Translations under genes and position numbers: made by a program
The notes under the pieces: model-generated
What the model saw: the letters and a program-made list of their open reading frames with translations, nothing else
What the model was told of the DNA's origin: nothing
Database searches by the model: none
Shown here: positions 1 through 64,000 of the stretch, piece by piece
Position numbering within the stretch: position 1 is the stretch's first letter
Layout of the letters: each line of letters begins with the position of its first letter
NCBI RefSeq assembly: GCF_900106795.1
Contig: NZ_FNNS01000001.1
Span: 1 to 64,000 of the forward strand
Direction: 5' to 3'
Source of the DNA: Aequorivita viscosa
GTDB taxonomy: Bacteria > Bacteroidota > Bacteroidia > Flavobacteriales > Flavobacteriaceae
Length of the DNA stretch: 64,000 nt

Positions 1-19
1 CAGTTCCTAACGATCTATG

Positions 20-54
20 AAAAAAGGGTCAGACTTTAAAAAGTCTAACCCCTG
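20..54 (-). terminator. Rho-independent terminator, works on both strands
   Basis: An inverted repeat pairs GGGTTAGACTTT with AAGTCTGACCC around a short A/T loop. On the minus strand it is followed by a run of T (plus-strand positions 20-25). It lies just downstream of the small DUF6520 gene and should end that transcript. Confidence 0.75.
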
Positions 55-88
55 TTATTTTAAACTTACACACTTAGCGGGATAGTGT

Positions 89-331
89 CTATAATGTTTT
101 TAAACAGCTAGTTGGTCCACTACGACCAAAAACCTGCAATCCATTATGTGTACAAGGAAGGTCAACAATACCTGAACATTTACCGTGGGGCTGGCAAACC
201 CCATCCACGTAAATATATCCTTGCTCAAGAGCAAAATCCTCTTGTCCGTCAGTCTGTGTGGCAAATGCTGCCGCTATGGCTATCATAAACGCCACCACAG
301 GTAATAAAAACTTGAATTTAATAGTTTTCAT
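89..331 (-). CDS. DUF6520 family small exported protein
   Basis: An 80-residue protein with an N-terminal hydrophobic signal segment (about residues 7-25, ending near AFATQ) and a short secreted tail. The tail has four cysteines (C46, C52, C60, C76), enough for two disulfide bonds. Length and layout match the DUF6520 family of Flavobacteriia, whose function is unknown. It lies just downstream of, and on the same strand as, a MauE/DoxX-type membrane protein that carries a CSC motif. This suggests that the membrane protein handles the thiol state of the peptide (inference). A strong terminator follows. Family assignment is by recognition of the sequence pattern; function is not claimed. Confidence 0.75.
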   Translation of the reverse strand: MKTIKFKFLLPVVAFMIAIAAAFATQTDGQEDFALEQGYIYVDGVCQPHGKCSGIVDLPCTHNGLQVFGRSGPTSCLKTL

Positions 332-415
332 ATTCTCGATATTTAAATTACTATTTTGACCTACTCTTTTCTACAGGTTTTCAGTCTCACCCCTGTCTCT
401 GCACAGAAATAATGT

Positions 416-1906
416 TTACTTAAAAAATTTAGTGTTCATACTGTACGCTACCAAATAATTGCCTTGAAGAGCGTACAGAATACCATTTGATATTCTAAAC
501 TCACGCACCTTACTTCTTTTATAACTATATAAATAGAAGCTAAAACTGTAGCTTTGGTCCGTTAGGTCATAAACATCGATAATAGACGCTTCGTCAAGCA
601 TATCATCTGGCTCTAGCTTGCCAAGTCGTGGAGAATTGATAAATAAATACTTACCAGCCGTTGCAGTACTATTATTTATCAATACAGTATTACTCCCCAG
701 CTTTTTTTGATTGCGAGAAATGTCTTCCTCTATATGAACCTGCGCAGTGCTAACAGTATCGATTGTCTTTCCACGAAAATCCAACCCTAAGTCTTCATCT
801 ATAATCAGGTATTCGTTTCGAAAGGTGTAAGTGTGAATTATTCGCCTTAATGAATCGTTATAAATTAATTTCCCATCCGTATCAAATATCCCGTCAATCT
901 GCTTTTCCAAAAGTTTATCACTAAAATTTCCTTTTATATGACTTCCTATTTCAATAATCCCAATAATGTTCTCCATCGTTTCGCTGCTGTGAGATTTTAC
1001 GGCAATCGTTGAGGAGTCAATAGCATAAATGTGGTTGAAATAATAGTCTCCTTCCATCTTGGTTTTTGCTAGCCAATTAGCCGTTGTACCTTGAAGAATA
1101 ATCGGTACAGTACCATCAACTACATAAAAAGTAGGAGGCACTACACGTATTTGCACAGCACGATAAGGCAAATCCATTTGATCCAACTGTATCATTGTTG
1201 CTGTTGCAACTGTAAAACTACTATCAATCACAGTCATGAGTAGGGGAGCGGTAGTATTTCCTAAATAGACGTTTCCATTTCCAATCCCTGCGAAATAATA
1301 CGAGCTATATTCCAGATCCAAACTGTGTACTATCTCGATGGGATGCGGCATATACCTACGCTGAAATGCATTATTCCGCTGCATCTTCTTCTCCGAAAAC
1401 ACAAACAGCAAAGTCACAATACCAATTCCCAAAACGCAAAGGCTAGCAAGTAAAATCAATTTCTTTTTCCAGTAGCCATTCGTGGAGACTAAGATTGCCA
1501 CAGCACCCAAAACAATAAAAACAACATTAAAGATGAGGTGCTCCGTCCAACTCAATTTCTCCAAAACCCCACCACAAGAGCAGGGAATAAAATCAGAGAA
1601 ATTTAAAATGATATAGATATAGGCCGTAAACATGACCATAAGGGTAAAGGCAGCGTAGAGTGCAAGATTTCTAAATCGTGGAAACACCAAAATTCCAGCA
1701 ATCAATATTTCAATTCCCGGAACCAACCAAGCAACAATCCCCGCATAAGCACTGAGTAGGGGAGACTGCGCCAGTTGCACAGTAAAAGTTTCAAAATCTA
1801 AGAGCTTACTCGTAGCCGCGTAAATAAATAATAATGCAAAAACATAGGCTATACTCTTTATCAACCCCTCGATTCCTAAGCCGTATAAAATTTTTCTCGA
1901 ATTCAT
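416..1906 (-). CDS. MauE/DoxX-like redox membrane protein with a large extracytoplasmic domain
   Basis: A 496-residue protein starting at MNSRKILYG. Residues 16-171 form about five membrane segments in a MauE/DoxX-like arrangement, with a PCSCGG motif (C109, C111) between segments 3 and 4. MauE proteins of methylamine dehydrogenase loci are thought to take part in disulfide formation. Residues 175-496 form a soluble, beta-rich region that I do not recognise and that may be a propeller-like sensor domain. An in-frame start 60 codons upstream would place the N-terminus inside the palindromic repeat array, so ATG at 1906 is preferred. It probably works with the downstream cysteine-bearing DUF6520 peptide (inference). 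Confidence 0.7.
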   Translation of the reverse strand: MNSRKILYGLGIEGLIKSIAYVFALLFIYAATSKLLDFETFTVQLAQSPLLSAYAGIVAWLVPGIEILIAGILVFPRFRNLALYAAFTLMVMFTAYIYIILNFSDFIPCSCGGVLEKLSWTEHLIFNVVFIVLGAVAILVSTNGYWKKKLILLASLCVLGIGIVTLLFVFSEKKMQRNNAFQRRYMPHPIEIVHSLDLEYSSYYFAGIGNGNVYLGNTTAPLLMTVIDSSFTVATATMIQLDQMDLPYRAVQIRVVPPTFYVVDGTVPIILQGTTANWLAKTKMEGDYYFNHIYAIDSSTIAVKSHSSETMENIIGIIEIGSHIKGNFSDKLLEKQIDGIFDTDGKLIYNDSLRRIIHTYTFRNEYLIIDEDLGLDFRGKTIDTVSTAQVHIEEDISRNQKKLGSNTVLINNSTATAGKYLFINSPRLGKLEPDDMLDEASIIDVYDLTDQSYSFSFYLYSYKRSKVREFRISNGILYALQGNYLVAYSMNTKFFK

Positions 1907-2044
1907 CTTTGCCTGTATTAAATTTATTATAAAATTAAACTTAGATAAAGGCACAACCCTATGGCTCACACTTAGAATCAGTATGGTCAAAACCATATAT
2001 TTAGAGCGCATCAAAACTATTTTTATAATCAACAGCCGCATCCA

Positions 2045-2502
2045 CTCCCCTTTAGGGCGGAGGGTAACCTTTGGAGCAACCCCCAACCCCTAAAGGGGAG
2101 AATAGAAACTCATCATACTCAAATCAACAGCCGCATCCAGCTCCCTTTAGGGCGGGGGGGTAACATCCTGATAAGACCCCCAACCCCTAAAGGGGAGAAA
2201 AGAAACTCATCATACTCAATCAACAAAACGAACAAAGTCCCCTTTAGGGCGGAGGGTAACCTTTGGAGCAACCCCCAACCCCTAAAGGGGAGAATAAAAA
2301 CTCATTACACTCAAATCAAAAGCCGAATCTAGCTCCCTTTAGGGCGGGGGGGTAACCTTTGGAGCAACCCCCAACCCCTAAAGGGGAGAATAAAAACTCA
2401 TCATACTCAAATCAACAGCCGCATCCAGCTCCCTTTAGGGCGGGGGGTACTGGCCTTCATTTCAATAAACAACCGAACCAAGCAACCTTTAGGGGTGGAG
2501 GC
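2045..2502. repeat. Tandem palindromic repeat array A1
   Basis: Four full elements of about 55 bp start at 2045, 2141, 2238 and 2333, a period of 95-97 bp, followed by half elements at 2429 and 2484. Each element has a left arm like TCCCCTTTAGGGCGGAGGGT and a right arm like ACCCCCAACCCCTAAAGGGG, which pair into a long imperfect hairpin. The core CCCCTAAAGGGG is itself palindromic. Linkers between elements are conserved (AATCAACAGCCGCATCCAG type). The array runs into the upstream flank of the MauE-like gene and continues as array A2 beyond the DUF559 gene. Confidence 0.9.
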
Positions 2503-2539
2503 AAGCCAGAGCGTGAATCACATCAATCAGCATAATAAA

Positions 2540-2956
2540 CTAGCTTTCTTTAGGTTTCGGGGAAATTCCTGAGATATATTTTTCTAAATCAGTCAATACT
2601 TTTCCAATTGAGTTGATTACTTCCTTATTACTAAAGCGAATTATATGAAGACCTTGTAACTTTAAAAGCTCACTCCTTTCAATATCCTTACTAATTTGAT
2701 CTGCTCTATTGTGATATTCTCCATCGATTTCAATTATCAATCTTAATTCATGACAATAAAAATCTACGATATAAATATGGATAGGATGTTGTCGTCTAAA
2801 CTTATAGTCTTGTAGTTGCTTATTCTTTAAAAACTGCCATAGTCTCTTTTCAGCCTCTGTCATGTTTTGGCGAAGAATCTTAGCTTTAATAAAGGAACTT
2901 GGAGGTGCTCCCTTATGCATTCCTTGGTTGTGATATGGATTTTTGTCATTTTTCAT
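2540..2956 (-). CDS. DUF559 endonuclease-like (Vsr-fold) protein
   Basis: A 138-residue protein with the DUF559 domain across residues 22-127. The visible family signature runs from TEAEKRLW (33-40) through VDFYC (64-68) to EIDGEYH (76-82). D65, E76 and D78 are candidate metal-binding residues of a PD-(D/E)XK/Vsr-like nuclease fold. No partner methylase or restriction gene is near. The gene is flanked on both sides by arrays of the same hairpin repeat, with about 40 bp and 140 bp of separation. This is a layout reminiscent of transposases that sit among the palindromes they mobilise (inference). The substrate is unknown. It appears intact, and ATG at 2956 is the only good start. Confidence 0.85.
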   Translation of the reverse strand: MKNDKNPYHNQGMHKGAPPSSFIKAKILRQNMTEAEKRLWQFLKNKQLQDYKFRRQHPIHIYIVDFYCHELRLIIEIDGEYHNRADQISKDIERSELLKLQGLHIIRFSNKEVINSIGKVLTDLEKYISGISPKPKES

Positions 2957-3097
2957 TATGAGAAATTAAAAAGCTTCTTGCAAGGAAGATTTATAATAGT
3001 AATAATCATTTCGTATGTGTATAATTCTTTTCCGTTTAGCCTCTAATTCTTAAGGTTTGAGCTGGTCACAATACGATAATCAACTTAACGAATCCAG

Positions 3098-3672
3098 TCC
3101 CCTTTAGGGCGGAGGGTACCATCCTGAGAAGACCCCAACCCCTAAAGAGAGAATAAAAACTCATCATATTCAAATCAACAGCCGAATCCAGTTCCCTTTA
3201 GGGCGGAGAGTAAAAGCCGTCAATTCCAGCAACTTAACGAATCCAGTCCCCTTTAGGGCGGAGGGTAACCTTTGGAGCAACCCCCAACCCCTAAAGGGGA
3301 GAATAAAAACTCATCATATTCAAATCAACAGCCGAATCCAGCTCCCTTTAGGGCGGGGGGTACTGGCCTTCATTTCAATCAACAGCCGAATCCAGTCCCC
3401 TTTAGGGCGGAGGGTAACCTTTGGAGCAACCCCCAACCCCTAAAGGGGAGAATAAAAACTCATCATATTCAAATCAACAGCCGAATCCAGCTCCCTTTAG
3501 GGCGGGGGGTACTGGCCTTCATTTCAATCAACAGCCGAATCCAGTCCCCTTTAGGGCGGAGGGTAGTGTCCTTCATTTCAATCAACAGCCGAATCCAGTC
3601 CCCTTTAGGGCGGAGGGTAAAAGCCATCACTTCCAGCAACATAACGAACAAAGCTCCCTTTAGGGCGGGGGG
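3098..3672. repeat. Tandem palindromic repeat array A2
   Basis: This continues array A1 on the other side of the DUF559 gene. Full hairpin elements occur near 3098-3151, 3247-3302 and 3397-3450. Half elements with only the CTCCCTTTAGGGCGG arm occur near 3191, 3343, 3491, 3544, 3599 and 3653. The right end abuts the 3' end of the response-regulator gene. Open frames of 80-164 codons through this array are repeat artefacts. Confidence 0.9.
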
Positions 3673-3688
3673 TAACATCCTGAGAGCA

Positions 3689-4369
3689 TCAAAGAAACCC
3701 CTCCTCCCGAGCTCGAGTAATAAGATGAATATCATTACCGTCTTCAACCTCAAAAATTTCCTTTAAGCGTTTTTTCCTTCTTTCAATTCCAGGAAGAGAA
3801 AGAGGTACATAATTTGGCAAGTCCTTAGTCTGCTTTCCAGCCGAAATATAATAGATAATAAGTCTATCCAGTCTGTCCAAATGATAATTAAACCCATGTT
3901 GTTTTCGAAGAAACTTGATAACGGTTTTACTATAATAGGGAGGGTCTTCTAATACGTCCAAAACTGCGTCCATAAAATTTTCAGGTACTAAATCGCTCTT
4001 TATTATTAAACCTTCTGGGTTTATACTTTCCAATAAATTTTGAATCAGTAAATTGTTGTCGAAAGTGGTAATTATAATGATTTTTGTTTGTGGAAACTTT
4101 TTTCTAATGACTATCCCCAAATCCTCACCCGATTGGTACTGGTTATTCGAATCCTTTGGTAATTGAATATCGAGAAAAACCAAATGCAATAGCCTATAAT
4201 TAAACCACTCGTTCAACTCCCTTAAAGCAGCATCGATAGTAGTGGAATGCGTAACAGTAAATTGATATATATTGGATGTCCTATTTATTCCTTCTAAAGC
4301 ACTAGAATAACCCACTAAAGTCATTTTGTGGTCATCAACCATTAAAACGTTTATATTATTAGTTTCCAT
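3689..4369 (-). CDS. Response regulator, NarL/LuxR-like
   Basis: A 226-residue two-component response regulator. The receiver domain (residues 6-145) has acidic residues D12-D13, phospho-acceptor D67 in VFLDIQLP, T101-T102 and K124. The C-terminal part (about 163-210) is helical with PLSLPGIERRKKRLKE as the likely recognition region, in the position of a LuxR/GerE helix-turn-helix though divergent from it. The start codon lies 3 bp after the stop of the TPR histidine kinase, so the pair is co-transcribed and the kinase is its probable partner. Targets are unknown. The 3' end runs up to repeat array A2 with no terminator visible. Confidence 0.88.
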   Translation of the reverse strand: METNNINVLMVDDHKMTLVGYSSALEGINRTSNIYQFTVTHSTTIDAALRELNEWFNYRLLHLVFLDIQLPKDSNNQYQSGEDLGIVIRKKFPQTKIIIITTFDNNLLIQNLLESINPEGLIIKSDLVPENFMDAVLDVLEDPPYYSKTVIKFLRKQHGFNYHLDRLDRLIIYYISAGKQTKDLPNYVPLSLPGIERRKKRLKEIFEVEDGNDIHLITRAREEGFL

Positions 4370-4372
4370 TGT

Positions 4373-6397
4373 TTATGATTTTTTATAAAATTGTAATACA
4401 ACCAATGTTCCATAACCTAATTGTGATGTAATGCTTATGTTACCATTAATTTTTTTAGCACGTGCTTTAAGATTTTTTAGTCCAATCCCTCTTTTTGAGA
4501 CGTAGGTTCTAAATCCTTTTCCATTATCTTCAACCCTAATTATCATACTACTCCCTTCCGCTTTTAAAAGAATATCGACTTTAGTGGCTGATGCATGTTT
4601 GATTATATTTTGAAGAATTTCATCAAGTATGCGAGAGCAGTTTATTTTCTTCAAATAGCCCAGAGCTTCCCAGTCACCTATGTTTTCACAAGTAAAGCTG
4701 TACTTCAAGCCCCCCAACTCACTTTTTTCCTTGATGGTATTCTCAACTTCATCTATAAACGTCATTTCATTCCAAATTAGCTCATTCCTAAGATCGTGGG
4801 AAATATTACGTATCTCTGTTTCTATAGCAGTGAGTTGGTCAATCGATTTTTTATGTTGTATTAAATTTTCCGAAGTTCCAGAAAGATTAATAAAAGGCCA
4901 CTTAAAACGTACGGAAAATAACCTAGCCAAAATTCCGTCATGCAATTCTTCCGAGATGCGGAGACGCTCCAAATTCCTTCCCTTTTCCAGAGTATTTTTG
5001 TTTTCCAAAGTCAGTAAAAATAAATCTTCATTGTGTTGTTGCTGTTCTCGCTCAAAACGAAGGGCTTTGTTTTTTGCGCGTTGTCGACTGTTTAAATATA
5101 GTAGTAACAACACCAAACCTATGGCGGTGGCTACGCAAACAATCCAAATTCTTTCTCGGAATAACCGTTCATTTTCCGTAATATAATTGTCCGTTTCAAA
5201 ACGAATCCGCATAAATTTATCCCGCACTTTACGTTCCCGCTTATACAATTTTTTATCCAAGGATATATGTTGCCGCAAATATTGGTTTGAGTTATCTTGA
5301 TCCAAATCTGCTAAAAGCTCCAGAGTCTTTAATACATCACGGTTCAACTTACTTTCAACAGCAATATCAAAAGCTTCTTTCGCATATGCTATTCCCATTA
5401 GGGTATCTCCTGTTTCTGAGAAAAAATGAGCGAGATGAATTCTGCTAATTACCGAACCTGCATCGTCTCCAAGACTATCACGAATTTTGAGCGCAGTAAC
5501 AAAATCATCTTCAACATCATTCCCAGTAAAACTCAGGTAAGCACTATATGCATTATTGTCAACCAGTTTAGCATATAAAAGAGGATTTTCTTTGAAAATA
5601 TTCGAAAGCACAAGGCCTTTTTTAAAGCAAGCCAATGCTTTTTTATGATTACCTAACTTTTGATAAACCACCCCAATGTTATTATATAATTCCTGGTGAA
5701 AATAATCCTTATCTGTAAATTTTTTAAGGGTTTTCAATGCTTCAGAATAATAGCCTAAAGCTTGTGAGTATTCTCCTAAATCATCCGATATAGCACCCAA
5801 AAGATTAAACGATAAGTATAATTGTTTAAATCGACCTTCAGCTCTAAAAATTTTGATAGCCTGAAAAAGCTGTCGTTCAGCCTTAGTAAAGTCTTTTATA
5901 TGGGCATTTATATAAGCCAAGTTATATAACATTTTAGCTTCATAATACGGATGCGGAGCTTCGGCGAAACTTTTATGAGCCTGATGATAATAGTAATAAG
6001 CACTATCATACCTTTTATTTATTCTGTAAAAGGAGCCATAATTCCAATAAACATCTCCTAAAAAAATATAGTTGCCCTCTAGCTGTGCAAGCTTTAAGCT
6101 TTCAATCCCTATAGTTTTAAATAGAAGAGTATCGGAAAGAGAAGTAGATAGTACCGCTAATTTGCTAAAGTTCCAAAATCGTATACTATCGTTTTGGGTA
6201 GCTTTGTTTTGTTCAAATGCACGACGCAAAAGCTTTTGTTTCTTGATGGTAGATGTAGAATCATGAGTTGCCATCGCATACAAATGTTCAAAAGAGGGTT
6301 GATTGCTTTTTAGTTTTTCTAAACTTTGTCCCATCATATTCCCTGCGCACAATAAAAACAGCAGTCTCAAACAATATGTTACAACAGTTATTTTCAT
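4373..6397 (-). CDS. TPR sensor histidine kinase (HisKA_3 type)
   Basis: A 674-residue membrane kinase. A signal peptide (residues 1-24, ending near MMGQS) leads to a periplasmic stretch of TPR-like helical repeats (about 90-350, with YSQALGYYSEALKTLK as a clear unit). A membrane helix follows (about 417-435), then a coiled linker and a HisKA_3 dimerisation helix with phospho-acceptor H486 in EELHDGILARL. The HATPase domain shows the N-box near 597 (NIIKHA), G1 at VEDNGKGF and G2 at GIGLKNL. The ATG at 6397 is preferred to one 15 codons upstream because it begins the signal peptide. It forms an operon with the following response regulator. This architecture is common in Bacteroidota, and the ligand is unknown. 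Confidence 0.9.
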   Translation of the reverse strand: MKITVVTYCLRLLFLLCAGNMMGQSLEKLKSNQPSFEHLYAMATHDSTSTIKKQKLLRRAFEQNKATQNDSIRFWNFSKLAVLSTSLSDTLLFKTIGIESLKLAQLEGNYIFLGDVYWNYGSFYRINKRYDSAYYYYHQAHKSFAEAPHPYYEAKMLYNLAYINAHIKDFTKAERQLFQAIKIFRAEGRFKQLYLSFNLLGAISDDLGEYSQALGYYSEALKTLKKFTDKDYFHQELYNNIGVVYQKLGNHKKALACFKKGLVLSNIFKENPLLYAKLVDNNAYSAYLSFTGNDVEDDFVTALKIRDSLGDDAGSVISRIHLAHFFSETGDTLMGIAYAKEAFDIAVESKLNRDVLKTLELLADLDQDNSNQYLRQHISLDKKLYKRERKVRDKFMRIRFETDNYITENERLFRERIWIVCVATAIGLVLLLLYLNSRQRAKNKALRFEREQQQHNEDLFLLTLENKNTLEKGRNLERLRISEELHDGILARLFSVRFKWPFINLSGTSENLIQHKKSIDQLTAIETEIRNISHDLRNELIWNEMTFIDEVENTIKEKSELGGLKYSFTCENIGDWEALGYLKKINCSRILDEILQNIIKHASATKVDILLKAEGSSMIIRVEDNGKGFRTYVSKRGIGLKNLKARAKKINGNISITSQLGYGTLVVLQFYKKS

Positions 6398-6600
6398 TTT
6401 TATAATCAATAGCGTCCAAAACCTTTTTGCTAATCTCTGCAAAACACCTCATACTTATTAATATTTCAGGGCGCTTAATATTTTAAGGTTTAAAAATTAA
6501 ATGTCAAATCAACCTATCGAAAATTTATCGTAAAACCCGCATGAATGGTCTGTCAGGCAGGTTTTGATAAAGTTTCGTCAGCCTAGACTTTTTGCTTAAA

Positions 6601-6648
6601 CCTGCCCTGAGCAGCTTGTTCTGAGCCTGTCGAAGGGGAGTCGAAGGG
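6601..6648. repeat. Dispersed CTGAG...GTCGAAG repeat, copy 1
   Basis: Carries CCCTGAGCAG, CTGAGCCTGTCGAAG and GAGTCGAAGGG in sequence. Closely related copies lie at 11396-11457 and, in shorter form, at 45283-45355. This is a dispersed intergenic element of partly palindromic character. Confidence 0.75.
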
Positions 6649-7020
6649 TTTTGGGTGATGCAAAAAAGAAAAAAGGCTAAGTTTTTTCAAATGGATAACA
6701 AAATTTACTTAGGACAGTATTGAAATAAAATCATTGCTGTCCGATTAAAATATTTCAAAATCAGATTAGTTCAACAGTAGTAGGCTTTTAGAGCATTTTT
6801 ATAACGCGACACCTTGTTGTCAAATATTTCACTAAAAAAATAGATGTTTATAAAACATCTGATTATGTCTCTTTTTTTCAGGCTATTACAAATAAAGCCT
6901 TAGGTCTTAAGTTTTTTAGCGCAGCGGTCGTAAGTCTTTTGTCGGCCAATAGTGTTTTAAAATCATATCTTACACATCCCTAAACCTGAAACCCAAAAAC
7001 TCCAGAAGTTAAATTTAAGC

Positions 7021-7049
7021 AAAAAAAGCCTTTTTTATCCAAAAAGGCC
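7021..7049 (-). terminator. Rho-independent terminator
   Basis: On the minus strand GCCTTTTT pairs with AAAAAGGC around a GGAT(A) loop, followed directly by seven T. It lies about 25 bp after the stop codon of the 54-residue lipoprotein gene and supports that gene being real. Confidence 0.8.
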
Positions 7050-7071
7050 TTTTCTCTGGAAGGATTCCATA

Positions 7072-7236
7072 TCAACCATCTTTTTCATCATCTGGTCGTA
7101 CGCTGTGTTCTCCTCCCGTGCCAAAGTATTGGGGCGCACCTTGGTCGTCAGTTTCTTTTGGTAGTGAGGCAGGAGTGCACCCTATGGCTAATATCAATAA
7201 TACCATTAGCCAACTAAATAATCTTGTGTTTTTCAT
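7072..7236 (-). CDS. Small putative lipoprotein (54 aa)
   Basis: A 54-codon gene read directly from the sequence. It starts MKNTRLFSW, has a hydrophobic helix (about residues 6-19) ending in the lipobox-like AIGC with C20 as the lipidation site, then a short polar tail rich in Asp, Glu and Gly that ends EKDG. A terminator follows immediately. Nothing in the mature tail suggests a catalytic domain. It is a likely inner- or outer-membrane-anchored small lipoprotein, resembling the many unclassified small lipoproteins of Flavobacteriia. No neighbour shares its transcript. Function is unknown. Confidence 0.65.
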   Translation of the reverse strand: MKNTRLFSWLMVLLILAIGCTPASLPKETDDQGAPQYFGTGGEHSVRPDDEKDG

Positions 7237-7528
7237 TGTGTGATATTTTTAAATTAAAAATTCATTTAGATCATTGTGCACAATGAAACAGACCAAAAGG
7301 TCTCAAGGAGAGCAACTTCCTCACGACTAAGATATAGGAAGTATAAATTAATTTTGGAAATTATAAGTCTCATTCAGTTATTAATAGGATTGTGCAAGTG
7401 AAGTGTATATCAGCAACAGTAAAGTGATGGATTTGTGATAAAAACACAAATTCCATAACCAATTTCCAATCAGAAAAATGAGATACATGCAATAAATCCT
7501 TCCGCTGTTCTTTGTAATTTTCAAAAGC

Positions 7529-9170
7529 CCAATCCAGCCCCCTTTAAGGCTGGGGTATTTCCTGTTCAAGACTTTTACTCAACCCCAGAACAATCCAAAA
7601 GCTCCCTTTAGGGCTGGGGCAAACCAAGAAATAAACTGATAATTAGGTCAAACACTAAGTAATCAAATTCACCTATTTACTTCTAAATCGTTTCATCGCT
7701 CCCTTTAGGGCTGGGGGTAATTCTTGGTTAGAGCTAGAGTATTTCCTTGTTCAAGACTGTTATTTAATCATTAGAACAATCCAAAAGCCCCCTTTACGGC
7801 TGGGGTATTTCCTGTTAGAGCTAGGGTAATTCCTGTTCAAGCCTTTGACTTAATCATTAGAACAATCCAAAAACTCCCTTTAGGGCTGGGGTAATTCCTG
7901 TTACGGCTAGGGTATTCCCTATTCTAGACTTTTACATAATCATTAGAACAATCCAAAAGCACCCTTTAGGGCTGGGGCAAACGAAGAAACAAACTGATAA
8001 TTAGGTCAAACATTAAGTAATTAAATTCAATTCCACTTATTTACTTCCAAATCGTTTCATAGCTCCCTTTAGGGCTGGGGTATTTCCCGTTTGGGTTGAG
8101 GTATTTCCTGTTCAAGACTTTTACTTAATCATTAGAACAATCCAAAAACTCCCTTTAGGGCTGGGGCAAACCAAGAAACAAACTGATAATTAGGTCAAAC
8201 ACTAAGTAATCAAATTCACCTATTTACTTCTAAATCGTTTCATCGCTCCCTTTCGGGCTGGGGTATTTCCTGTTTGGGCTGGGGTAATTCCTACATAATA
8301 CATTACTCAACCCCCAGAACAATCCAAAAGCTCCCTTTAGGGCTGGGGTATTTCCCGTTAGGGCTAGGGTATTTCCTGTTCAAGACTTTTATTTAATCAT
8401 TAGAACAATCCAAAAGCTCCCTTTAGGGCTGGGGCAAACCAAGAAATAAACTGATAATTAGGTCAAACATTAAGTAATTAAATTCAATTCCACTTATTTA
8501 CTTCCAAATCGTTTCATCGCACCCTTTAAGGCTGGGGTATTTCTTGGTTAGAGCTAGGGTAATTCCTGTTCAAGCCTTTTACTTAATCATTAGAACAATC
8601 CAAAAGCTCCCTTTAGGGCTGGGGCAAACCAAGAAATAAACTGATAATTAGGTCAAACATTAAGTAATTAAATTCAATTCCACTTATTTACTTCCAAATC
8701 GTTTCATCGCACCCTTTAAGGCTGGGGTATTTCTTGGTTAGAGCTAGGGTAATTCCTGTTCAAGCCTTTTACTTAATCATTAGAACAATCCAAAAGCTCC
8801 CTTTAGGGCTGGGGCAAACGAAGAAACAAACTGATAATTAGGTCAAACACTAAGTAATCAAATTCACCTATTTACTTCTAAATCGTTTCATCGCTCCCTT
8901 TAGGGCTGGGGTAATTCGTGTTACGGCTTGGGTATTTCCCGTTAGGGCTAGAGCAATTCCTGTTCAAGACTTTTACTTAATCATTAGAGCAATCTAAAAG
9001 CTCCCTTTAGGGTTGGAGTAATTCGTGTTACGGCTGGGGTATTTCCCGTTAGGGCTGGGGTAATTCCTGCATAATACATTACTCAACCCCTAGAACAATC
9101 CAAAAACTCCCTTTAGGGTTGGGGTAATTCGTGTTACGGCTGGGGTAGCCCCTCTAGGGTTGGGGTAAAT
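7529..9170. repeat. Repeat array B (CTCCCTTTAGGGCTGGGG family)
   Basis: About 1.6 kb built from many copies of a CTCCCTTTAGGGCTGGGG core embedded in longer higher-order units. Recurrent modules include GAACAATCCAAAAG before the core, GGTATTTCC or GGTAATTCC after it, and an AAACTGATAATTAGGTCAAA module followed by CAAATCGTTTCATCGC. The core shares CTCCCTTTAGGG with arrays A1/A2, but the complementary arm is absent here. There is no gene inside; a 62-codon frame at its left edge is a repeat artefact. Confidence 0.9.
8404..8783. repeat. Perfect 190-bp tandem duplication inside array B
   Basis: Positions 8404-8593 and 8594-8783 read as identical 190-bp units, each starting AACAATCCAAAAGCTCCC and ending ACTTAATCATTAG. 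A third, diverged unit follows. Identity over the full length points to very recent duplication. Confidence 0.9.
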
Positions 9171-9228
9171 TAGGTAATACCAAACACCATAACTCCATAT
9201 CCCAATCAGAATCAAAGAACACTCATCG

Positions 9229-9960
9229 TCATAAAAAATAAGAATTCTCAGGTCTAGCAAGCATCAATTTTACCTTATCAACATTTGATACATAAGTCCG
9301 TGAAAATGGTAGTATTTGCTCTACGCAACGAAGATGTATTTTCATTTTACCATAATTAATCCTCCGAACGTATAAGGTGTTGATGACGTGACTTTTATGG
9401 ATTCTTTGAAAATTAGAAGGAAGCTGAGCGTGGCAAAATTTTAAAGTTTTAAAGCTATTAATTACGGTGCCATCCTTTAAATACAACTCAGTAGTATAAT
9501 TATCAGCGCTCATAAACACAAGATTCTCTATGCGTACAAACTGGAAGTCGTAATAATATTGTACGCAAAGAATACTAGGTTTTATCCTATTTTCTAAGTA
9601 ACGTATTAAAACCTCACGACAGTTTTCAAGATGTTCGGGTTCGAAAATAACATCTAAAAACCCATTTTTAAAAGCCATAAAACCCTTTTTTGAGCATGAT
9701 GTAATGCCTATATAACTTGGCGGAATTCCTACACTCTTATTCAACCTAGCCATACTTTGAATATAGTTTTCAGCAATAGAATCTATATTGATGAAAATCA
9801 ATCTAGTCGCATATTTATGCCTAACCTTTAAATAATCTGAAAAACAACTAAATATCCCAATACACTCAAATTGTTTAAACTCAATCAGACTAGAATGCAG
9901 ATTAGTAATGGTTTTTTGTTGGTTATCTATAATGGAATAATATATCACGTCTATAGTCAT
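9229..9960 (-). CDS. LytTR-family transcriptional regulator with degenerate receiver
   Basis: A 243-residue protein. Residues about 137-238 form a LytTR DNA-binding domain, with NFQRIHKSHVIN (183-194) and the end FSRTYVSNV typical of the family. Residues 1-125 look like a receiver fold, but the expected LDIxLP phospho-site reads FINIDS and the switch-lysine region reads FEPEH, so phosphorylation is doubtful. No cognate histidine kinase is adjacent. It sits alone between repeat array B and a divergent unknown gene at 10325. Targets are unknown; LytTR regulators bind direct repeats upstream of their targets, which could include the divergent gene (inference). Confidence 0.85.
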   Translation of the reverse strand: MTIDVIYYSIIDNQQKTITNLHSSLIEFKQFECIGIFSCFSDYLKVRHKYATRLIFINIDSIAENYIQSMARLNKSVGIPPSYIGITSCSKKGFMAFKNGFLDVIFEPEHLENCREVLIRYLENRIKPSILCVQYYYDFQFVRIENLVFMSADNYTTELYLKDGTVINSFKTLKFCHAQLPSNFQRIHKSHVINTLYVRRINYGKMKIHLRCVEQILPFSRTYVSNVDKVKLMLARPENSYFL

Positions 9961-10324
9961 TGAGACCTAATATTACCTGAATATTATAGTTTGAATCTAT
10001 GGTTCAACCATAGTTTTATTATGGGGAAGTCGTAGCTATTTAAAAATTAATCCCCATTACTTTGATGTATTAATCTGTCAACTCACTTAGTATGAATTAC
10101 TTTCTAAACGAACTAGAGCTATTGGAAAGCAGCAAGATGAGGTTCAATAATAAAGGAAGCTATCTATTTCCAAAAATCAAAATGAATTTAAACACAGGTC
10201 AAAATCATAAATTTCAAAATAGATCTCCCTAATACCCAATCAAAGTGCCTTACTGCCAATTTCCAACCCTCATTGCTAGCGAAGCTGAAGCACGAATCTC
10301 AATATTAACCAATTATCAAAAAAA
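9961..10324. other. Intergenic region between divergent genes
   Basis: 364 bp separating the LytTR regulator from a divergent hypothetical gene. It contains one possible 46-codon frame (10092-10232). A near-symmetric TATGGTTCAACCATA sequence at about 9998-10012 could be a regulator site. Nothing else is recognised. Confidence 0.5.
10092..10232 (+). CDS. Possible small ORF (46 aa), doubtful
   Basis: A 46-codon frame starting MNYFLNELELLESSK and ending FQNRSP. It is polar with no signal peptide or motif and no clear ribosome binding site. It lies in the gap between two divergent genes and could be a short leader gene or chance. It is listed only because it reads as plausible protein and is too short to be found by standard length cut-offs. 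Confidence 0.2.
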   Translation: MNYFLNELELLESSKMRFNNKGSYLFPKIKMNLNTGQNHKFQNRSP

Positions 10325-10948
10325 ATGAAAACACACATAATCAAATTCTGGAATTGCTTTCTCTCCATTCAAATGGATATAATAAATGCAAATAGCGTTC
10401 GTAATCTAGAATTACGGGAAAATCTCTTTCATAGGCTGTTTTCAAAAGCAGTCAAAATCCACCCCGAAATGAGTATTATTATTCATTTCTTAAATAATGG
10501 TGATGAAGCAATAAAATTGATATTCCTTCCTAGAGCTAATTATAAATTAAAAGCAATAGCGGCCAGAGTAATTGCTGCGGCGCCAAATATAGAGCCTTGG
10601 CAATACGAAATAGGTATTAAGCCCTATAATCATTCCGTAATCAGCCTCTGTGCAGAAAATAACTTCATTGATTCCAACACTATCGTTTATCAGATTTACT
10701 TTGCCGTTAAAAAAATTTATATAACCTCAAATAAACTGCATCTGTTGATATATTTAGAAATGAACAAGCAACATTCAAAAGCAGAACTCCACCAAGCTAT
10801 GGATAGTATTCTTATTTGGTTTTTAGGCGATGCTTTTTACTACAGACATATCAGCAGATTTAAAATTATTCGTCGTAAATATTCAAAAATTAACTTTATC
10901 CCTTTGGATGAACTTAAAAATATTATCCAGTATAAAGCCCTCAATTGA
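10325..10948 (+). CDS. Hypothetical protein (207 aa)
   Basis: A soluble protein of 207 residues that I cannot assign to a characterised family. The segment ARVIAAAPNIEPWQYEIGIK (about residues 78-97) resembles a motif, an Ala-Ala-Pro stretch followed by a Trp, that recurs in conserved hypothetical proteins of this phylum. The C-terminal third is basic and ends in an amphipathic stretch with LDELKNII. There are no signal peptide or membrane segments. It is transcribed divergently from the LytTR regulator and stands alone, with about 600 bp of repeat-bearing DNA after it. Function is unknown. Confidence 0.65.
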   Translation: MKTHIIKFWNCFLSIQMDIINANSVRNLELRENLFHRLFSKAVKIHPEMSIIIHFLNNGDEAIKLIFLPRANYKLKAIAARVIAAAPNIEPWQYEIGIKPYNHSVISLCAENNFIDSNTIVYQIYFAVKKIYITSNKLHLLIYLEMNKQHSKAELHQAMDSILIWFLGDAFYYRHISRFKIIRRKYSKINFIPLDELKNIIQYKALN

Positions 10949-11080
10949 GTTAAAAACAAGAAAAATTTGACAGTATCAATACTTAGTTCAACCGTCGTTA
11001 AGTAGTCTTGGAAAATTTGTATGTATGTTTAGACGTGTAAGCAAGCACCTTTCATGCTAAGTTTATGTATGGTTACTACA

Positions 11081-11113
11081 ACTCGAATGCTACTCGAATG
11101 CTACTCGAATGCT
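11081..11113. repeat. 11-bp tandem repeat, three copies
   Basis: ACTCGAATGCT repeats three times without mismatch at 11081-11091, 11092-11102 and 11103-11113. Confidence 0.9.
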
Positions 11114-11395
11114 ACGTTTAAGCTAGTATAACCCTACTAAACCCCTAGTATCATACTACTATCACAAAAAAGCATAGAATGTTAATTCCAAGTCAAAAAA
11201 CATAATTCAACAACGTATTCAGCTCCCTTGAGGGCGGGGGGTAAGCCACTGTCATACTTACTTTGTACATAACGGATTATCATACTACTATCACAAAAAG
11301 ATCATAAACTAAAAACACCCAGTCCCAAAACTTAATCAATAGCCAAACCTACCTCCTTTATGTTGAGGTAAAAATCAAAACGATCAATAAATTTG

Positions 11396-11457
11396 TCATG
11401 CTGAGCAGCCCGTCCTGAGCAGCTTGTCCTGAGCCTGTCGAAGGGCAGTCGAAGCAC
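11396..11457. repeat. Dispersed CTGAG...GTCGAAG repeat, copy 2
   Basis: Related to 6601-6648. It contains two successive CCTGAGCAGC-type arms, then CTGAGCCTGTCGAAG and CAGTCGAAGC. Confidence 0.75.
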
Positions 11458-11543
11458 CAATCCACCAATTAACAAATCCACCAATTAACAAATTCACCAA
11501 TCAACCAATTGACAAATCAACAATCCAACCATTCCCCATCACG

Positions 11544-11786
11544 ATGCAAAGCGATGAAGAAAATAGAGAAGATTCGTTTCCTCAAAAACGGTCGCTCCCT
11601 TCCAGAGTTGTTATCTATCCAAAAGATATACAACAACTAACAGGAAAGTCATATCGTTACGCCTTAGAACTAAACAAAGAAATCAGGAAGTACTTTCGTA
11701 AAAAGAAACACCACTTACTCACAATCTACGAATTCGCCGACTACACAGGCATAAACCCCGAAATAATAATCACCCACCTTAAATAA
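11544..11786 (+). CDS. Hypothetical small protein, possible HTH (80 aa)
   Basis: A basic 80-residue protein. After a polar N-terminus of about 20 residues, the segment VVIYPKDIQQLTGKSYRYAL followed by ELNKEIRKYF looks like a short helix-turn-helix in which a target-selection helix follows 'DIQQLTGKS'. A second helical block, TIYEFADYTGINPEIIITHL, closes the protein. The pattern recalls excisionase-like or MerR-like small DNA-binding proteins common in this phylum, but I cannot name it. It stands between repeat clusters with no partner gene, so it may be a mobile-element relic or an independent regulator. Confidence 0.6.
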   Translation: MQSDEENREDSFPQKRSLPSRVVIYPKDIQQLTGKSYRYALELNKEIRKYFRKKKHHLLTIYEFADYTGINPEIIITHLK

Positions 11787-11795
11787 ACATCCCCT

Positions 11796-12000
11796 GCTAG
11801 CGCAAGCGTCTCGCTTGTGTCTCCGCTAGCTTAGCATAAAAAGAGATGGTTGTTATCGTCCCTCGCTAGCGCAAGATTCTCGCTTGTGTCTCCGCTAGCT
11901 TAGCATAAAAAATAGGCAGTTGTTATCGTCCCCCGCTAGCGCAAGCGTCTCGCTTGTGTCTCAGTTAGATTAGCATCAAAAAGAGACGGTTGTTATCGTC
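11796..12000. repeat. Three 69/70-bp hairpin repeats
   Basis: Units start at 11796, 11865 and 11935. Each begins GCTAGCGCAAG, continues through CTCGCTTGTGTCT and closes with a complementary CGCTAGC-like arm (the third copy is degraded here), then a TTAGCATAAAAA...GTTGTTATCGTC linker. GCTAGCG pairs with CGCTAGC and CAAGCG pairs with CGCTTG, giving a nested stem-loop. Confidence 0.9.
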
Positions 12001-12091
12001 TCCACAAGTCACCACCGTCCCCCAAGTCCCCCCACACCCCAAGACAATCACGAGGCCTATCAAATTTAAATGCAACAAACCCCCAACTATC

Positions 12092-12312
12092 AACCCAAAG
12101 GTGGCTGAGTGAATTTCAGCGTGCGCAGCAAGCAGAAACTTGTACCGAATCCAATAATTAATAAAACTAACAACCCAAAGGTGGCTGAGTGAATTTCAGC
12201 ATGCGCAGCAACGCTGAAATTAGTACCGAATCCAATAGTTAATAAAACTAACAACCCAAAGGTGGCTGAGTGAATTTCAGCGTGCGCAGCAAAGCTGAAA
12301 TTAGTATCGAAG
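12092..12312. repeat. Three 80/81-bp direct repeats
   Basis: Units start at 12092, 12172 and 12253 with AACCCAAAGGTGGCTGAG, then a partly self-complementary TTTCAGCGTGCGCAGCA...GCTGAAA stretch and GTACCGAATCCAATA. They differ by a few substitutions, and the last is cut short at the end of the TRIC gene. Confidence 0.9.
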
Positions 12313-12320
12313 CCCGAACC

Positions 12321-12938
12321 TCACTCAATCTCTTTCTTCGAATAAACACTTGGCAATGAAAGATTAAAATAAATAGCTAATAACCTTACAATCATAACCG
12401 AAACAAATGAAATAACCACTACAAAATCTGACTGAAGCGGGGTTTGTAATAAGATAAAATATGCAGATCCACCAACAATACAAGCCGTGGCATATATTTC
12501 TTTTCTAAAAATAATAGGAATTTCATTACATAGTATATCACGTATTACACCTCCAAAACACGCATTTATTGTTCCTAAAGCAATACATATTAGCGGAGGG
12601 AAACCTGCCGCAATTCCTTTCTCAACACCCACAATTGTATAAAATGCAATACCAATAGTATCAAATAAAAATAAAGAACGCTTTATATAAGTTAGTCGTT
12701 TTCTAAAAACTACCGCTAAAATCGTTGTACCAAAAACAACATAAACATACGTTAAATTAAGCATCCATACTACGGGAGCATTTATTAAAATATCCCGTAA
12801 AGTTCCTCCACCTATTGCCGCAACAAACGCTATGATTAATATTCCAAAAGGATCGAGCCTTTTATTCATAGCCATTAATACTCCAGAAATAGCAAATGCA
12901 ATTGTTCCTAAAATATCTATAAGTAAAATTAAGTCCAT
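12321..12938 (-). CDS. Trimeric intracellular cation (TRIC) channel family protein, UPF0126
   Basis: A 205-residue, very hydrophobic protein with about seven membrane segments and an internal duplication. The two halves carry the paired family motifs GGGTLRDIL (43-51) and GGVIRDIL (129-136), each a glycine-rich kink followed by Arg-Asp. Prokaryotic UPF0126/YadS proteins are homologues of animal TRIC channels and are thought to conduct monovalent cations; this is family knowledge. It overlaps the start of transcription of nothing else but overlaps the 3' end of the RDD gene by 10 bp, implying translational coupling. Confidence 0.9.
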   Translation of the reverse strand: MDLILLIDILGTIAFAISGVLMAMNKRLDPFGILIIAFVAAIGGGTLRDILINAPVVWMLNLTYVYVVFGTTILAVVFRKRLTYIKRSLFLFDTIGIAFYTIVGVEKGIAAGFPPLICIALGTINACFGGVIRDILCNEIPIIFRKEIYATACIVGGSAYFILLQTPLQSDFVVVISFVSVMIVRLLAIYFNLSLPSVYSKKEIE

Positions 12939-13657
12939 GTATTCTGGGTATAATAGTTATAGTCTTTTATAACTCGATCTATAAAAGTTATTGGTTTTTC
13001 TGTTTCTTCCAATTGAATTTCCATCACTGTGGCTACGCGCTTTGCAAGTTTAAGTATTATATTGTGATGTCTGTTTACTTGAGCTTCACGAAATATATTT
13101 TTAATGGTCTGCATTTCAGTATCGCTAAAGATAGTGACCTGTGGATATTTAGGAACGTAATCTTCAGGAATATCTATCAATACAGTTTCCGAAAAGTGAG
13201 TTGTTTGTTTTTCGCTTATTACTGTCGTAGCAGCCGCAATATCGCCCACGCGTTGTCCTTTTCCGTTTAAAAGAATACTAACCAAAGCCAACGATCCACT
13301 TGTCGCTGTAATATCGATTATTCGTAGCAGCCACCTAATTAAATAATTTGAAAATGAAGGTTGCGTTCCGTCTAGTTTTACCACACGTAGCCCCATAGCA
13401 GCTTTACCAGGGCTTCGTCCGTTCCATAACATTTCCCATAATAGATGGTATAAAAATATTGGCAACCCAATGGTCATGCTTAGTACCATCATATAATCGC
13501 CGCCGAGCTCAAGATTCGAAAAAATATAGATAACCGCAAAAATATAAGCCCCCATAAGTAACCCATCAATGAGATATGCGAGAATCCGTTCGCCTATCCC
13601 TGCAACATGCTGAGCAATGTTAACATTTTGAGCTGTTTCTATTTGAAAATTATCCAT
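12929..13657 (-). CDS. RDD family membrane protein
   Basis: A 242-residue protein. RDD domain at about residues 10-150: the eponymous region appears here as ERILAYLIDGLL, and the second conserved block NGRSPGKAAMGLRVV is intact. Three or four membrane segments are followed by a soluble C-terminal tail (about 160-242). The ATG at 13657 is preferred to a TTG 21 bp upstream and has AAAGGA before it. It overlaps the TRIC gene by 10 bp and is divergent from the SpoIIM-like gene, with only 35 bp between starts. In Bacteroidota RDD and SpoIIM-like genes often accompany MoxR/DUF58/DUF4129 genes, which are absent here. Confidence 0.85.
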   Translation of the reverse strand: MDNFQIETAQNVNIAQHVAGIGERILAYLIDGLLMGAYIFAVIYIFSNLELGGDYMMVLSMTIGLPIFLYHLLWEMLWNGRSPGKAAMGLRVVKLDGTQPSFSNYLIRWLLRIIDITATSGSLALVSILLNGKGQRVGDIAAATTVISEKQTTHFSETVLIDIPEDYVPKYPQVTIFSDTEMQTIKNIFREAQVNRHHNIILKLAKRVATVMEIQLEETEKPITFIDRVIKDYNYYTQNTWT

Positions 13658-13692
13658 TAAATATGTTCCTTTGAGCAAAACTACACCGTTAT

Positions 13693-14679
13693 ATGCGTGA
13701 AGCCGCCTTTGCGAAGCAAAATAAAGATAAATGGTTAAAATTCGAAAGTGTTCTCCGGAATAATGTATCCATAGATCCAGACGAGCTAAGTGCGCTATAT
13801 GTTGAAGTTACCGACCATCTAAGCTACGCCCAGACGTTTTATCCAAACAGTAATACGTTAAAGTATTTAAACGGACTTTCAGCACTGGCACATCAAAAGA
13901 TTTACAGAACAAAACGCGAATCCCGAAAACGTTTTATCACTTTTTATACAAAAGAATTCCCGTTGTTCTTTTCGCAATACCACAAACAATTACTGCTTTC
14001 ATTTCTTGTCTTCATACTGTTTTCTGTCATTGGCGCATATTCTGCTGCTTCAGACGGAAGTTTCGTCCGACTTATACTAGGCGACGGATACGTGAATATG
14101 ACTATGGCAAACATCGAAAAAGGCGATCCAATGGCTGTTTATAAAGAAATGGGAGCTTTAAATATGTTCTTAGGAATTACAATTAATAACATCAGAGTCG
14201 CATTAATGGCATTTTCATTCGGACTATTTCTCAGTGTAGGAACCGTTTACATTTTAATGAAGAATGCAATAATGCTTGGCTCTTTTCAGTATTTCTTTTA
14301 TGAACAAGGTTTACTGTGGGAATCCGCGCGAACTATATGGATTCACGGAACTATTGAAATTTCCGTAATTATAATTGCTGGTTGTGCTGGAATTGTCTTT
14401 GGAAATAGTCTATTGTTCCCGGGAACCTATACGCGTTTGCAATCTTTTGTACGAGGGGCAAAAGATGGGTTGAAAATAATGCTGAGTACCGTTCCATTTT
14501 TTATAATTGCGGGCTTTTTGGAAGGTTTTGTAACACGACATACAGAAATGCCAGATTGGTTAGCGATACTTATAATAGCGAGCTCACTTTTCTTAATTCT
14601 ATATTATTACGTTTTATATCCTTTAAAATTGAAGAAAAGAATAGAGAAGTCTATCAATCTAGAAGTCGGAGAAGGGTAG
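13693..14679 (+). CDS. Stage II sporulation protein M-like membrane protein (SpoIIM/DUF95)
   Basis: A 328-residue protein. A cytoplasmic N-terminal helical region (1-95) leads to about six membrane helices (starting near LLLSFLVFILFS). The SpoIIM-family block NNIRVALMAFSFGLFLSVGT lies mid-protein, followed by IWIHGTIEISVIIIAGCAG. Non-sporulating bacteria use this family in an undefined envelope role, often with RDD proteins. It is divergently transcribed from the RDD gene with 35 bp between starts, so the two likely share a regulatory region. No MoxR, DUF4129 or DUF58 gene follows. Confidence 0.85.
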   Translation: MREAAFAKQNKDKWLKFESVLRNNVSIDPDELSALYVEVTDHLSYAQTFYPNSNTLKYLNGLSALAHQKIYRTKRESRKRFITFYTKEFPLFFSQYHKQLLLSFLVFILFSVIGAYSAASDGSFVRLILGDGYVNMTMANIEKGDPMAVYKEMGALNMFLGITINNIRVALMAFSFGLFLSVGTVYILMKNAIMLGSFQYFFYEQGLLWESARTIWIHGTIEISVIIIAGCAGIVFGNSLLFPGTYTRLQSFVRGAKDGLKIMLSTVPFFIIAGFLEGFVTRHTEMPDWLAILIIASSLFLILYYYVLYPLKLKKRIEKSINLEVGEG

Positions 14680-14914
14680 GAGAATTGAGGTTTCTCCTAA
14701 TTCTAAGAACCAATCTTATAGTTGAAATCCAGAAAACTCAACCTAATTATAAATATATTCATATAATTTCATGCAAAATCACACAACGAAAAAAACGGAA
14801 AGCCCGTAAAGCGATTTACCGTTGTAAAATCTATTTTACGAGCTTTGTGTAACGCATTTCCTTCCGAAGATTCGGTGCCAATCGGAAATAATTTGCACCA
14901 ATTTCCGCAATTCT

Positions 14915-15241
14915 TTATTTAAACATTCCGTCCATTCCAGGAATATTCGGCATTCCTTCTTTGGCAACAGCTGCTAATTCAGCTTCGTGAACTCCTGTTG
15001 CTTTTTCGATTGCTTTGTTCAATGTCAGTACCAAATAATCTTCTAATTGTTCCTTGTCTTCAAGCAAGCTGTCATCAATTTCAAGGTTTTTGATTTTTCT
15101 GTTTGCAGTAAGGGTGATTTTTAGCAATCCATCACTGCTGGCTTCATCTATTAATACTGAGTCTAAACGTTTTTTAGTGGCTTCAACTTTTTCTTGGGTT
15201 TCTTTAAGTTTTCCCATCATTCCCATTATATCTCCAAACAT
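14915..15241 (-). CDS. YbaB/EbfC family nucleoid-associated protein
   Basis: A 108-residue protein with an N-terminal helix ([20 protein letters not shown]), a central [20 protein letters not shown] strand region and a C-terminal helix. This is the tweezer-like YbaB fold that binds DNA non-specifically as a dimer. The length is normal for the family. It is not next to dnaX/recR as in many Proteobacteria. A TAAATTTG -7 box lies 23-30 bp upstream of the ATG. It stands as a single gene, divergent from the S9 peptidase gene. Confidence 0.92.
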
Positions 15242-15263
15242 AATTTTTTGTTTTTGTTTGGAG

Positions 15264-15271
15264 CAAATTTA
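15264..15271 (-). promoter_or_regulatory. -7 box upstream of the ybaB-like gene
   Basis: Minus-strand TAAATTTG matches the Bacteroidota TAnnTTTG -7 consensus. No good -33 TTG was found at the usual 19-21 bp. Confidence 0.45.
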
Positions 15272-15302
15272 CTACATTGTGGGGTTTTAAAAACCTTCTA
15301 TA

Positions 15303-17438
15303 ATGATAAAATTAGTCTTCCTTTCATTTGCTTCTCTTACTTTTGCCATTTCGGTAACGGCTCAAAAACCTATAGAAACGAATATGAAAATGAATCCTCC
15401 AAAAGCAGCGAAAATTTTAACAAATCTTGAAGCACACGGCGATGTGCGACAGGATAACTATTACTGGCTCAACAATCCAGAAGATTCTAAAGTAATAGAT
15501 TATCTAAATGCTGAAAACGAATATTACGAAAAAATGACGGCGCATACCAAAAAGTTCAAAGAAGATCTTTTTGAGGAAATGAAAGCACGAATTAAGGAAG
15601 ATGACGAGTCTGTCCCGTATAAATTGAACGGTTATTACTACATCACCCGTTTTGAAAAAGGACAGGACTATCCAATTTTCACACGTAAAAAAGGCTCGTT
15701 GGATGCGAAAGAGGAAGTTCTCTTTAATGTAAATGAAATGGCTAAGGGGTATTCGTACTACAATCTTTCTGGATTAAGCGTTTCAGAAGACAACAAATTA
15801 GTATCATTTGGGGTGGATACCTTGAGCAGAAGAAAATATGATATTTATATAAAAAATCTGGAAACTGGTGAAATCTACCCAGAGTCTATTCCTTTAACTA
15901 CTGGAAGTTCCACTTGGGGAAGCGATAACAAAACGCTTTTCTACACGCGGAAAGACGAAAAAACACTCCGCGCCGATAGAATATATAGACATACCTTAGG
16001 AACAGACCCAAGTAAAGATGAACTTGTATTTACCGAGAAAGACGACACTTTTGGAACTTATGTGTACAAATCAAAATCGCGTGAGTACATTATAATTGGT
16101 TCATACAGCACGCTCACTTCCGAATTTAGAATATTGAAAGCAGATGACCCATTAGGTGAATTTAAAGTCTTTCAACCGCGCGAAAGAGGTTTAGAATACA
16201 GCATTTCGCATTATGGTGATAGTTGGTACGTTTTGACAAATAAAGACAAGTCGCTAAACTTTAAATTAATGAAAACTCCTAATGACAAAACAGCTAAGGA
16301 ACATTGGGTAGATATGATTCCACATCGGACTGATGTTTTATTGGAGGATATCGATATTTTTAAGGATTACTTGGTTGTTAGCGAGCGGAGTAATGGTCTG
16401 ACTCAACTTCGCATAAAAGGGTGGGATAATAATGCGGATTATTATTTGCCTTTTGACAATGAAACATACACTGCCTATGCCACCCAAAACCCAGAATTTG
16501 ACACTAAAATTCTTCGATATGGGTATAACTCGTTAAACACACCAGCTTCCTTAATTGATTTCAATATGGAAACTAAGGAGAAAACTGTTTTAAAAGAAAC
16601 AGAAGTCTTGGGTGGAAAGTTTGATAAAAACAATTACGAATCTGAGCGACTTTGGGCTACAGCTTCCGATGGAGTTAAAATTCCGATGTCTGTTATTTAC
16701 CGTAAAGGAATTAAAAAAGATGGTAGCAATCCCTTGTTAATCTATGGTTACGGTTCGTACGGTTCTACTATAGACCCTTATTTCTCTTCCGTTAGATTGA
16801 GTTTATTAGATCGCGGTTTTATTTTCGTGATAGCTCACGTACGTGGAGGGGAATACTTGGGAAGACAATGGTATGAAGACGGAAAACTATTGACAAAGAA
16901 AAATACATTTACAGACTTTGTTGCTGCTTCACAATATTTGGTAGATCAAGGGTACACTTCACCTAAACACTTGTATGCTTCTGGTGGCTCTGCTGGTGGA
17001 CTTTTAATGGGTGCCATCGCCAATATAGCCCCAAATTTATATAACGGAATTATTGCTTCCGTTCCCTTTGTGGATGTAGTAACAACTATGCTTGACGACT
17101 CTATTCCATTAACCACAGGGGAATATGACGAATGGGGGAATCCAAACATTCTTGAGTATTACAACTACATTAAAAGTTATTCGCCCTATGATAATGTAGA
17201 AGCGAAAAACTATCCAAATATGCTTGTAACAACAGGTTTACACGACAGCCAAGTGCAGTATTATGAGCCGGCAAAATGGGTTGCCAAACTTCGAGATATG
17301 AAAACAGATAACAACATTTTGTTATTTCACACCAATATGGATGCAGGGCACGGCGGAGCTTCTGGGCGTTTTGAGTCTTTAAAAGAAGTTGCCATGGATT
17401 ATGCATTTTTATTGGATTTGGAAGGTATAAAGAAGTAA
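15303..17438 (+). CDS. S9 family serine peptidase (oligopeptidase B / prolyl oligopeptidase type)
   Basis: A 711-residue protein with an N-terminal signal-like segment (1-20, ending VTAQ) and therefore probably exported to the periplasm. The N-terminal seven-bladed propeller region (about 40-430) is followed by an alpha/beta-hydrolase domain. The catalytic triad is visible: S563 in GGSAGG, D648 in HDSQVQYYEP and H683 in DAGHGGASGR. Oligopeptidase B cleaves short peptides after basic residues, while prolyl oligopeptidase cleaves after proline; sequence length and the GGEYLGRQWYEDGK segment favour the oligopeptidase B group. It stands alone. Confidence 0.9.
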   Translation: MIKLVFLSFASLTFAISVTAQKPIETNMKMNPPKAAKILTNLEAHGDVRQDNYYWLNNPEDSKVIDYLNAENEYYEKMTAHTKKFKEDLFEEMKARIKEDDESVPYKLNGYYYITRFEKGQDYPIFTRKKGSLDAKEEVLFNVNEMAKGYSYYNLSGLSVSEDNKLVSFGVDTLSRRKYDIYIKNLETGEIYPESIPLTTGSSTWGSDNKTLFYTRKDEKTLRADRIYRHTLGTDPSKDELVFTEKDDTFGTYVYKSKSREYIIIGSYSTLTSEFRILKADDPLGEFKVFQPRERGLEYSISHYGDSWYVLTNKDKSLNFKLMKTPNDKTAKEHWVDMIPHRTDVLLEDIDIFKDYLVVSERSNGLTQLRIKGWDNNADYYLPFDNETYTAYATQNPEFDTKILRYGYNSLNTPASLIDFNMETKEKTVLKETEVLGGKFDKNNYESERLWATASDGVKIPMSVIYRKGIKKDGSNPLLIYGYGSYGSTIDPYFSSVRLSLLDRGFIFVIAHVRGGEYLGRQWYEDGKLLTKKNTFTDFVAASQYLVDQGYTSPKHLYASGGSAGGLLMGAIANIAPNLYNGIIASVPFVDVVTTMLDDSIPLTTGEYDEWGNPNILEYYNYIKSYSPYDNVEAKNYPNMLVTTGLHDSQVQYYEPAKWVAKLRDMKTDNNILLFHTNMDAGHGGASGRFESLKEVAMDYAFLLDLEGIKK

Positions 17439-17517
17439 TAAAAATATTTCCGTACCTTTGCACGGTTAGAATATTTGGTTTCAAAGCTGAATGTTTTGCG
17501 CAACAAACCCCCGTTTT

Positions 17518-18555
17518 ATGAAAGAAGAAATTAAAGCCTACGATAGCGTGTTAGAACTTATTGGCAACACGCCATTGGTGAAGCTTAAAAAAATTACCCA
17601 AAATATGAAGGGTAATTATTTCGCAAAGGTAGAAGCGTTCAACCCAGGACACTCTACAAAAGATCGTATAGCATTATATATAATTGAACAAGCCGAGAAA
17701 AAAGGTATTCTAAAACCTGGCGACACCATTATTGAAACTACTAGTGGCAATACTGGTTTTAGTTTGGCAATGGTTAGTATAATCAAGGGTTATGAGTGTA
17801 TTTTGGCTGTAAGTTCAAAATCATCTCCCGATAAAATAGACATGTTAAAAACCATGGGCGCGAAGGTTTACGTTTGCCCAGCACACGTGAGCGCAGACGA
17901 TCCTCGCTCTTATTACGAAGTGGCTAAGCGACTTCATAATGAAGTTAAAGGTTCAGTCTACATCAATCAATATTTTAATGATTTAAATATTGAAGCTCAT
18001 TACTATACAACAGGTCCTGAAATCTGGGAACAAACAACCGGAAAAATTACGCACTTAGTAGCTTGTAGCGGAACCGGAGGAACTATTTCTGGGACAGCTC
18101 GTTTCTTAAAAGAACAAAATCCAAATATTAAAGTTATTGGAATTGATGCTTATGGCTCAGTTCTTCAAAAATATCATCAAACAAAAGAGTTTGATAAAGA
18201 TGAAATTTACCCATACCGAATTGAAGGTTTAGGGAAAAACCTGATTCCAACCGCTACAGATTTTGATATTATCGATAAATTCGAGAAAGTGACTGACGAA
18301 AGTAGTGCCCATTCAGCGCGCGAATTAGCTAAAACTGAAGGACTCTTTGTGGGTTATACAAGTGGTGCTGCAATGCAAGGACTTAAACAATTGGAGGAAG
18401 AAGGAGAGTTTACAGAGGACAGCAATATAGTTGTAATATTTCCTGATCATGGTTCTCGTTATATGAGTAAAATTTATAACGATAAGTGGATGAACGATCA
18501 AGGCTTTTTTGATGCTGAGACCGCTGAAATACAAACAATTGAATACATTAAGTAA
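17518..18555 (+). CDS. PLP-dependent cysteine-synthase-family enzyme (possible cysteate synthase)
   Basis: A 345-residue fold-type II PLP enzyme. The PLP lysine is K48 in HSTKDRIA, the substrate-loop motif is TTSGNTG (74-80) and the phosphate-cup motif is SGTGGTI (184-190). Family members make cysteine, cystathionine or L-cysteate. ATG at 17518 ([10 protein letters not shown]) is preferred to one 27 bp upstream. A terminator at 18611 separates it from the MFS gene. Because a serine-palmitoyltransferase-like enzyme lies two genes downstream, a role in supplying cysteate for sulfonolipids is possible (inference). Ordinary cysteine synthase or CBS-like activity remains the default. Confidence 0.85.
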
Positions 18556-18610
18556 TAATATATAACTTAAAGTGAGATAAAATTATATAGGTTTTCATAC
18601 CTAGAAAGTT

Positions 18611-18654
18611 AAACCAGGCACTCCTGAATTTTTGGAGAGTGTTTGGTTTTTTGT
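18611..18654 (+). terminator. Rho-independent terminator
   Basis: AACCA, CACTC and related bases on the left pair with GAGTG and TGGTT on the right, around an A/T-rich loop, followed by TTTTTT. It lies 56 bp after the PLP-synthase stop codon. Confidence 0.75.
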
Positions 18655-18722
18655 CTTTTTATAATTAATTCAACTTTTATTCAGTCTAAAACCTCGCAAT
18701 TGCATTCAATTCAAAATAATTT

Positions 18723-19946
18723 ATGTCTGATAAAGCATTAAATACAATAGATTCTAAACTGGTTCAGAAAACGGTCTATCCCATACTGTTTGCGATTGCT
18801 TTTTCTCACTTTCTGAATGATCTTCTTCAAATAGTTATTCCTTCAATTTATCCATTATTGAAAGAAAATTTTTCTTTGAGCTTCACACAAATTGGGTTTA
18901 TAACATTTGTATATCAGCTAACGGCCTCCCTATTACAACCCGTTGTTGGTTTTCATACCGATAAAAAACCAATGCCGTATTCGTTAGCATTCGGTATGGG
19001 TTTCACAATGTTAGGACTTACGCTTTTGGCTTTTGCCTCCAATTATTTTCTAATTTTAGTATCTGTCGCCCTTGTAGGTGTAGGGTCTTCCATATTTCAT
19101 CCAGAAGCTTCTAGGGTCGCATATTTGGCGTCTGGAGGGAAACGAGGGTTAGCGCAGTCAATTTTTCAAGTAGGAGGGAATTCGGGAACGGCAATCGGGC
19201 CGTTGTTAGTAATTTTATTAGTGATTCCATACGGGCAAACTCACATATTGTGGTTTTTGCTTTTTGCTTTGTTGGGGATTTTTGTGTTGTCTCAAATTGC
19301 ACGTTGGTACAAAAAGCATTTAATCTTTAGAAAGGCAAATAAAATTAAAGTTCTTGAATATCCACCTCGCTTGCGTAAAAAACAAGTCAAGGGAGCCATA
19401 GGAATTTTACTAGTTCTTATATTTTCAAAATATATCTACATGACGAGTATAAGTAGCTATTTCACCTTTTACCTAATTGATAAATTTGGAGTTAGTATAC
19501 CGGAATCTCAATTTTATCTGTTCTTGTTTTTTGGGTCTGTTGCTTTGGGGACTTTTCTTGGTGGGCCTTTGGGCGATCGTTTTGGAAGGAAGTATGTAAT
19601 TTGGTTTTCAATTTTAGGCTCGGCACCTTTCGCACTATTACTGCCCTACGTAGATTTATTTTGGACGGGAACGCTCGTTATTATGGTCGGATTGGTTTTA
19701 TCGTCGGCATTTTCGGCAATCTTGGTTTTTGCTCAAGAATTACTACCTGGTAAAGTAGGAATGATTTCGGGGTTGTTCTTTGGTTTTGCCTTCGGAATCG
19801 CAGGGTTAGGCTCGGCAGCTTTAGGTTATTTGGCAGACCATACCAGCATAACATTCGTTTATAAACTGTGTTCTTTCCTTCCTTTAATCGGCGGTGTAGC
19901 ATATTTTTTACCCAATTTACGTTCAAAACCAGCTAAGTTGAAATAG
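18723..19946 (+). CDS. MFS transporter, fosmidomycin-resistance (Fsr)-like
   Basis: A 407-residue, 12-helix major facilitator. The N-terminal half has SHFLNDLLQIVIPSIYPLLK, which is characteristic of the Fsr-like group, and PVVGFHTDKKPMPYSLAFG in the loop-2/3 region. The C-terminal half has a GPLGDRFGRKYVIW loop. Fsr-type proteins export fosmidomycin and other small compounds. Here the gene lies between a cysteine-synthase-family gene and an alpha-oxoamine synthase gene, but a terminator precedes it and a 180-bp gap follows, so it is probably transcribed alone. The substrate is unknown. Confidence 0.85.
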   Translation: MSDKALNTIDSKLVQKTVYPILFAIAFSHFLNDLLQIVIPSIYPLLKENFSLSFTQIGFITFVYQLTASLLQPVVGFHTDKKPMPYSLAFGMGFTMLGLTLLAFASNYFLILVSVALVGVGSSIFHPEASRVAYLASGGKRGLAQSIFQVGGNSGTAIGPLLVILLVIPYGQTHILWFLLFALLGIFVLSQIARWYKKHLIFRKANKIKVLEYPPRLRKKQVKGAIGILLVLIFSKYIYMTSISSYFTFYLIDKFGVSIPESQFYLFLFFGSVALGTFLGGPLGDRFGRKYVIWFSILGSAPFALLLPYVDLFWTGTLVIMVGLVLSSAFSAILVFAQELLPGKVGMISGLFFGFAFGIAGLGSAALGYLADHTSITFVYKLCSFLPLIGGVAYFLPNLRSKPAKLK

Positions 19947-19968
19947 CTAAAACGATATAGAAAAATAA

Positions 19969-20012
19969 TAGCTTCCACACTACATTTTGTAGCTTCCACA
20001 CTACATTTTGTA
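19969..20012. repeat. 21-bp tandem repeat, two copies
   Basis: TAGCTTCCACACTACATTTTG occurs twice in direct succession, followed by a partial third copy (TAACTTCC). It lies in the leader of the alpha-oxoamine synthase gene. Confidence 0.85.
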
Positions 20013-20091
20013 ACTTCCTAAGCTACTTCTAAATCCTTGTTAACCTTAGTGCTTCTCTGCAAATAAATTATGCAAGTCACTAATAATTCGT

Positions 20092-20099
20092 TAAATTTG
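20092..20099 (+). promoter_or_regulatory. -7 box upstream of the alpha-oxoamine synthase gene
   Basis: TAAATTTG matches TAnnTTTG, 28 bp before the ATG. The -33 element is not evident. Confidence 0.45.
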
Positions 20100-20126
20100 T
20101 CGCGCTAAAAAAATACAAAATATTTG

Positions 20127-21392
20127 ATGAAAGACTTATTCGAAAAAATCTATAAAGATAAGGGTCCATTAGGAAAATGGGCAGAGCAAGCGGAAGGCTA
20201 TTTTGTTTTTCCTAAACTAGAAGGTCCCATCTCCAATAGAATGAAATTTAAAGGGAAGGATGTAGTTACTTGGAGTATCAACGATTATCTGGGTCTTGCA
20301 AATCATCCTGAAGTTCGTAAAGTAGATGCTGAGGCAGGTGTTAAGTGGGGATCTGCATACCCAATGGGTGCGCGAATGATGAGCGGTCACACAGAACTAC
20401 ACGAACAGCTACAACGAGAATTGGCTGAGTTTGTTTCTAAAGAAGCAGCGTATCTTTTAAACTTTGGATATCAAGGTATGGTATCGACCATCGATGCCTT
20501 AGTGGCAAAAGATGATGTAATTGTGTACGATGTTGATGCACACGCTTGTATTATTGATGGTGTTCGTCTTCACTTAGGGCAGCGCTTTACGTATAAGCAC
20601 AACGATATGGAAAGTATCGAAAAGAACTTGCAACGCGCTACTAAAGTGGCTGAAAAAACGGGTGGTGGAATTCTTCTTATTTCTGAAGGAGTTTTCGGGA
20701 TGCGTGGCGAGCAAGGTAAGTTGAAAGAGATAATCGAGCTTAAGAAAAAATATAATTTCCGCTTTTTTGTTGATGATGCTCACGGCTTTGGAACATTAGG
20801 TAAAACAGGAGCAGGAGCAGGTGAGGAGCAAGGAGTGCAAGACGGAATTGACGTTTATTTCGCAACTTTCGCTAAAGCTATGGCGAGTACTGGAGCATTT
20901 ATTGCGGCAGACGAAGAAATAATCAATTACCTAAAATACAATTTAAGATCTCAAATGTTTGCTAAATCGCTACAAATGCAATTGGTAGAAGGTGCTTTGA
21001 AGCGTTTGGATATGATCCGCACGATGCCGGAATTAAAAGATAATCTTTGGGAAAATGTGAACGCCCTTCAAGGAGGTCTTCGAGAGCGAGGTTTTGATAT
21101 TGGTACAACACAAAGTTGTGTAACTCCAGTTTATTTAAAAGGAAGCATTCCCGAAGCAATGGCTTTGGTGAAAGACCTTCGTGAAAATCACGGAATATTC
21201 TGTTCAATAGTAGTTTATCCTGTAATTCCAAAAGGTTTGATTCTTTTAAGAATGATCCCTACGGCTACGCACGATATGAAAGATATAGACGAAACTTTAG
21301 AGGCGTTCTCGGCAATCCGCGAGCGATTGGAAAACGGAACTTACAAACGTCTTTCTGCCGCTGTAGCTGAAGCGATGGGCGATAAAATTTAA
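20127..21392 (+). CDS. Alpha-oxoamine synthase, serine palmitoyltransferase-like
   Basis: A 421-residue fold-type I PLP enzyme. Hallmarks: H139 in YDVDAHACIIDG, DDAHG (216-220), and the PLP lysine K250 in FATFAKAMASTGAF. The alpha-oxoamine synthase family condenses an amino acid with an acyl thioester. Members include serine palmitoyltransferase, KBL, BioF and the cysteate-C-acyltransferase of sulfonolipid (capnine) synthesis. The SPT-like N-terminus (EGPISNRM, VTWSINDYLGLANHP) fits a lipid enzyme better than BioF. It lies two genes after a possible cysteate synthase. ATG 20127 is used rather than a TTG 3 bp earlier. A terminator follows. Confidence 0.88.
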   Translation: MKDLFEKIYKDKGPLGKWAEQAEGYFVFPKLEGPISNRMKFKGKDVVTWSINDYLGLANHPEVRKVDAEAGVKWGSAYPMGARMMSGHTELHEQLQRELAEFVSKEAAYLLNFGYQGMVSTIDALVAKDDVIVYDVDAHACIIDGVRLHLGQRFTYKHNDMESIEKNLQRATKVAEKTGGGILLISEGVFGMRGEQGKLKEIIELKKKYNFRFFVDDAHGFGTLGKTGAGAGEEQGVQDGIDVYFATFAKAMASTGAFIAADEEIINYLKYNLRSQMFAKSLQMQLVEGALKRLDMIRTMPELKDNLWENVNALQGGLRERGFDIGTTQSCVTPVYLKGSIPEAMALVKDLRENHGIFCSIVVYPVIPKGLILLRMIPTATHDMKDIDETLEAFSAIRERLENGTYKRLSAAVAEAMGDKI

Positions 21393-21440
21393 CAAAGTGT
21401 CCCAGATAAATTAGGGATTGTAATAGAATTTAAGAATACC

Positions 21441-21475
21441 AACCGTTTCAATAGCAATATTGAGGCGGTTTTTTT
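21441..21475 (+). terminator. Rho-independent terminator
   Basis: AACCG and TCAATA pair with TATTGA and CGGTT, with two G-T pairs between, followed by a T run. It lies about 50 bp after the alpha-oxoamine synthase stop codon. Confidence 0.8.
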
Positions 21476-21653
21476 ATGGTTTAATCTTGATGAAATATCG
21501 GTTCCTTTTTTGAATAACTAGAACATTAGGAAGTATTTCGAAAACAGGGTTTTTTTGTATTATATTTGGAAGACTTCGGTGGAATTCTACTTTTTGTGAG
21601 TATTAATTAAAAAAAGAGGAGACGAGGTAGGTTAGTGACACTTTATAGACACT

Positions 21654-22133
21654 ATGGCGATGACCAAAACAAAAAAAATCATATTAAAATCAATATATCT
21701 AGTTCCATTCGGATTTCTTTTCTGGATGCTTTTTAGCCGATTTGATAGTAGCGAAGTTAGAGTATCAATAGTGGCTGGAATTATCGTTTCGTTGTTTGTT
21801 GTATTTTGGAATATATTCGAATATGAGAAATTTAAGGATATAAAAGCTATTGACTTTCTTGAATCTCAACATGTTATTTTCGTCGAAAACAATGCAGATA
21901 ATTGGAATCGATTAAAAGAGGTGTTTAATTTACAGATTGCGAATGTTAAGAAAACTAAAGAAACTGAAAACCTTATTGAATATCAAATTTACCAGAGAAT
22001 TACTGATTCGATTCTAAGGATAGAAATAGTTAATGATAAAATAAGGCTCAATATAAGACGGAAATATTTTAATTTTATTCCAGATATGGCGAAAAACTAC
22101 AAGCTCTTAAGTAAGGTTTCGAATACAATATGA
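21654..22133 (+). CDS. Hypothetical membrane protein (159 aa)
   Basis: A 159-residue protein with two predicted membrane helices (about residues 11-27 and 38-54), then a soluble C-terminal domain of about 100 residues rich in charged and aromatic residues. I do not recognise a family. A GAGGAG-like stretch lies about 40 bp upstream but not at ribosome-binding distance. ATG at 21654 or 6 bp later are both possible. It is flanked by a terminator upstream and a 530-bp gap downstream, so it is a single-gene unit. Similar short two-helix proteins with variable tails often have no known role. Confidence 0.6.
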   Translation: MAMTKTKKIILKSIYLVPFGFLFWMLFSRFDSSEVRVSIVAGIIVSLFVVFWNIFEYEKFKDIKAIDFLESQHVIFVENNADNWNRLKEVFNLQIANVKKTKETENLIEYQIYQRITDSILRIEIVNDKIRLNIRRKYFNFIPDMAKNYKLLSKVSNTI

Positions 22134-22665
22134 GCACCTTAAATTTACTGTTTGGCGGAAATTAGAAAATGATGTATGATTTTAAAAAGAAATACTTTTG
22201 TCGATTAAAACAAATGTACAAGAGATGTTCGGACCTTAGTGAAGCAATGATATTATTGACATAAATCTAAGTTCTTTTGATTAGCCACTATTTTCGTATA
22301 ATCTGAACCCGAGTATATAACCTAAAGGACAAATACTAAACTTTATATAGAACGATAATGGCTCTTCTTCATTTAAGATAATTGAAATTTCTTATAAGAA
22401 AATTGATTGTCCGCAACACATCATAATACTGTGAATTGTGACATTATAACAACTTTTATATGTAGTCTCAAATAGTAAATACTTTTTTATTCTGCGTTAA
22501 TCACTGTAATCTGTGGGATATCTTTTGCATTCTCAGATTTTTGGTTCCCGCTGATCTCGCAGATACTCGCAGACTTTTTTACTTGTATGGCAAAAAGCGG
22601 ATATACAATAAGAAAACATCACCATTTTGAGGAAAGGCGAGACGGCCGAGATATTGAAAATACGT
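22134..22665. other. Intergenic region with one dispersed repeat
   Basis: 532 bp without a convincing gene; a 31-codon frame near 22168 is not supported. Positions about 22500-22577 hold a GCTGATCTCGCAGATACTCG-type sequence that looks like a dispersed intergenic repeat of this phylum, but only one copy is in the window. Confidence 0.55.
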
Positions 22666-23148
22666 ATGAATAAGGTCAATGACATCTTACTTAAGAAAAC
22701 GAATACAGCAGATTTAGAAACTTTGTTCGGTTTTCAACTTGATGAGGACTCAAACTATTTGGCAGGCTTCACTTCTAAAAATCCTTCCGATAAACAAACA
22801 TATTTTGAAAAGTATACTAATTTGCTTTCTGACCATACTGTAAACATGAAAACTATATTTTTAAATTCTGAAATTGTTGGAAATATTGCGAAATTTGAAA
22901 TGGAAGGAAATACTGAAATCACCTACTGGATTGATAAAGCATCTTGGGGAAAAGGAATTGCAACCCTGGCGCTTAGTCAGTTTCTTAAAATAGAAAAGCG
23001 GAGACCAATATATGGTCGAGTGGCTTTTGTTAATTTTGGTTCAATAAAAGTGTTGGAGCGTTGCGGATTTACAAAAATTGGAACTGAAACAAATTTTGCC
23101 AATGCACGTGAATCCGAAATAGAAGAATATATTTACTTATTACAATAA
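22666..23148 (+). CDS. GNAT family N-acetyltransferase
   Basis: A 160-residue protein with the GNAT fold. The acetyl-CoA-binding motif A region is ITYWIDKASWGKGIATLAL and the C-terminal motif B is FGSIKVLERCGFTKIGTE. ATG at 22666 is preferred over an upstream TTG that would add 13 residues. The substrate cannot be told from sequence; the layout resembles ribosomal-protein/antibiotic-type acetyltransferases (RimJ/RimL-like). No operon partner is obvious; the SdpI-like gene follows after 113 bp. Confidence 0.85.
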   Translation: MNKVNDILLKKTNTADLETLFGFQLDEDSNYLAGFTSKNPSDKQTYFEKYTNLLSDHTVNMKTIFLNSEIVGNIAKFEMEGNTEITYWIDKASWGKGIATLALSQFLKIEKRRPIYGRVAFVNFGSIKVLERCGFTKIGTETNFANARESEIEEYIYLLQ

Positions 23149-23261
23149 AAAGGCTCTTCAACAGGCAAGTTAATAACGAAAAAAAAGGATAAAAATACTT
23201 GAAGGATTATATGGTATTATCTACTATATTCTTCAATCATCCTTATAGTAAATTAAAAATT

Positions 23262-23609
23262 ATGGAAACTTTAAAGACACTTTTGGTTGTTCCGCTTCTT
23301 TCTGGAGCAATTTTTATTTTAGCAGGGCTCATAATGTTCGTATTCCCACCAAAGAATATAAATGGCTTATATGGTTATAGAACTTCAAACTCTATGAAAA
23401 GTCAGGAAAGATGGGAGTTTGCACAAAAGTATTCTTCTTTAGAAATGATGAAGTTTGGCGGAATTTTAATGTTAACTTCAATTTTAGGATTCATAATAGA
23501 ACCTAATGGTGATACTCCAATGGTTATTGGCTTAGGCCTTATGATAGCCATGGTTATTGTTTTATTAATTCGGGTTGAGAAAGCCTTAAAAAAACGATTT
23601 CCTGAATAG
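23262..23609 (+). CDS. SdpI family membrane protein
   Basis: A 115-residue protein with three or four membrane helices. The SdpI-family signature is visible: NINGLYGYRTSNSMKSQERW followed by EFAQKYSS. SdpI of Bacillus is the immunity protein against the SdpC toxin, but most family members outside Bacillus have no known toxin partner and none is seen here. ATG at 23262 is used because the 21 residues upstream (from a TTG) are not family-like. It is convergent with the DUF3095 gene, with 15 bp between stop codons. Confidence 0.82.
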   Translation: METLKTLLVVPLLSGAIFILAGLIMFVFPPKNINGLYGYRTSNSMKSQERWEFAQKYSSLEMMKFGGILMLTSILGFIIEPNGDTPMVIGLGLMIAMVIVLLIRVEKALKKRFPE

Positions 23610-23624
23610 GTGAAACAGTGAAAA

Positions 23625-24806
23625 TCAGAGTTTTTTTAATTGTAGCTTTTTCAATTTCTCCTTGAACATTATAGCTGCACTTGTGTAGCCACCTTCCGTT
23701 CCATCTACAAAATGCACGTGTTTTTTATCTCTATCCTCTATATAGCATGACATTATTGATGCATGAGTAATATGCATACCGTAAATTATCTTGTTTTTAG
23801 ATTCTAATTCGTCGAGTGTTACTTTCAATCTATTTATTTGGTTGTCGGTGCCAGTAATGACGGTATTTAGAAAGCCATCCAACATAATGGTATCTGACAA
23901 TTGTGTTATTCTTTGTTTGTATAATTTCCCTGTTTTAAAAAACTTGAAGTATAACTTTCCTATAAGTGTAACTATCCAATTTGTGATTAAATATGTGATT
24001 TCGTATTTCCCGATTCGCATATACATCTCTTTTCTAATATTGGCTAAAGACATATTTAATTTCAATTTAAGAGCAGAAATTGGATTTCGTTTTTCTAAAT
24101 CGCCAAAAATCAAGTCTATATTTTCCATAATTGCGCCGTAAACTTCAGCTTGTTTCCGCTCGTCATCACAATCTACCAAAAGACAAATAACCTTTTTATT
24201 TGATTCGTTAGGGTAAATTTCATCCCATCTGCATTCCATCCCTTGTAAATCGGGCTCTGTATTTTTTTCGCTATTAGATTTGGCGGTTTTAAAATTTTCT
24301 TTAATGCGTTGTTCCGCATATTTTAGTCCATTTCCTAAAACCACTGGAGTTGTGAAAATATTATTATGTTTAAGTTTTGTAATTCTTAGCGATACATTGT
24401 GGGCATAGACTTCTTCAACCTTAATATGGCCTACTCTTAAAATTAGCTGAGCCGTTTTTTCAATATGCTCACTATAATTATTTAAAGCTTTTATAACAGG
24501 ATTTAAAACAGTATTCGGAATGATAAAAGTTGAGCCATCGCCACCAAAGAAATATGGAATTTTAATTTTTTTGTCCAATCTTTTTAAGGTGTTTAGAACG
24601 GTTACAATACTTCCGGTCGCGCTTAGGTTAACGTCGTTATGTACACCACGAGCTACTGCATAGGTAGAATTTTCAATGTCCGTTACAATAATAGACCAGC
24701 TCTTCGGTACTTTAAAAAATAATGTTTCATTCTTTAAAAGTTCCGTAAGTGGCAAGTTGCTTTTAGGAATGTTTTTATAAAAATTTGATTGTTTTTTAAT
24801 TGACAT
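23625..24806 (-). CDS. DUF3095 protein, class III nucleotide-cyclase-like
   Basis: A 393-residue soluble protein matching the DUF3095 family. Two blocks recall class III adenylyl/guanylyl cyclases: VTDIENST (41-48, cf. the metal-binding D of the cyclase FTDIxGST motif) and FFGGDGSTF (86-94, cf. the second metal motif GDG). The transition-state Asn/Arg residues of true cyclases are not evident. The remainder has no recognised domain. ATG at 24806 is preferred over a TTG 15 bp upstream. It stands alone between SdpI and the HtrA gene, and a strong terminator lies upstream of it. Function unknown. Confidence 0.8.
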   Translation of the reverse strand: MSIKKQSNFYKNIPKSNLPLTELLKNETLFFKVPKSWSIIVTDIENSTYAVARGVHNDVNLSATGSIVTVLNTLKRLDKKIKIPYFFGGDGSTFIIPNTVLNPVIKALNNYSEHIEKTAQLILRVGHIKVEEVYAHNVSLRITKLKHNNIFTTPVVLGNGLKYAEQRIKENFKTAKSNSEKNTEPDLQGMECRWDEIYPNESNKKVICLLVDCDDERKQAEVYGAIMENIDLIFGDLEKRNPISALKLKLNMSLANIRKEMYMRIGKYEITYLITNWIVTLIGKLYFKFFKTGKLYKQRITQLSDTIMLDGFLNTVITGTDNQINRLKVTLDELESKNKIIYGMHITHASIMSCYIEDRDKKHVHFVDGTEGGYTSAAIMFKEKLKKLQLKKL

Positions 24807-24854
24807 ATCAGATATATTCAAGAGCTAGCCGGATTTAAAGGTACTGTTTAAGCT

Positions 24855-24900
24855 GAATAAAAAAAGCCATCTCAAACAAGATTCTTGAGACGGCTTTAAA
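24855..24900 (-). terminator. Rho-independent terminator after the HtrA gene
   Basis: AAAGCCGTCTCAAG pairs with CTTGTTTGAGATGGCTTT, ending on the minus strand in TTTTTTT. The reverse orientation also has a run of A/T, so it may work both ways. Confidence 0.85.
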
Positions 24901-24925
24901 AACTTTAATTAGGTTTTGTTTGGGC

Positions 24926-26314
24926 TTACCTAAATATAAAAGTATTCATTTGTCCTTTGGTGTCCATAAATGTCATTTTTATGGGTGACCGGTGATTGCG
25001 TCGCGACATAATTCTAGTTACATCGGTGATGTCGTTTACGGTTTCATCATTTAGTTGAGTAATTATTATACCTTCCAACTTATATTGAGCAATTTCAGGA
25101 GTTAGGGCTCGAGTAACCATTACACCGTTTTTAAGACCTCTATCTTTCAGTTCTGCTTTTTTAAGGTTTTTCACTTCAATTCCTAGGTCATCTATAGACG
25201 TTGTTTCAAGTTTTTCTAATGTAACTGGAAGTGTTTTTTCTTTTCCATCCCGCAAAATAGTTACTTGCACTACATCATTCGGTCGTTTAGAACCAAGATA
25301 TCCTGCCATATCGGCGAATTTATTAACCTGAACGCCATCGATTTGTTTAATAATATCACCCTCTTTTAATCCGCTCATATCGGCACCTCCACCTTTTTCA
25401 ATTCCGCCAATAATAACGCCTTGAGTTTCGTCCACGCCCAATTTATTTGCCAAATCGGTATTTAAACTTCCTACTTGAATGCCTAAAATTCCACGTTGTA
25501 CGTTTCCATATTCCAAAATATCTTCAATTACTTTTCGGGCATTGTTTGAAGGGACGGCAAATGAATAACCTACATAACTTCCAGTTTCAGACGTGATTGC
25601 AGTATTAATACCTATGAGTTCTCCTCTTGTGTTTACCAAGGCTCCTCCGCTATTACCACGATTTACTGCGGCATCTGTTTGAATAAACGATTGCGGATTG
25701 CCATCAAACTGATTCAAATCTCTAGCCTTTGCACTAATAATACCTGCAGTTACGGTAGATGTAAGATTAAACGGATTGCCTACAGCTAAAACCCATTCAC
25801 CTAATTTTACGTTATTCGAATCTCCAAAAGGTACGAAAGGGAAGTTATCCTCACCTTCAATTTTAATAAGGGCTATATCTGTCCCTGGGTCGGTACCAAT
25901 TAATTTTGCGCTGTAAGTTCTATTGTTGTTTAGCGTTACTTCCAAATTTGAAGCATTTGCGATAACGTGATTATTGGTTACAATATATCCATCTGGTGAC
26001 ACAATTACTCCACTACCACTTCCAACTCTGGCTCGTGGCTGCCCACCGCCTTGAAAATACTCGAAAATATTTGTAGGCTGTCGGCTAACGGTAATATTTT
26101 TTACGTGAACTACGGCGTGAACAGTTTTTTCGGCAGCTTCGGTAAAATCAGTATTCATTTCGGCTCCTACAGCAGAAAAATTAGTTGGAATAAATTTAGA
26201 TGTAGGTTCTTGAGTAATAGAAATCGGGGACTCTTTTTCTAACATTTTATACCCACCAAGCGTTATTGCACCAGCAAAGAGTGCCACTAAAAATAAACGG
26301 ACTGTTTGTTTCAT
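24926..26314 (-). CDS. DegP/HtrA-family periplasmic serine protease
   Basis: A 462-residue protein. An N-terminal membrane anchor or signal (1-22) precedes a trypsin-like domain with the triad H116 (TNNHVI), D146 (GTDIALI) and S222 (RGNSGGAL). Two PDZ-like domains follow: one at about 270-365 (GILGIQVGSLN, GADMSGLKEGDII) and a shorter one from about 375 to 462. This is the Do/DegQ layout: degradation and chaperoning of misfolded envelope proteins. The gene is monocistronic, with a strong terminator 30 bp downstream. Regulation by envelope stress is likely from the family but not visible here. Confidence 0.93.
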   Translation of the reverse strand: MKQTVRLFLVALFAGAITLGGYKMLEKESPISITQEPTSKFIPTNFSAVGAEMNTDFTEAAEKTVHAVVHVKNITVSRQPTNIFEYFQGGGQPRARVGSGSGVIVSPDGYIVTNNHVIANASNLEVTLNNNRTYSAKLIGTDPGTDIALIKIEGEDNFPFVPFGDSNNVKLGEWVLAVGNPFNLTSTVTAGIISAKARDLNQFDGNPQSFIQTDAAVNRGNSGGALVNTRGELIGINTAITSETGSYVGYSFAVPSNNARKVIEDILEYGNVQRGILGIQVGSLNTDLANKLGVDETQGVIIGGIEKGGGADMSGLKEGDIIKQIDGVQVNKFADMAGYLGSKRPNDVVQVTILRDGKEKTLPVTLEKLETTSIDDLGIEVKNLKKAELKDRGLKNGVMVTRALTPEIAQYKLEGIIITQLNDETVNDITDVTRIMSRRNHRSPIKMTFMDTKGQMNTFIFR

Positions 26315-26545
26315 TTTAGATTCAATTTTATGGTTAATAGCATTGTATTGTAAAAGAACTGCTTTTTTTAAATCATTTTAAAAATCCATCATTAATAAAA
26401 GATTCTAGATTTATTGTAAGAAGAAAAATAACATTTTAAGCACCTTCACAAATTTAACTAAGCTAATGCGAAAAAAGTATGCCAAAAATGGATGTTAACT
26501 TTGATTTAACGTCCTTTCGCAGACATAACTCGAAGCGGCTTTTTA

Positions 26546-26553
26546 TATCTTTG
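26546..26553 (+). promoter_or_regulatory. -7 box upstream of dapF
   Basis: TATCTTTG fits TAnnTTTG and ends 7 bp before the dapF ATG, so the transcript would be almost leaderless. Confidence 0.5.
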
Positions 26554-26560
26554 CGCCAAT

Positions 26561-27334
26561 ATGGAATTTACTTTTTATAAATATCAGGGCACTGGAAATG
26601 ATTTTGTTATTATCGACAATAGACAAGAAATTTTCCCAAAAGAAAATACAAACCTCGTGGCTGAAATCTGCCATCGCCGTTTTGGGGTTGGAGCAGATGG
26701 ATTGATACTGCTTGAAAACGACACGACATCAGATTTTAAAATGGTATACTACAATAGCGACGGAAACCTAAGCACAATGTGTGGTAACGGGGGTAGGTGT
26801 ATTGTACATTTTGCCAGGTTTCTTGGAATTATTACTAAAAAAACCACTTTTAATGCGGTAGATGGATTGCACGAAGCAACCCTTAAAAATGACATAGTTT
26901 CATTAAAAATGACCAATGTCGAAACTGTCAATATTTTAGATAACGCTGTTTTTTTGAACACAGGTTCACCACATCATGTACAGCTAGTGGAAGGGCTTCA
27001 AGATCACGACGTTTTTTTGACAGGTAAAGATATTCGCAATAAAATTTATGGTAAGGAAGGTGCGAACGTCAACTTTGTTGAACAGCGAGATGATGCCATT
27101 TTTTCAGTACGAACTTATGAACGTGGTGTAGAAGAAGAAACACTAAGTTGCGGTACAGGGGTTACAGCCGTAGCCTTGGCCATGTTTGCCACTAAAAAAA
27201 CACTTGAAAACAAAGTTGTTTTAGAAACTCCTGGGGGTCAGTTGCAAGTGCGTTTTGAAGAACACGACGGTAGGTTTAAGAATATCTACTTAGAAGGTCC
27301 TGCAAAACAAGTGTTTAAAGGTGTTTGGAAATGA
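26561..27334 (+). CDS. dapF: Diaminopimelate epimerase
   Basis: A 257-residue enzyme that interconverts LL- and meso-diaminopimelate in the lysine/peptidoglycan pathway. The two catalytic cysteines are C74 in STMCGNGGRC and C197 in TLSCGTGVT, in the two mirror-related halves. Length is normal. It is the first gene of a unit with a GNAT acetyltransferase (4-bp ATGA overlap) and mltG. dapB lies at 44550 in the same window. Confidence 0.95.
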   Translation: MEFTFYKYQGTGNDFVIIDNRQEIFPKENTNLVAEICHRRFGVGADGLILLENDTTSDFKMVYYNSDGNLSTMCGNGGRCIVHFARFLGIITKKTTFNAVDGLHEATLKNDIVSLKMTNVETVNILDNAVFLNTGSPHHVQLVEGLQDHDVFLTGKDIRNKIYGKEGANVNFVEQRDDAIFSVRTYERGVEEETLSCGTGVTAVALAMFATKKTLENKVVLETPGGQLQVRFEEHDGRFKNIYLEGPAKQVFKGVWK

Positions 27335-27864
27335 AAACGTTAAAAGGTGAAAAAATATATCTTCGGGCTTTAGAACCTTCAGATTTAGATTTCCTCTATT
27401 ATTTGGAAAATGACGAATCGCTTTGGGAAGTGAGTAATACCTCCGTTCCATATTCTCGATTTATATTGAATGAATACTTAGAGAATAGTCATCGCGATAT
27501 TTACGACGTAAAACAGTTACGTTTGGTAATATGTAAAAATACTAATACAGCGCCAATAGGCTTTATCGACTTATACGATTTTGCCCCAAAACACTTTAAA
27601 GTTGGAATCGGCATCGTTATTTTTAATAACAACGATAGAAGAAACGGATTTGCCTCTGAAGCTTTAGCCCTTACGTGTAACTATGCCTTTGCACATTTAA
27701 ACGTGCATCAAGTTTTTGCTGGAATTACTGAAGGAAATGAAGGAAGCGTCTCTCTTTTTGAAAGCGCAGGCTTCGAAAGAAATGGTTTTAAAAAGGATTG
27801 GATCTATTCGGAGGGAAAATTTAAAAGTGAATATATTTATCAATTAATCCGAGCAACTCAATAG
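27331..27864 (+). CDS. GNAT family N-acetyltransferase, RimJ/RimL-like
   Basis: A 177-residue protein. It begins KTLKGEKIYLRALEPSDLDF, the usual start of the RimJ/RimL-type acetyltransferases, and ends FESAGFERNGFKKDWIYSEG. The acetyl-CoA region RRNGFASEALALTCNYAF is intact. The ATG at 27331 overlaps the dapF stop (ATGA), so translation is coupled; a start six bases earlier is possible. Genes dapF, this acetyltransferase and mltG lie close on one strand, so it may be a ribosomal-protein or peptide N-acetyltransferase carried in a cell-wall operon. Its substrate is unknown. Confidence 0.87.
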   Translation: MKTLKGEKIYLRALEPSDLDFLYYLENDESLWEVSNTSVPYSRFILNEYLENSHRDIYDVKQLRLVICKNTNTAPIGFIDLYDFAPKHFKVGIGIVIFNNNDRRNGFASEALALTCNYAFAHLNVHQVFAGITEGNEGSVSLFESAGFERNGFKKDWIYSEGKFKSEYIYQLIRATQ

Positions 27865-27887
27865 GTCAAACTTTAATCTCTCAAAAA

Positions 27888-28931
27888 ATGTACATCAAAA
27901 AAATACTGCTAATTATTGTTATACTCGGGGCCCTTGGTATGGGATATTTTACTTGGGAAATATATAATACCGCTTTTTCGGTAAATACAGCATTTAACAA
28001 TGAAGTCGCTCACGTATTTATTCCCACAAACGCCAGTATGAACGAGGTTATGGAAGAAGTGGGGCCACTATTAAAAGATAAGGAATCTTTTGTTTTGGTT
28101 GCAAATCAAAAAAAGTATAATACAAATATTAAAGCTGGTCATTACATCATTGCTAAAGGGCTTGATAATAATGAAATTATAAACACCCTCCGCAGTCGTA
28201 ATATTCCAATTGATGTAAAGTTCAATAATCAAGAAAGATTGGAAGACCTTGCCGGCAATATAGCGAACCAAATTGAAGCAGACAGCGTTTCACTAATAAA
28301 TGCCATGCGAGACCCTGAATTTATTAAGGAAGTTGGGTTAAATGAAGACACTGCACTTTCATTATACATACCCAATACGTATGAGTTTTATTGGAACACT
28401 TCAGCCGATCAATTTAGGGAACGTATGAAAAAAGAATACGAAAGATTTTGGAATGAGTCGCGATTGGCTAAAGCAAAAAAACTAAACCTTACCAGAGAAC
28501 AAGTAATTTCGTTGGCTGCAATTGTTCAAAAAGAAACTGCCAAAGTAGAGGAGCGTCCAAGAGTGGCCGGCGTTTATCTAAACAGATTAAAAGTTGGAAT
28601 GTTACTACAAGCAGATCCAACTGTTATTTATGCCCTAAAGCGGGAAAGTGGTGACTATGATCAAGTAATTAAACGGGTTTTATACAAAGATTTGGAGCTA
28701 GATTCCCCTTACAATACTTATAAATATGCAGGAGTTCCTCCTGGACCTATTGCCATGCCAGATATTTCTTCAGTCGATGCAGTTTTAAATCCTGAAAAAC
28801 ATGATTATTATTATTTTGTAGCAGACGTTACTAATTTCGGTTATCACAAATTTGCAAAAAGCCTATCGCAGCACAACGTAAATAAAGCGGAATATGTTCG
28901 TTGGGTGAATAGTCAAGGCTTAAAAAGATAA
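27888..28931 (+). CDS. mltG: Endolytic murein transglycosylase
   Basis: A 347-residue protein of the YceG/MltG family. It has one N-terminal membrane helix (about 5-24) and a periplasmic domain containing the catalytic glutamate E216 in IVQKETAKVEERPRVAGVY. Further family blocks are PNTYEFYW (162-169), LLQADPTVIYAL and SPYNTYKYAGVPPGPI. MltG cleaves nascent peptidoglycan glycan strands and may set their length. It lies 23 bp after the acetyltransferase in the dapF unit. Length is normal and all visible motifs are intact. Confidence 0.94.
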   Translation: MYIKKILLIIVILGALGMGYFTWEIYNTAFSVNTAFNNEVAHVFIPTNASMNEVMEEVGPLLKDKESFVLVANQKKYNTNIKAGHYIIAKGLDNNEIINTLRSRNIPIDVKFNNQERLEDLAGNIANQIEADSVSLINAMRDPEFIKEVGLNEDTALSLYIPNTYEFYWNTSADQFRERMKKEYERFWNESRLAKAKKLNLTREQVISLAAIVQKETAKVEERPRVAGVYLNRLKVGMLLQADPTVIYALKRESGDYDQVIKRVLYKDLELDSPYNTYKYAGVPPGPIAMPDISSVDAVLNPEKHDYYYFVADVTNFGYHKFAKSLSQHNVNKAEYVRWVNSQGLKR

Positions 28932-29102
28932 ATTAATTTTATTTAAATAAGTTTGTTATTTCTTATATAAAAATCACCGAATCGACTTGTATCAGTAAGC
29001 TTACAGAATCTTGAAGAAATGTGAATAACGTAGCTTCTCATCTTAATTTTTCATTTTTAGAGTTATTTAACGTCTTATAAATCAGATTTTTAAAAAATAA
29101 CT

Positions 29103-29110
29103 TATCTTTG
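29103..29110 (+). promoter_or_regulatory. -7 box upstream of the lysozyme-like gene
   Basis: TATCTTTG, 46 bp before the ATG, matches the TAnnTTTG consensus. Confidence 0.45.
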
Positions 29111-29156
29111 CACCCTAGAAAGAGAATGTCTAGCACGCATTCGAATTTGATTTTTA

Positions 29157-29819
29157 ATGAAAAAAAGATTCTATTTTATTGCAGTCTTGCCTGTTGTTGC
29201 TCTCTTGGTAGGGACAGGATTTAACGCAAAGACGGACTACGATTTTTCTTCTTACAGTATTGAAAAATCACTGTACAGCACTGAAGGATTGGAGTTAAAC
29301 TTTGATGTGCCAACAGAAACAGAATTTGTTCCTGTTACTACCCGAAAATTTAATTTGTTTTTGGGTAAATCATTTCTTGGATTTAAAGAGGCCCTTGGTT
29401 TCAAAGAGTCTAGAGGTGATTACCATATAGTAAATAACTATGGCTATATGGGTAAATACCAGTTTTCAAGGTCTACCTTGAATATGATGGGTTTAAAAGA
29501 TACTGAGAATTTTCTTTATGATGCCCGGCAGCAAGAAGCGGCGTTTTCGGCATACACTTCATTTAATAAGTGGGTTTTACGCAAAGATATTAAGCACTAT
29601 GCAGGAAAAACCATCGGGGGGGTTAAAGTAACAGAATCAGGAATATTAGCAGCCGCACACTTAGCTGGTCCTGGAAATGTGAAAAAATTCCTTAGAAGTA
29701 GTGGAGAAAACCGTTTTTCAGATGCCAATGGAGCTTCCATTCGATATTATATGAAAAAATTCTCAGGCTATGACACTTCGCATATTGTTGCGAAAAGGAA
29801 ACACAAGTTAGTAGGTTAA
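29157..29819 (+). CDS. Exported lysozyme/transglycosylase-like protein
   Basis: A 220-residue protein with a signal peptide (about residues 1-24) and a C-terminal lysozyme-fold-like region. The segment LGFKESRGDYHIVNNYGYMG (with E84 as candidate catalytic glutamate) followed by KYQFSRSTL resembles soluble lytic transglycosylase motif ES...GxxGxxQ. The later block ILAAAHLAGPGNVKKFL resembles the AGPGxV of related proteins. Its function would be peptidoglycan remodelling, but activity is inferred. It is transcribed alone; a candidate terminator lies inside the 3' end of the convergent gene. Confidence 0.7.
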   Translation: MKKRFYFIAVLPVVALLVGTGFNAKTDYDFSSYSIEKSLYSTEGLELNFDVPTETEFVPVTTRKFNLFLGKSFLGFKEALGFKESRGDYHIVNNYGYMGKYQFSRSTLNMMGLKDTENFLYDARQQEAAFSAYTSFNKWVLRKDIKHYAGKTIGGVKVTESGILAAAHLAGPGNVKKFLRSSGENRFSDANGASIRYYMKKFSGYDTSHIVAKRKHKLVG

Positions 29820-29823
29820 TTTA

Positions 29824-30537
29824 TTAAGCTTGAATAATGAAAAGGGTGGGTCTTTTATGAAGATCCACCTTTCTTTTTTTCCATTGTGCTACTGTGGTTG
29901 TCTTAATATATTCTGTAGGTAAGGTAATATCGCAAGCCACACAAATTCGAGTTTGTGGATTTAAGGTTTCCATTAAGCTCTGTAACATCTGGTTATTTCG
30001 ATATGGCGTTTCAATAAACAACTGAGATTGGTCAAAATCCTTTGAGAGTTTTTCTAATCTCTTTAATTCGGTTTTTCTTTCACCTTTATCAATTGGTAAA
30101 TAACCATTGAAAGCGAAATTCTGGCCGTTAAACCCACTTGCCATCATGGCCAAAAGAATAGAAGATGGGCCAACAAGTGGGATCACTCTTATTCCTTTTT
30201 CGTGCGCATAATGCACAGCTCTTGCTCCAGGGTCCGCAATACCAGGGCATCCAGCATCGCTAATTACGCCAACATCATACCCATTCAAACAAGGATCGAG
30301 CATCTGTGGGATTTCTTCAGCATTTGTAAACTTATTTATTTGCTGAAATTTCAATTCGGATTGTTTTTTCTCAGGAACAACACTTTTAATAAAGCGACGG
30401 GCATCTTTTTCGTGTTCAACAATGTAATGGTCAATTCTTTCAATTGTGGTTTTTACTGAAATTGGAAGTACAGCCAAGGGAGGTACATCGCCCATTGGGC
30501 AAGGGATTAGGTATAAATTTCCTTTTGGTTTTATCAT
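29824..30537 (-). CDS. RsmI-like SAM-dependent methyltransferase (tetrapyrrole methylase fold)
   Basis: A 237-residue protein. It starts KGNLYLIPCPMGD (cf. the RsmI 'LYLVATPIGN') and carries the SAM-loop GVISDAGCPGIADPGA (104-119) and PLVGPSSILLAM. RsmI 2'-O-methylates 16S rRNA C1402. Many Bacteroidota carry this shorter paralogue in addition to true RsmI, so rRNA activity is not certain. The C-terminus ends KRPTLFIIQA. Its last 40 bp also hold a hairpin-plus-T structure facing the other strand. It is transcribed just after the sugar-dehydrogenase gene, 1 bp apart, in the same direction. Confidence 0.85.
   Translation of the reverse strand: MIKPKGNLYLIPCPMGDVPPLAVLPISVKTTIERIDHYIVEHEKDARRFIKSVVPEKKQSELKFQQINKFTNAEEIPQMLDPCLNGYDVGVISDAGCPGIADPGARAVHYAHEKGIRVIPLVGPSSILLAMMASGFNGQNFAFNGYLPIDKGERKTELKRLEKLSKDFDQSQLFIETPYRNNQMLQSLMETLNPQTRICVACDITLPTEYIKTTTVAQWKKRKVDLHKRPTLFIIQA
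29842..29880 (+). terminator. Candidate terminator inside the convergent gene's 3' end
   Basis: GGTGGGTCTT pairs with AAGATCCACC around TTATG, followed by TTCTTTTTTT on the plus strand. It would end the lysozyme-like transcript, although the same bases encode the C-terminus of the minus-strand methyltransferase. Confidence 0.55.
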
Positions 30538-30538
30538 T

Positions 30539-31921
30539 TTATTGAACCATTATTTTTTTAATAGTAGATTGCCCTTTCTCCGAAATTATTTTGGCAATGT
30601 AAATTCCAGAATTCAATTTTTCTACTGAAACGGTTACCTCCTTGCTATCTATGTTTTCATTCAAGTAAACTAAGCTACCTTGAATATCAAAAATTTGAAT
30701 TGCTTGAAAAGTATCGTTTTTTAAACTAAAAGTTATATTTTCGGAAGCAGGATTAGGAAGAATACTGAGCGATTTTTCAAAAATATAGTCTTCAGTGTTA
30801 ACAAGTTCACTTCCTTTAACCTTATAAATATTTCCTCCGGAGATGTCTACTGTGTATAGCTCTTTGTTGACGTCTTCTCCAAAAGAAGCCCAACTTCCGG
30901 CAAAGTAGCCGTGTTCAAGTATATTCCCTGAATCGTCCACTGTTCCAATTAATCCGCTGCAGTAATCGGCAAAGAAGTAGAGTCCAGCGATATCAGAATA
31001 TATCGAACCTCTGTATACATAGCCACCTGTAATTGAGCAGTTGCCATTTATGTGGGTATATTCTACAAAGGGAAACTCTAATTCGGATGCTGGAGGGCAC
31101 CCTTGTGTGTTAAAAGGAAGAGACCCTTCGTAGCAACGCCAGCCGTAATTGAGTCCGACATTTGCCAATGGAGCTCGGTTTATCTCTTCTATATTTTCTT
31201 GGCCAACGTCGGCAATCCAAATTTCATTTGCCGCAAAATCTATGGAAAATCGCCACGGATTACGTAAGCCATAGGCATAAATTTCTTCTTTTATTCCTGG
31301 CACTCCAATAAATGGATTATTGGGAGGAATACCATAATTATTACCTCCTGATGGGTTATCAACATCAATTCGCAATAACTTCCCTAATAGTGAATTTAGA
31401 TTTTGTGAATTGTTGTTAGAATCGCCTCCTCCGCCACCATCACCAGAAGAAATATATAGGTAGCCGTCGGGGCCAAATGCCAAATTGCCACCATTGTGAT
31501 TAACGGACGGCTGATTGTATGCTAAAATAGGAAATTCCGAATTGCTGTCTGCAAGATCGGCATTTGTAGAACTTACTGAAAATCTAGAAATTTGAGTGTT
31601 ACCATTAATGTCGGTATAATTAATGTAGAAATAGCCGTTGCTTTCGTAATTTGGATGAAAAGCCAAGCCTAGTAATCCTTGTTCAAATACGTTCGAAATT
31701 TGGTTGGAAACATCTAGAAAAGGCGTGGAGTTCACAGCTCCAGTTGGCTGAATTACTTTTATTTTTCCATCTTTTTCTACAACGAAAAGGCGACCATCGT
31801 TGGCGTGCTGTAAACTTAGTGGGCTCGTAAAACCGCTATTGAAAAGCTCTAGGGTTATTTCTTGCGCATAACTAAATGCTGATAGAAATAAAAATAGAGA
31901 TGAAATAAAGATTTTTTTCAT
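30539..31921 (-). CDS. PQQ-dependent sugar dehydrogenase-like protein with T9SS sorting domain
   Basis: A 460-residue exported protein. A signal peptide (1-19, ending SYAQ) leads to a six-bladed propeller of the soluble glucose/sorbosone dehydrogenase family (about 25-350), with DGRLFVVEKDGKI, GLLGLAFHPNY and DGYLYISSGDGGG blocks. The C-terminal domain (about 380-460) begins SILPNPASENI, has IQIFDIQGSLVY and ends LNSGIYIAKI...IKKIMVQ. This is a type A type-IX-secretion sorting domain, so the enzyme is secreted across or onto the outer membrane. The sugar substrate is unknown. It ends 2 bp before the downstream methyltransferase gene. Confidence 0.88.
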   Translation of the reverse strand: MKKIFISSLFLFLSAFSYAQEITLELFNSGFTSPLSLQHANDGRLFVVEKDGKIKVIQPTGAVNSTPFLDVSNQISNVFEQGLLGLAFHPNYESNGYFYINYTDINGNTQISRFSVSSTNADLADSNSEFPILAYNQPSVNHNGGNLAFGPDGYLYISSGDGGGGGDSNNNSQNLNSLLGKLLRIDVDNPSGGNNYGIPPNNPFIGVPGIKEEIYAYGLRNPWRFSIDFAANEIWIADVGQENIEEINRAPLANVGLNYGWRCYEGSLPFNTQGCPPASELEFPFVEYTHINGNCSITGGYVYRGSIYSDIAGLYFFADYCSGLIGTVDDSGNILEHGYFAGSWASFGEDVNKELYTVDISGGNIYKVKGSELVNTEDYIFEKSLSILPNPASENITFSLKNDTFQAIQIFDIQGSLVYLNENIDSKEVTVSVEKLNSGIYIAKIISEKGQSTIKKIMVQ

Positions 31922-31974
31922 AGCGAGCTCTTTTAAGAAGCTACTAAAATAAGTATTTAACTCCGATAAGCGTG

Positions 31975-32430
31975 TTAAAGCTTGGCTGCAATTAGCTTAC
32001 AAGCTTCATCTAGCATTCTATATACTTTTTCAAAACCCATAGTGCCTCCCATATAAGGATCAGGGACATCTACATTTTCTCCAGGAAACACTTCATCCAG
32101 TATAAGTTTAACCTTTGCCCTTTGTTCTTCGTTTTCCGCAAGCTCAAGAACATCACTTTTGTTAGAATTGTCCATTACGTAAATAAGGTCAAAATCGTCA
32201 AAGTCTTTGGCAGAAAATTGTCTTCCTAGTTGGTCTGTGATGTCTATATTATACTTTCTGCCAACAGCGATACTTCGTTCGTCTGGCGGGTTGCCAATAT
32301 GCCAATGTCCTGTACCTGCGGAATCTACAAATACCTCCTCAGGATTTACCTTAGATTTTAAAATTCCTTCGGCAAGAGGGGAGCGGCAAATATTGCCTAG
32401 ACAAACCATTAGTATTCTTTTCTTTTCCAA
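31975..32430 (-). CDS. Low-molecular-weight protein-tyrosine phosphatase
   Basis: A 151-residue enzyme. The P-loop is C10-R16 in VCLGNICRSPLAEG and the general-acid loop is D124 in VPDPYMGG. These are the catalytic elements of the LMW-PTP family. Bacterial members often act with tyrosine kinases in exopolysaccharide control, but no kinase lies here. It sits just upstream of the sugar-dehydrogenase gene and just downstream of dnaA, in one direction. Co-transcription with dnaA is possible, as no terminator is visible in the 74-bp gap. Confidence 0.92.
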   Translation of the reverse strand: MEKKRILMVCLGNICRSPLAEGILKSKVNPEEVFVDSAGTGHWHIGNPPDERSIAVGRKYNIDITDQLGRQFSAKDFDDFDLIYVMDNSNKSDVLELAENEEQRAKVKLILDEVFPGENVDVPDPYMGGTMGFEKVYRMLDEACKLIAAKL

Positions 32431-32504
32431 AATGCTAGGTATTAGGTTAAAATGTAAATATACAAGTTAACACCTTTTTTCGAAAGCCGATTATAAAAAA
32501 ACCT

Positions 32505-33932
32505 TTATAGGGTAAGTTTTTTACTAAGGTCTTCTACATATTTGCGAAATTGCTTGTCGGTGCTAGATAGGTTATCTACCGTTTTACAGGCGTGTAGTAC
32601 AGTAGCATGGTCGCGCTGCCCAATCTGTGATCCAATAGACGCTAACGAAGCTTTAGTATATTTTTTCGCGAAAAACATGGCTAACTGTCTAGCTTGTACA
32701 ATATGCCTTTTTCGAGTTTTAGATTGAAGCGTATCTACGTCCATTTGGAAATAATCACTCACAACCTTTTGGATGTAGTCTATAGAAACCTCTCTTTTGG
32801 TGTGTTTTACGTAATTCTCAACAATCTTCCGCGCAAGCTCAATGGTAATTTCTTTTTTATTGAATGAGGAATGTGCAATTAATGAAATTATAGCCCCTTC
32901 CAGTTCGCGAATATTCGTTTTAATGTTATTAGCTAAAAATTCAATTATTTCGCCAGGCATTTCAACACCATCGCGATACAATTTGTTTTCAATAATAGCT
33001 ACACGCGTATCGTAATCTGGATGATTCAATTCAGCCGAAAGTCCCCATTTAAAACGAGATAACAAGCGTTGCTCGATATCAATCATATCTACAGGAGCTT
33101 TATCGCTTGTAAGAATTACTTGCTTTCCATTTTGGTGTAAGTGATTGAATACGTGAAAGAAAACATCTTGAGTGCCCGCTTTTCCAGAGAATAACTGAAT
33201 ATCATCAACAATCAATACATCTATAATTTGATAGAAATGTATAAAATCGTTTCGGTTGTTTTTTCTTACTGATTCAATATACTGTTGTGTAAATTTTTCG
33301 GCAGAAATATATAGTACTGTTTTTTCGGGATATTTGTCTTTTATATCAACCCCAATGGCATGAGCCAAATGTGTTTTTCCCAAACCAACACCGCCAAATA
33401 TGAGGAGGGGGTTAAAAGAAGTTCCTCCGGGTTTATTTGCAACTGCCAAACCTGCTGAGCGAGCCAATCGGTTAGAGTCTCCTTCTAGGAAATTTTCAAA
33501 ATTATAATTCGGGTTTAATTGTGATTCAATTTTTACATTCCGAATACCGGGAATAACGAAAGGGTTTTTTAGTTCAGGGCTTTTATTTTTAACGGGAACA
33601 TCCACTTCCTGTGATTGCATATTACTCCTGTTAGAACTTGGGATTTTTTCAGTGAATGGTTGTTTGTTTCCGTAGGTGTTTTCCATACGGATTATGTAAA
33701 CCAACTTGGCCTTAGGTCCTAATTCTTTAGTAAGTGCAACTTTTAAAATTTTAACGTAATGCTCCTCAAGCCATTCGTAAAAGAATTTACTCGGTACTTG
33801 AATGCTGAGTGCACTATCAGCCAACTTAACCGCCTTAATGGGTTCGAACCATGTTTTGTAAGCTTGCGAAGTAATATTATCTTCGATGAAAGCCAAACAG
33901 TTGTTCCAAACCGATTCCGCAGTTTTGTTCAT
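32505..33932 (-). CDS. dnaA: Chromosomal replication initiator protein
   Basis: A 475-residue DnaA. Domain I (1-85) is followed by a linker (86-140), then the AAA+ domain with Walker A GGVGLGKTHL (180-189) and Walker B VLIVDDIQ (239-246). The C-terminal DNA-binding domain carries the DnaA signature around IGQRDHATVLHACKTV. It binds DnaA boxes at the origin and melts DNA. Two other origin-linked genes, parA and parB, lie 8 kb downstream in the window, which suggests proximity to oriC. I did not see a cluster of TTATCCACA-type boxes close by. Confidence 0.96.
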   Translation of the reverse strand: MNKTAESVWNNCLAFIEDNITSQAYKTWFEPIKAVKLADSALSIQVPSKFFYEWLEEHYVKILKVALTKELGPKAKLVYIIRMENTYGNKQPFTEKIPSSNRSNMQSQEVDVPVKNKSPELKNPFVIPGIRNVKIESQLNPNYNFENFLEGDSNRLARSAGLAVANKPGGTSFNPLLIFGGVGLGKTHLAHAIGVDIKDKYPEKTVLYISAEKFTQQYIESVRKNNRNDFIHFYQIIDVLIVDDIQLFSGKAGTQDVFFHVFNHLHQNGKQVILTSDKAPVDMIDIEQRLLSRFKWGLSAELNHPDYDTRVAIIENKLYRDGVEMPGEIIEFLANNIKTNIRELEGAIISLIAHSSFNKKEITIELARKIVENYVKHTKREVSIDYIQKVVSDYFQMDVDTLQSKTRKRHIVQARQLAMFFAKKYTKASLASIGSQIGQRDHATVLHACKTVDNLSSTDKQFRKYVEDLSKKLTL

Positions 33933-34136
33933 AGTTAAAATTTATCTTTTGTTTTTTAATAAAGTTTGTGTTTAAAAATAAAAGGAAGAAGGTTTTCCTA
34001 GCTATTCTCAACAGTGCAAATATGTGAACAAAAAAGTTATAAAAAAAACCCTTTAGGGCTTGAAATATTCAATTGTTTTCGCCATACTTCACTTTCGATA
34101 AAACTACAAAAAATCTTTTGTAATAACTACTATATT

Positions 34137-34535
34137 TTGAAGATAACTACAATACAATTTAGAGTGAGATATGGCGAAACAGATCAAATGGGCGTGGTCT
34201 ATTATGGAAATTATGCCCAATATCTCGAACAGGGACGAACCGAGTGGTTACGGGAGCTCGGCTTCTCATACAAATGGATGGAGGCTAATAATGTGCAGCT
34301 TCCAGTGGTACATTTAAGTATTGATTATAAGCACCCTGCCCGTTACGATGATTTGATAACCGTGCGCACAAGTTTGGTGAAAATGCCAACCGCAAAAATC
34401 GAATTTTTTTATGAAATTTTTAATGAATCAAACCAGCTTTTGGTTAGTGCAACAACGGTTCTTGTTTTTATTAACACAGAGACTAAAAAATTGATGAAGG
34501 CACCTGATTATTTGTTGGAAAAATTAGCAGAATGA
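34137..34535 (+). CDS. Acyl-CoA thioesterase (hot-dog fold, YbgC-like)
   Basis: A 132-residue hot-dog thioesterase. Conserved block VRYGETDQMGVVYYGNYAQY at the N-terminus includes the catalytic aspartate (ETDQMG). Homologues hydrolyse acyl-CoA or 4-hydroxybenzoyl-CoA. There is no ATG at the family's usual start; the reading frame opens at TTG 34137 (KITTIQFRVRYGE), and a GTG 123 bp upstream would add a non-family extension, so TTG is preferred. It is divergent from dnaA, with about 200 bp between starts. Confidence 0.82.
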   Translation: MKITTIQFRVRYGETDQMGVVYYGNYAQYLEQGRTEWLRELGFSYKWMEANNVQLPVVHLSIDYKHPARYDDLITVRTSLVKMPTAKIEFFYEIFNESNQLLVSATTVLVFINTETKKLMKAPDYLLEKLAE

Positions 34536-34572
34536 TACTTCTTAGAAACTTGAATTTTGATTGTCTTAATTT

Positions 34573-35199
34573 TCAATTTTCAAGTTCTTCAAGCGATTTA
34601 ATATTTACTTTATATATGTTTTCAAATAAATCGAAAATTCGGCTTGCATCTTTTTTGCGAACAGAAATTTCAAATTCACAATTAAGTTCCATTTTTTGAT
34701 TTACAACAGATAGATTTTCGTCTTTTATGATTCGCATAACAGTATTCATCTCGGGATATTCAAATTTTAAGATGAAGGTTTCATTAATTGTTTTTTCAAC
34801 AATTTTGCTAGATTCCAATGCCATTAATGCGGCTGTTTTGTAAGCTTGAACCAAACCACCAACGCCCAGTTTTGTTCCTCCAAAGTAACGTACAACAACT
34901 ACGAGTATGTTTGTTACATCAAATGACTGCAACTGTCCGTATATAGGCATTCCTGCACTGTTTGAAGGCTCGCCGTCATCATTTGCCCGGTACTGCTCAT
35001 ATCGTTTTCCTAGTTGCCAAGCATAGCACCAATGGCGTGCGTTGTAATGCTGTTTTTTTAAACTTTCAATGTATTCTTTAGCTTCTTCTTCAGTAAAAAC
35101 GGGATAGGCGTAACCAAAAAATTTACTTCCTTTTTCCTTATAAAGTACTTCTTCAGATGGTTTTAAAATGGTTTTATACGTGTCTTTTTCTGTATCCAA
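34573..35199 (-). CDS. YigZ/IMPACT family protein
   Basis: A 208-residue protein of the YigZ (UPF0029/IMPACT N-domain) family, with KGSKFFGYAYPVFTEEEAKEY, the block HNARHWCYAWQLGK-like, DDGEPSNSAG and FGGTKLGVGGLVQAYK. The C-terminal DUF1949-like part (about 140-208) is also present. Eukaryotic IMPACT binds translation factors; bacterial function is unknown. It is the last gene of ribD-eamA-yigZ in one direction, with 34 bp between it and the transporter gene. Confidence 0.9.
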   Translation of the reverse strand: MDTEKDTYKTILKPSEEVLYKEKGSKFFGYAYPVFTEEEAKEYIESLKKQHYNARHWCYAWQLGKRYEQYRANDDGEPSNSAGMPIYGQLQSFDVTNILVVVVRYFGGTKLGVGGLVQAYKTAALMALESSKIVEKTINETFILKFEYPEMNTVMRIIKDENLSVVNQKMELNCEFEISVRKKDASRIFDLFENIYKVNIKSLEELEN

Positions 35200-35233
35200 A
35201 ATATGTGTTATTTCTATTTGAAAAAAGTGTGGA

Positions 35234-36106
35234 TTAAAATCTTCCCAAGGTTATCAGTAAAATTGCCAAAACAGCAAGCGCGATTCCAATCCAATTTTTA
35301 GGCAATATTTTTTCTTTGAATAAAATAACACCTAACAATGTAGAGATTAATACAATTGAAACATTGTTAAGCGTAAAAATCCCTGAACTTTCAAAAATAC
35401 CACTGCGCAAGGCGAGTACCAAGAAATAAAAGGAAAAGTAATTTGGAATTCCTAAGGCAATGCCTCCTAGAATATTTTTAAACTGAAATTGAAACTTGTC
35501 TCCAAATGCTTTGATAACAATTAAAACCACGCCAATTAAAGCCGACATGGCATAAATAGTGGCAGAAAAAATGGCGATATCTTCTTTTCCCAAATATTCA
35601 CCTTCAACAAATTTTACTGTTGTGTCGATAATCCCAGTTCCTAAAAAAACAAGAAGTGGAAAAACAAAATTCGAAGCTTTTATCTTTAAACCGTCTTTAG
35701 CTTTAATAGAGGCGAGATAAACTGCAGCCAATGCCAATAAAATTCCCACGAGTTTTATAATTCCTAAACTTTCGTTGTAATAAATTAACCCGAAAAGTAT
35801 GGGTATAACCACGCTCATTTTAGCAGCGACAGAGACAACCGAAAGGCCGCTTCGTTGTGCTGTGACTCCCATTAAATGAAAAACGGTTATAAACAGTACC
35901 CCAAGTGCGATAGCGAATGGAAACCAAGAGTAAACAACCGTTTTTGTAAATTCAATTTCTGTTGGTTGCAAAATAATTCCGCAGATAGCGGCTACAAAGT
36001 AGTTGATTACAATGGCGTGAAGGGTATTTACATTATACTTTGGGAACATCTTAAAAGCCACAAAAATAGCAGTAGATGAAAGAATACTCAGTAGAAGCGC
36101 TATCAA
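35234..36106 (-). CDS. EamA/DMT-superfamily transporter
   Basis: A 290-residue protein with about ten membrane helices and the two EamA repeats (second half from about 150). The drug/metabolite transporter family moves amino acids, nucleosides and other small metabolites; the substrate is not known here. The only start with a family-like N-terminus is TTG at 36106 (IALLLSILSSTAIFVAFK), which overlaps the ribD stop as TTGA. This is the TTG version of an ATGA coupled start. A riboflavin link from context is possible but unproven. Confidence 0.83.
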   Translation of the reverse strand: MIALLLSILSSTAIFVAFKMFPKYNVNTLHAIVINYFVAAICGIILQPTEIEFTKTVVYSWFPFAIALGVLFITVFHLMGVTAQRSGLSVVSVAAKMSVVIPILFGLIYYNESLGIIKLVGILLALAAVYLASIKAKDGLKIKASNFVFPLLVFLGTGIIDTTVKFVEGEYLGKEDIAIFSATIYAMSALIGVVLIVIKAFGDKFQFQFKNILGGIALGIPNYFSFYFLVLALRSGIFESSGIFTLNNVSIVLISTLLGVILFKEKILPKNWIGIALAVLAILLITLGRF

Positions 36107-37158
36107 GATTTTTGACTTTTAAAACGTTGCAAACTATCTTTCTTTATTTTTTCTTCAGAAATCAAAACTCCTTTAAAAACGGGAGCAGAAACTCCTTGTT
36201 CAAAATTGGCAGGTCCTGAAAAAACAAGAGCTTCATCCCAAAGATGGACGTTAATAAATGTTTGAAGTGTTTTTGGCCCACCCTCAACGATTAGGGATTG
36301 TATTCCTTTTTCATACAAAACATCGCAAATTTGAGGGGCTATTTCTTTTGAAAAATCTATTTGAACAAACTGCGTTTCATTTTTTAATGAAGCTTTATTT
36401 TTTTCTGTAAATACATACGTTTTCACACTTCGGTCAAAGATAGAGGAGTGGGATGGAAGTTTTAACTCCCTGTCAATTACAACTCTCGTTGGGTTGTTGC
36501 CGGTCCAATCGCGAACAGTTAAGGATGGATTGTCGTCTATAACTGTCTTCGTGCCAACTAGAATCGCCATTTCCTCGCTGCGTATTTTGTGAACGAGTTG
36601 TCGAGAAAATTCGTTAGTAATCCAGATGGGTTTGGTTTCGGTTCTGCTTTCTTGTAATGGGGCTACAAAGCCATCGGCTGTCTGAGCCCATTTTAGAAAA
36701 ATATAAGGTCTCTTTTTACTGTGAAATGTAAAAAAACGTTTGTTTAATTCGATGCACTCCTGCTCCAAAACTCCCGAAACAACTTCGCATCCTGCATCTT
36801 GTAGTTTTTTAATGCCACGCCCCGCAACTTGCGGATTTGGGTCGGTGCTGCCAATTACGACTTTCTTAATTCCTCTAGAAATTATTAAATCGGAACAAGG
36901 CGGAGTTTTTCCAAAGTGGCTGCAAGGCTCTAAACTTACGTAAATAGTAGCTTCTTTTAATAAATGTGAATTGCTAGTAACGCTAGCGATGGCGTTTACC
37001 TCGGCATGCGGCTGTCCAGCTTTGTAGTGCCAACCTTCGCCAATTATTTTACCGTTGTGTACAATTACGCTTCCCACCAGCGGATTTGGATATGTGGTTC
37101 CCAATCCATTTTTGGCGAGTTGAATACAACGCGACATATATTTTTCATGTAATTTCAC
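36103..37158 (-). CDS. ribD: Bifunctional pyrimidine deaminase/reductase of riboflavin synthesis
   Basis: A 351-residue RibD. The deaminase half has the zinc site H51-A-E53 in PHAEVNAI and the PCxxxGxxPPC motif (C79, C88). The reductase half follows from about residue 150, with SLIVEGGPKTLQTF in the later part. GTG at 37158 (KLHEKYMSRCIQLAKNG) is the family-consistent start; the longer frame would run over the divergent acetyltransferase gene. It converts the riboflavin precursor diaminopyrimidine to 5-amino-6-ribitylaminouracil phosphate. The other rib genes are not in the window. It is the first gene of ribD-eamA-yigZ. Confidence 0.93.
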   Translation of the reverse strand: MKLHEKYMSRCIQLAKNGLGTTYPNPLVGSVIVHNGKIIGEGWHYKAGQPHAEVNAIASVTSNSHLLKEATIYVSLEPCSHFGKTPPCSDLIISRGIKKVVIGSTDPNPQVAGRGIKKLQDAGCEVVSGVLEQECIELNKRFFTFHSKKRPYIFLKWAQTADGFVAPLQESRTETKPIWITNEFSRQLVHKIRSEEMAILVGTKTVIDDNPSLTVRDWTGNNPTRVVIDRELKLPSHSSIFDRSVKTYVFTEKNKASLKNETQFVQIDFSKEIAPQICDVLYEKGIQSLIVEGGPKTLQTFINVHLWDEALVFSGPANFEQGVSAPVFKGVLISEEKIKKDSLQRFKSQKS

Positions 37159-37185
37159 AGCGTAAAAATACAAGGATTTAATTAG

Positions 37186-37672
37186 ATGAACATAGCTATT
37201 ATCCGACTTATTGAAAGAAAGGACAATCCAATTGTAGCTCAAGTTATTCGCAAGGTTTTAATCGATTTAGGTGTTCCTAAAGTGGGAACTGCCTATGCCG
37301 ATACGGCACTGGATTGTATGTTTGAAACGTATCAAAAACCACGCTCGGCCTATTTTGTAGTGGAACGTAATGGCATTGTTTTAGGCGGTGCCGGAATAGC
37401 GCAGCTTGATAATTATGATGGAAACGTTTGCGAGTTGCAAAAAATGTATTTCCTGCCCGAAGCTAGAGGATTGGGACTTGGGGCTCAGCTAATGGAATTT
37501 TGTGTCGCCAAAGCACAAGAGTTTAAATTTGAAAATATCTATCTCGAAACAATGGAATATATGAAATCAGCCCAAAAACTTTACAAAAAAAGCAGGGTTT
37601 AAGTATCTCGATGGTCCTTTGGGGAATACTGGGCATTTTGCCTGTCCGGTTCAAATGCTGAAAAAACTGTAA
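37186..37672 (+). pseudogene. GNAT acetyltransferase broken by a frameshift in an A7 run
   Basis: The first 138 codons encode a GNAT acetyltransferase: ARGLGLGAQLMEFCVAKA is the acetyl-CoA motif. The frame then reaches an early stop at 37600-37602. Reading one base shorter through the A7 run at 37585-37591 restores a family-like ending, KAGFKYLDGPLGNTGHFACP, then VQMLKKL and TAA at 37670-37672. The 3' part thus lies in another frame. It may be a pseudogene, an assembly error in the homopolymer, or a gene expressed through slippage. It is divergent from ribD and just upstream of prmC. Confidence 0.8.
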
Positions 37673-37708
37673 TTCTATTAATTGTAAGTGCTTTAAACAT
37701 TCAATCTT

Positions 37709-38587
37709 TTGAAAATTTCAGAATTAAAATCCAGTTTTAGAAGCAGTTTGCAAGGTTTGTATCCTTCGGAAGAGGTGCAATCCTTTTTAGATATGCTTGC
37801 TGAGAAATACTTGTCTTTATCCCGCATTCAAATTACTTTAAAGGCTGATGGTAAAGTTTCGGAAGAAGCTTCTGAACGATTCGAGAAAGCGATACTTCGG
37901 TTGAAAAAACAAGAACCTATACAATATATAATAGGTGAAACGGAGTTTTACGGTTTGCTTTTTAAAGTGAACCAACACACTTTAATCCCGCGTCCTGAAA
38001 CCGAAGAACTAGTTGAATGGGTTGTTTCTGAACAAGCTTCAACAACCCAAAATGCTGGCCATGTAACGATTCTAGATATTGGAACAGGTTCGGGTTGTAT
38101 TGCGATTTCCTTGGCTAAGAATCTTCCAAATTCACAAGTACACGCTGTGGATATTTCTTCAGAAGCTATAAAGATGGCGCGACAAAATGCTGTAGAGAAT
38201 AGAGTTGAAGTCGATTTTTTTCAAACGGATATTTTAAAAACGAAATCACTTCCGACAGGTGAAGTTCAAGCTGAGAAACATTATGATATTATTGTTTCCA
38301 ATCCGCCATACGTTCGCGAACTGGAAAAAAAACAAATGCAGCCCAATGTTTTGGATTACGAGCCAGAAACGGCCTTGTTTGTACATGATAATGATCCGTT
38401 GCTTTTTTACCGCGTTATTTCTCGATTGGCAAAAACCTCTCTAAAACCAGGAGGGACTTTATTTTTTGAAATCAATGAGCACTTCGGAAATGAAGTAGCG
38501 GAATTACTAAAAGAAGAAGGTTTTACCAAAATTAAAGTAAAGCAAGACATTTACGGTAAAGACCGCATGGTTAAGGGCACTCTTTAA
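37709..38587 (+). CDS. prmC: Release-factor glutamine methyltransferase
   Basis: A 292-residue enzyme that methylates the GGQ glutamine of RF1/RF2. The SAM motif is ILDIGTGSGCIAISLA (121-136), and the active NPPY motif (198-201) is in IIVSNPPYVRELEK, with the substrate-loop PRPETEELVEW upstream. The N-terminal helical domain is present. Translation appears to start with TTG at 37709 (KISELKSSFRS); no ATG is near. The start follows the restored acetyltransferase stop by 36 bp, so they may be one unit. It is convergent with a methyltransferase gene, overlapping by 4 bp. Confidence 0.92.
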   Translation: MKISELKSSFRSSLQGLYPSEEVQSFLDMLAEKYLSLSRIQITLKADGKVSEEASERFEKAILRLKKQEPIQYIIGETEFYGLLFKVNQHTLIPRPETEELVEWVVSEQASTTQNAGHVTILDIGTGSGCIAISLAKNLPNSQVHAVDISSEAIKMARQNAVENRVEVDFFQTDILKTKSLPTGEVQAEKHYDIIVSNPPYVRELEKKQMQPNVLDYEPETALFVHDNDPLLFYRVISRLAKTSLKPGGTLFFEINEHFGNEVAELLKEEGFTKIKVKQDIYGKDRMVKGTL

Positions 38588-39393
38588 ATCTTGGTTGCAG
38601 TTTTTGTAGCCACTATTGCGTAAACCATTGGGATTTTATCATCTAGTCCTTTTATCCTAAACTTTTTCTTCTCAAATTCTACTGTATTATTGAAGCAATT
38701 GTAAGGCGAATAGTCAAATTCTTGGAGTGCGTTTATTGCTAAGCCATTTTTTATCAAATTAGTAATCACTTCGCTCATACTATGATTCCACGAGATAAAT
38801 TCAGTTGAAATGTCAGCATTTTTTTCGGCATACGTTCCTTCTTCAGTTTCTTGAATAGCTTCTTTGTTGAAATAGCTGTATTTAATTTCTTTAAAATCAT
38901 CATCAAACATCCACACGACAGGGTGGAATTCCACAAAGACAAATTTCCCATTGGGTTTTAAAAATGTTGAAACAATTTTCGCCCATTTATCAAGGTCGGG
39001 AAGCCAGCCGATGGTGCCATAACTTGTGAAAACAATATCAAATTTTTCAGATAGATGTTTATGAAGTTCATAGATGTCTGAACATATAAAAGTAGCTTCC
39101 AACTCGGTTTTTTTGGCAAGTTCATTGGCTTTGAGGATTGCCTTGTCAGACAAGTCAACTCCCGTGACCTTGGCGCCTAATCTGGCTAATGATAAAGTGT
39201 CCTGCCCAAAGTGGCATTGCAGGTGTAAAACCGTTTTATTTGAAATATCGCCTAGTAAACTCAATTCGATTTCATTCAACGATGTATTACCCTTTATAAA
39301 GCTATCTACATCGTAAAAATCTGAATTATAGTGATGTTCGGTACGACTGTTCCAGGAGTTTCTGTTGGTTTCGATATAATTTAACTCCTTCAT
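38584..39393 (-). CDS. Class I SAM-dependent methyltransferase
   Basis: A 269-residue protein. It carries the class I methyltransferase motif I as KTVLHLQCHFGQDTLSLARL, followed by the acidic ribose-binding residue in VTGVDLSD. The substrate is not recognisable; the long C-terminal part (about 140-269) with FVEFHPVVWMFDDDF is typical of the group of small-molecule methyltransferases related to UbiE/COQ5-like enzymes. It overlaps the prmC stop by 4 bp on the opposite strand and has no operon partner. Confidence 0.85.
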   Translation of the reverse strand: MKELNYIETNRNSWNSRTEHHYNSDFYDVDSFIKGNTSLNEIELSLLGDISNKTVLHLQCHFGQDTLSLARLGAKVTGVDLSDKAILKANELAKKTELEATFICSDIYELHKHLSEKFDIVFTSYGTIGWLPDLDKWAKIVSTFLKPNGKFVFVEFHPVVWMFDDDFKEIKYSYFNKEAIQETEEGTYAEKNADISTEFISWNHSMSEVITNLIKNGLAINALQEFDYSPYNCFNNTVEFEKKKFRIKGLDDKIPMVYAIVATKTATKI

Positions 39394-39547
39394 TTTAAAG
39401 CTTTTTGAATTTTGATTGACTTCCTAAGTAAAGTAAACGGATTCCTTTTCATTGTTTTTCTGGACATTTAATGGGTTTTGTCTGACTATTTAAGATCTTC
39501 AGCCTAAAGCAAAACTTTAGTGGATTCAGCTCATTGACAGATTTCTC

Positions 39548-39928
39548 TTAAAGCGCTGCTATCACCGAAATCTCGACATTTACCGACTTCGGCAACTTGG
39601 CTACTTCTACTGTTTCGCGAGCTGGAGCGGTGGCTTCTTCAAAATAGCTTCCATACACTTTATTGATTGCGGCAAAGTTGTTCATGTCGCTGATAAAAAT
39701 GGTGCTTTTTAAAACGTTTTCGAAGGTCATTCCGGCTTCGGTAAGGATTGCTTTTACGTTTTCCATTACGAGTTTTGTTTCGGTTTCTATGGTGTCTAAA
39801 ACTAATTCGCCTGTTTTTGGGTCTATCGCAATTTGTCCCGAAGTAAATAGCATGCCGTTTTTAAGGACTGCCTGATTGTAAGGCCCGATAGGAGCAGGAG
39901 CGTGGGTGGTGGTAATTATTTTTTTCAT
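39548..39928 (-). CDS. RidA family reactive-intermediate deaminase
   Basis: A 126-residue RidA/YjgF/UK114 protein. Hallmarks are PIGPYNQAVLKNGMLFTSGQ near the N-terminus and ATAPARETVEVAKLPK at the C-terminus, with the arginine (in PARETVE) that holds the substrate carboxylate. The family hydrolyses reactive imines or enamines formed by PLP enzymes. Two PLP enzymes are in this window, but not next to it. It is monocistronic and the start ATG is clear. Confidence 0.93.
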   Translation of the reverse strand: MKKIITTTHAPAPIGPYNQAVLKNGMLFTSGQIAIDPKTGELVLDTIETETKLVMENVKAILTEAGMTFENVLKSTIFISDMNNFAAINKVYGSYFEEATAPARETVEVAKLPKSVNVEISVIAAL

Positions 39929-40100
39929 AGTTTTTATAGGTTTTGACGAGTTTTCAATTAATTTTAATAGTCAAAAATAGGCATCGGTTTTCTTTTTTAA
40001 GGCATAAAGAATGGAAATTAAGTTGTGAGGTTTTTAGGGATTAAGCAGTCTTCTTTATTTGTTGATTTGGTTGGATTTTGCCGATTAAACGCCTGGTTTG

Positions 40101-40733
40101 TTATTCTGTGCAGTTCTTGATTTTTTTCTCGAATTTGGCTATATCTTCTTTGTATTCTGAAAATTTATACAAGTCAGTTTTAATGCTATCATACAAATTT
40201 ATTGCTTCAGAACATTTGTTTTGTTTTATCATAACATGTGCCATTTCATACATAACGGTCGTTCGTTCATTCTCAGATTTTGTTCGGGAAAGGATATATT
40301 CAAATATCTCAAAGCTTTTGTCATACTCTCCCATCAGGTTTCTGATTACACCCATATTGAATGCAGATGGAAAGTAGGTAGAGTCTGAAAAAATAAAGGA
40401 TTCTTTATAATACTCCATTGCCATTCTGTGAGTTCCCTTTTCTCTATAAATATTTCCTAGGTTATTTAATATCGCGGGGTTGTCTGGTTCGAGTCTAATT
40501 GCCGCTATAAATTTAGTTTCTGCATTGTCGTAGTCTTCTTCTTTTAAAGCGTCTATACCTTCATTATTTAATCTGTTGGCTTCTGTATTTTTGAAAACAT
40601 AATCTCCATAAATAATTTCAAGTTTTTTGTTTTCTGTTAGAATTATTTCAAACTTTTCGGCTTTACTAATGGCTTTGGGGTTATTGCACCCACAGTTAAC
40701 AATTATTATTAGGAAAAGAATAGGAACTCTCAT
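40101..40733 (-). CDS. TPR-containing putative lipoprotein
   Basis: A 210-residue protein. The N-terminal hydrophobic stretch ends in a run with cysteines (IVNCGCNN), so it is probably a lipoprotein. Several TPR-like helical pairs follow from about residue 50 (EGIDALKEEDYDNAETKF, NLGNIYREKGTHRMAMEYY, FNMGVIRNLMGEYDKSFE). TPR domains usually bind protein partners; no partner is identified. ATG at 40733 or 12 bp earlier are both possible. It stands alone, with about 330 bp of gene-free DNA upstream. Confidence 0.78.
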   Translation of the reverse strand: MRVPILFLIIIVNCGCNNPKAISKAEKFEIILTENKKLEIIYGDYVFKNTEANRLNNEGIDALKEEDYDNAETKFIAAIRLEPDNPAILNNLGNIYREKGTHRMAMEYYKESFIFSDSTYFPSAFNMGVIRNLMGEYDKSFEIFEYILSRTKSENERTTVMYEMAHVMIKQNKCSEAINLYDSIKTDLYKFSEYKEDIAKFEKKIKNCTE

Positions 40734-40745
40734 TGTTAGAATCAT

Positions 40746-41072
40746 TTATTGTTTAGTGGTCAACATCCAAACAAACCCCATAAAGCGTCCATTCGCATTA
40801 TTCATTTTGCTGTTTCTCTTCAAATATAACATAAAACCCTTATTCCTCATCACGCCTTGTCCGCTTCTATGCCTTAAAATTTAAGCCCTAATGTATTAGT
40901 CTTATTTAAACCGTTAATTCGTTAGCTTGAATCTTGATTTTGTTGACTAAAACATTTAGTAATGAGTAATGTGAAAATAAGTGTTAATGTTCAATCGTCT
41001 TAATTTGTATTCATTTTTCATTCACCCCCAATCATTACTAAATATTCGTATTTTTGTGTCTTAAAATAAATT
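40746..41072. other. Intergenic region upstream of the SDR gene
   Basis: 327 bp without a gene. A TATTTTTG -7 box at 41049-41056 precedes the SDR start. Nothing else is recognised. Confidence 0.6.
41049..41056 (+). promoter_or_regulatory. -7 box upstream of the SDR gene
   Basis: TATTTTTG matches TAnnTTTG, 16 bp before the ATG. Confidence 0.45.
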
Positions 41073-41954
41073 ATGGACTATACAGCAAAAATGCTCCGCG
41101 ACGATGCGTTAAAGGGCAAAACGATAGTAGTAACAGGCGGTGGAAGCGGTCTTGGAAAAGCAATGACAACCTATTTCCTCGAATTGGGGGCCAATGTGGT
41201 AATCACTTCCCGAAATATAGAAAAGTTACAAACAGTAAAAAAGGAACTTGAAGAAGCAACTGGCGGAAAAGTATTGCCAGTGCAATGTGATGTGCGAAAT
41301 TATGACGAAGTTGAAGCAATGGTCGAAGCTTCTGTAAAGGAATTTGGCGCTGTGGACGTGCTATTGAATAACGCCGCAGGAAATTTTATTTCTCCAACAG
41401 AAAGACTTTCAGCTAATGCGTTTGATACCATCATCGATATCGTATTGAAAGGAACAAAAAACTGCACCCTTGCTTTCGGAAAACATTGGATTGATAAAAA
41501 AGAAACGAATAAAACCGTTTTAAATATTGTTACAACCTATGCTTTTACAGGTTCTGCTTATGTGGTCCCGAGCGCTACTGCAAAAGCAGGTGTCTTGGCA
41601 ATGACACGTTCATTGGCCGTAGAATGGGCGAAATACGGCATTCGTTTTAACGCAATTGCGCCAGGACCTTTCCCAACAAAGGGAGCTTGGGATAGATTGC
41701 TTCCTGGTGAATTAAAAGAAAAGTTTGATCCAGCGAAAAAGGTTCCTGTACAGCGAGTAGGGGAGCACCAAGAACTTGCAAACTTAGCGGCATATCTAGT
41801 TTCAGACTTCTCAGCATATATCAACGGTGAGGTTGTGGTTATAGACGGCGGCGAGTGGCTACAAGGCGCAGGACAAATGAATCAACTAGAACAAGTTCCG
41901 CAGCAAATGTGGGATATGTTGGAGGCGATGATTCGCACTCAGAAAAAATCATAA
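41073..41954 (+). CDS. Short-chain dehydrogenase, 2,4-dienoyl-CoA reductase-like
   Basis: A 293-residue SDR. The cofactor motif is VVTGGGSGLGKAM (19-31), NNAAGN marks the central strand, and the C-terminus has RFNAIAPGPFPTKGAWDRL with family-type PFPTKGAWDR. This last element is typical of the mitochondrial-type 2,4-dienoyl-CoA reductases (DECR), which help degrade unsaturated fatty acids. A catalytic Tyr at the usual YxxxK place is not obvious (SATAKAGV instead), as in DECR. It is a single gene. A long imperfect GAGTTATGA-type inverted repeat follows. Confidence 0.88.
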   Translation: MDYTAKMLRDDALKGKTIVVTGGGSGLGKAMTTYFLELGANVVITSRNIEKLQTVKKELEEATGGKVLPVQCDVRNYDEVEAMVEASVKEFGAVDVLLNNAAGNFISPTERLSANAFDTIIDIVLKGTKNCTLAFGKHWIDKKETNKTVLNIVTTYAFTGSAYVVPSATAKAGVLAMTRSLAVEWAKYGIRFNAIAPGPFPTKGAWDRLLPGELKEKFDPAKKVPVQRVGEHQELANLAAYLVSDFSAYINGEVVVIDGGEWLQGAGQMNQLEQVPQQMWDMLEAMIRTQKKS

Positions 41955-41956
41955 AA

Positions 41957-42024
41957 GTTATGAGCTATGAGTTAAGAGTTATGAAATTGGACATTCATAA
42001 CTCATAACTCTGAATTCATAACTT
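41957..42024. repeat. GAGTTATGA-type inverted repeat
   Basis: AGTTATGAGCTATGAGTTAAGAGTTATGAA pairs partly with CATAACTCATAACTC...TTCATAACTT. A similar GGTTATGAGTT...GTTATGAGTTATGAGTT sequence occurs at 52749-52780. It is a dispersed intergenic element that could also act as a transcription end for the SDR gene. Confidence 0.7.
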
Positions 42025-42110
42025 CTCATTGTTCCCTTTCTGTTAACAAATATGATTTTCTATCCCCATAATTAATTGTACTTTTAACCTCTAAAATTTC
42101 AAGTAAATTA

Positions 42111-42881
42111 ATGGGTAAAATAATTGCAATTGCAAACCAAAAAGGAGGTGTAGGCAAGACTACAACCTCTGTGAATTTAGCTGCATCATTGGGCGTTCTT
42201 GAGAAAAAAGTATTGCTTATCGATGCAGATCCACAGGCGAATGCCACTTCGGGATTGGGTATTGATGTTGAATCGGTGGAGCTTGGTACTTACCAATTGC
42301 TTGAACACAGCGCAAGCGCCAAAGATGCAATTCTTAAGACAAATTCGCCAAACCTAGACCTAATCCCTTCGCATATAGATCTTGTAGCGATTGAGATTGA
42401 ATTGGTGGATGTTGAAAACAGGGAGTATATGCTGAAAACGGCAATTGAAAGCCTAAGGGAAGAGTACGACTATATCCTTATAGATTGCGCACCATCCTTG
42501 GGATTACTTACATTGAATGCCTTAACTGCAGCCGATTCTGTTGTTATTCCTATTCAATGTGAATATTTTGCTTTAGAAGGATTGGGAAAACTGTTGAATA
42601 CCATTAAAAGTGTTCAAAAAATACATAACGTAAATCTTGATATCGAAGGTTTATTGCTAACCATGTACGATTCCCGCCTTCGTTTGTCAAACCAAGTGGT
42701 GGACGAGGTTAAGAAGCATTTTGACGAAATGGTTTTCGAGACAATCATTCAGCGAAATGTTCGTTTAAGTGAAGCGCCCAGTTATGGCGAAAGTATTATC
42801 AGTTATGACGCTTCTAGTAAAGGAGCCGAGAACTATTTAAGTTTAGCACACGAACTTATTAAGAAAAACGAGAAGATTTAA
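42111..42881 (+). CDS. parA: Chromosome-partitioning ATPase
   Basis: A 256-residue ParA/Soj ATPase. The deviant Walker A box is KGGVGKTT (11-18), followed by LLIDADPQANATSGLG. These features and the direct junction to parB identify it. It drives segregation of ParB-bound origin DNA. Length is normal, and the next gene starts right after the stop (TAA then ATG). A parS site was looked for and not found by eye. Confidence 0.96.
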   Translation: MGKIIAIANQKGGVGKTTTSVNLAASLGVLEKKVLLIDADPQANATSGLGIDVESVELGTYQLLEHSASAKDAILKTNSPNLDLIPSHIDLVAIEIELVDVENREYMLKTAIESLREEYDYILIDCAPSLGLLTLNALTAADSVVIPIQCEYFALEGLGKLLNTIKSVQKIHNVNLDIEGLLLTMYDSRLRLSNQVVDEVKKHFDEMVFETIIQRNVRLSEAPSYGESIISYDASSKGAENYLSLAHELIKKNEKI

Positions 42882-43781
42882 ATGGCGAAAGCAACTAAAA
42901 AACAAGCCCTTGGTAGAGGTCTTTCAGCTTTATTGAAAGATCCGTCAAACGATATAAAATCTGTTGAAGACAAAAACGCAGACAAAGTAGTTGGCAGTAT
43001 TGTCGAGCTTGAATTGGGTAGTATTGAGGTAAACCCCTTTCAGCCACGAAGTAGTTTCAATGAAGAATCACTTCGGGAGCTTGCTTCGTCTATTAAAGAA
43101 CTTGGTGTAATTCAGCCTATTACCGTTCGGAAATTAGATTTTAACAAATACCAATTGGTAAGTGGAGAACGTCGTTTTCGTGCTTCAAAACTTGTTGGAC
43201 TTGCTACCATCCCAGCCTATATCCGAATTGCCAATGACCAGGAATCTTTGGAAATGGCATTGGTCGAAAACATTCAAAGACAGGATTTAGATCCTATCGA
43301 AATTGCACTTTCCTACCAAAGATTGATCGAGGAGGTAAACGTTACGCAAGAAGAACTCAGTGATAGAGTAGGGAAGAACCGATCTACGATTGCAAATTAC
43401 CTACGCCTGTTAAAACTGGATCCAATTATTCAAACAGGAATTCGCGACGGTTTTATAAGCATGGGTCACGGCCGGGCACTTATTAATATAGACGATTTGA
43501 GCGACCAGTTGGATATTTATGAAAAAATCCTGAGCCAAAACCTTTCTGTTCGCGAGACAGAAGCCTTGGTGCGTGAATATAAAAACCCAACACAAAAAGC
43601 TGCTCCACAAAAAACGGTGATTCCTCCGTATGCTAAAAAAGCGAAAAAAGAATTGACAGATTTGTTTGAAACTTCTGTAGATGTAAAGATAACCAAGTCG
43701 GGGAAAGGTCAATTGGTAGTTCCGTTTAAAAATCAAGAAGACTTCGATCGTATTTTGAAGCTCATTAAAAGTGAGAAATAA
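42882..43781 (+). CDS. parB: Chromosome-partitioning protein ParB
   Basis: A 299-residue ParB/Spo0J. The N-terminal CTPase/ParB-N region has NPFQPR and SSIKELGVIQPITVR, then GERRFRASKL and ALVENIQRQDLDPIEIALSY. A helix-turn-helix follows (LSDRVGKNRSTIANYLRLL). It starts immediately after parA and its 3' end overlaps the DUF5683 gene by 11 bp, so parA-parB-DUF5683 form a coupled unit. The C-terminal dimer region is basic. Confidence 0.95.
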   Translation: MAKATKKQALGRGLSALLKDPSNDIKSVEDKNADKVVGSIVELELGSIEVNPFQPRSSFNEESLRELASSIKELGVIQPITVRKLDFNKYQLVSGERRFRASKLVGLATIPAYIRIANDQESLEMALVENIQRQDLDPIEIALSYQRLIEEVNVTQEELSDRVGKNRSTIANYLRLLKLDPIIQTGIRDGFISMGHGRALINIDDLSDQLDIYEKILSQNLSVRETEALVREYKNPTQKAAPQKTVIPPYAKKAKKELTDLFETSVDVKITKSGKGQLVVPFKNQEDFDRILKLIKSEK

Positions 43782-44349
43782 ATTCCTATATATTTTTTTT
43801 TTAATCTTCGCCACTCCTTTATTGGCGCAGGTTTCCGATACCCTTAAAGTTAAAGAAGAAAGGGCAATCGTGATGAATGATTCTATTTTTAATGATGTTG
43901 AATACGAACCATTGGCACCGGCAAGAGCGGCATTCTATTCCGCAGTACTTCCAGGATTAGGGCAGGCATACAACAAGAAATACTGGAAAATTCCTATTAT
44001 CTACGCAGGAATGGCTACCGGTGTTTATTTCTATAAGAAACAAAACGATGATTACCACCGTTTTCGTGATGCATATAAAAGAAGACTCGCAGGGTACACA
44101 GATGACGAATTTCAAGGAATTTCAAACGATCGCTTAATAAACGCCCAGAAATCTGCTCAGAAGAATAAGAGTGTCAGCATTATTGTAACACTAGCATTTT
44201 ACCTTTTAAATGTGATCGATGCAAATGTGGATGCCCATTTGCGGCAATATGAAGTAAGAGAAGATTTATCGCTTCAGCCTAATTTAGAAGTAAATCCATT
44301 CAATTCGCAAGCGCAGTACGGAATGTCGTTGACGTATCGGTTTAAATAA
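43771..44349 (+). CDS. DUF5683 family protein, putative membrane/exported
   Basis: A 192-residue protein of the DUF5683 family. It has a signal-like N-terminus (about 1-19, ending LLAQ), then a helical region with PARAAFYSAVLPGLGQAYN (the family mark) and KYWKIPIIYAGMATGVYFYKK as membrane segments, and a C-terminal strand ending LTYRFK that resembles outer-membrane anchors. GTG at 43771 overlaps parB by 11 bp. The function is unknown. It is part of the conserved parAB-DUF5683-dapB-lepB neighbourhood. Confidence 0.87.
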   Translation: MRNKFLYIFFLIFATPLLAQVSDTLKVKEERAIVMNDSIFNDVEYEPLAPARAAFYSAVLPGLGQAYNKKYWKIPIIYAGMATGVYFYKKQNDDYHRFRDAYKRRLAGYTDDEFQGISNDRLINAQKSAQKNKSVSIIVTLAFYLLNVIDANVDAHLRQYEVREDLSLQPNLEVNPFNSQAQYGMSLTYRFK

Positions 44350-44399
44350 ACTGCAAGTTGTTCCTGAAGAACGGGGCTTCTGATAGATTTGGATGAAAA

Positions 44400-44500
44400 G
44401 TTGATTGTAAGAAAGAACAAGGAAGAAGGAAGAAGGAAGAAGGAATAAAGAGTAAAGAACAAAGAACAAAGAATAAAGAATTAAGAGCAAAGAGCAAGCT
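44400..44500. repeat. A/G-rich degenerate tandem repeat
   Basis: Units such as GGAAGAA and AAAGAACA recur over about 90 bp between the DUF5683 gene and dapB. It is a low-complexity purine-rich tract of slippage-prone DNA. Confidence 0.75.
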
Positions 44501-44549
44501 CACAAGATTTACTAATAATCAAAAGATACCCGCCCACGCGGGCATTGCA

Positions 44550-45254
44550 ATGAAAATAGCACTCCTAGGATACGGAAAAATGGGCAAAACGATTGAAAAA
44601 TTGGCGTTGGAAAAAGGTCATGCTATCGTTTACAAAAGTACCAAGGAATCTTCTGAAGGTAAATTTGAAGATGCTGAAGTAGCCATTGAGTTTTCTTCGC
44701 CAGAAGCTGCTGTTGGAAACATTTCGAAAGCATTGGAAGCAGAAATACCAGTTGTTTCTGGTACCACAGGTTGGTTAAAGCAATACGATGAAATGGTAAA
44801 CTTATGTGAAAAGCGTAACGGAAGTTTCATTTATGCGTCCAATTTCAGTATTGGCGTCAATTTGTTTTTTAGTATAAACAAATACGTTGCAGAATTACTC
44901 GCTCCTTGGAAAGAATACAATGTTTCTGTTGAAGAAATTCATCACACTGAAAAGAAAGATGCACCAAGCGGGACAGCAATCACGATTGCTGAGGGAATAC
45001 TGAATCACAGTGATAAAAAAGAATGGAAACTGGATGGAGATAAACCTGGCGAGTTGAAGATTTCCGCCAAAAGGGAGGATGATGTAAAAGGAACGCATAC
45101 CGTTTCGTACGATTCCACCATTGATACTATTTCGCTTAAGCACGAAGCCCATTCCCGTGATGGATTTGCGTTAGGTGCAATTATAGCCGCAGAGTGGTTG
45201 AAAGATAGAAAAGGAGTATTTACAATGAAAGATGTTTTGAAGATTAAAGATTAA
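44550..45254 (+). CDS. dapB: 4-hydroxy-tetrahydrodipicolinate reductase
   Basis: A 234-residue DapB. The dinucleotide-binding GYGKMGKTIE is at 7-16, and the substrate block EIHHTEKKDAPSGTA (129-143) supplies the catalytic H131 and K136 region. The enzyme is shorter than the roughly 270-residue proteobacterial DapB but normal for Bacteroidota. It carries out the second committed step to meso-DAP and lysine. It lies between the DUF5683 gene and lepB. A purine-rich tract and a short GCCCGCGTGGGCGGG-type palindrome (near 44530-44545) precede its start. Confidence 0.95.
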   Translation: MKIALLGYGKMGKTIEKLALEKGHAIVYKSTKESSEGKFEDAEVAIEFSSPEAAVGNISKALEAEIPVVSGTTGWLKQYDEMVNLCEKRNGSFIYASNFSIGVNLFFSINKYVAELLAPWKEYNVSVEEIHHTEKKDAPSGTAITIAEGILNHSDKKEWKLDGDKPGELKISAKREDDVKGTHTVSYDSTIDTISLKHEAHSRDGFALGAIIAAEWLKDRKGVFTMKDVLKIKD

Positions 45255-45282
45255 CGACTTTATATCAAATCTCAAAATATGT

Positions 45283-45355
45283 CGCCCTGAGCACAGTCGA
45301 AGGGTAAATTAAAAAGTTACCATAAATTGTCACCCTGAGCGCAGTCGAAGGGTCG
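45283..45355. repeat. Two CCCTGAGC...GTCGAAGGG repeats
   Basis: Two 20-bp elements, CCCTGAGCACAGTCGAAGGG and CCCTGAGCGCAGTCGAAGGG, about 45 bp apart, in the gap between dapB and lepB. They are of the same family as 6601-6648 and 11396-11457. Confidence 0.85.
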
Positions 45356-45373
45356 AAAAACAAATAACAAATT

Positions 45374-46939
45374 ATGAGTTGGATAGGTTGGTTTACAGTA
45401 TTTTTAATAATTCAGTTGGTCCATTTTGCGGGTACTTGGAAGTTGTATCAAATTGCAGGTAGAAAGTCTTGGGAAGCAGCTGTGCCTGTTTACAACGCAA
45501 TAGTCTTGATGAAAATTATTAATAGACCTTGGTGGTGGACGATTCTTTTGTTTGTTCCAATTGTAAATTTAATAATGTTTCCAGTAATCTGGGTTGAAAC
45601 GCTTCGTAGTTTTGGGCGTAACTCTACGGCAGACACTGTTTTGGTCTTGTTGACCTTCGGACTTTATATTTACTATGTCAATTACACTCAAAATGTTTCT
45701 TTAATCGAAAATAGAAGCTTAAAACCTCGTACTTCTGCGGGTGAATGGGTGAGTTCTATTCTTTTTGCTGTTGTTGCGGCTACGATTGTGCATACGTATG
45801 TAATGCAGCCATTTACTATTCCAACTTCTTCGTTAGAGAAAACATTATTGGTTGGGGACTTCCTTTTTGTAAGTAAATTCCATTATGGCGCACGAACGCC
45901 AATGACAGCTGTGTCGTTTCCGATGGTACACGATACAATTCCTGTAATCCGTAAGAAATCGTATTTACCAAAGCCACAAATCCCATATTTTAGACTTCCT
46001 GGATTTCAAGAAATAAAACGAAATGATATTGTTGTTTTTAACTGGCCTGTAGATACGGTAAATGCCTTCCAACAGTACGGTGATGGGAAGTATTATTATA
46101 AACCCATCGATAAAAAATCAAACTACGTAAAGCGTGCGGTAGGAATGCCTGGAGATTCTTTGGAAGTACGCGAAGGTTACGTTTTTATCAACGGAAAACA
46201 AAATGAATTGCCAGATAGGGCACGACTTCAATTTCGATATGCGCTTAAAACCACTGGGCAAATCAATCCGCAATTGCTTGTAAATCGTTACGATATAACT
46301 GATGGTTATGAATACGATCAAGAAAATAGCATTTACTATTTTAGAGCTATTTCGGACGAATCGCTAGATAAAATCAGAAACAACCCAAGTGTTTTAGAAG
46401 TAATTCCATTAAAAAGTAGGAAAGGACAATGGGATCGTGGAATTTTCCCAAATCACGGAGCATATCCCTGGAATAACGATTTCTTTGGACCGTTATATAT
46501 TCCAAAAGAAGGCGCAACGGTGGCAATTACCCCAGAAACACTTCCACTTTATAAAAGAATTATAGAAGTTTATGAAGGCAGTGAAATTGGACTTAACAAT
46601 AAAGTAACCCAAAGTGCCGGAGAAATATTATTGAACGGAAAACCAATTACTGAATATACTTTTAAAATGGACTACTATTGGATGATGGGGGATAACCGAA
46701 ATAATAGTGAAGATGCGCGGACTTGGGGGTTTGTTCCATTTAATCACGTAGTTGGAAAACCTGTGTTTGTATGGATGAGTTGGGATGGCATCAATAAAAA
46801 AGTGCGTTGGGATCGTGTTTTCACTACCGTTGGAGGAAGTGGAAAGCCCGTTTCTTACTTTATTTACTTTGTTGGATTAGTAATTGCTTGGTTTGCTTTT
46901 GACTTTTTCAGAAAACGCAAGAAGGCGGCCGGAAAGTAG
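45374..46939 (+). CDS. lepB: Signal peptidase I
   Basis: A 521-residue leader peptidase, about twice the length of the E. coli enzyme's catalytic region. Residues 1-110 form a DUF5684-like membrane domain (GRKSWEAAVPVYNAIVLMKI), then a second membrane helix. The catalytic serine is S153 in PTSSLEKTLLVGDFL and the lysine is K253 in NYVKRAVGMPGD; the GDNRNNSEDARTWGFVP box is near the C-terminus. The usual Ser-Met is Ser-Leu here. A large insertion separates the lysine from the late box. A C-terminal hydrophobic helix (about 490-512) follows. It cleaves signal peptides of exported proteins. Confidence 0.93.
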   Translation: MSWIGWFTVFLIIQLVHFAGTWKLYQIAGRKSWEAAVPVYNAIVLMKIINRPWWWTILLFVPIVNLIMFPVIWVETLRSFGRNSTADTVLVLLTFGLYIYYVNYTQNVSLIENRSLKPRTSAGEWVSSILFAVVAATIVHTYVMQPFTIPTSSLEKTLLVGDFLFVSKFHYGARTPMTAVSFPMVHDTIPVIRKKSYLPKPQIPYFRLPGFQEIKRNDIVVFNWPVDTVNAFQQYGDGKYYYKPIDKKSNYVKRAVGMPGDSLEVREGYVFINGKQNELPDRARLQFRYALKTTGQINPQLLVNRYDITDGYEYDQENSIYYFRAISDESLDKIRNNPSVLEVIPLKSRKGQWDRGIFPNHGAYPWNNDFFGPLYIPKEGATVAITPETLPLYKRIIEVYEGSEIGLNNKVTQSAGEILLNGKPITEYTFKMDYYWMMGDNRNNSEDARTWGFVPFNHVVGKPVFVWMSWDGINKKVRWDRVFTTVGGSGKPVSYFIYFVGLVIAWFAFDFFRKRKKAAGK

Positions 46940-47167
46940 GGTTTCTAGTGACTTAAATTTACTTCATTTTTGTGTTTCGGCGTTAAGTTTAGAGAGAAGT
47001 ACCTTGGTATAGCTTAATTAATAATTATACGTGCCTAGCTTGTAGCACTATATGGTATTTAAATTCAATCGAGAAACCTTTTTAAGAATGTTATGTGTTA
47101 TTGTGGTTGAAAATACCACTTAACTAATTAATCAAAATATGGGAAATAGGGCTACTGCGAAAACGTA

Positions 47168-49648
47168 CTATAGCCCAACAAGTTCCAAGAACTTCAAACC
47201 AAAAACGACTGCTCCCATACTTTCGCCATTGTAATACGAACGGACATAATCGATTCTTAAGAATCTGAAGTTTCCAATTCCAACATTGTCTAATCCTACG
47301 GAAAATTCCGAATATGGTTTTTGTTGTTCAGTGCCAAGAACGTGCGCGCCAACAATCAAATTAAAGTTTAACTGGTTAATACCTGGAATTTTGCCCAAAA
47401 CCCATCCTCTAAAATCGTGTTCTAGGTGACCTTCAAAATAACTTTTGTTCGTGCTGAGTTGGTAATAAGGCATCAGATTGAAAACATTGGTATAATTTGG
47501 CGCAGTTCCTACTCTTGTTTGATTTCCATTAAAATGTTTGTAGTCTACAAAAGAGATTCCGTCGCCATTAGCAAATCCCCCTCCTTTTAAATTATAGTTG
47601 AATTCGCCTTTGTTTCCAACAGTAATGGATTGTCGTAATCCTGCCTCAAACTGAGTGAAATTATAACGACTTTCTGAAGTTGCAATCCCGTTTTCGATAG
47701 CAAGGTTCAACGTAGGGTATTTATTACTTCCCAAATTGAATTTCATATCGGGATTGGAGTAATATTTTTGAGCAAAATTGATTCGGGCACTCACTATAGA
47801 CTTCACAATGTTGTGTTCGGAAATAGCTGCATTGTTAAAGTTGGTTGGAGCCAATGGGTTATTGCTCGAATAACTCAAATCGTTATTCGGAATCATTACA
47901 TAGTCCGTATTGTTGAAAAGGGGCTTTCTATTTTCGTAACCTGCACTCGCCGAAATATGAAGTCCGTTGAAAACTTCTTGACTATATCCTAACCGTCCGT
48001 AATTAAGCTCATAGAGCTTCATATAATTCCTTTCAAAGAATAGGGTAGAGACAGTGTTGATAATAGGAGAGATGGGCTCTGTGCTGTTAAATTGAGCAAC
48101 TTTACTTCCGCCGCTTAGTGAGAGGCGTAATTTATCCTTCCAATTATAATTTCTAAGGATATAACCATCAAAACGTAGTCTGTCTTCAGAGAGACCGTAA
48201 TCGGCTTTTACAGAAGCTATAAACACGTTGGTTTGGTTATCGTCGAACCACTTTCTATAACTTAATCCTGCATTGGCATTCCACCCTTGAACGGTGTTGA
48301 AATTAATTTTAGTTATTGGGCCGTCGTAATTAACAGACCATTTGTCGTAAGAATTTCTGAATGAGTAACCCGTCAATGGCGATAAAAATCCCACTTTATT
48401 CGATTTAGAATCGATAGAATCTAAGTACGGCTTTGAGCGTCGAATTACTTGAAGACTGTCTCTTCTTACATAATCTTTTAATTCTTCGTTAGTTAGAGGA
48501 ACGGGGCGGATTCCTTTCCAAAATAGACTATCTTTTTTATTTGCTCCTTCTTTAAATGAAAGCACTTCATTGGTAAAAGATTTTTTGGTGAATTCAGGTT
48601 GAAAGTCATAATTGGAATACACAGCTATAAATTGCCCGTCGCCCTTCATTCCTAACATCCCAAACCCAAAATCGATAGTTTGTGAAATTTTCACCCAAAA
48701 ATTGTATTGTGAATCGTATTTGTAGTTTTGTTTTACTGTTAAATCACTAACAAAGGGTATTTGTATCGCAGCGCCTGTAGTGGAAAGTTCTACACCGTAC
48801 AGTTGCCAATCGTCTTCAACTATATACACATATCCTTGCCAAACCCTATCTTTAGGGCGACGAGGAATTACTTTAATTTTATTGATAAGTTTCGAGCCTT
48901 CGTAAAAAACACCATCTAATTTGTAATTGTAATAACTCATTGCATTTGATGCAATTGGCGAAACTAGGGCGGTGTTCATTTCAATCGTGTTTTCGTAATA
49001 CGAAAGATTGGCGCTTTGGGCACTGTTAAAGCTAAACCCGTTATCGTTCCCGCTTACTTTGGAAGCAATGATTTTCTCGGTGAAATTATCTGGTTTTTGA
49101 TATGCTATTTCTGAAATGGTTTCGGATAAATAGACTATTCCTGTGCGTGTGGAATCAAGCGCTCCGTCGAAATCGCCGACTTCCTGTCCAAAAATTTTCT
49201 CAGGAATGTCCTTTACACGCCAAAGTCCGCGAGAGTAAAAGTCTGCGGTGTATTCACTCAATTTCTCTAAATTTTGCTTTCTACGCGCAATTGTTTCTCG
49301 GATAATTCGGTATGCAGGGTCTTCTTGCGTATTTAAAACAACTTCGTCTAAACTCGTAGTTTCTTCCAAGAGGGTAACATTTAAAATATGCGGAAACGAA
49401 GTAGGAGCAACGGTTTTGGTAATCGATTTGTAACCTAAAAACTGAAATGTAATTTGATATTTCCCTTTTTCGGATATGTTTAGGGAGTAATTGCCATCGT
49501 CGTTTGATGTGGTTCCTTTATAGCTATCTTGAAGATAAATATTTACATACGGCAGCGGTTCTCCATTAATGTCGGTTACTTTTCCAGCAATTTGTGCGGT
49601 TAGGTTGGTTGAAATTAATATGAACAACAATAGAAACTTTTGCAACAT
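47168..49648 (-). CDS. DUF5686 outer-membrane protein with carboxypeptidase-like regulatory domain
   Basis: An 826-residue protein. A signal peptide (1-18) is followed by a CarboxypepD_reg-like domain (about 20-100, GKVTDINGEPLPYVNIYL), a DUF5686 region, and a C-terminal beta-barrel-like part from about 440 on (alternating strands, e.g. LNYGRLGYSQEVFNGLHIS). The architecture is that of an outer-membrane protein related to TonB-dependent-receptor N-domains but without a plug. Its function is unknown. ATG at 49648 gives a proper signal peptide; the longer TTG frame does not. Single gene. Confidence 0.85.
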   Translation of the reverse strand: MLQKFLLLFILISTNLTAQIAGKVTDINGEPLPYVNIYLQDSYKGTTSNDDGNYSLNISEKGKYQITFQFLGYKSITKTVAPTSFPHILNVTLLEETTSLDEVVLNTQEDPAYRIIRETIARRKQNLEKLSEYTADFYSRGLWRVKDIPEKIFGQEVGDFDGALDSTRTGIVYLSETISEIAYQKPDNFTEKIIASKVSGNDNGFSFNSAQSANLSYYENTIEMNTALVSPIASNAMSYYNYKLDGVFYEGSKLINKIKVIPRRPKDRVWQGYVYIVEDDWQLYGVELSTTGAAIQIPFVSDLTVKQNYKYDSQYNFWVKISQTIDFGFGMLGMKGDGQFIAVYSNYDFQPEFTKKSFTNEVLSFKEGANKKDSLFWKGIRPVPLTNEELKDYVRRDSLQVIRRSKPYLDSIDSKSNKVGFLSPLTGYSFRNSYDKWSVNYDGPITKINFNTVQGWNANAGLSYRKWFDDNQTNVFIASVKADYGLSEDRLRFDGYILRNYNWKDKLRLSLSGGSKVAQFNSTEPISPIINTVSTLFFERNYMKLYELNYGRLGYSQEVFNGLHISASAGYENRKPLFNNTDYVMIPNNDLSYSSNNPLAPTNFNNAAISEHNIVKSIVSARINFAQKYYSNPDMKFNLGSNKYPTLNLAIENGIATSESRYNFTQFEAGLRQSITVGNKGEFNYNLKGGGFANGDGISFVDYKHFNGNQTRVGTAPNYTNVFNLMPYYQLSTNKSYFEGHLEHDFRGWVLGKIPGINQLNFNLIVGAHVLGTEQQKPYSEFSVGLDNVGIGNFRFLRIDYVRSYYNGESMGAVVFGLKFLELVGL

Positions 49649-49781
49649 ATGTAGATTTAATAGTGGGTTTGTTAATGCAATATACAAAGAAACAGCTCTT
49701 AAAGTATCAATAAAAAATGGAGCGAAAATTACGTTTCAAATTCATCAATAATCACAACGTTTATGTTTTAGACTAGCCTAA

Positions 49782-49824
49782 AAAAATAGCGCAATCACTT
49801 GGAGTTCAAATTAAATTGCGCTAT
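49782..49824 (-). terminator. Rho-independent terminator after the YejK-like gene
   Basis: On the minus strand ATAGCGCAAT pairs with ATTGCGCTAT around an A/T-rich loop, followed by TTTTTT. It lies about 10 bp after the stop codon of the nucleoid-associated protein gene. Confidence 0.85.
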
Positions 49825-49834
49825 CATTTAAAGT

Positions 49835-50893
49835 TTAGCTTTTCTCTTCTTTGTTGAAGTACACAAGATAATAATACATTTGCTTTTCTTCATCCCAACC
49901 TTTTTCAACAAATTTATCGGCACTTTCTGGGTTGATAAAATCTAGTTTTATCTGAATGTTTGTATCCAGGTTGATTATGTTTTTTATCTTTTTTCGCGCA
50001 GCAGTTACGGCGGTATTGGCGATTGGAAAAGTGGTTAAATCTTCAATGCTATATTTAGGAGATTTTTCTGCTTTGTAGTTTTGGAATTCAGGAATCAAAT
50101 CTGGATTGTCGATAACTTCATTCATAAAAGCAGTCTCTTCAAAATTGTCATTTTTCGCAAAATGGTTAACTGCTCTATTCATAAACATAACCTCTTGTTT
50201 TTTGTCTTCTGCGGGCAGCACTATATCTTTCGCAAAATCCTGACAAAATTTCAAGTATTTCTTTGTGTAGAAGTTGTCATCGGCCAAGGCTTCTACTGCA
50301 AGAAAGTTCTCTATCCAATAGCGCGTGTCGTAACGATTGCTATCTACCGAAAGCACTTTATACCCTTCTTCTTTATTAGCGTTAAAAATAAGGCATCCTT
50401 TATCTAATTTGTTGAGGTTTACGCCTTGTTCAAGGAGTGCATCCAATTGGTTTTCTTTTTCTGAAAACTGTAAAAAATCCTGCTTTAATTCGCTTTTAAA
50501 AATTCCGATAGCGTCCATTTTTACGTTGTCTAGCTGAACATTTTCAAGATAAGCAACATAGACCTCCCCATTTTTAATATGCGGATGCTCCGATTGGTTA
50601 AATAAGTGCGAAGTGATTTTTTTAGACAGTTCGTGAACGCTGTTCGGGTTTTCAAAAATTGCAGAGACAATATTGTAAAGCTCGTGAAACTCTAAATCGG
50701 CCTCGTGGGAAAAATGAAAATAGTTTTCTTCTTTTTCACGAAATGGCTTTAGAAAAAATTCTTTCATCAACGGCGTTAACTCGTCATCTAGCTTATAAGG
50801 GTCTGATGAAAGAAACATAGGTTCGTTTCGGCTCTTGTTGCCAACACGATGAATAGAAAGAGATGCTATATGGGTACCGAATAGGTTTATCAT
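49835..50893 (-). CDS. Nucleoid-associated protein, YejK/NdpA family
   Basis: A 352-residue protein of the 37-kDa nucleoid-associated family (PF04245). Visible marks are NLFGTHIASLSIHRVGNK at the N-terminus, then GEVYVAYLENVQLDN-like and FGCLIFN-type strands (CLIFNANKEEGYKVL), and the C-terminal KLDFINPESADKFVEKGWDE. The E. coli homologue YejK co-purifies with the nucleoid. Length is normal. It is monocistronic with its own terminator and lies just downstream of the pRiA4b-ORF-3-like gene (133 bp gap). Confidence 0.9.
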   Translation of the reverse strand: MINLFGTHIASLSIHRVGNKSRNEPMFLSSDPYKLDDELTPLMKEFFLKPFREKEENYFHFSHEADLEFHELYNIVSAIFENPNSVHELSKKITSHLFNQSEHPHIKNGEVYVAYLENVQLDNVKMDAIGIFKSELKQDFLQFSEKENQLDALLEQGVNLNKLDKGCLIFNANKEEGYKVLSVDSNRYDTRYWIENFLAVEALADDNFYTKKYLKFCQDFAKDIVLPAEDKKQEVMFMNRAVNHFAKNDNFEETAFMNEVIDNPDLIPEFQNYKAEKSPKYSIEDLTTFPIANTAVTAARKKIKNIINLDTNIQIKLDFINPESADKFVEKGWDEEKQMYYYLVYFNKEEKS

Positions 50894-51026
50894 TTTTTAA
50901 TTTCTAATTATTAGTTTTAGTTATGAGTGCAGCGTTATGAGTGCAATGTTTTTTTCAAGAATTAACAATTGGCGAATTAATTTATAAAACCATTTCTTAG
51001 AACACTGCGTTCTGACTACTGAATTA

Positions 51027-51554
51027 CTAATTCCAGTTTTCATCAAATCCTAGGCTGTCATAGTCTTCAGGGTCTAGATCGAATTCTTCGTCGAAATCGC
51101 TGTCAAAATCGTCTTCGCCACCAATTTTTTCAGAAGTGAATTCTTTTTCGGGTGCTATTGCAGGAATTTGCCCGTGAACATACATAAGGTTCGGGTACAT
51201 TACGCCATCTTCAACTTCGCCAATATCGGCCAATTCGACCATAAATGTCCACATACTTAAGAAGTCGTATACGTAGATTAATTTTGTTTCTTCCTCTGAA
51301 ACCACTTCATCTAAAAAAGTATCACTCATAATTCGAATTTTACCTGGTTCTTCGCCTAAATCGAACAAACAGATTTCTTCTCCTTCTTCCCATAACTCGT
51401 TGCTTTTATAAAACGACGCCATTTCTTGGCCGTCAAACCCAAAGGCTTGAACAATGGCATTATGAAAATCTTCTAATGTGGCAGATGCCTGTATTTCGAT
51501 GTCGCGGAAAACGTCTTCGTCTGTATCGAGGATTATTCTGAAACGGTAAATCAT
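51027..51554 (-). CDS. Plasmid pRiA4b ORF-3-like / IS1096 TnpR-passenger protein
   Basis: A 175-residue acidic protein. The first ~130 residues match the plasmid pRiA4b ORF-3-like family (MIYRFRIILDTDEDVFRDIE, LEDFHNAIVQAFGFDGQEM), known in insertion elements as a passenger gene of unknown role. The C-terminal 40 residues are a strongly acidic tail (many Asp/Glu). No transposase or IS boundary is close, so it appears to be a resident chromosomal gene. Function unknown. Confidence 0.85.
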   Translation of the reverse strand: MIYRFRIILDTDEDVFRDIEIQASATLEDFHNAIVQAFGFDGQEMASFYKSNELWEEGEEICLFDLGEEPGKIRIMSDTFLDEVVSEEETKLIYVYDFLSMWTFMVELADIGEVEDGVMYPNLMYVHGQIPAIAPEKEFTSEKIGGEDDFDSDFDEEFDLDPEDYDSLGFDENWN

Positions 51555-51721
51555 GAGTATAGCTTTTATTAGGGCGCAAAGTTACTTAAAAAGTAAGCAG
51601 ATAAGTGCGTCTGTTTTTAGTTTTGATTAAGTTTTTAAAATGTCAAAAATTGCAGTATTTGACTGTGTATTGAGTGGTTAGGATAAAAATATCGGCCTCA
51701 TTCAACCACTTATAATGTTTC

Positions 51722-52741
51722 TTATTTTGTAAATCTGTGAAGTACATAGGTCATATTTGCTAGTAAAAAGAAAGCTGTAACCTGATGCAACACTCCTAAA
51801 GTAACCGGTACTTGGTATAAAAGTGTAAAAACGCCTAACACAAACTGCACCAACACTAAAACCAGCAATAGTTTTATGCCATTTTTTTGTGGTTTTGTTA
51901 GTTCCAAATTACGCGTTTTGTACCAAAGATAAGCTATAAAGCCAACCACGATATACGCTAAATATCTATGAACAAACTGCACACCGCTTTTACCTTCAAC
52001 AAAGTTTCTCCATACGGGAGTTTGCTCAATGTAAACGGTTTCGTGCATCCATTTTCCGTCTGCCATCATTGGCCAATTGTTGTGAATCCAGCCTGCGCCC
52101 AATCCTGCAACAAATGCTCCCCAAATTATTTGAATCAACAAAATTGCTAGTCCAATTCGAATTAGATTTCGGATGTGAGTGTTAATTTGCTTTTTTACCG
52201 GATACCACAGATCCATCGCCACCCAAAAGGTATATGCGAATGTTATGAAAGCGGCAGTAAGGTGCATTGCTAATCGGTAATGACTAACATCGGGCTGGTC
52301 TATCAACCCACTTTTCACCATAAACCAGCCTAAAAACCCTTGAAATCCACCAAGGAAAAATAGAATAAGCGATTTTTTAATGGTGGGTGTGGTGAGCTGT
52401 TTTCTAATTAGAAAATATAGGAAAGGAATGATGAATACAATTCCTAATAACCTTCCTAAAACACGGTGAATGTATTCCCAGAAATAGATTTGTTTAAAAT
52501 CTTCAAGTTCAAAATGGTAATGTTTCTTTTGATACTCAGGGAATTGTTTATAATGTTCAAATTCAGCAACCCATTCCGCTTCGTTCAACGGCGGAATCGT
52601 TCCTGAGATAAGATTGTAACTGGAAATTGAAAGTCCAGAATGAGTAAGACGGGTAATACCTCCTACTACAACCATTACGAAAATCAAAAAGCATCCTGTA
52701 AGGAGCCAGTAGATTACTTTTTTGTTGTCTTTGTTTGCCAC
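51722..52741 (-). CDS. ctaA: COX15/CtaA heme A synthase
   Basis: A 339-residue membrane protein with about eight helices. It shows the CtaA motifs: GGITRLTHSGLSIS near the N-terminus, EYIHRVLGRLLG, and later HRYLAYIVVG and LHQVTAFFLL, with histidines expected to bind heme. It converts heme O to heme A for cytochrome oxidase. GTG at 52741 (ANKDNKKVIYWL) starts the frame. There is no cox gene near it. A GAGTTATGA-type dispersed repeat lies just upstream (52749-52780). Confidence 0.92.
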   Translation of the reverse strand: MANKDNKKVIYWLLTGCFLIFVMVVVGGITRLTHSGLSISSYNLISGTIPPLNEAEWVAEFEHYKQFPEYQKKHYHFELEDFKQIYFWEYIHRVLGRLLGIVFIIPFLYFLIRKQLTTPTIKKSLILFFLGGFQGFLGWFMVKSGLIDQPDVSHYRLAMHLTAAFITFAYTFWVAMDLWYPVKKQINTHIRNLIRIGLAILLIQIIWGAFVAGLGAGWIHNNWPMMADGKWMHETVYIEQTPVWRNFVEGKSGVQFVHRYLAYIVVGFIAYLWYKTRNLELTKPQKNGIKLLLVLVLVQFVLGVFTLLYQVPVTLGVLHQVTAFFLLANMTYVLHRFTK

Positions 52742-52801
52742 GGAATTATGGTTATGAGTTCAGGGTTATGAGTTATGAGTTTTTTACCACAAGTACACGA
52801 A

Positions 52802-54250
52802 TTACTTTTTTTCCGTTCCCCCCTCAGGGGTTAACGGGACTAATCCAATAGCCTTTCCTTTTTTTAGCATAAATTCCCGAGCAGCTTCATATTCATTCGG
52901 GATCTCACCTTCCAAAATCGCTTCTTTTATGGCGTCTTTAATTATTCCAATTTCGCGAGATGGCTTTAGATTAAACGTTTCCATAATCTCCTCACCCGTT
53001 ACAGGTGGCTGGAAATTCCGGATATGATCGCGTTCTTCAACTTCCACAAGTTTATTGCGAACTAGCTGAAAGTTCTTATGATATTTTTTAAACTTTTTCG
53101 GGTTTTTTGTAGTGATGTCTGCTTCGCAAAGCGTCATTAAATCTTCCACATAATCTCCCGCATCAAAAATTAATCTTCTTACCGCACTATCAGTAACTTC
53201 GGAAGCAAGCGCAATAGGGCGGGAGCTCATCAACACCATTTTCTGGACAAACTTCATCTTGTCGTTTAAAGGCATTTTTAAGCGTTTAAAAAGCTTATAA
53301 ACCATTTTGGCGCCTACAAATTCGTGAGCGTGAAATGTCCATCCTAATTTTTCATCAAACTTTTTAGTCGGTGCTTTCCCAATGTCGTGTAATAATGCAG
53401 CCCAACGCAGCCACAAGTCATCTGTGGTTTTTGAAATATTGTCTACTACTTCAAGTGTATGCCAAAAATTGTCCTTATGTGTTTGTCCTTCCTTTTCATC
53501 AATTCCTTGTAAGGCAACCAATTCGGGTAAAATAAAGGGTAGTAAGCCAGTTTTATGCAAAAGGGAAAAACCTTTTGATGGCGTTTCAGAAAGTAGGATT
53601 TTGTTAATTTCGTCAACAACCCGTTCTTTTGAAATTATTTTAATTCTATTAGCATTTCTTGAAATAGCATCAAGCGATTGTTTTTCAATAACGAAATCTA
53701 ATTGTGAAGCAAATCGGATAGCGCGTAACATCCGTAAAGGATCGTCACTATAGGTAATATCTGGATCTAGCGGAGTACGGATTATTTTGTTTCGTAAGTC
53801 TTCAATGCCGTTGAAAGGATCCAAAAGAGCTCCAAAATTTTCGTTTGAAAGACTTAAAGCCAGAGCATTTATTGTGAAATCGCGACGGTTTTGGTCGTCT
53901 TCTAATGTGCCATTTTCAACGGCGGGATTTCTACTTTCTTCAGAATATGATTCTTTTCTCGCCCCAACAAACTCTAGTTCAATCCCACCGGTTTTAAGCA
54001 TTGCGGTGCCGTAGGTTTTAAAGACTGAAACCTTTGGTTTTCCAGGCAGCAGTTTTGAAACTTCTTGTGCAAGGTCAATTCCGCTTCCAATTGCTACAAT
54101 ATCTATGTCTTTTGCTTCGCCTCGTTTTAAGATAAAATCGCGAACGTAGCCACCGATAACATAACTTTCTAGATTAAGATGTTTTGAAGCTTCTGAAACC
54201 GTTCTGAATATTGGGTTTTCTAAAGCCGATATATAGGTTTGTTTTGTCAT
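52802..54250 (-). CDS. cca: CCA-adding enzyme / poly(A) polymerase-family tRNA nucleotidyltransferase with HD domain
   Basis: A 482-residue protein. The class II nucleotidyltransferase head has GGYVRDFIL (33-41) and the catalytic DIDIVAIGSG (48-57). An RRDFTINALAL strand and DPLRMLRAIRFASQLDF follow; the HD domain (about 245-370) has LHDIGKAPTKKF. Head plus HD module is the usual Bacteroidota CCA-adding enzyme. It builds or repairs tRNA 3' CCA. The symbol is by family; the pcnB type cannot be excluded. It is monocistronic, with 350 bp of repeat-bearing DNA upstream. Confidence 0.92.
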   Translation of the reverse strand: MTKQTYISALENPIFRTVSEASKHLNLESYVIGGYVRDFILKRGEAKDIDIVAIGSGIDLAQEVSKLLPGKPKVSVFKTYGTAMLKTGGIELEFVGARKESYSEESRNPAVENGTLEDDQNRRDFTINALALSLSNENFGALLDPFNGIEDLRNKIIRTPLDPDITYSDDPLRMLRAIRFASQLDFVIEKQSLDAISRNANRIKIISKERVVDEINKILLSETPSKGFSLLHKTGLLPFILPELVALQGIDEKEGQTHKDNFWHTLEVVDNISKTTDDLWLRWAALLHDIGKAPTKKFDEKLGWTFHAHEFVGAKMVYKLFKRLKMPLNDKMKFVQKMVLMSSRPIALASEVTDSAVRRLIFDAGDYVEDLMTLCEADITTKNPKKFKKYHKNFQLVRNKLVEVEERDHIRNFQPPVTGEEIMETFNLKPSREIGIIKDAIKEAILEGEIPNEYEAAREFMLKKGKAIGLVPLTPEGGTEKK

Positions 54251-54307
54251 TTAATTTTTCTCGCAAAGACGCCAAGGCGCAAAGGTTTTTAAGATTAAAG
54301 GCCTAAG

Positions 54308-54568
54308 AGGTTTTGTAAACCTTGCAGGACAAGCCGTTGTATTTCGTGCTTCCCTTCAGTCTTGTTTCTAAATAATTTCGCTCATATTACGCAAATAAAA
54401 CACATTCAAATTCGTGTATTCGTGGTAAAAGCAATTCCTTTTTCTGATAAAGACCTACAAGGTTTTGAAAACCTTGCAGGACAGGCTGTCGTGTTTCGTG
54501 CTTCCCTTCAGTCTTGTTTCTAAATTATTTCGCTCATATTACGCAAATAAAACACATTCAAATTCGTG
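54308..54568. repeat. Two 109-bp direct repeats
   Basis: Copies at 54308-54416 and 54460-54568. Each starts AGGTTTTG(A/T)AAACCTTGCAGG, itself palindromic, continues through TTCGTGCTTCCCTTCAGTC and ends ACACATTCAAATTCGTG. They differ at a handful of positions. Copy spacing is 152 bp. Confidence 0.9.
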
Positions 54569-54595
54569 AACCTGCCCGTCCGGCAGGCGGGTTCG
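54569..54595. repeat. GC-rich palindrome
   Basis: GAACCTGCCCG pairs with CGGGTTC around CCGGCAGG, giving a compact hairpin just before the tsaC-like stop. Confidence 0.6.
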
Positions 54596-54604
54596 TGGCA
54601 ATTC

Positions 54605-55165
54605 TTACTTCCGAATCACCGTCACCGAACCATCGTTTTTTAACTTGATGATAGCCGAAGGTTTCCCCGATTTTTTATCGCGGTGCAAATTTACAACATA
54701 GTCTACGCCTTCCAAAATTAAAGGGTCTATTTCGGCAAAGCTTTGTGGGGTGTTTGATCCACTAATGTTTGCTGAGGTTGAAACAAGGGGTCTGCGCAAC
54801 TTTCGTATTAACTTTTTACAGAAATCATCTTTTGCTACCCGAACGGCGAGTGAATTGTCTTCAGCAATTATATTTTCTGCCACTCTAATTGGGTCATCAT
54901 AAATAATTGTCGTTGGTTTTGCAGCATATTTCAAAATATCATAAGCCACTTCAGGGACGTCTTCAATGTATTCGTTCAACATTTTGTAATCGTTGACCAA
55001 ACAAATCATCGATTTCTTGTCGCTGCGTTTTTTAAGTTTGAATATTTTTTCCACAGCTTCCGAATTGGTGGCGTCACAACCAATACCCCAAACAGTGTCG
55101 GTTGGATAGAGGATGATACCGCCTTTTTTTAGGACAGCTAGGGCATTTTCGATTTCATTTTTCAT
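54605..55165 (-). CDS. L-threonylcarbamoyladenylate synthase (TsaC/YrdC/Sua5 family)
   Basis: A 186-residue YrdC-fold protein. Family blocks are GGIILYPTDTVWGIGCDATN (residues 15-34), KKRSDKKSMICLV (44-56) and LVSTSANISGS (128-138). It makes the intermediate used for the N6-threonylcarbamoyladenosine modification of ANN-decoding tRNAs. It ends normally and lacks the extra C-terminal Sua5 domain. It stands alone; the closest neighbour, cca, is also a tRNA-processing gene on the same strand. Confidence 0.9.
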   Translation of the reverse strand: MKNEIENALAVLKKGGIILYPTDTVWGIGCDATNSEAVEKIFKLKKRSDKKSMICLVNDYKMLNEYIEDVPEVAYDILKYAAKPTTIIYDDPIRVAENIIAEDNSLAVRVAKDDFCKKLIRKLRRPLVSTSANISGSNTPQSFAEIDPLILEGVDYVVNLHRDKKSGKPSAIIKLKNDGSVTVIRK

Positions 55166-55410
55166 TGGTATAAACTATTTTAGAAATAGGAATATGCCCA
55201 ACTGTTGTGTTTACTGAAAATACTACAGTTTTTACGTTCGAGGGCATTTCGTATAAAAGTTGATTTCTAGGTTCATTAGAAAGGATTCAGCAATATTTTG
55301 TGTTGAATCTGGATAGGACGAGTTCTGAATTCACATTCTAAATTTTGAAAAAAATAAATTTCCTCATCGACGATGAATGCTTGCAGAAGTCTTTGCCGAC
55401 AAAATTACTA

Positions 55411-55418
55411 TATATTTG
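55411..55418 (+). promoter_or_regulatory. -7 box at the start of the glycan cluster
   Basis: TATATTTG matches TAnnTTTG, 26 bp before the first glycosyltransferase start codon. Confidence 0.45.
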
Positions 55419-55443
55419 CGAGACCAATCATTATTTTATTTGA

Positions 55444-56547
55444 ATGAAGGTTATACATCTTAACGGTTCTGGCAGTTGGGGCGGCAATGAACAGCAAATG
55501 GCGGATATAATACCCGAACTTGAGAAATTGGGCATAACCAATATAGTCATGGGAAGACCGAACGCGCCTTTGCAAGCATACTGTTTAGAAAACAACATTC
55601 CATTTATTGAAGCTAAGGACGGAAAATTAAGTCGGAAAAAAAACTTTCGTTTTTTGAAGGAAATAGTGAATTCAGAAAAGCCCAATATGCTTCATCTTCA
55701 TTCGAGCGATTCGGTTACTTTGTTTACGATTTCAGACTTGCTTTATAACTTAAAAACTCCAACCGTTTTTTCTAAAAAAGGAATGGGGCGCAGTATGAGT
55801 ACGCTGAGTATTTATAAATACAATTATAAAAACATCAATCGTATTATTTGTGTTTCTGAGGCTGTCAAAAAATCGATGGAGCAAGAGGTAATGAAAAAGA
55901 AGAACCGAGAAAAGCTTGTTGTTATTTACGACGGAATTAATGTTAGTAGACTAGTTCCTGTTCGCGAAGAAAACTTGAAAACACTTTTTAATATTCCTTC
56001 AGAAAAGCAATTAATAGGAAACATCGCAAACCACGCGCCAGCCAAAGATTTACCAACACTTTTAAGGATGATGCATCATTTGGTTTACAGTCTTAAAAAA
56101 ACGAATGTGCATTTGGTTCAAATTGGTGAGTTTACCGGAATGACGGAGGAAATAAAAGTGCTTCAAAATGAATTGGGTTTAATGGATTACGTAACGTTTA
56201 CTGATTTTCAAAACAACGCGACAGACTTTTTACCTCAGTTTGATGTATGCGTAATGAGTTCGGAACGAGAAGGATTGCCACTAACCATTTACGAAGCTTT
56301 TTACAAGCGAGTTCCTGTTGCTAGCACAAAATCGGGTGGAATTCCAGAAGTTATTGTAGATGGAGAAAACGGGTTTCTTGCTGAGGTGGGAGACTTTAAA
56401 ATGCTTGCCGAAAAAACAATTCAGATTCTAGAAGACCAAACATTGCAAGAGCAGTTTCGAAAGAATTCATATAAATTATTTATGGATAAGTTTAATGCCA
56501 GTAAAACTGCCGAACACACTTTAAATCTTTATAAAAACTTACAATAA
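55444..56547 (+). CDS. Glycosyltransferase family 4
   Basis: A 367-residue GT-B enzyme. The N-terminal domain has GSGSWGGNEQQMADII, the hinge region SSEREGLPLTIYEAFYKRVP is the GT4 donor-binding EX7E-type motif, and GGIPEVIVDGENGFLAE follows. The donor and acceptor sugars are unknown. It is the first gene of the surface-glycan cluster and is followed after 14 bp by a GT2 gene, so the two are co-transcribed. Confidence 0.9.
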   Translation: MKVIHLNGSGSWGGNEQQMADIIPELEKLGITNIVMGRPNAPLQAYCLENNIPFIEAKDGKLSRKKNFRFLKEIVNSEKPNMLHLHSSDSVTLFTISDLLYNLKTPTVFSKKGMGRSMSTLSIYKYNYKNINRIICVSEAVKKSMEQEVMKKKNREKLVVIYDGINVSRLVPVREENLKTLFNIPSEKQLIGNIANHAPAKDLPTLLRMMHHLVYSLKKTNVHLVQIGEFTGMTEEIKVLQNELGLMDYVTFTDFQNNATDFLPQFDVCVMSSEREGLPLTIYEAFYKRVPVASTKSGGIPEVIVDGENGFLAEVGDFKMLAEKTIQILEDQTLQEQFRKNSYKLFMDKFNASKTAEHTLNLYKNLQ

Positions 56548-56561
56548 ATATAAATTGCTTC

Positions 56562-57347
56562 ATGAAAACGTCTTTGTTAATTTCAACATATAACTGGCCA
56601 GAGGCACTGGAATTGGTTTTAATGAGTGTTAATAATCAGACCGAAAGTCCTGACGAAATACTTATTGCCGATGATGGTTCTAAGGAAGAAACAAAACAGT
56701 GTATAGCGAGTTTTCAGAAGAAGTTGACAATTCCAATTCGTCATTTTTGGCATGAAGACAAAGGGTTTCGTAAGTCGATAATATTGAATACGGCAATCGC
56801 CGCTGCAGAGGGAGATTATTTGATTCAGGTAGATGGTGATTGTATTCTACATAAGGATTTTGTAAGAGACCATAAAGCTTTGGCACAATCCAATGTGTAT
56901 CTCTTTGGAAGTCGTGTTAATATTCGGGAAGAGTTTCTTCCAAAATTATTCGCCGCTCAAAAAATAAAGTTTGGCTTTTTCAACAAAGGAATTAAGAAAC
57001 GAACCCGTAACCTTCGTGTTCCTGCATTCAGTAATCTCTATCAAACTACGAATGAGTTTTCAGATAAAATGAGAGGTTGTAATGTATCGTTTTGGAGAAA
57101 AGATGTAATCGCCGTAAATGGTTATAACGAAGAATTTGAAGGCTGGGGAAGGGAAGATTCTGAATTGGTTATTCGAATGATGAATAATGGTGTTTTAGGA
57201 AGAAGACTTCGCTATCGTGGGATAGTATATCATATTTGGCACAAAGTAAAGGACCAAAGCCGTTTCGAAATTAATGATACGATACAAGAGAAAACTCTCA
57301 TCGAAAAAAGCAAATGGTGCGAAAAGGGGATTGATAAATATCTGTAG
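56562..57347 (+). CDS. Glycosyltransferase family 2 with Glyco_transf_7C-like domain
   Basis: A 261-residue GT-A enzyme. It starts KTSLLISTYNWPEALEL, with the UDP/donor-side DDGSKEE and the metal-binding DGDC at about 91. The later half (HIWHKVK) contains NVSFWRKDVIAVNGYNEEFE and GWGREDSEL, typical of the Glyco_transf_7C-type extension. A paralogue lies at 60633-61511. Both have a WHED.GF.KS.ILN.AI block. The acceptor is unknown. The gene is in the same unit as the upstream GT4. Confidence 0.9.
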   Translation: MKTSLLISTYNWPEALELVLMSVNNQTESPDEILIADDGSKEETKQCIASFQKKLTIPIRHFWHEDKGFRKSIILNTAIAAAEGDYLIQVDGDCILHKDFVRDHKALAQSNVYLFGSRVNIREEFLPKLFAAQKIKFGFFNKGIKKRTRNLRVPAFSNLYQTTNEFSDKMRGCNVSFWRKDVIAVNGYNEEFEGWGREDSELVIRMMNNGVLGRRLRYRGIVYHIWHKVKDQSRFEINDTIQEKTLIEKSKWCEKGIDKYL

Positions 57348-57361
57348 ATAAACATCCTGGA

Positions 57362-58123
57362 CTATTCAATCTTTCTATACATCAACCAAAGATTTACATA
57401 GCGTTTAAACACTGAAAACGCACTTAAATAGGCAAGTATAAAGCCTTCTTTTCCATCGAGAATACCTAGCCTAAAGAAAAATTGATATCCAAAACGGTAG
57501 AATGGTCTAAAAAAGAAGTGATAAAGCGTTGGTTTCTTATCTTTTTCATAGAGCATAACAGCTTGCAATTCGCTATAATGATGCATTTTAGCTGTGTAAT
57601 CGTCAAAAGATTTATAAGTGTGATGTGGTAAATGATTTTTTAGTTTCAGCGTTTTTCCATTAGCAATTAAAAGTTCGTGAACTAAATTATCATTGTATTT
57701 ACAGTAGCTTTTGTTGAAAAAACGGATGATATAATCGTTTTGAATACCGCTATATTTTAATAGTTTGTCCATAAAGTAATAATCACGCTTAACGAAATAC
57801 CCTATTGCTGTAGGGTTTTTGGCTGTATGAATAATCTCGTCAGCTAGTTTCTTGGTAACTTCTTCATCAGGATCAAAAAAAGTAACCCATTCGTTTTTTG
57901 CCTTCGAAATTGCGAAGTTTTTTTGTTCTGAGAAGTTATTGAAAGGGCGCTGATAAACAGTGACTCTATCATACTTTTCGGCTATTTCTACTGTGCCGTC
58001 TGTACTAAATGAGTCTACAATAATGATTTCATCTGCAAACCAAAGACTCTCAATGTATGCTCCGATATTATCGGCTTCATTGAGTGTTATAGCAAGTGCG
58101 GAGATTTTTATAGGGTTTTCCAA
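57362..58123 (-). CDS. Glycosyltransferase family 2, WaaE/KdtX-like
   Basis: A 253-residue GT-A enzyme. It has ITLNEADNI near the N-terminus, ADEIIIVDSFSTDGTVE, and the metal-binding FDPDEEV where most homologues show DADE. This layout is like WaaE/KdtX LPS-core glucosyltransferases. The preferred start is TTG at 58123 (ENPIKISALA), by alignment with its paralogue at 58906. The longer frame would overlap the divergent deacetylase gene. A paralogue lies 0.7 kb away on the same strand. Confidence 0.82.
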   Translation of the reverse strand: MENPIKISALAITLNEADNIGAYIESLWFADEIIIVDSFSTDGTVEIAEKYDRVTVYQRPFNNFSEQKNFAISKAKNEWVTFFDPDEEVTKKLADEIIHTAKNPTAIGYFVKRDYYFMDKLLKYSGIQNDYIIRFFNKSYCKYNDNLVHELLIANGKTLKLKNHLPHHTYKSFDDYTAKMHHYSELQAVMLYEKDKKPTLYHFFFRPFYRFGYQFFFRLGILDGKEGFILAYLSAFSVFKRYVNLWLMYRKIE

Positions 58124-58180
58124 AAACGAATTGTAATTTGCGTAAAAGTAATAATTATAAGAATCATAAATGAAACAATA

Positions 58181-58885
58181 ATGGCTCGACTTCCTATTTT
58201 GATGTATCATCACGTATCCCTTGAAGATTCTAAGGGTTTAACCATTTCTGGGAAACACCTTGAAAGTCAGTTTTCATACTTAGCTGCCAAAGGGTATAAA
58301 ACCTTTCATTTTAATGAATTAGATCACTTTGGGAAGGTTAAATCCAAGAAAAATATAATTATAACTTTTGATGATGCGTATGTTAGTCAAATGCAAATTG
58401 CTGTTCCGTTATTGAAAAAGTATAAGCTAAAAGCTACTTTTTTTGTGCCTTTAGATTTTTTGGGAAAAACTGACCTGTGGAATACTTCAGAAATAGATGT
58501 TATGACGATTGAACAGTTACAATCTCTTGATGCTGATGTAGTGGAGTTGGGGTATCATTCCTTTTATCACAAGAAATATACTGAGCTTTCAAATGCTGAA
58601 ATTGAGGCAGATACACGGAGATGCATTGAATTTGTTTCAGAAAATAAGCTGCAATTTTCACCTGTTCTAGCATATCCTTACGGGAAATATCCAAAGGAAA
58701 AATTAAGAAGCAAAATCTTTCAGGAAATACTATCACAGAACGGAATTCAATATGGACTGCGCATTGGTAACCGAATCAATTCATTTCCTTTTAAAAAGCC
58801 TTATGAAATTGAGAGAATTGATGTGAAAGGGGAGTGGTCTCTTTTAAAATTCCGACAGAAAATTAGATTTGGAAAATTCTTCTAG
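58181..58885 (+). CDS. Polysaccharide deacetylase family protein (NodB-like)
   Basis: A 234-residue protein of the carbohydrate esterase 4 / NodB-like group. Motif 1 is IIITFDDAYVSQ with the catalytic and metal DD pair, and motif 2 is reduced: YHSFYHK where a typical protein has H(S/T)xxH. ILMYHHVS at the N-terminus fits the family. It would remove acetyl groups from a polysaccharide or lipid-linked sugar. It sits divergent from and between two WaaE-like genes, suggesting work on the same glycan. No signal peptide is seen. Confidence 0.85.
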   Translation: MARLPILMYHHVSLEDSKGLTISGKHLESQFSYLAAKGYKTFHFNELDHFGKVKSKKNIIITFDDAYVSQMQIAVPLLKKYKLKATFFVPLDFLGKTDLWNTSEIDVMTIEQLQSLDADVVELGYHSFYHKKYTELSNAEIEADTRRCIEFVSENKLQFSPVLAYPYGKYPKEKLRSKIFQEILSQNGIQYGLRIGNRINSFPFKKPYEIERIDVKGEWSLLKFRQKIRFGKFF

Positions 58886-58905
58886 TTAAACAATGATTAG
58901 CGAAG

Positions 58906-59643
58906 TTACCGAATTCCTTTTTGAAGCAGTAATAACTTGACATATCGTTGAAAAACGCCGTAAGCATTTACCGCAGACACGGTTAGTCCGGGAATTCCGT
59001 CAAAAATAGCTCCCTTTAAAATGTATGAGCTAAAAAAGCGATATCCGGGTTTGAAAAATAGGTGGAGCCACGTTGTTTTTTTGTTTCTTTTATATAAGTT
59101 TTCTGCTTGAAACCATGCGTACGATTCTTTCTTCTTTATGTAATTGCTCAGACCTTTATATGTGTAGTGAAGCATTTTGTTTTTCAACTTGCCAACGCTG
59201 CCGCTACAATGTAATTTTTCGTGAACTGTTCCTGTAAAATGCGCCCCTTCTCGTTTTACTAAGCGCAAAACATCATCACTATGATTGTATAAAAACCGAT
59301 TCATATAGAAATGAGGGAAATTTATTAAGTACCCAGCATGCAAAGGGTTTTTAATAGTTTCCAGTATTTCCTCTTCTAGGGAATGTGTCACCCGTTCGTC
59401 TGCATCTAAAAATAGGATCCAATCGCCTGTAGCCTCTTTAATTGCAAAATTTTTCTGATTCGAAAAGTTATCAAATGCTCGTTGTAGAAACTTAGTTGCA
59501 TGTTTTTTTGCAATTTCAGGGGTTTTATCAGCGCTGAAGGAATCGACAACAATTATTTCATCGGCAAAAGAAACAGAAAACAGTGCATCTTCAAGATAAG
59601 CTTCTTCGTTGAATGTGGGGATTATTACTGTGAGTTTGGGCAT
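58906..59643 (-). CDS. Glycosyltransferase family 2, WaaE/KdtX-like (paralogue)
   Basis: A 245-residue GT-A enzyme, clearly related to the one at 57362-58123: ADEIIVVDSFSADKTPE, FSNQKNFAI and the metal-binding LDADERV. The family adds core sugars to lipopolysaccharide. The C-terminal third contains KPGYRFFSSYILKGAIFDG, corresponding to the paralogue's RPFYRFGYQFFFRLGILDG. It is convergent with the deacetylase gene, 20 bp apart, and has no partner downstream. Confidence 0.88.
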   Translation of the reverse strand: MPKLTVIIPTFNEEAYLEDALFSVSFADEIIVVDSFSADKTPEIAKKHATKFLQRAFDNFSNQKNFAIKEATGDWILFLDADERVTHSLEEEILETIKNPLHAGYLINFPHFYMNRFLYNHSDDVLRLVKREGAHFTGTVHEKLHCSGSVGKLKNKMLHYTYKGLSNYIKKKESYAWFQAENLYKRNKKTTWLHLFFKPGYRFFSSYILKGAIFDGIPGLTVSAVNAYGVFQRYVKLLLLQKGIR

Positions 59644-59759
59644 ATTTTGTGATAAAGAAACTAGTTATTGCGTAGTGTTGCATGTTAGTTGTCGACTTAG
59701 CACGCTACATTTCAGGTGTTTTTACTTAATAGATTGAGTCTTGTTACAAAAATACTTTT

Positions 59760-60017
59760 TTAGTCATAATGAAATCTGCATTTCGCAATCAATATTTCAC
59801 CTTCATTATATCGGTAAATCAATCGATGTTCGCTATCAATTGGTCTTGACCAAAATCCAGCATATTTATGTTTTAAAGGCTCAGGTTTTCCAATTCCATC
59901 AAAAGGATTTCGCGCAATGTCTTTTAAAATTTCATTTATTTTTTTTAGCTTTTTTTTGTCCGTTTTCTGCCAATATAAATAATCTTCCCAAGACTCGTCA
60001 ACGAAAATATACTTCAT
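59760..60017 (-). CDS. yoeB: YoeB-family mRNA interferase toxin
   Basis: An 85-residue RelE/YoeB-type toxin. It starts YIFVDESWEDYLYWQKTDKK and ends with HRLIYRYNEGEILIAKCRFHYD, and the family's catalytic residues (Glu near the middle, Arg in SRPIDSEHRLIY, and the terminal H-Y) are in place. YoeB cleaves mRNA at the ribosome. It starts 1 bp after the antitoxin stop codon, and the pair is translated together. The pair interrupts an otherwise glycan-related gene cluster. Confidence 0.92.
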   Translation of the reverse strand: MKYIFVDESWEDYLYWQKTDKKKLKKINEILKDIARNPFDGIGKPEPLKHKYAGFWSRPIDSEHRLIYRYNEGEILIAKCRFHYD

Positions 60018-60018
60018 T

Positions 60019-60273
60019 TCAATCTTCTATTAGATCCTTGTTAAAAGTCTTGCCTTGCTTAAGTTTGTCAATTGCGGAATCTAATCTTAATTCATTATTT
60101 CGAGAAGACAATTCGTGATTTGTAGCCATTAAAGAATTGTATTCTTGTAAAGACATGACTACAATTCCAGAATCTTTCCCACGATTTATAATCAATGTCT
60201 CAAAGTTCTTAATTACTCTGTCCAAATAGGTTTTCATATCCTTTCTAAAATCAGAAACAGTTGTTATTTGCAT
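60019..60273 (-). CDS. yefM: YefM/Phd-family antitoxin
   Basis: An 84-residue antitoxin. It begins QITTVSDFRKDMKTYLDRVI, the Phd/YefM DNA-binding fold, and shows GIVVMSLQEYNSLMATNHEL, typical of YefM. The acidic C-terminus (KTFNKDLIED) binds the toxin. The ATG at 60273 is used; the longer frame starts in DNA that overlaps its promoter. A strong promoter with -33 and -7 boxes lies directly upstream. By family it should repress its own operon. Confidence 0.92.
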   Translation of the reverse strand: MQITTVSDFRKDMKTYLDRVIKNFETLIINRGKDSGIVVMSLQEYNSLMATNHELSSRNNELRLDSAIDKLKQGKTFNKDLIED

Positions 60274-60294
60274 AATATTGTATTTATTAAAGTA

Positions 60295-60325
60295 CAAATA
60301 TACGTACAAAACAAGCTTTTTACAA
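60295..60325 (-). promoter_or_regulatory. Promoter of the yefM-yoeB operon
   Basis: On the minus strand TTG at 60325-60323 is followed by exactly 20 bp and then TATATTTG (60302-60295). This is a full match to the TTG-N(19-21)-TAnnTTTG promoter of Bacteroidota, ending 21 bp before the yefM ATG. Confidence 0.75.
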
Positions 60326-60433
60326 CTAATCTGTCGTATTGCTACCAACTTATAGAATGTCGCATCTTTTAACCACTATATTGAACCATTGATTCAATTC
60401 AACTTCTAAATATTTTTCACTGGCTGCGCCATT

Positions 60434-60559
60434 TTATCTAGATTGTTGAATTCGCTTTTCTATTTTGTCAATAAAAATTATCTTTTCGACAACGTCATTT
60501 ATCGAAAATTTCTCAGCAAACTCTTGTTGATATATTTTCAAGCAGTGTTGGTAATCATT
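60434..60559 (-). pseudogene. Remnant of an unidentified gene
   Basis: Minus-strand frame of about 41 codons, NDYQHCLKIYQQEF...KIEKRIQQSR, ending in TAA and preceded immediately by a stop codon, with no ATG. The amino-acid composition and helical periodicity look like real protein. It may be the end of a gene removed when the toxin-antitoxin pair was inserted. The family is not recognised. Confidence 0.35.
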
Positions 60560-60619
60560 TTATGAAATTTTATCTAAATTACAACTTTTATAAACCTAAG
60601 CCAACTTCATAAATAACTT

Positions 60620-60627
60620 TATATTTG
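60620..60627 (+). promoter_or_regulatory. -7 box upstream of the second GT2/7C gene
   Basis: TATATTTG ends 5 bp before the ATG at 60633; transcription would start at or near the start codon, so the mRNA may be nearly leaderless. Confidence 0.5.
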
Positions 60628-60632
60628 CAGGA

Positions 60633-61511
60633 ATGAAGCAATTAGACACCTCCATAATAATAAGCACTTACAATTCCACCGACTGGTTGAAAAAAGTGCT
60701 GTATGGCTATAATAATCAAACGTATAGGCAATTTGAAGTTGTAGTTGCAGACGATGGCTCCAATGATGAAACGCGCCAGCTGCTAAAACAAATGGAGACT
60801 GAGCTTTTTTATCCTATAGTCCACGTTTGGCATGAGGATAGAGGTTTTCAGAAATCCCAGATTCTCAATAAGGCGATTTTGAATTGCAATACCGAATATA
60901 TAATTATGAGTGATGGCGATTGTATTCCGCGAAAAGACTTTGTGGAGCAGCACGTTAAATATAGAGAGGAAGGTTATTTCCTATCTGGAGGTTATTTTAT
61001 GCTGCCAATGAATATTTCCGAAGCAATTTCAAAGGAAGATATTTATTCAGAAAAATGTTTTGATGTTTCTTGGTTAAAGCAACTCGACTTAAAACCTTCT
61101 TTTAAAAACAACAAACTTTTGTCGGGACCGTTGAAATCATTTCTTCTCAATTCGTTTACACCAACCAACGCCAGTTGGAACGGACACAACGCTTCTGGTT
61201 GGAAAAAAGATATTGTAGCTATTAACGGGTTTGACGAGCGTATGCAATATGGCGGACAAGATCGCGAACTAGGCGAACGGCTTGTAAACAGCGGAATTAA
61301 ACCGAAACAGATTCGTTACAATGCCGTGGTTTTACATCTCGATCATCCAAGAGGATATAAAAATCAGAAGTCTATTGATAAAAATCAAGCAATTCGAAAA
61401 CAAACGCGCGAAAAAAAATTGAAATGGACTCCTTTTGGAATTGTGAAAGAGGAAGTAGTGACTGAGGCTAACGAAGCTGCGATTGTCACAACCTATAACT
61501 ATCGAGAATAG
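60633..61511 (+). CDS. Glycosyltransferase family 2 with Glyco_transf_7C-like domain (paralogue)
   Basis: A 292-residue GT-A enzyme. It opens LDTSIIISTYNSTDWLKKVL, has DDGSNDETRQL and the metal-binding DGDCIP near residue 94. WHEDRGFQKSQILNKAI aligns with the paralogue at 56562. The later part has NGHNASGWKKDIVAINGFDE and GGQDRELGERL, the 7C-type end, with a YNAVVLHLDHPRGY stretch. It adds one sugar in the cluster's glycan; donor and acceptor are unknown. It is preceded by a -7 box and stands alone, convergent with a methyltransferase gene. Confidence 0.9.
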   Translation: MKQLDTSIIISTYNSTDWLKKVLYGYNNQTYRQFEVVVADDGSNDETRQLLKQMETELFYPIVHVWHEDRGFQKSQILNKAILNCNTEYIIMSDGDCIPRKDFVEQHVKYREEGYFLSGGYFMLPMNISEAISKEDIYSEKCFDVSWLKQLDLKPSFKNNKLLSGPLKSFLLNSFTPTNASWNGHNASGWKKDIVAINGFDERMQYGGQDRELGERLVNSGIKPKQIRYNAVVLHLDHPRGYKNQKSIDKNQAIRKQTREKKLKWTPFGIVKEEVVTEANEAAIVTTYNYRE

Positions 61512-61536
61512 GGCTGAATCCTACTAATTTGAATGT

Positions 61537-62124
61537 TTATTTTCCAGTTTTTTTATATACGCCAACTTTCCAATAGCGCATTTTTTCATCTGTGGTAACT
61601 GTCGTGTAATCTAACTCTTTCAATCTATCATCTTCTTTAAAATACTCCCACGAACCAGGACCTTCGCGGAAAATGGAAATTATTAAAACTCCCTCGGGGG
61701 AGAGGCTTTCCAGCATTCTTGTGAGTACGTTTTGTTTTTCAGAATCGTGGATGTAATAAAAAGCTTCGTTAAAAACAATTGCATCAAATTTCTGTTCTGG
61801 CTGAAACTTCATTGCATCGGCAGCTATAAATTTGGTTTTTGGTAAATTCTTTTTAGCAGCTAGCTTGATCGATTCACTTGAAAAATCCAAACCCACAAAA
61901 TAGGAATAGTCGTTTGGATTCATGCGTTCAGTCAGCACGCCTTCTCCACATCCAATGTCTAGAATACTTGGATTTTCAGGAGCAAATTGTTTTATCGATT
62001 CTATTATTTTTTGATAGCGGGCTACTTCTTTATCGCTTTTAAGATTATCCCATCTCCCGCTTCTATATTGGCGGTTCCATCGATGCATCCTACGCCAGTT
62101 ATGAAATTTATCTAGTAGGTTCAT
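61537..62124 (-). CDS. Class I SAM-dependent methyltransferase
   Basis: A 195-residue methyltransferase with SAM motif ILDIGCGEGVLTERM (about residues 55-69) and the acidic residue in VGLDFSSE. The short N-terminus (MHRWNRQYRSGRWDNLKSD) resembles enzymes acting on glycan or lipid-linked substrates. Its stop is 25 bp from the convergent GT2 gene, and the GT9 gene starts upstream with the stop 5 bp before this start. This spacing suggests GT9-methyltransferase co-translation. O-methylation of a surface sugar is a reasonable guess. Confidence 0.83.
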   Translation of the reverse strand: MNLLDKFHNWRRMHRWNRQYRSGRWDNLKSDKEVARYQKIIESIKQFAPENPSILDIGCGEGVLTERMNPNDYSYFVGLDFSSESIKLAAKKNLPKTKFIAADAMKFQPEQKFDAIVFNEAFYYIHDSEKQNVLTRMLESLSPEGVLIISIFREGPGSWEYFKEDDRLKELDYTTVTTDEKMRYWKVGVYKKTGK

Positions 62125-62128
62125 TTGT

Positions 62129-63196
62129 TTAAAGTGTTTCTAGGTGATGTTCCAAGAATGGTTTTAATTTTGAAAGAATCATTTCTGGAGTCAATTCCTT
62201 GTAAAGTGCATTAGGGTCTGCTTCAATTTTTCTTCGTTCTTCAAGTGTAAAGCTATCAAAAAGTGCTGGTTTCTCTTCTAATAAATGAATGGAATCGTGT
62301 AAGTCTGAATCCTCAAAACTGCTCCAATGCTCTTTGTTGACGTATGGGGAATAAATTGTAAATGTCGGTTTATTCAAAGCCTTGGTAATATGGACACTCC
62401 CGCCTTCGTTGGAAACCAAAAGGTCGCATTTGTTCATTAGAGTTATAAAGCCTCGGATGGAGTCTTCGTATATATCAGGGTTAATTTGTTCTTTATTTTT
62501 GCACATTTGGTACAATTTCAATGCTTCTTCCTTTTGATAGGGCGCATAATTGAAAAGAATGGTTCCCTTATAATTTTCAGTAATGTAATCTATAATCTCC
62601 ACCATATATTCGTGGGGCATAGATTTTTGTGGCGTGCTTCCAAAAACCCCCAACATTATTACTGGTTTTTGAAGCGAATCGATTCTGTTGTAATTATGTT
62701 CTTCTTTTGTCAGGAAGATTTTAGGCTCATAATCGGGATTATTTAAATCGAAAACAGAGCTTATCATATTAATACGATCTTCGATTGCTTTTCCGCAAGT
62801 TTTAGAGCGTTTCTCTAGTAAACTGATTGGGTGTGTGTAAAAATTAATTTTGAGCTCTTTATGCGCTCGCTTCAAGCCGATTCTGTATTTAGCGTTTGAA
62901 AATAAACAGATTGCTCTACTTTGGAACTTGGAATATGGATCAAAAATAATGTCGTATTTTTCCTTTCTTATTTTTGAAATGGTCTTTAAAAGGTTACCGA
63001 TTTTTTTTAGTTCTTTTTCCTTAACTGAAATAACGCGGTCAATATTCGGATTGTTTTCTAAAACTCCGGTGGTGTAATCGTAAACAAAATAAGTCACTTC
63101 ACTATCTGGGAAGATTTTCTTAATATTGTTTGCAATGATCGAACTGATCAAAACATCACCAATTCTTTTATTTTGTATAACGAGTATTTTCTCCAT
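62129..63196 (-). CDS. Glycosyltransferase family 9 (heptosyltransferase-like)
   Basis: A 355-residue GT-B enzyme of the GT9 family (ADP-heptose:LPS heptosyltransferase type). It begins KILVIQNKRIGDVLISSIIA, the family's N-terminal signature, and has SNEGGSVHITKALNKPTFTI in the C-terminal donor site. Heptosyltransferases build the inner LPS core; the sugar here may be different. ATG at 63196 removes a non-family N-terminus. The downstream methyltransferase begins 5 bp after its stop. The divergent InaA-like kinase gene starts 49 bp away. Confidence 0.88.
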   Translation of the reverse strand: MEKILVIQNKRIGDVLISSIIANNIKKIFPDSEVTYFVYDYTTGVLENNPNIDRVISVKEKELKKIGNLLKTISKIRKEKYDIIFDPYSKFQSRAICLFSNAKYRIGLKRAHKELKINFYTHPISLLEKRSKTCGKAIEDRINMISSVFDLNNPDYEPKIFLTKEEHNYNRIDSLQKPVIMLGVFGSTPQKSMPHEYMVEIIDYITENYKGTILFNYAPYQKEEALKLYQMCKNKEQINPDIYEDSIRGFITLMNKCDLLVSNEGGSVHITKALNKPTFTIYSPYVNKEHWSSFEDSDLHDSIHLLEEKPALFDSFTLEERRKIEADPNALYKELTPEMILSKLKPFLEHHLETL

Positions 63197-63244
63197 AAAG
63201 ATTACCTTCGCAAAATAATCCTTTTGACGATATAAATACAAAAA

Positions 63245-64000
63245 ATGCGCGATAATTTTGTTGTTCATCCACATTATTCACAATTAGAGAACGAGTTGCA
63301 AAAAACACTGCAAAATTTCTCTAAAAACGATGAGTATGTAACTCAAGGCCAACGAAATGTGATAAAGAAAGTCGCCATTGATGGTGTAACCTTCAATATC
63401 AAAAAGTTCAAGACTCCAAACGCTTTGCAGTCGGTAGTATATCGTTTTCTTAGAAAGAGCAAGGCAATGCGATCGTTTGAATATGCTAAAAGACTAATTG
63501 AGTCTGGAATAAACACTCCGTTTCCAGTAGCCTATTCGGAAAGTTTTTCAGCTGGGCTTACAGACAGTTACTATATAAGTCAGCATTTAGAGTACGATTT
63601 TGATTTCCGTGAACTTATCCATAATCCGAAGTTTGAAAATAGGGATGAAATTCTAAGACAGTTTACACGATTTACTTTTAAACTTCACGAAAACAATGTC
63701 AATTTTCTAGATCATTCTCCAGGAAATACGCTGATAGTAGTCAATAAAAACGACAATCCTCAATACGAATTTTATCTAATCGACCTTAATCGTATGCGTT
63801 TCGAGCCGATGGATTTTGATAAGCGTATGGACAACTTTAGACGATTGTGGCTTTCAAAAAAGATGATACAGATAATGTCAAAGGAGTATGCCGAACTTTA
63901 TGGCAAGCCCTATGAAGAAGTTCACGCTTTAATGTCTAAATATAGCAGACAGTTTCAGAAGAAAATAAATAGTAAGAAGTTGCGGAGGCGGAGGAAATAG
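63245..64000 (+). CDS. InaA/Kdo-kinase-like lipopolysaccharide kinase
   Basis: A 251-residue protein of the LPS-core/Kdo kinase group (RIO/protein-kinase-like fold). The ATP-binding lysine is probably in FNIKKF, the catalytic segment is FLDHSPGNTLI, and the metal-binding IDLNRM resembles the DFG-equivalent D of Kdo kinases. The gene ends exactly at the window edge with TAG, so it is complete. It may phosphorylate a core sugar. It is divergent from the GT9 gene with a short shared upstream region. Context supports a role in LPS core maturation. Confidence 0.85.
   Translation: MRDNFVVHPHYSQLENELQKTLQNFSKNDEYVTQGQRNVIKKVAIDGVTFNIKKFKTPNALQSVVYRFLRKSKAMRSFEYAKRLIESGINTPFPVAYSESFSAGLTDSYYISQHLEYDFDFRELIHNPKFENRDEILRQFTRFTFKLHENNVNFLDHSPGNTLIVVNKNDNPQYEFYLIDLNRMRFEPMDFDKRMDNFRRLWLSKKMIQIMSKEYAELYGKPYEEVHALMSKYSRQFQKKINSKKLRRRRK

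Follow-up and report, generated by a model that had tools for sequence, protein, structure and literature searches.

Among the known systems closest to the locus reported here is the REPtron, i.e., REP or REPIN palindromes together with their RAYT enzyme (TnpA_REP), in which a small nuclease gene is surrounded by short palindromes in inverted doublets and arrays, the palindrome is specific to the enzyme type, and gene-less copies are present elsewhere. The DUF559 loci of the current study share these properties and differ in two respects, since their enzyme is a Vsr/EDxHD-like nuclease of the PD-(D/E)XK type (PF04480), whereas RAYT is a HUH/Y1 transposase (PF01797), and since the DUF559 unit is also found in frame inside genes. 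The REPs of RAYT systems have a stem that is tagged with GTAG on one end, and palindromic repeats that are not GTAG REPs occur widely. In the accessible part of a 2013 survey, CGTC-tagged and untagged REPs are described as palindromes of Alphaproteobacteria, Bacteroidetes, and others that mostly occur as inverted dimers; those with the CGTC tag, which have stems of 8 to 9 bp beginning with AT pairs and loops of 4 to 5, were apparently without a dedicated transposase (PMC3733652). These palindromes occur in bacterial groups that overlap with those investigated here, and the DUF559 hairpins may belong with the untagged REPs of that part of the survey, the comparison being one of descriptions only (PMC3733652). 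Rickettsia palindromic elements (RPEs), according to the accessible part of the source, are about 150 bp long and encode a short peptide (PMC10969869). The likeness lies in a palindromic element located in frame inside protein-coding genes, as for the copies in RecG and LeuRS described below, whose hairpins are translated as part of the frame, but the DUF559 inserts put the nuclease domain itself inside the protein, and the host belongs to the Bacteroidota rather than to Rickettsia, as judged by a LeuRS segment of a congener, for which the best plasmid records were from Phocaeicola, Bacteroides, and Parabacteroides at 67%. A link between DUF559 and palindromic repeats was not found in the open literature, most subscription papers being outside the scope of the search; DUF559 is mentioned in 14 papers of the collection searched, none of which, judged by titles and the opening lines of abstracts, deals with it next to palindromic repeats (one concerns CRISPR).

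The window, i.e., the whole stretch of 64,000 nucleotides analyzed here (positions 1-64000 of contig C56), belongs to a genome of 3.54 Mb in 62 contigs (G000), whose single PF04480 match at an E-value threshold of 0.001 is the DUF559 gene of the window. Its relevant features are as follows:

2540..2956, minus strand: DUF559 gene encoding a Vsr-like nuclease of 138 aa (Pfam PF04480, E 3.6e-35)
2027..2447, no strand assigned: left array of four inverted doublets and one single half-unit (Tandem Repeats Finder, 4.4 copies of 96 bp), with half-units at 2046/2081, 2141/2178, 2238/2273, 2333/2369, and 2429
3089..3675, no strand assigned: right array of three inverted doublets and six single half-units (Tandem Repeats Finder, periods of 149 and 54 bp), with half-units at 3098/3133, 3192, 3247/3282, 3342, 3396/3431, 3491, 3545, 3599, and 3654
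2046..2099, plus strand: complete doublet of a half-unit, a middle part of about 13-16 nt, and an inverted half-unit (folding of 2040-2101)
7538..9125, plus strand: array B with related half-units (CTCCCTTTAGGGCTGGGG), on the plus strand throughout and with no DUF559 gene inside
11223..11241, plus strand: lone outlying half-unit with 1 mismatch

The earlier note on this DNA had placed the DUF559 gene between two arrays of one hairpin element with about 20 full or half units in 1.6 kb, and this was borne out by half-units on both sides, 21 in number. Fourteen are located on the plus strand (2046 to 3672) and seven on the minus strand (2081, 2178, 2273, 2369, 3133, 3282, and 3431), and 14 of the 21 pair into seven inverted doublets flanking the gene. 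A regular spacing of about 96 bp, also noted before, holds for the left array only, because the periods of the right array are 149 and 54 bp. Array B and the outlying copy reported near 11222 were both present as described. Array B does not adjoin the DUF559 gene, which counts against a DUF559-repeat element model. Exact CCCTTTAGGG cores numbered 20 in 2045-3672 and 13 in 7500-9200, and one was located at 34049. Genome-wide, the pattern CYCCCTTTAGGGCKGRGGG with up to three mismatches had 48 matches in 3.54 Mb (reversed-pattern control: 1), 41 of them in C56:2046-11241, i.e., within 9.2 kb of the DUF559 gene; the enrichment check proposed at the outset placed 21 of the 48 within 2 kb of this sole DUF559 gene. 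Folded as single-stranded DNA, the doublet 2046-2099 reached -16.4 kcal/mol (z -3.7; 0 of 200 shuffles as good), and a second doublet of the window had a z of -2.6 (5 of 200 shuffles as good). The final codons of the DUF559 gene (PKPKES) seem, when read by eye, to lie on a degenerate half-unit.

The structure predicted for the window protein (mean pLDDT 83.5) was compared with known folds. The putative endonuclease 3hrl was both the closest Protein Data Bank entry by sequence (E 2.1e-17) and the top Foldseek match, followed by 3r3p, the catalytic domain of the homing endonuclease I-Bth0305I (E 2.1e-4, TM 0.79 on the target); the match to Vsr (1vsr) was weaker, with a probability of 0.98 but an E value of 0.049. 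The columns that are invariant across 25 sequences include E36, D65, E76, D78, and H82. PADLOC yielded weak matches (mREase_II, E 1.5e-6; DpdF, E 2.4e-4). Vsr appears to share the fold of YcjD, the DUF559 protein of Escherichia coli, which the accessible part of a 2005 survey lists as a known PD-(D/E)XK member and whose profile detected Vsr (PMC1189080). According to the part of the source available, ycjD is located between sapF and fabI in E. coli, and other lineages have eefRABCD there (PMC12817139). At least 80% of the sapF-fabI/ycjD region was covered in 3,362 of 5,426 genomes; no hairpin was detected at the ycjD locus under the rule, and degenerate remains were seen by eye. The relation to Vsr raises the alternative that DUF559 is a host repair enzyme for Vsr-like mismatch or hairpin processing, kept beside unstable hairpins, and the DUF559 protein VsrA of Caulobacter, in the accessible part of its description, is linked to DNA damage, affects the SOS response, and has been proposed to be a repair enzyme (PMC12907096). 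We nevertheless regard this alternative as very improbable: PF04480 matches are present in 119 of the 249 genomes of the window's own family and 130 do without one, genomes contain several DUF559 types that each have a separate hairpin, and insertions are located in operons and housekeeping genes, with probable scars (see below).

DUF559 genes are associated with hairpins far beyond the window. The earlier note had suspected, without verification, that DUF559 and repeats are linked elsewhere, and the link proved to be real and wider than proposed in two sets of 81 and 80 loci: in the Bacteroidota family of the window as well as in a set of mainly proteobacterial loci, hairpins lie no more than a few hundred bases from most of the standalone DUF559 genes examined. 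For the family set, standalone, full-length DUF559 frames without stops were chosen among the matches listed, and 80 regions, mostly of 18 kb, plus the window were searched, i.e., 81 loci. The fetched regions hold 81 standalone frames, as L111 contains two, one of which was used; G147:C117, G050:C39, G223:C71, G174:C12:487406, and the weaker G135:C1:917040 were left out. Under a strict rule (perfect, GC-rich, arms of at least 7, loop of up to 8), hairpin density within 500 bp was 2.44 per kb upstream and 3.09 per kb downstream, with hairpins at 60 of the 81 loci on each of the two sides; it dropped to 0.47 and 0.35 per kb at 0.5-1 kb and to 0-0.27 per kb beyond 1 kb, so that the density beside DUF559 exceeds that found beyond 1 kb about tenfold or more. 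Hairpins were located on either side at 71 of the 81 loci and, as in a REPtron, on both sides at 49. A relaxed rule detected a pyrimidine-rich hairpin within 400 bp at 73 of the 81 loci versus 58 of 1,580 distant windows of the same size, and the loci without a hairpin numbered 8 under the relaxed and 10 under the strict rule. A chance origin of the repeat pattern was rejected on the basis of these distant windows and the reversed-pattern controls. In examples from this set, the hairpin on the left has a C-rich tail and the one on the right a G-rich tail, frequently with a pair on each side of the gene. The orientation of the tails beside the gene could be decided on neither side at 21 of the 47 loci that have hairpins both left and right. 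An interpretation of the hairpins as plain DUF559 terminators was rejected because their density is similar on both sides and because they occur in arrays.

The second set comprises the best 80 of at least 556 confirmed stretches found in a species collection with an alphaproteobacterial alignment as the query; most belong to the Pseudomonadota by title, and the gene end was fixed at 4310 for most stretches. Among these best 80 of at least 556, pyrimidine-rich hairpins reached 3.5-3.7 per kb within 250 bp and no more than 0.2 per kb farther off, and they were present upstream at 52, downstream at 51, on either side at 67, and on both sides, the REPtron arrangement, at 36 loci; 13 of the 80 had no hairpin under the rule. 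The density of hairpins of any sequence with arms of at least 8 fell from 4.0-4.4 per kb near the gene to 0.2-0.7 per kb away from it. According to a mechanical count, the frame runs past the start of the hairpin at 36 of the 80 loci of the second set and at 11 of the 81 family loci, which indicates that hairpin-coded protein tails are common. A tblastn search of plasmid records revealed 43 with relatives, eight of which were read. GC-rich hairpins were located within 500 bp at six of these eight loci, from cyanobacterial, alpha- and gammaproteobacterial, and Deinococcus records, and none within this distance at the other two, from E. coli and Synechocystis; the plasmid loci L142 and L146 also contain many further hairpins at a distance (6 and 12, respectively).

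The hairpin type tracks the DUF559 protein rather than the host genome. Between genomes, hairpin similarity correlated with DUF559 identity (Mantel r 0.463; 0 of 2,000 permutations as high, the highest being 0.152) for the 73 loci that remained after the 8 of 81 without a hairpin had been dropped. DUF559 pairs from different genomes with at least 60% identity had a hairpin similarity of 0.83, and the value for 24 pairs inside one genome was 0.70, no more than for unrelated pairs. All 12 standalone loci in the DUF559 clade of the window had the CCCTTTAGGG core within 2 kb of DUF559, as against none of the 69 others; the clade has a support of 84/47, and the match of 12 of 12 was noted after the tree had been seen. 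In congeners, 14 of these cores are located near L122 and 12, 14, and 20 in L285-L287, at genome places other than that of the window. A nuclease family that matches hairpins type by type is a candidate for the enzyme of palindromic repeats that seem to have no transposase of their own.

DUF559 and the hairpins also go together in their distribution over genomes. Either of two hairpin patterns was present in 55 of the 249 genomes, and a standalone DUF559 gene was found in 40 of these 55 versus 24 of the 194 pattern-negative genomes (Fisher 1.5e-17), in a test whose two patterns cover part of the hairpin diversity only. The genome lists were compiled by hand from the matches listed, and the standalone list includes G135 and the stop-bearing G040 and G044. 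This supports the co-occurrence looked for in the earlier note. Against it, among the matches listed, 15 of the 55 pattern-positive genomes lack a standalone DUF559 gene, and four of them, with 2-6 pattern copies each, lack any PF04480 match. In G176, a five-copy array is located on a contig without DUF559 among the matches listed, and one of the two G176 matches is outside those listed. DUF559 might also be a passenger that inserts into or survives in clusters of REP-type hairpins moved by another enzyme, e.g., a Y1 transposase (RAYT/IS200-like). PF01797 (Y1_Tnp), which we take to be the RAYT family, is present in 97 of the 249 genomes and has seven matches in the genome of the window; over genomes, Y1 and DUF559 are correlated (p 6e-7), and before DUF559 is fixed the patterns correlate with Y1 as well (32/55 vs. 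65/194, p 0.0016). However, among DUF559 genomes the presence of PF01797, the sole alternative enzyme family compared, was independent of the patterns (26/40 vs. 16/24, p 1.0), whereas among PF01797-negative genomes DUF559 was found in 14 of 23 pattern-positive versus 8 of 129 pattern-negative ones (p 7e-9). The association with DUF559 thus persists without PF01797, and that with Y1 vanishes within DUF559 genomes, which shows that a Y1 transposase is not needed; as the mover of the hairpins it was rejected. Pattern and standalone DUF559 occur together without PF01797 in 14 genomes (e.g., G027 with 12 copies), the hairpins of different DUF559 types within a genome resemble each other no more than those of unrelated types do, and isolated units, e.g., Deinococcus locus L145 and the RecG inserts, consist of DUF559 between hairpins with no other genes. 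Taken with these observations, a role of DUF559 as a mere passenger appears quite unlikely.

DUF559 loci are polymorphic for the insertion between genes, and the site of the window, like the RecG and LeuRS sites described below, varies in occupancy among congeners. In the congeners G266, G263, and G257, response-regulator or kinase homologues come after the MauE-like gene on one contig, and in G254 and G259 the MauE side alone was seen; neither a DUF559 match nor a core was present in these five congener stretches. In Deinococcus psychrotolerans, DUF559 is located between paaD and paaZ and has long inverted ends, and in Deinococcus sp. QL22 paaD adjoins paaZ with no gene between them and a diverged spacer. 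In Sphingomonas, the DUF559 gene is located between sufB and sufC. The Deinococcus locus L145 has terminal inverted repeats of about 50 bp as judged by eye, and the RecG inserts likewise have terminal inverted repeats. Such ends resemble those of insertion sequences and MITEs, but a known transposase family is absent, and DUF559 is the sole gene seen inside the isolated units. A clean target-site duplication was not found: the RecG insert replaces about nine bases, and the empty intergenic sites are too diverged for a base-level reading. All seven Azospirillum records covering the query carry the element, and the genus of G218 has one genome, so that it offers no congener for an empty-site comparison.

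DUF559 copies were furthermore located within RecG, LeuRS, and MetH, and fusions with HemD and HisD were found as well (locus reading; Pfam on 8 examples). Among the matches listed, 36 are located in open frames of at least 700 codons, and one MetH frame contains two DUF559 copies in tandem. In the genus of the window, the RecG site was compared in 27 of 28 genomes, 16 of which were virgin, six full, and five of scar length. Four of the five scar-length sites hold sequence that resembles element ends by eye, L350 not clearly so, and these sites are probably scars of the element. The LeuRS site was filled in 8 of 28 genomes, with two subtypes at the same place. Pyrimidine-rich hairpins within 200 bp were located upstream of 16 and downstream of 12 of the 21 LeuRS copies, upstream of five and downstream of five of the six RecG copies, upstream of two and downstream of one of the two HemD copies, and upstream of none and downstream of one of the four MetH copies, versus 15 of 695 control windows. 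The embedded copies L043 and L046 were left out of this count and of the tree of 115 DUF559 domains, in which the LeuRS, RecG, and MetH copies constitute one clade (100/95), with the RecG and the MetH copies each forming a single clade. On the recG tree, which is poorly resolved and whose bootstrap is not settled, the full sites are scattered, with six changes for six rows, no better than shuffled. The single-clade in-gene copies and the scattered full RecG sites are consistent with an element that is gained and lost repeatedly, in the manner of homing elements. The reading frames are uninterrupted and the DUF559 domain is still a good match to its family, as would be expected from ordinary domain fusions that provide RecG, LeuRS, or MetH with a useful nuclease domain. 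Such fusions are hardly credible in view of the patchy occupancy among congeners, the scar-length sites, the two DUF559 copies in tandem in one MetH, and hairpins at the RecG and LeuRS copies (for MetH at 1 of 4 only) that resemble those of intergenic copies.

Overall, we consider it probable that there is a family of very small mobile elements whose coding part is the DUF559 gene and which use the following mechanism. The unit would consist of a C-rich tail and hairpin, the DUF559 gene, and an inverted hairpin with its tail. The nuclease, with its Vsr/EDxHD-type PD-(D/E)XK fold, would recognize its own hairpin ends, probably in single-stranded or extruded form, and nick them, and repair or replication would then copy the unit, or gene-less hairpin pairs, to a new place. 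The repeats of the window would be gene-less copies amplified around the resident enzyme. For the lineage with in-frame copies, homing into an identical site of one gene is the probable way in which the enzyme spreads. With respect to the repeat-mobilizing pair suggested in the earlier note, the association, its type specificity, and the insertion polymorphism stand, mobilization of the repeats by the enzyme has the indirect support of covariation, insertions, and probable scars, and we infer that DUF559 recognizes and cuts the hairpins, and how they are copied. A further alternative is that DUF559 spreads as a homing endonuclease that cuts alleles lacking it, the hairpins being structural ends or by-products of repair rather than the substrate. 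The second best fold match to the EDxHD homing enzyme I-Bth0305I, the clades of the RecG, MetH, and LeuRS copies, and the full RecG sites scattered among congeners are in line with it; the site-specific in-gene copies are a further likeness to EDxHD homing endonucleases, but no intron or intein was seen around the DUF559 gene, the ends are hairpins, and most examined copies are intergenic. As homing alone leaves unexplained why the hairpin sequence follows the protein, why gene-less copies and arrays are present elsewhere, and why standalone genes occupy many different intergenic sites, we judge it to be rather unlikely as the complete explanation. Homing and recognition of hairpins are compatible and can both be true.

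The chances seem about even that the joint reading holds in full, according to which DUF559 elements, represented in Bacteroidota, Pseudomonadota, Cyanobacteriota, and Deinococcota at least, are a separate class of autonomous mobile element and the missing enzyme of RAYT-less palindromic repeats, i.e., a hairpin-directed homing nickase, one lineage of which has become an intein-like parasite without splicing, located in frame in essential proteins (LeuRS, RecG) and passing through a cycle of invasion, scar, and re-invasion. In our reading, the system works like REP/RAYT with an unrelated enzyme, and the behavior of one lineage is that of a homing element that does not splice. If this is true, a large family that is still called a domain of unknown function would obtain a function, and a compact structure-directed nuclease would be on offer. 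Annotators would be warned that hairpin-coded tails and in-frame insertions in LeuRS, RecG, MetH, and HemD are probably mobile DNA.

Gene-less hairpin copies, i.e., doublets, singles, and arrays, are present elsewhere in several of these genomes. Seven copies in G077 share little beyond the hairpin and its tail. In G248, one hairpin occurs in ten dispersed copies, nine of which have a longer repeat in common whose left edge is sharp.

In a congener (region L280, contig G266:C28), the site corresponding to the window unit is empty: the spacer that separates the MauE-like gene from the response regulator has no DUF559 gene. It carries roughly three copies of another repeat, CGTCATTGCGAGCGCAGCGCGG with its variants. 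Since a different repeat fills this site, the spacer seems to be receptive to several repeat families. The CCTCCCTTT hairpin occurs five times, repeating every 191 bp or so, at G176:C10:16740-17526, and this contig has no DUF559 among the matches listed. Genome G248 harbors nine copies of a dispersed repeat (L149 to L156 and L158), most of which are at least 200 bp long; the repeat has a sharp left boundary and includes a single hairpin of the type associated with the local DUF559.

Within the window, Tandem Repeats Finder revealed two tandem arrays (11792-12000 and 12085-12311) in addition to those at DUF559 and array B:

Tandem array at 11792-12000: unit of 70 bp, 3 copies, core GCTAGCGCAAGC
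Tandem array at 12085-12311: unit of 81 bp, 2.8 copies

The sequence at the contig edge (window positions 1-95) has further copies of 89 to 95 bp on additional contigs of this genome (98 to 100% identity) and is also present in several congeners (85 to 98% identity). It is a dispersed repeat and probably the cause of the assembly break at this position.

In Escherichia coli, the region of the DUF559 gene ycjD, located between sapF and fabI, matched a median of four places per genome when used as a query, and one strain matched by a 41-bp piece only; judging from these matches, the sequence around ycjD may in part belong to a dispersed repeat. Two tandem DUF559 domains were found within a single methionine synthase frame in genome G215 (locus L034).
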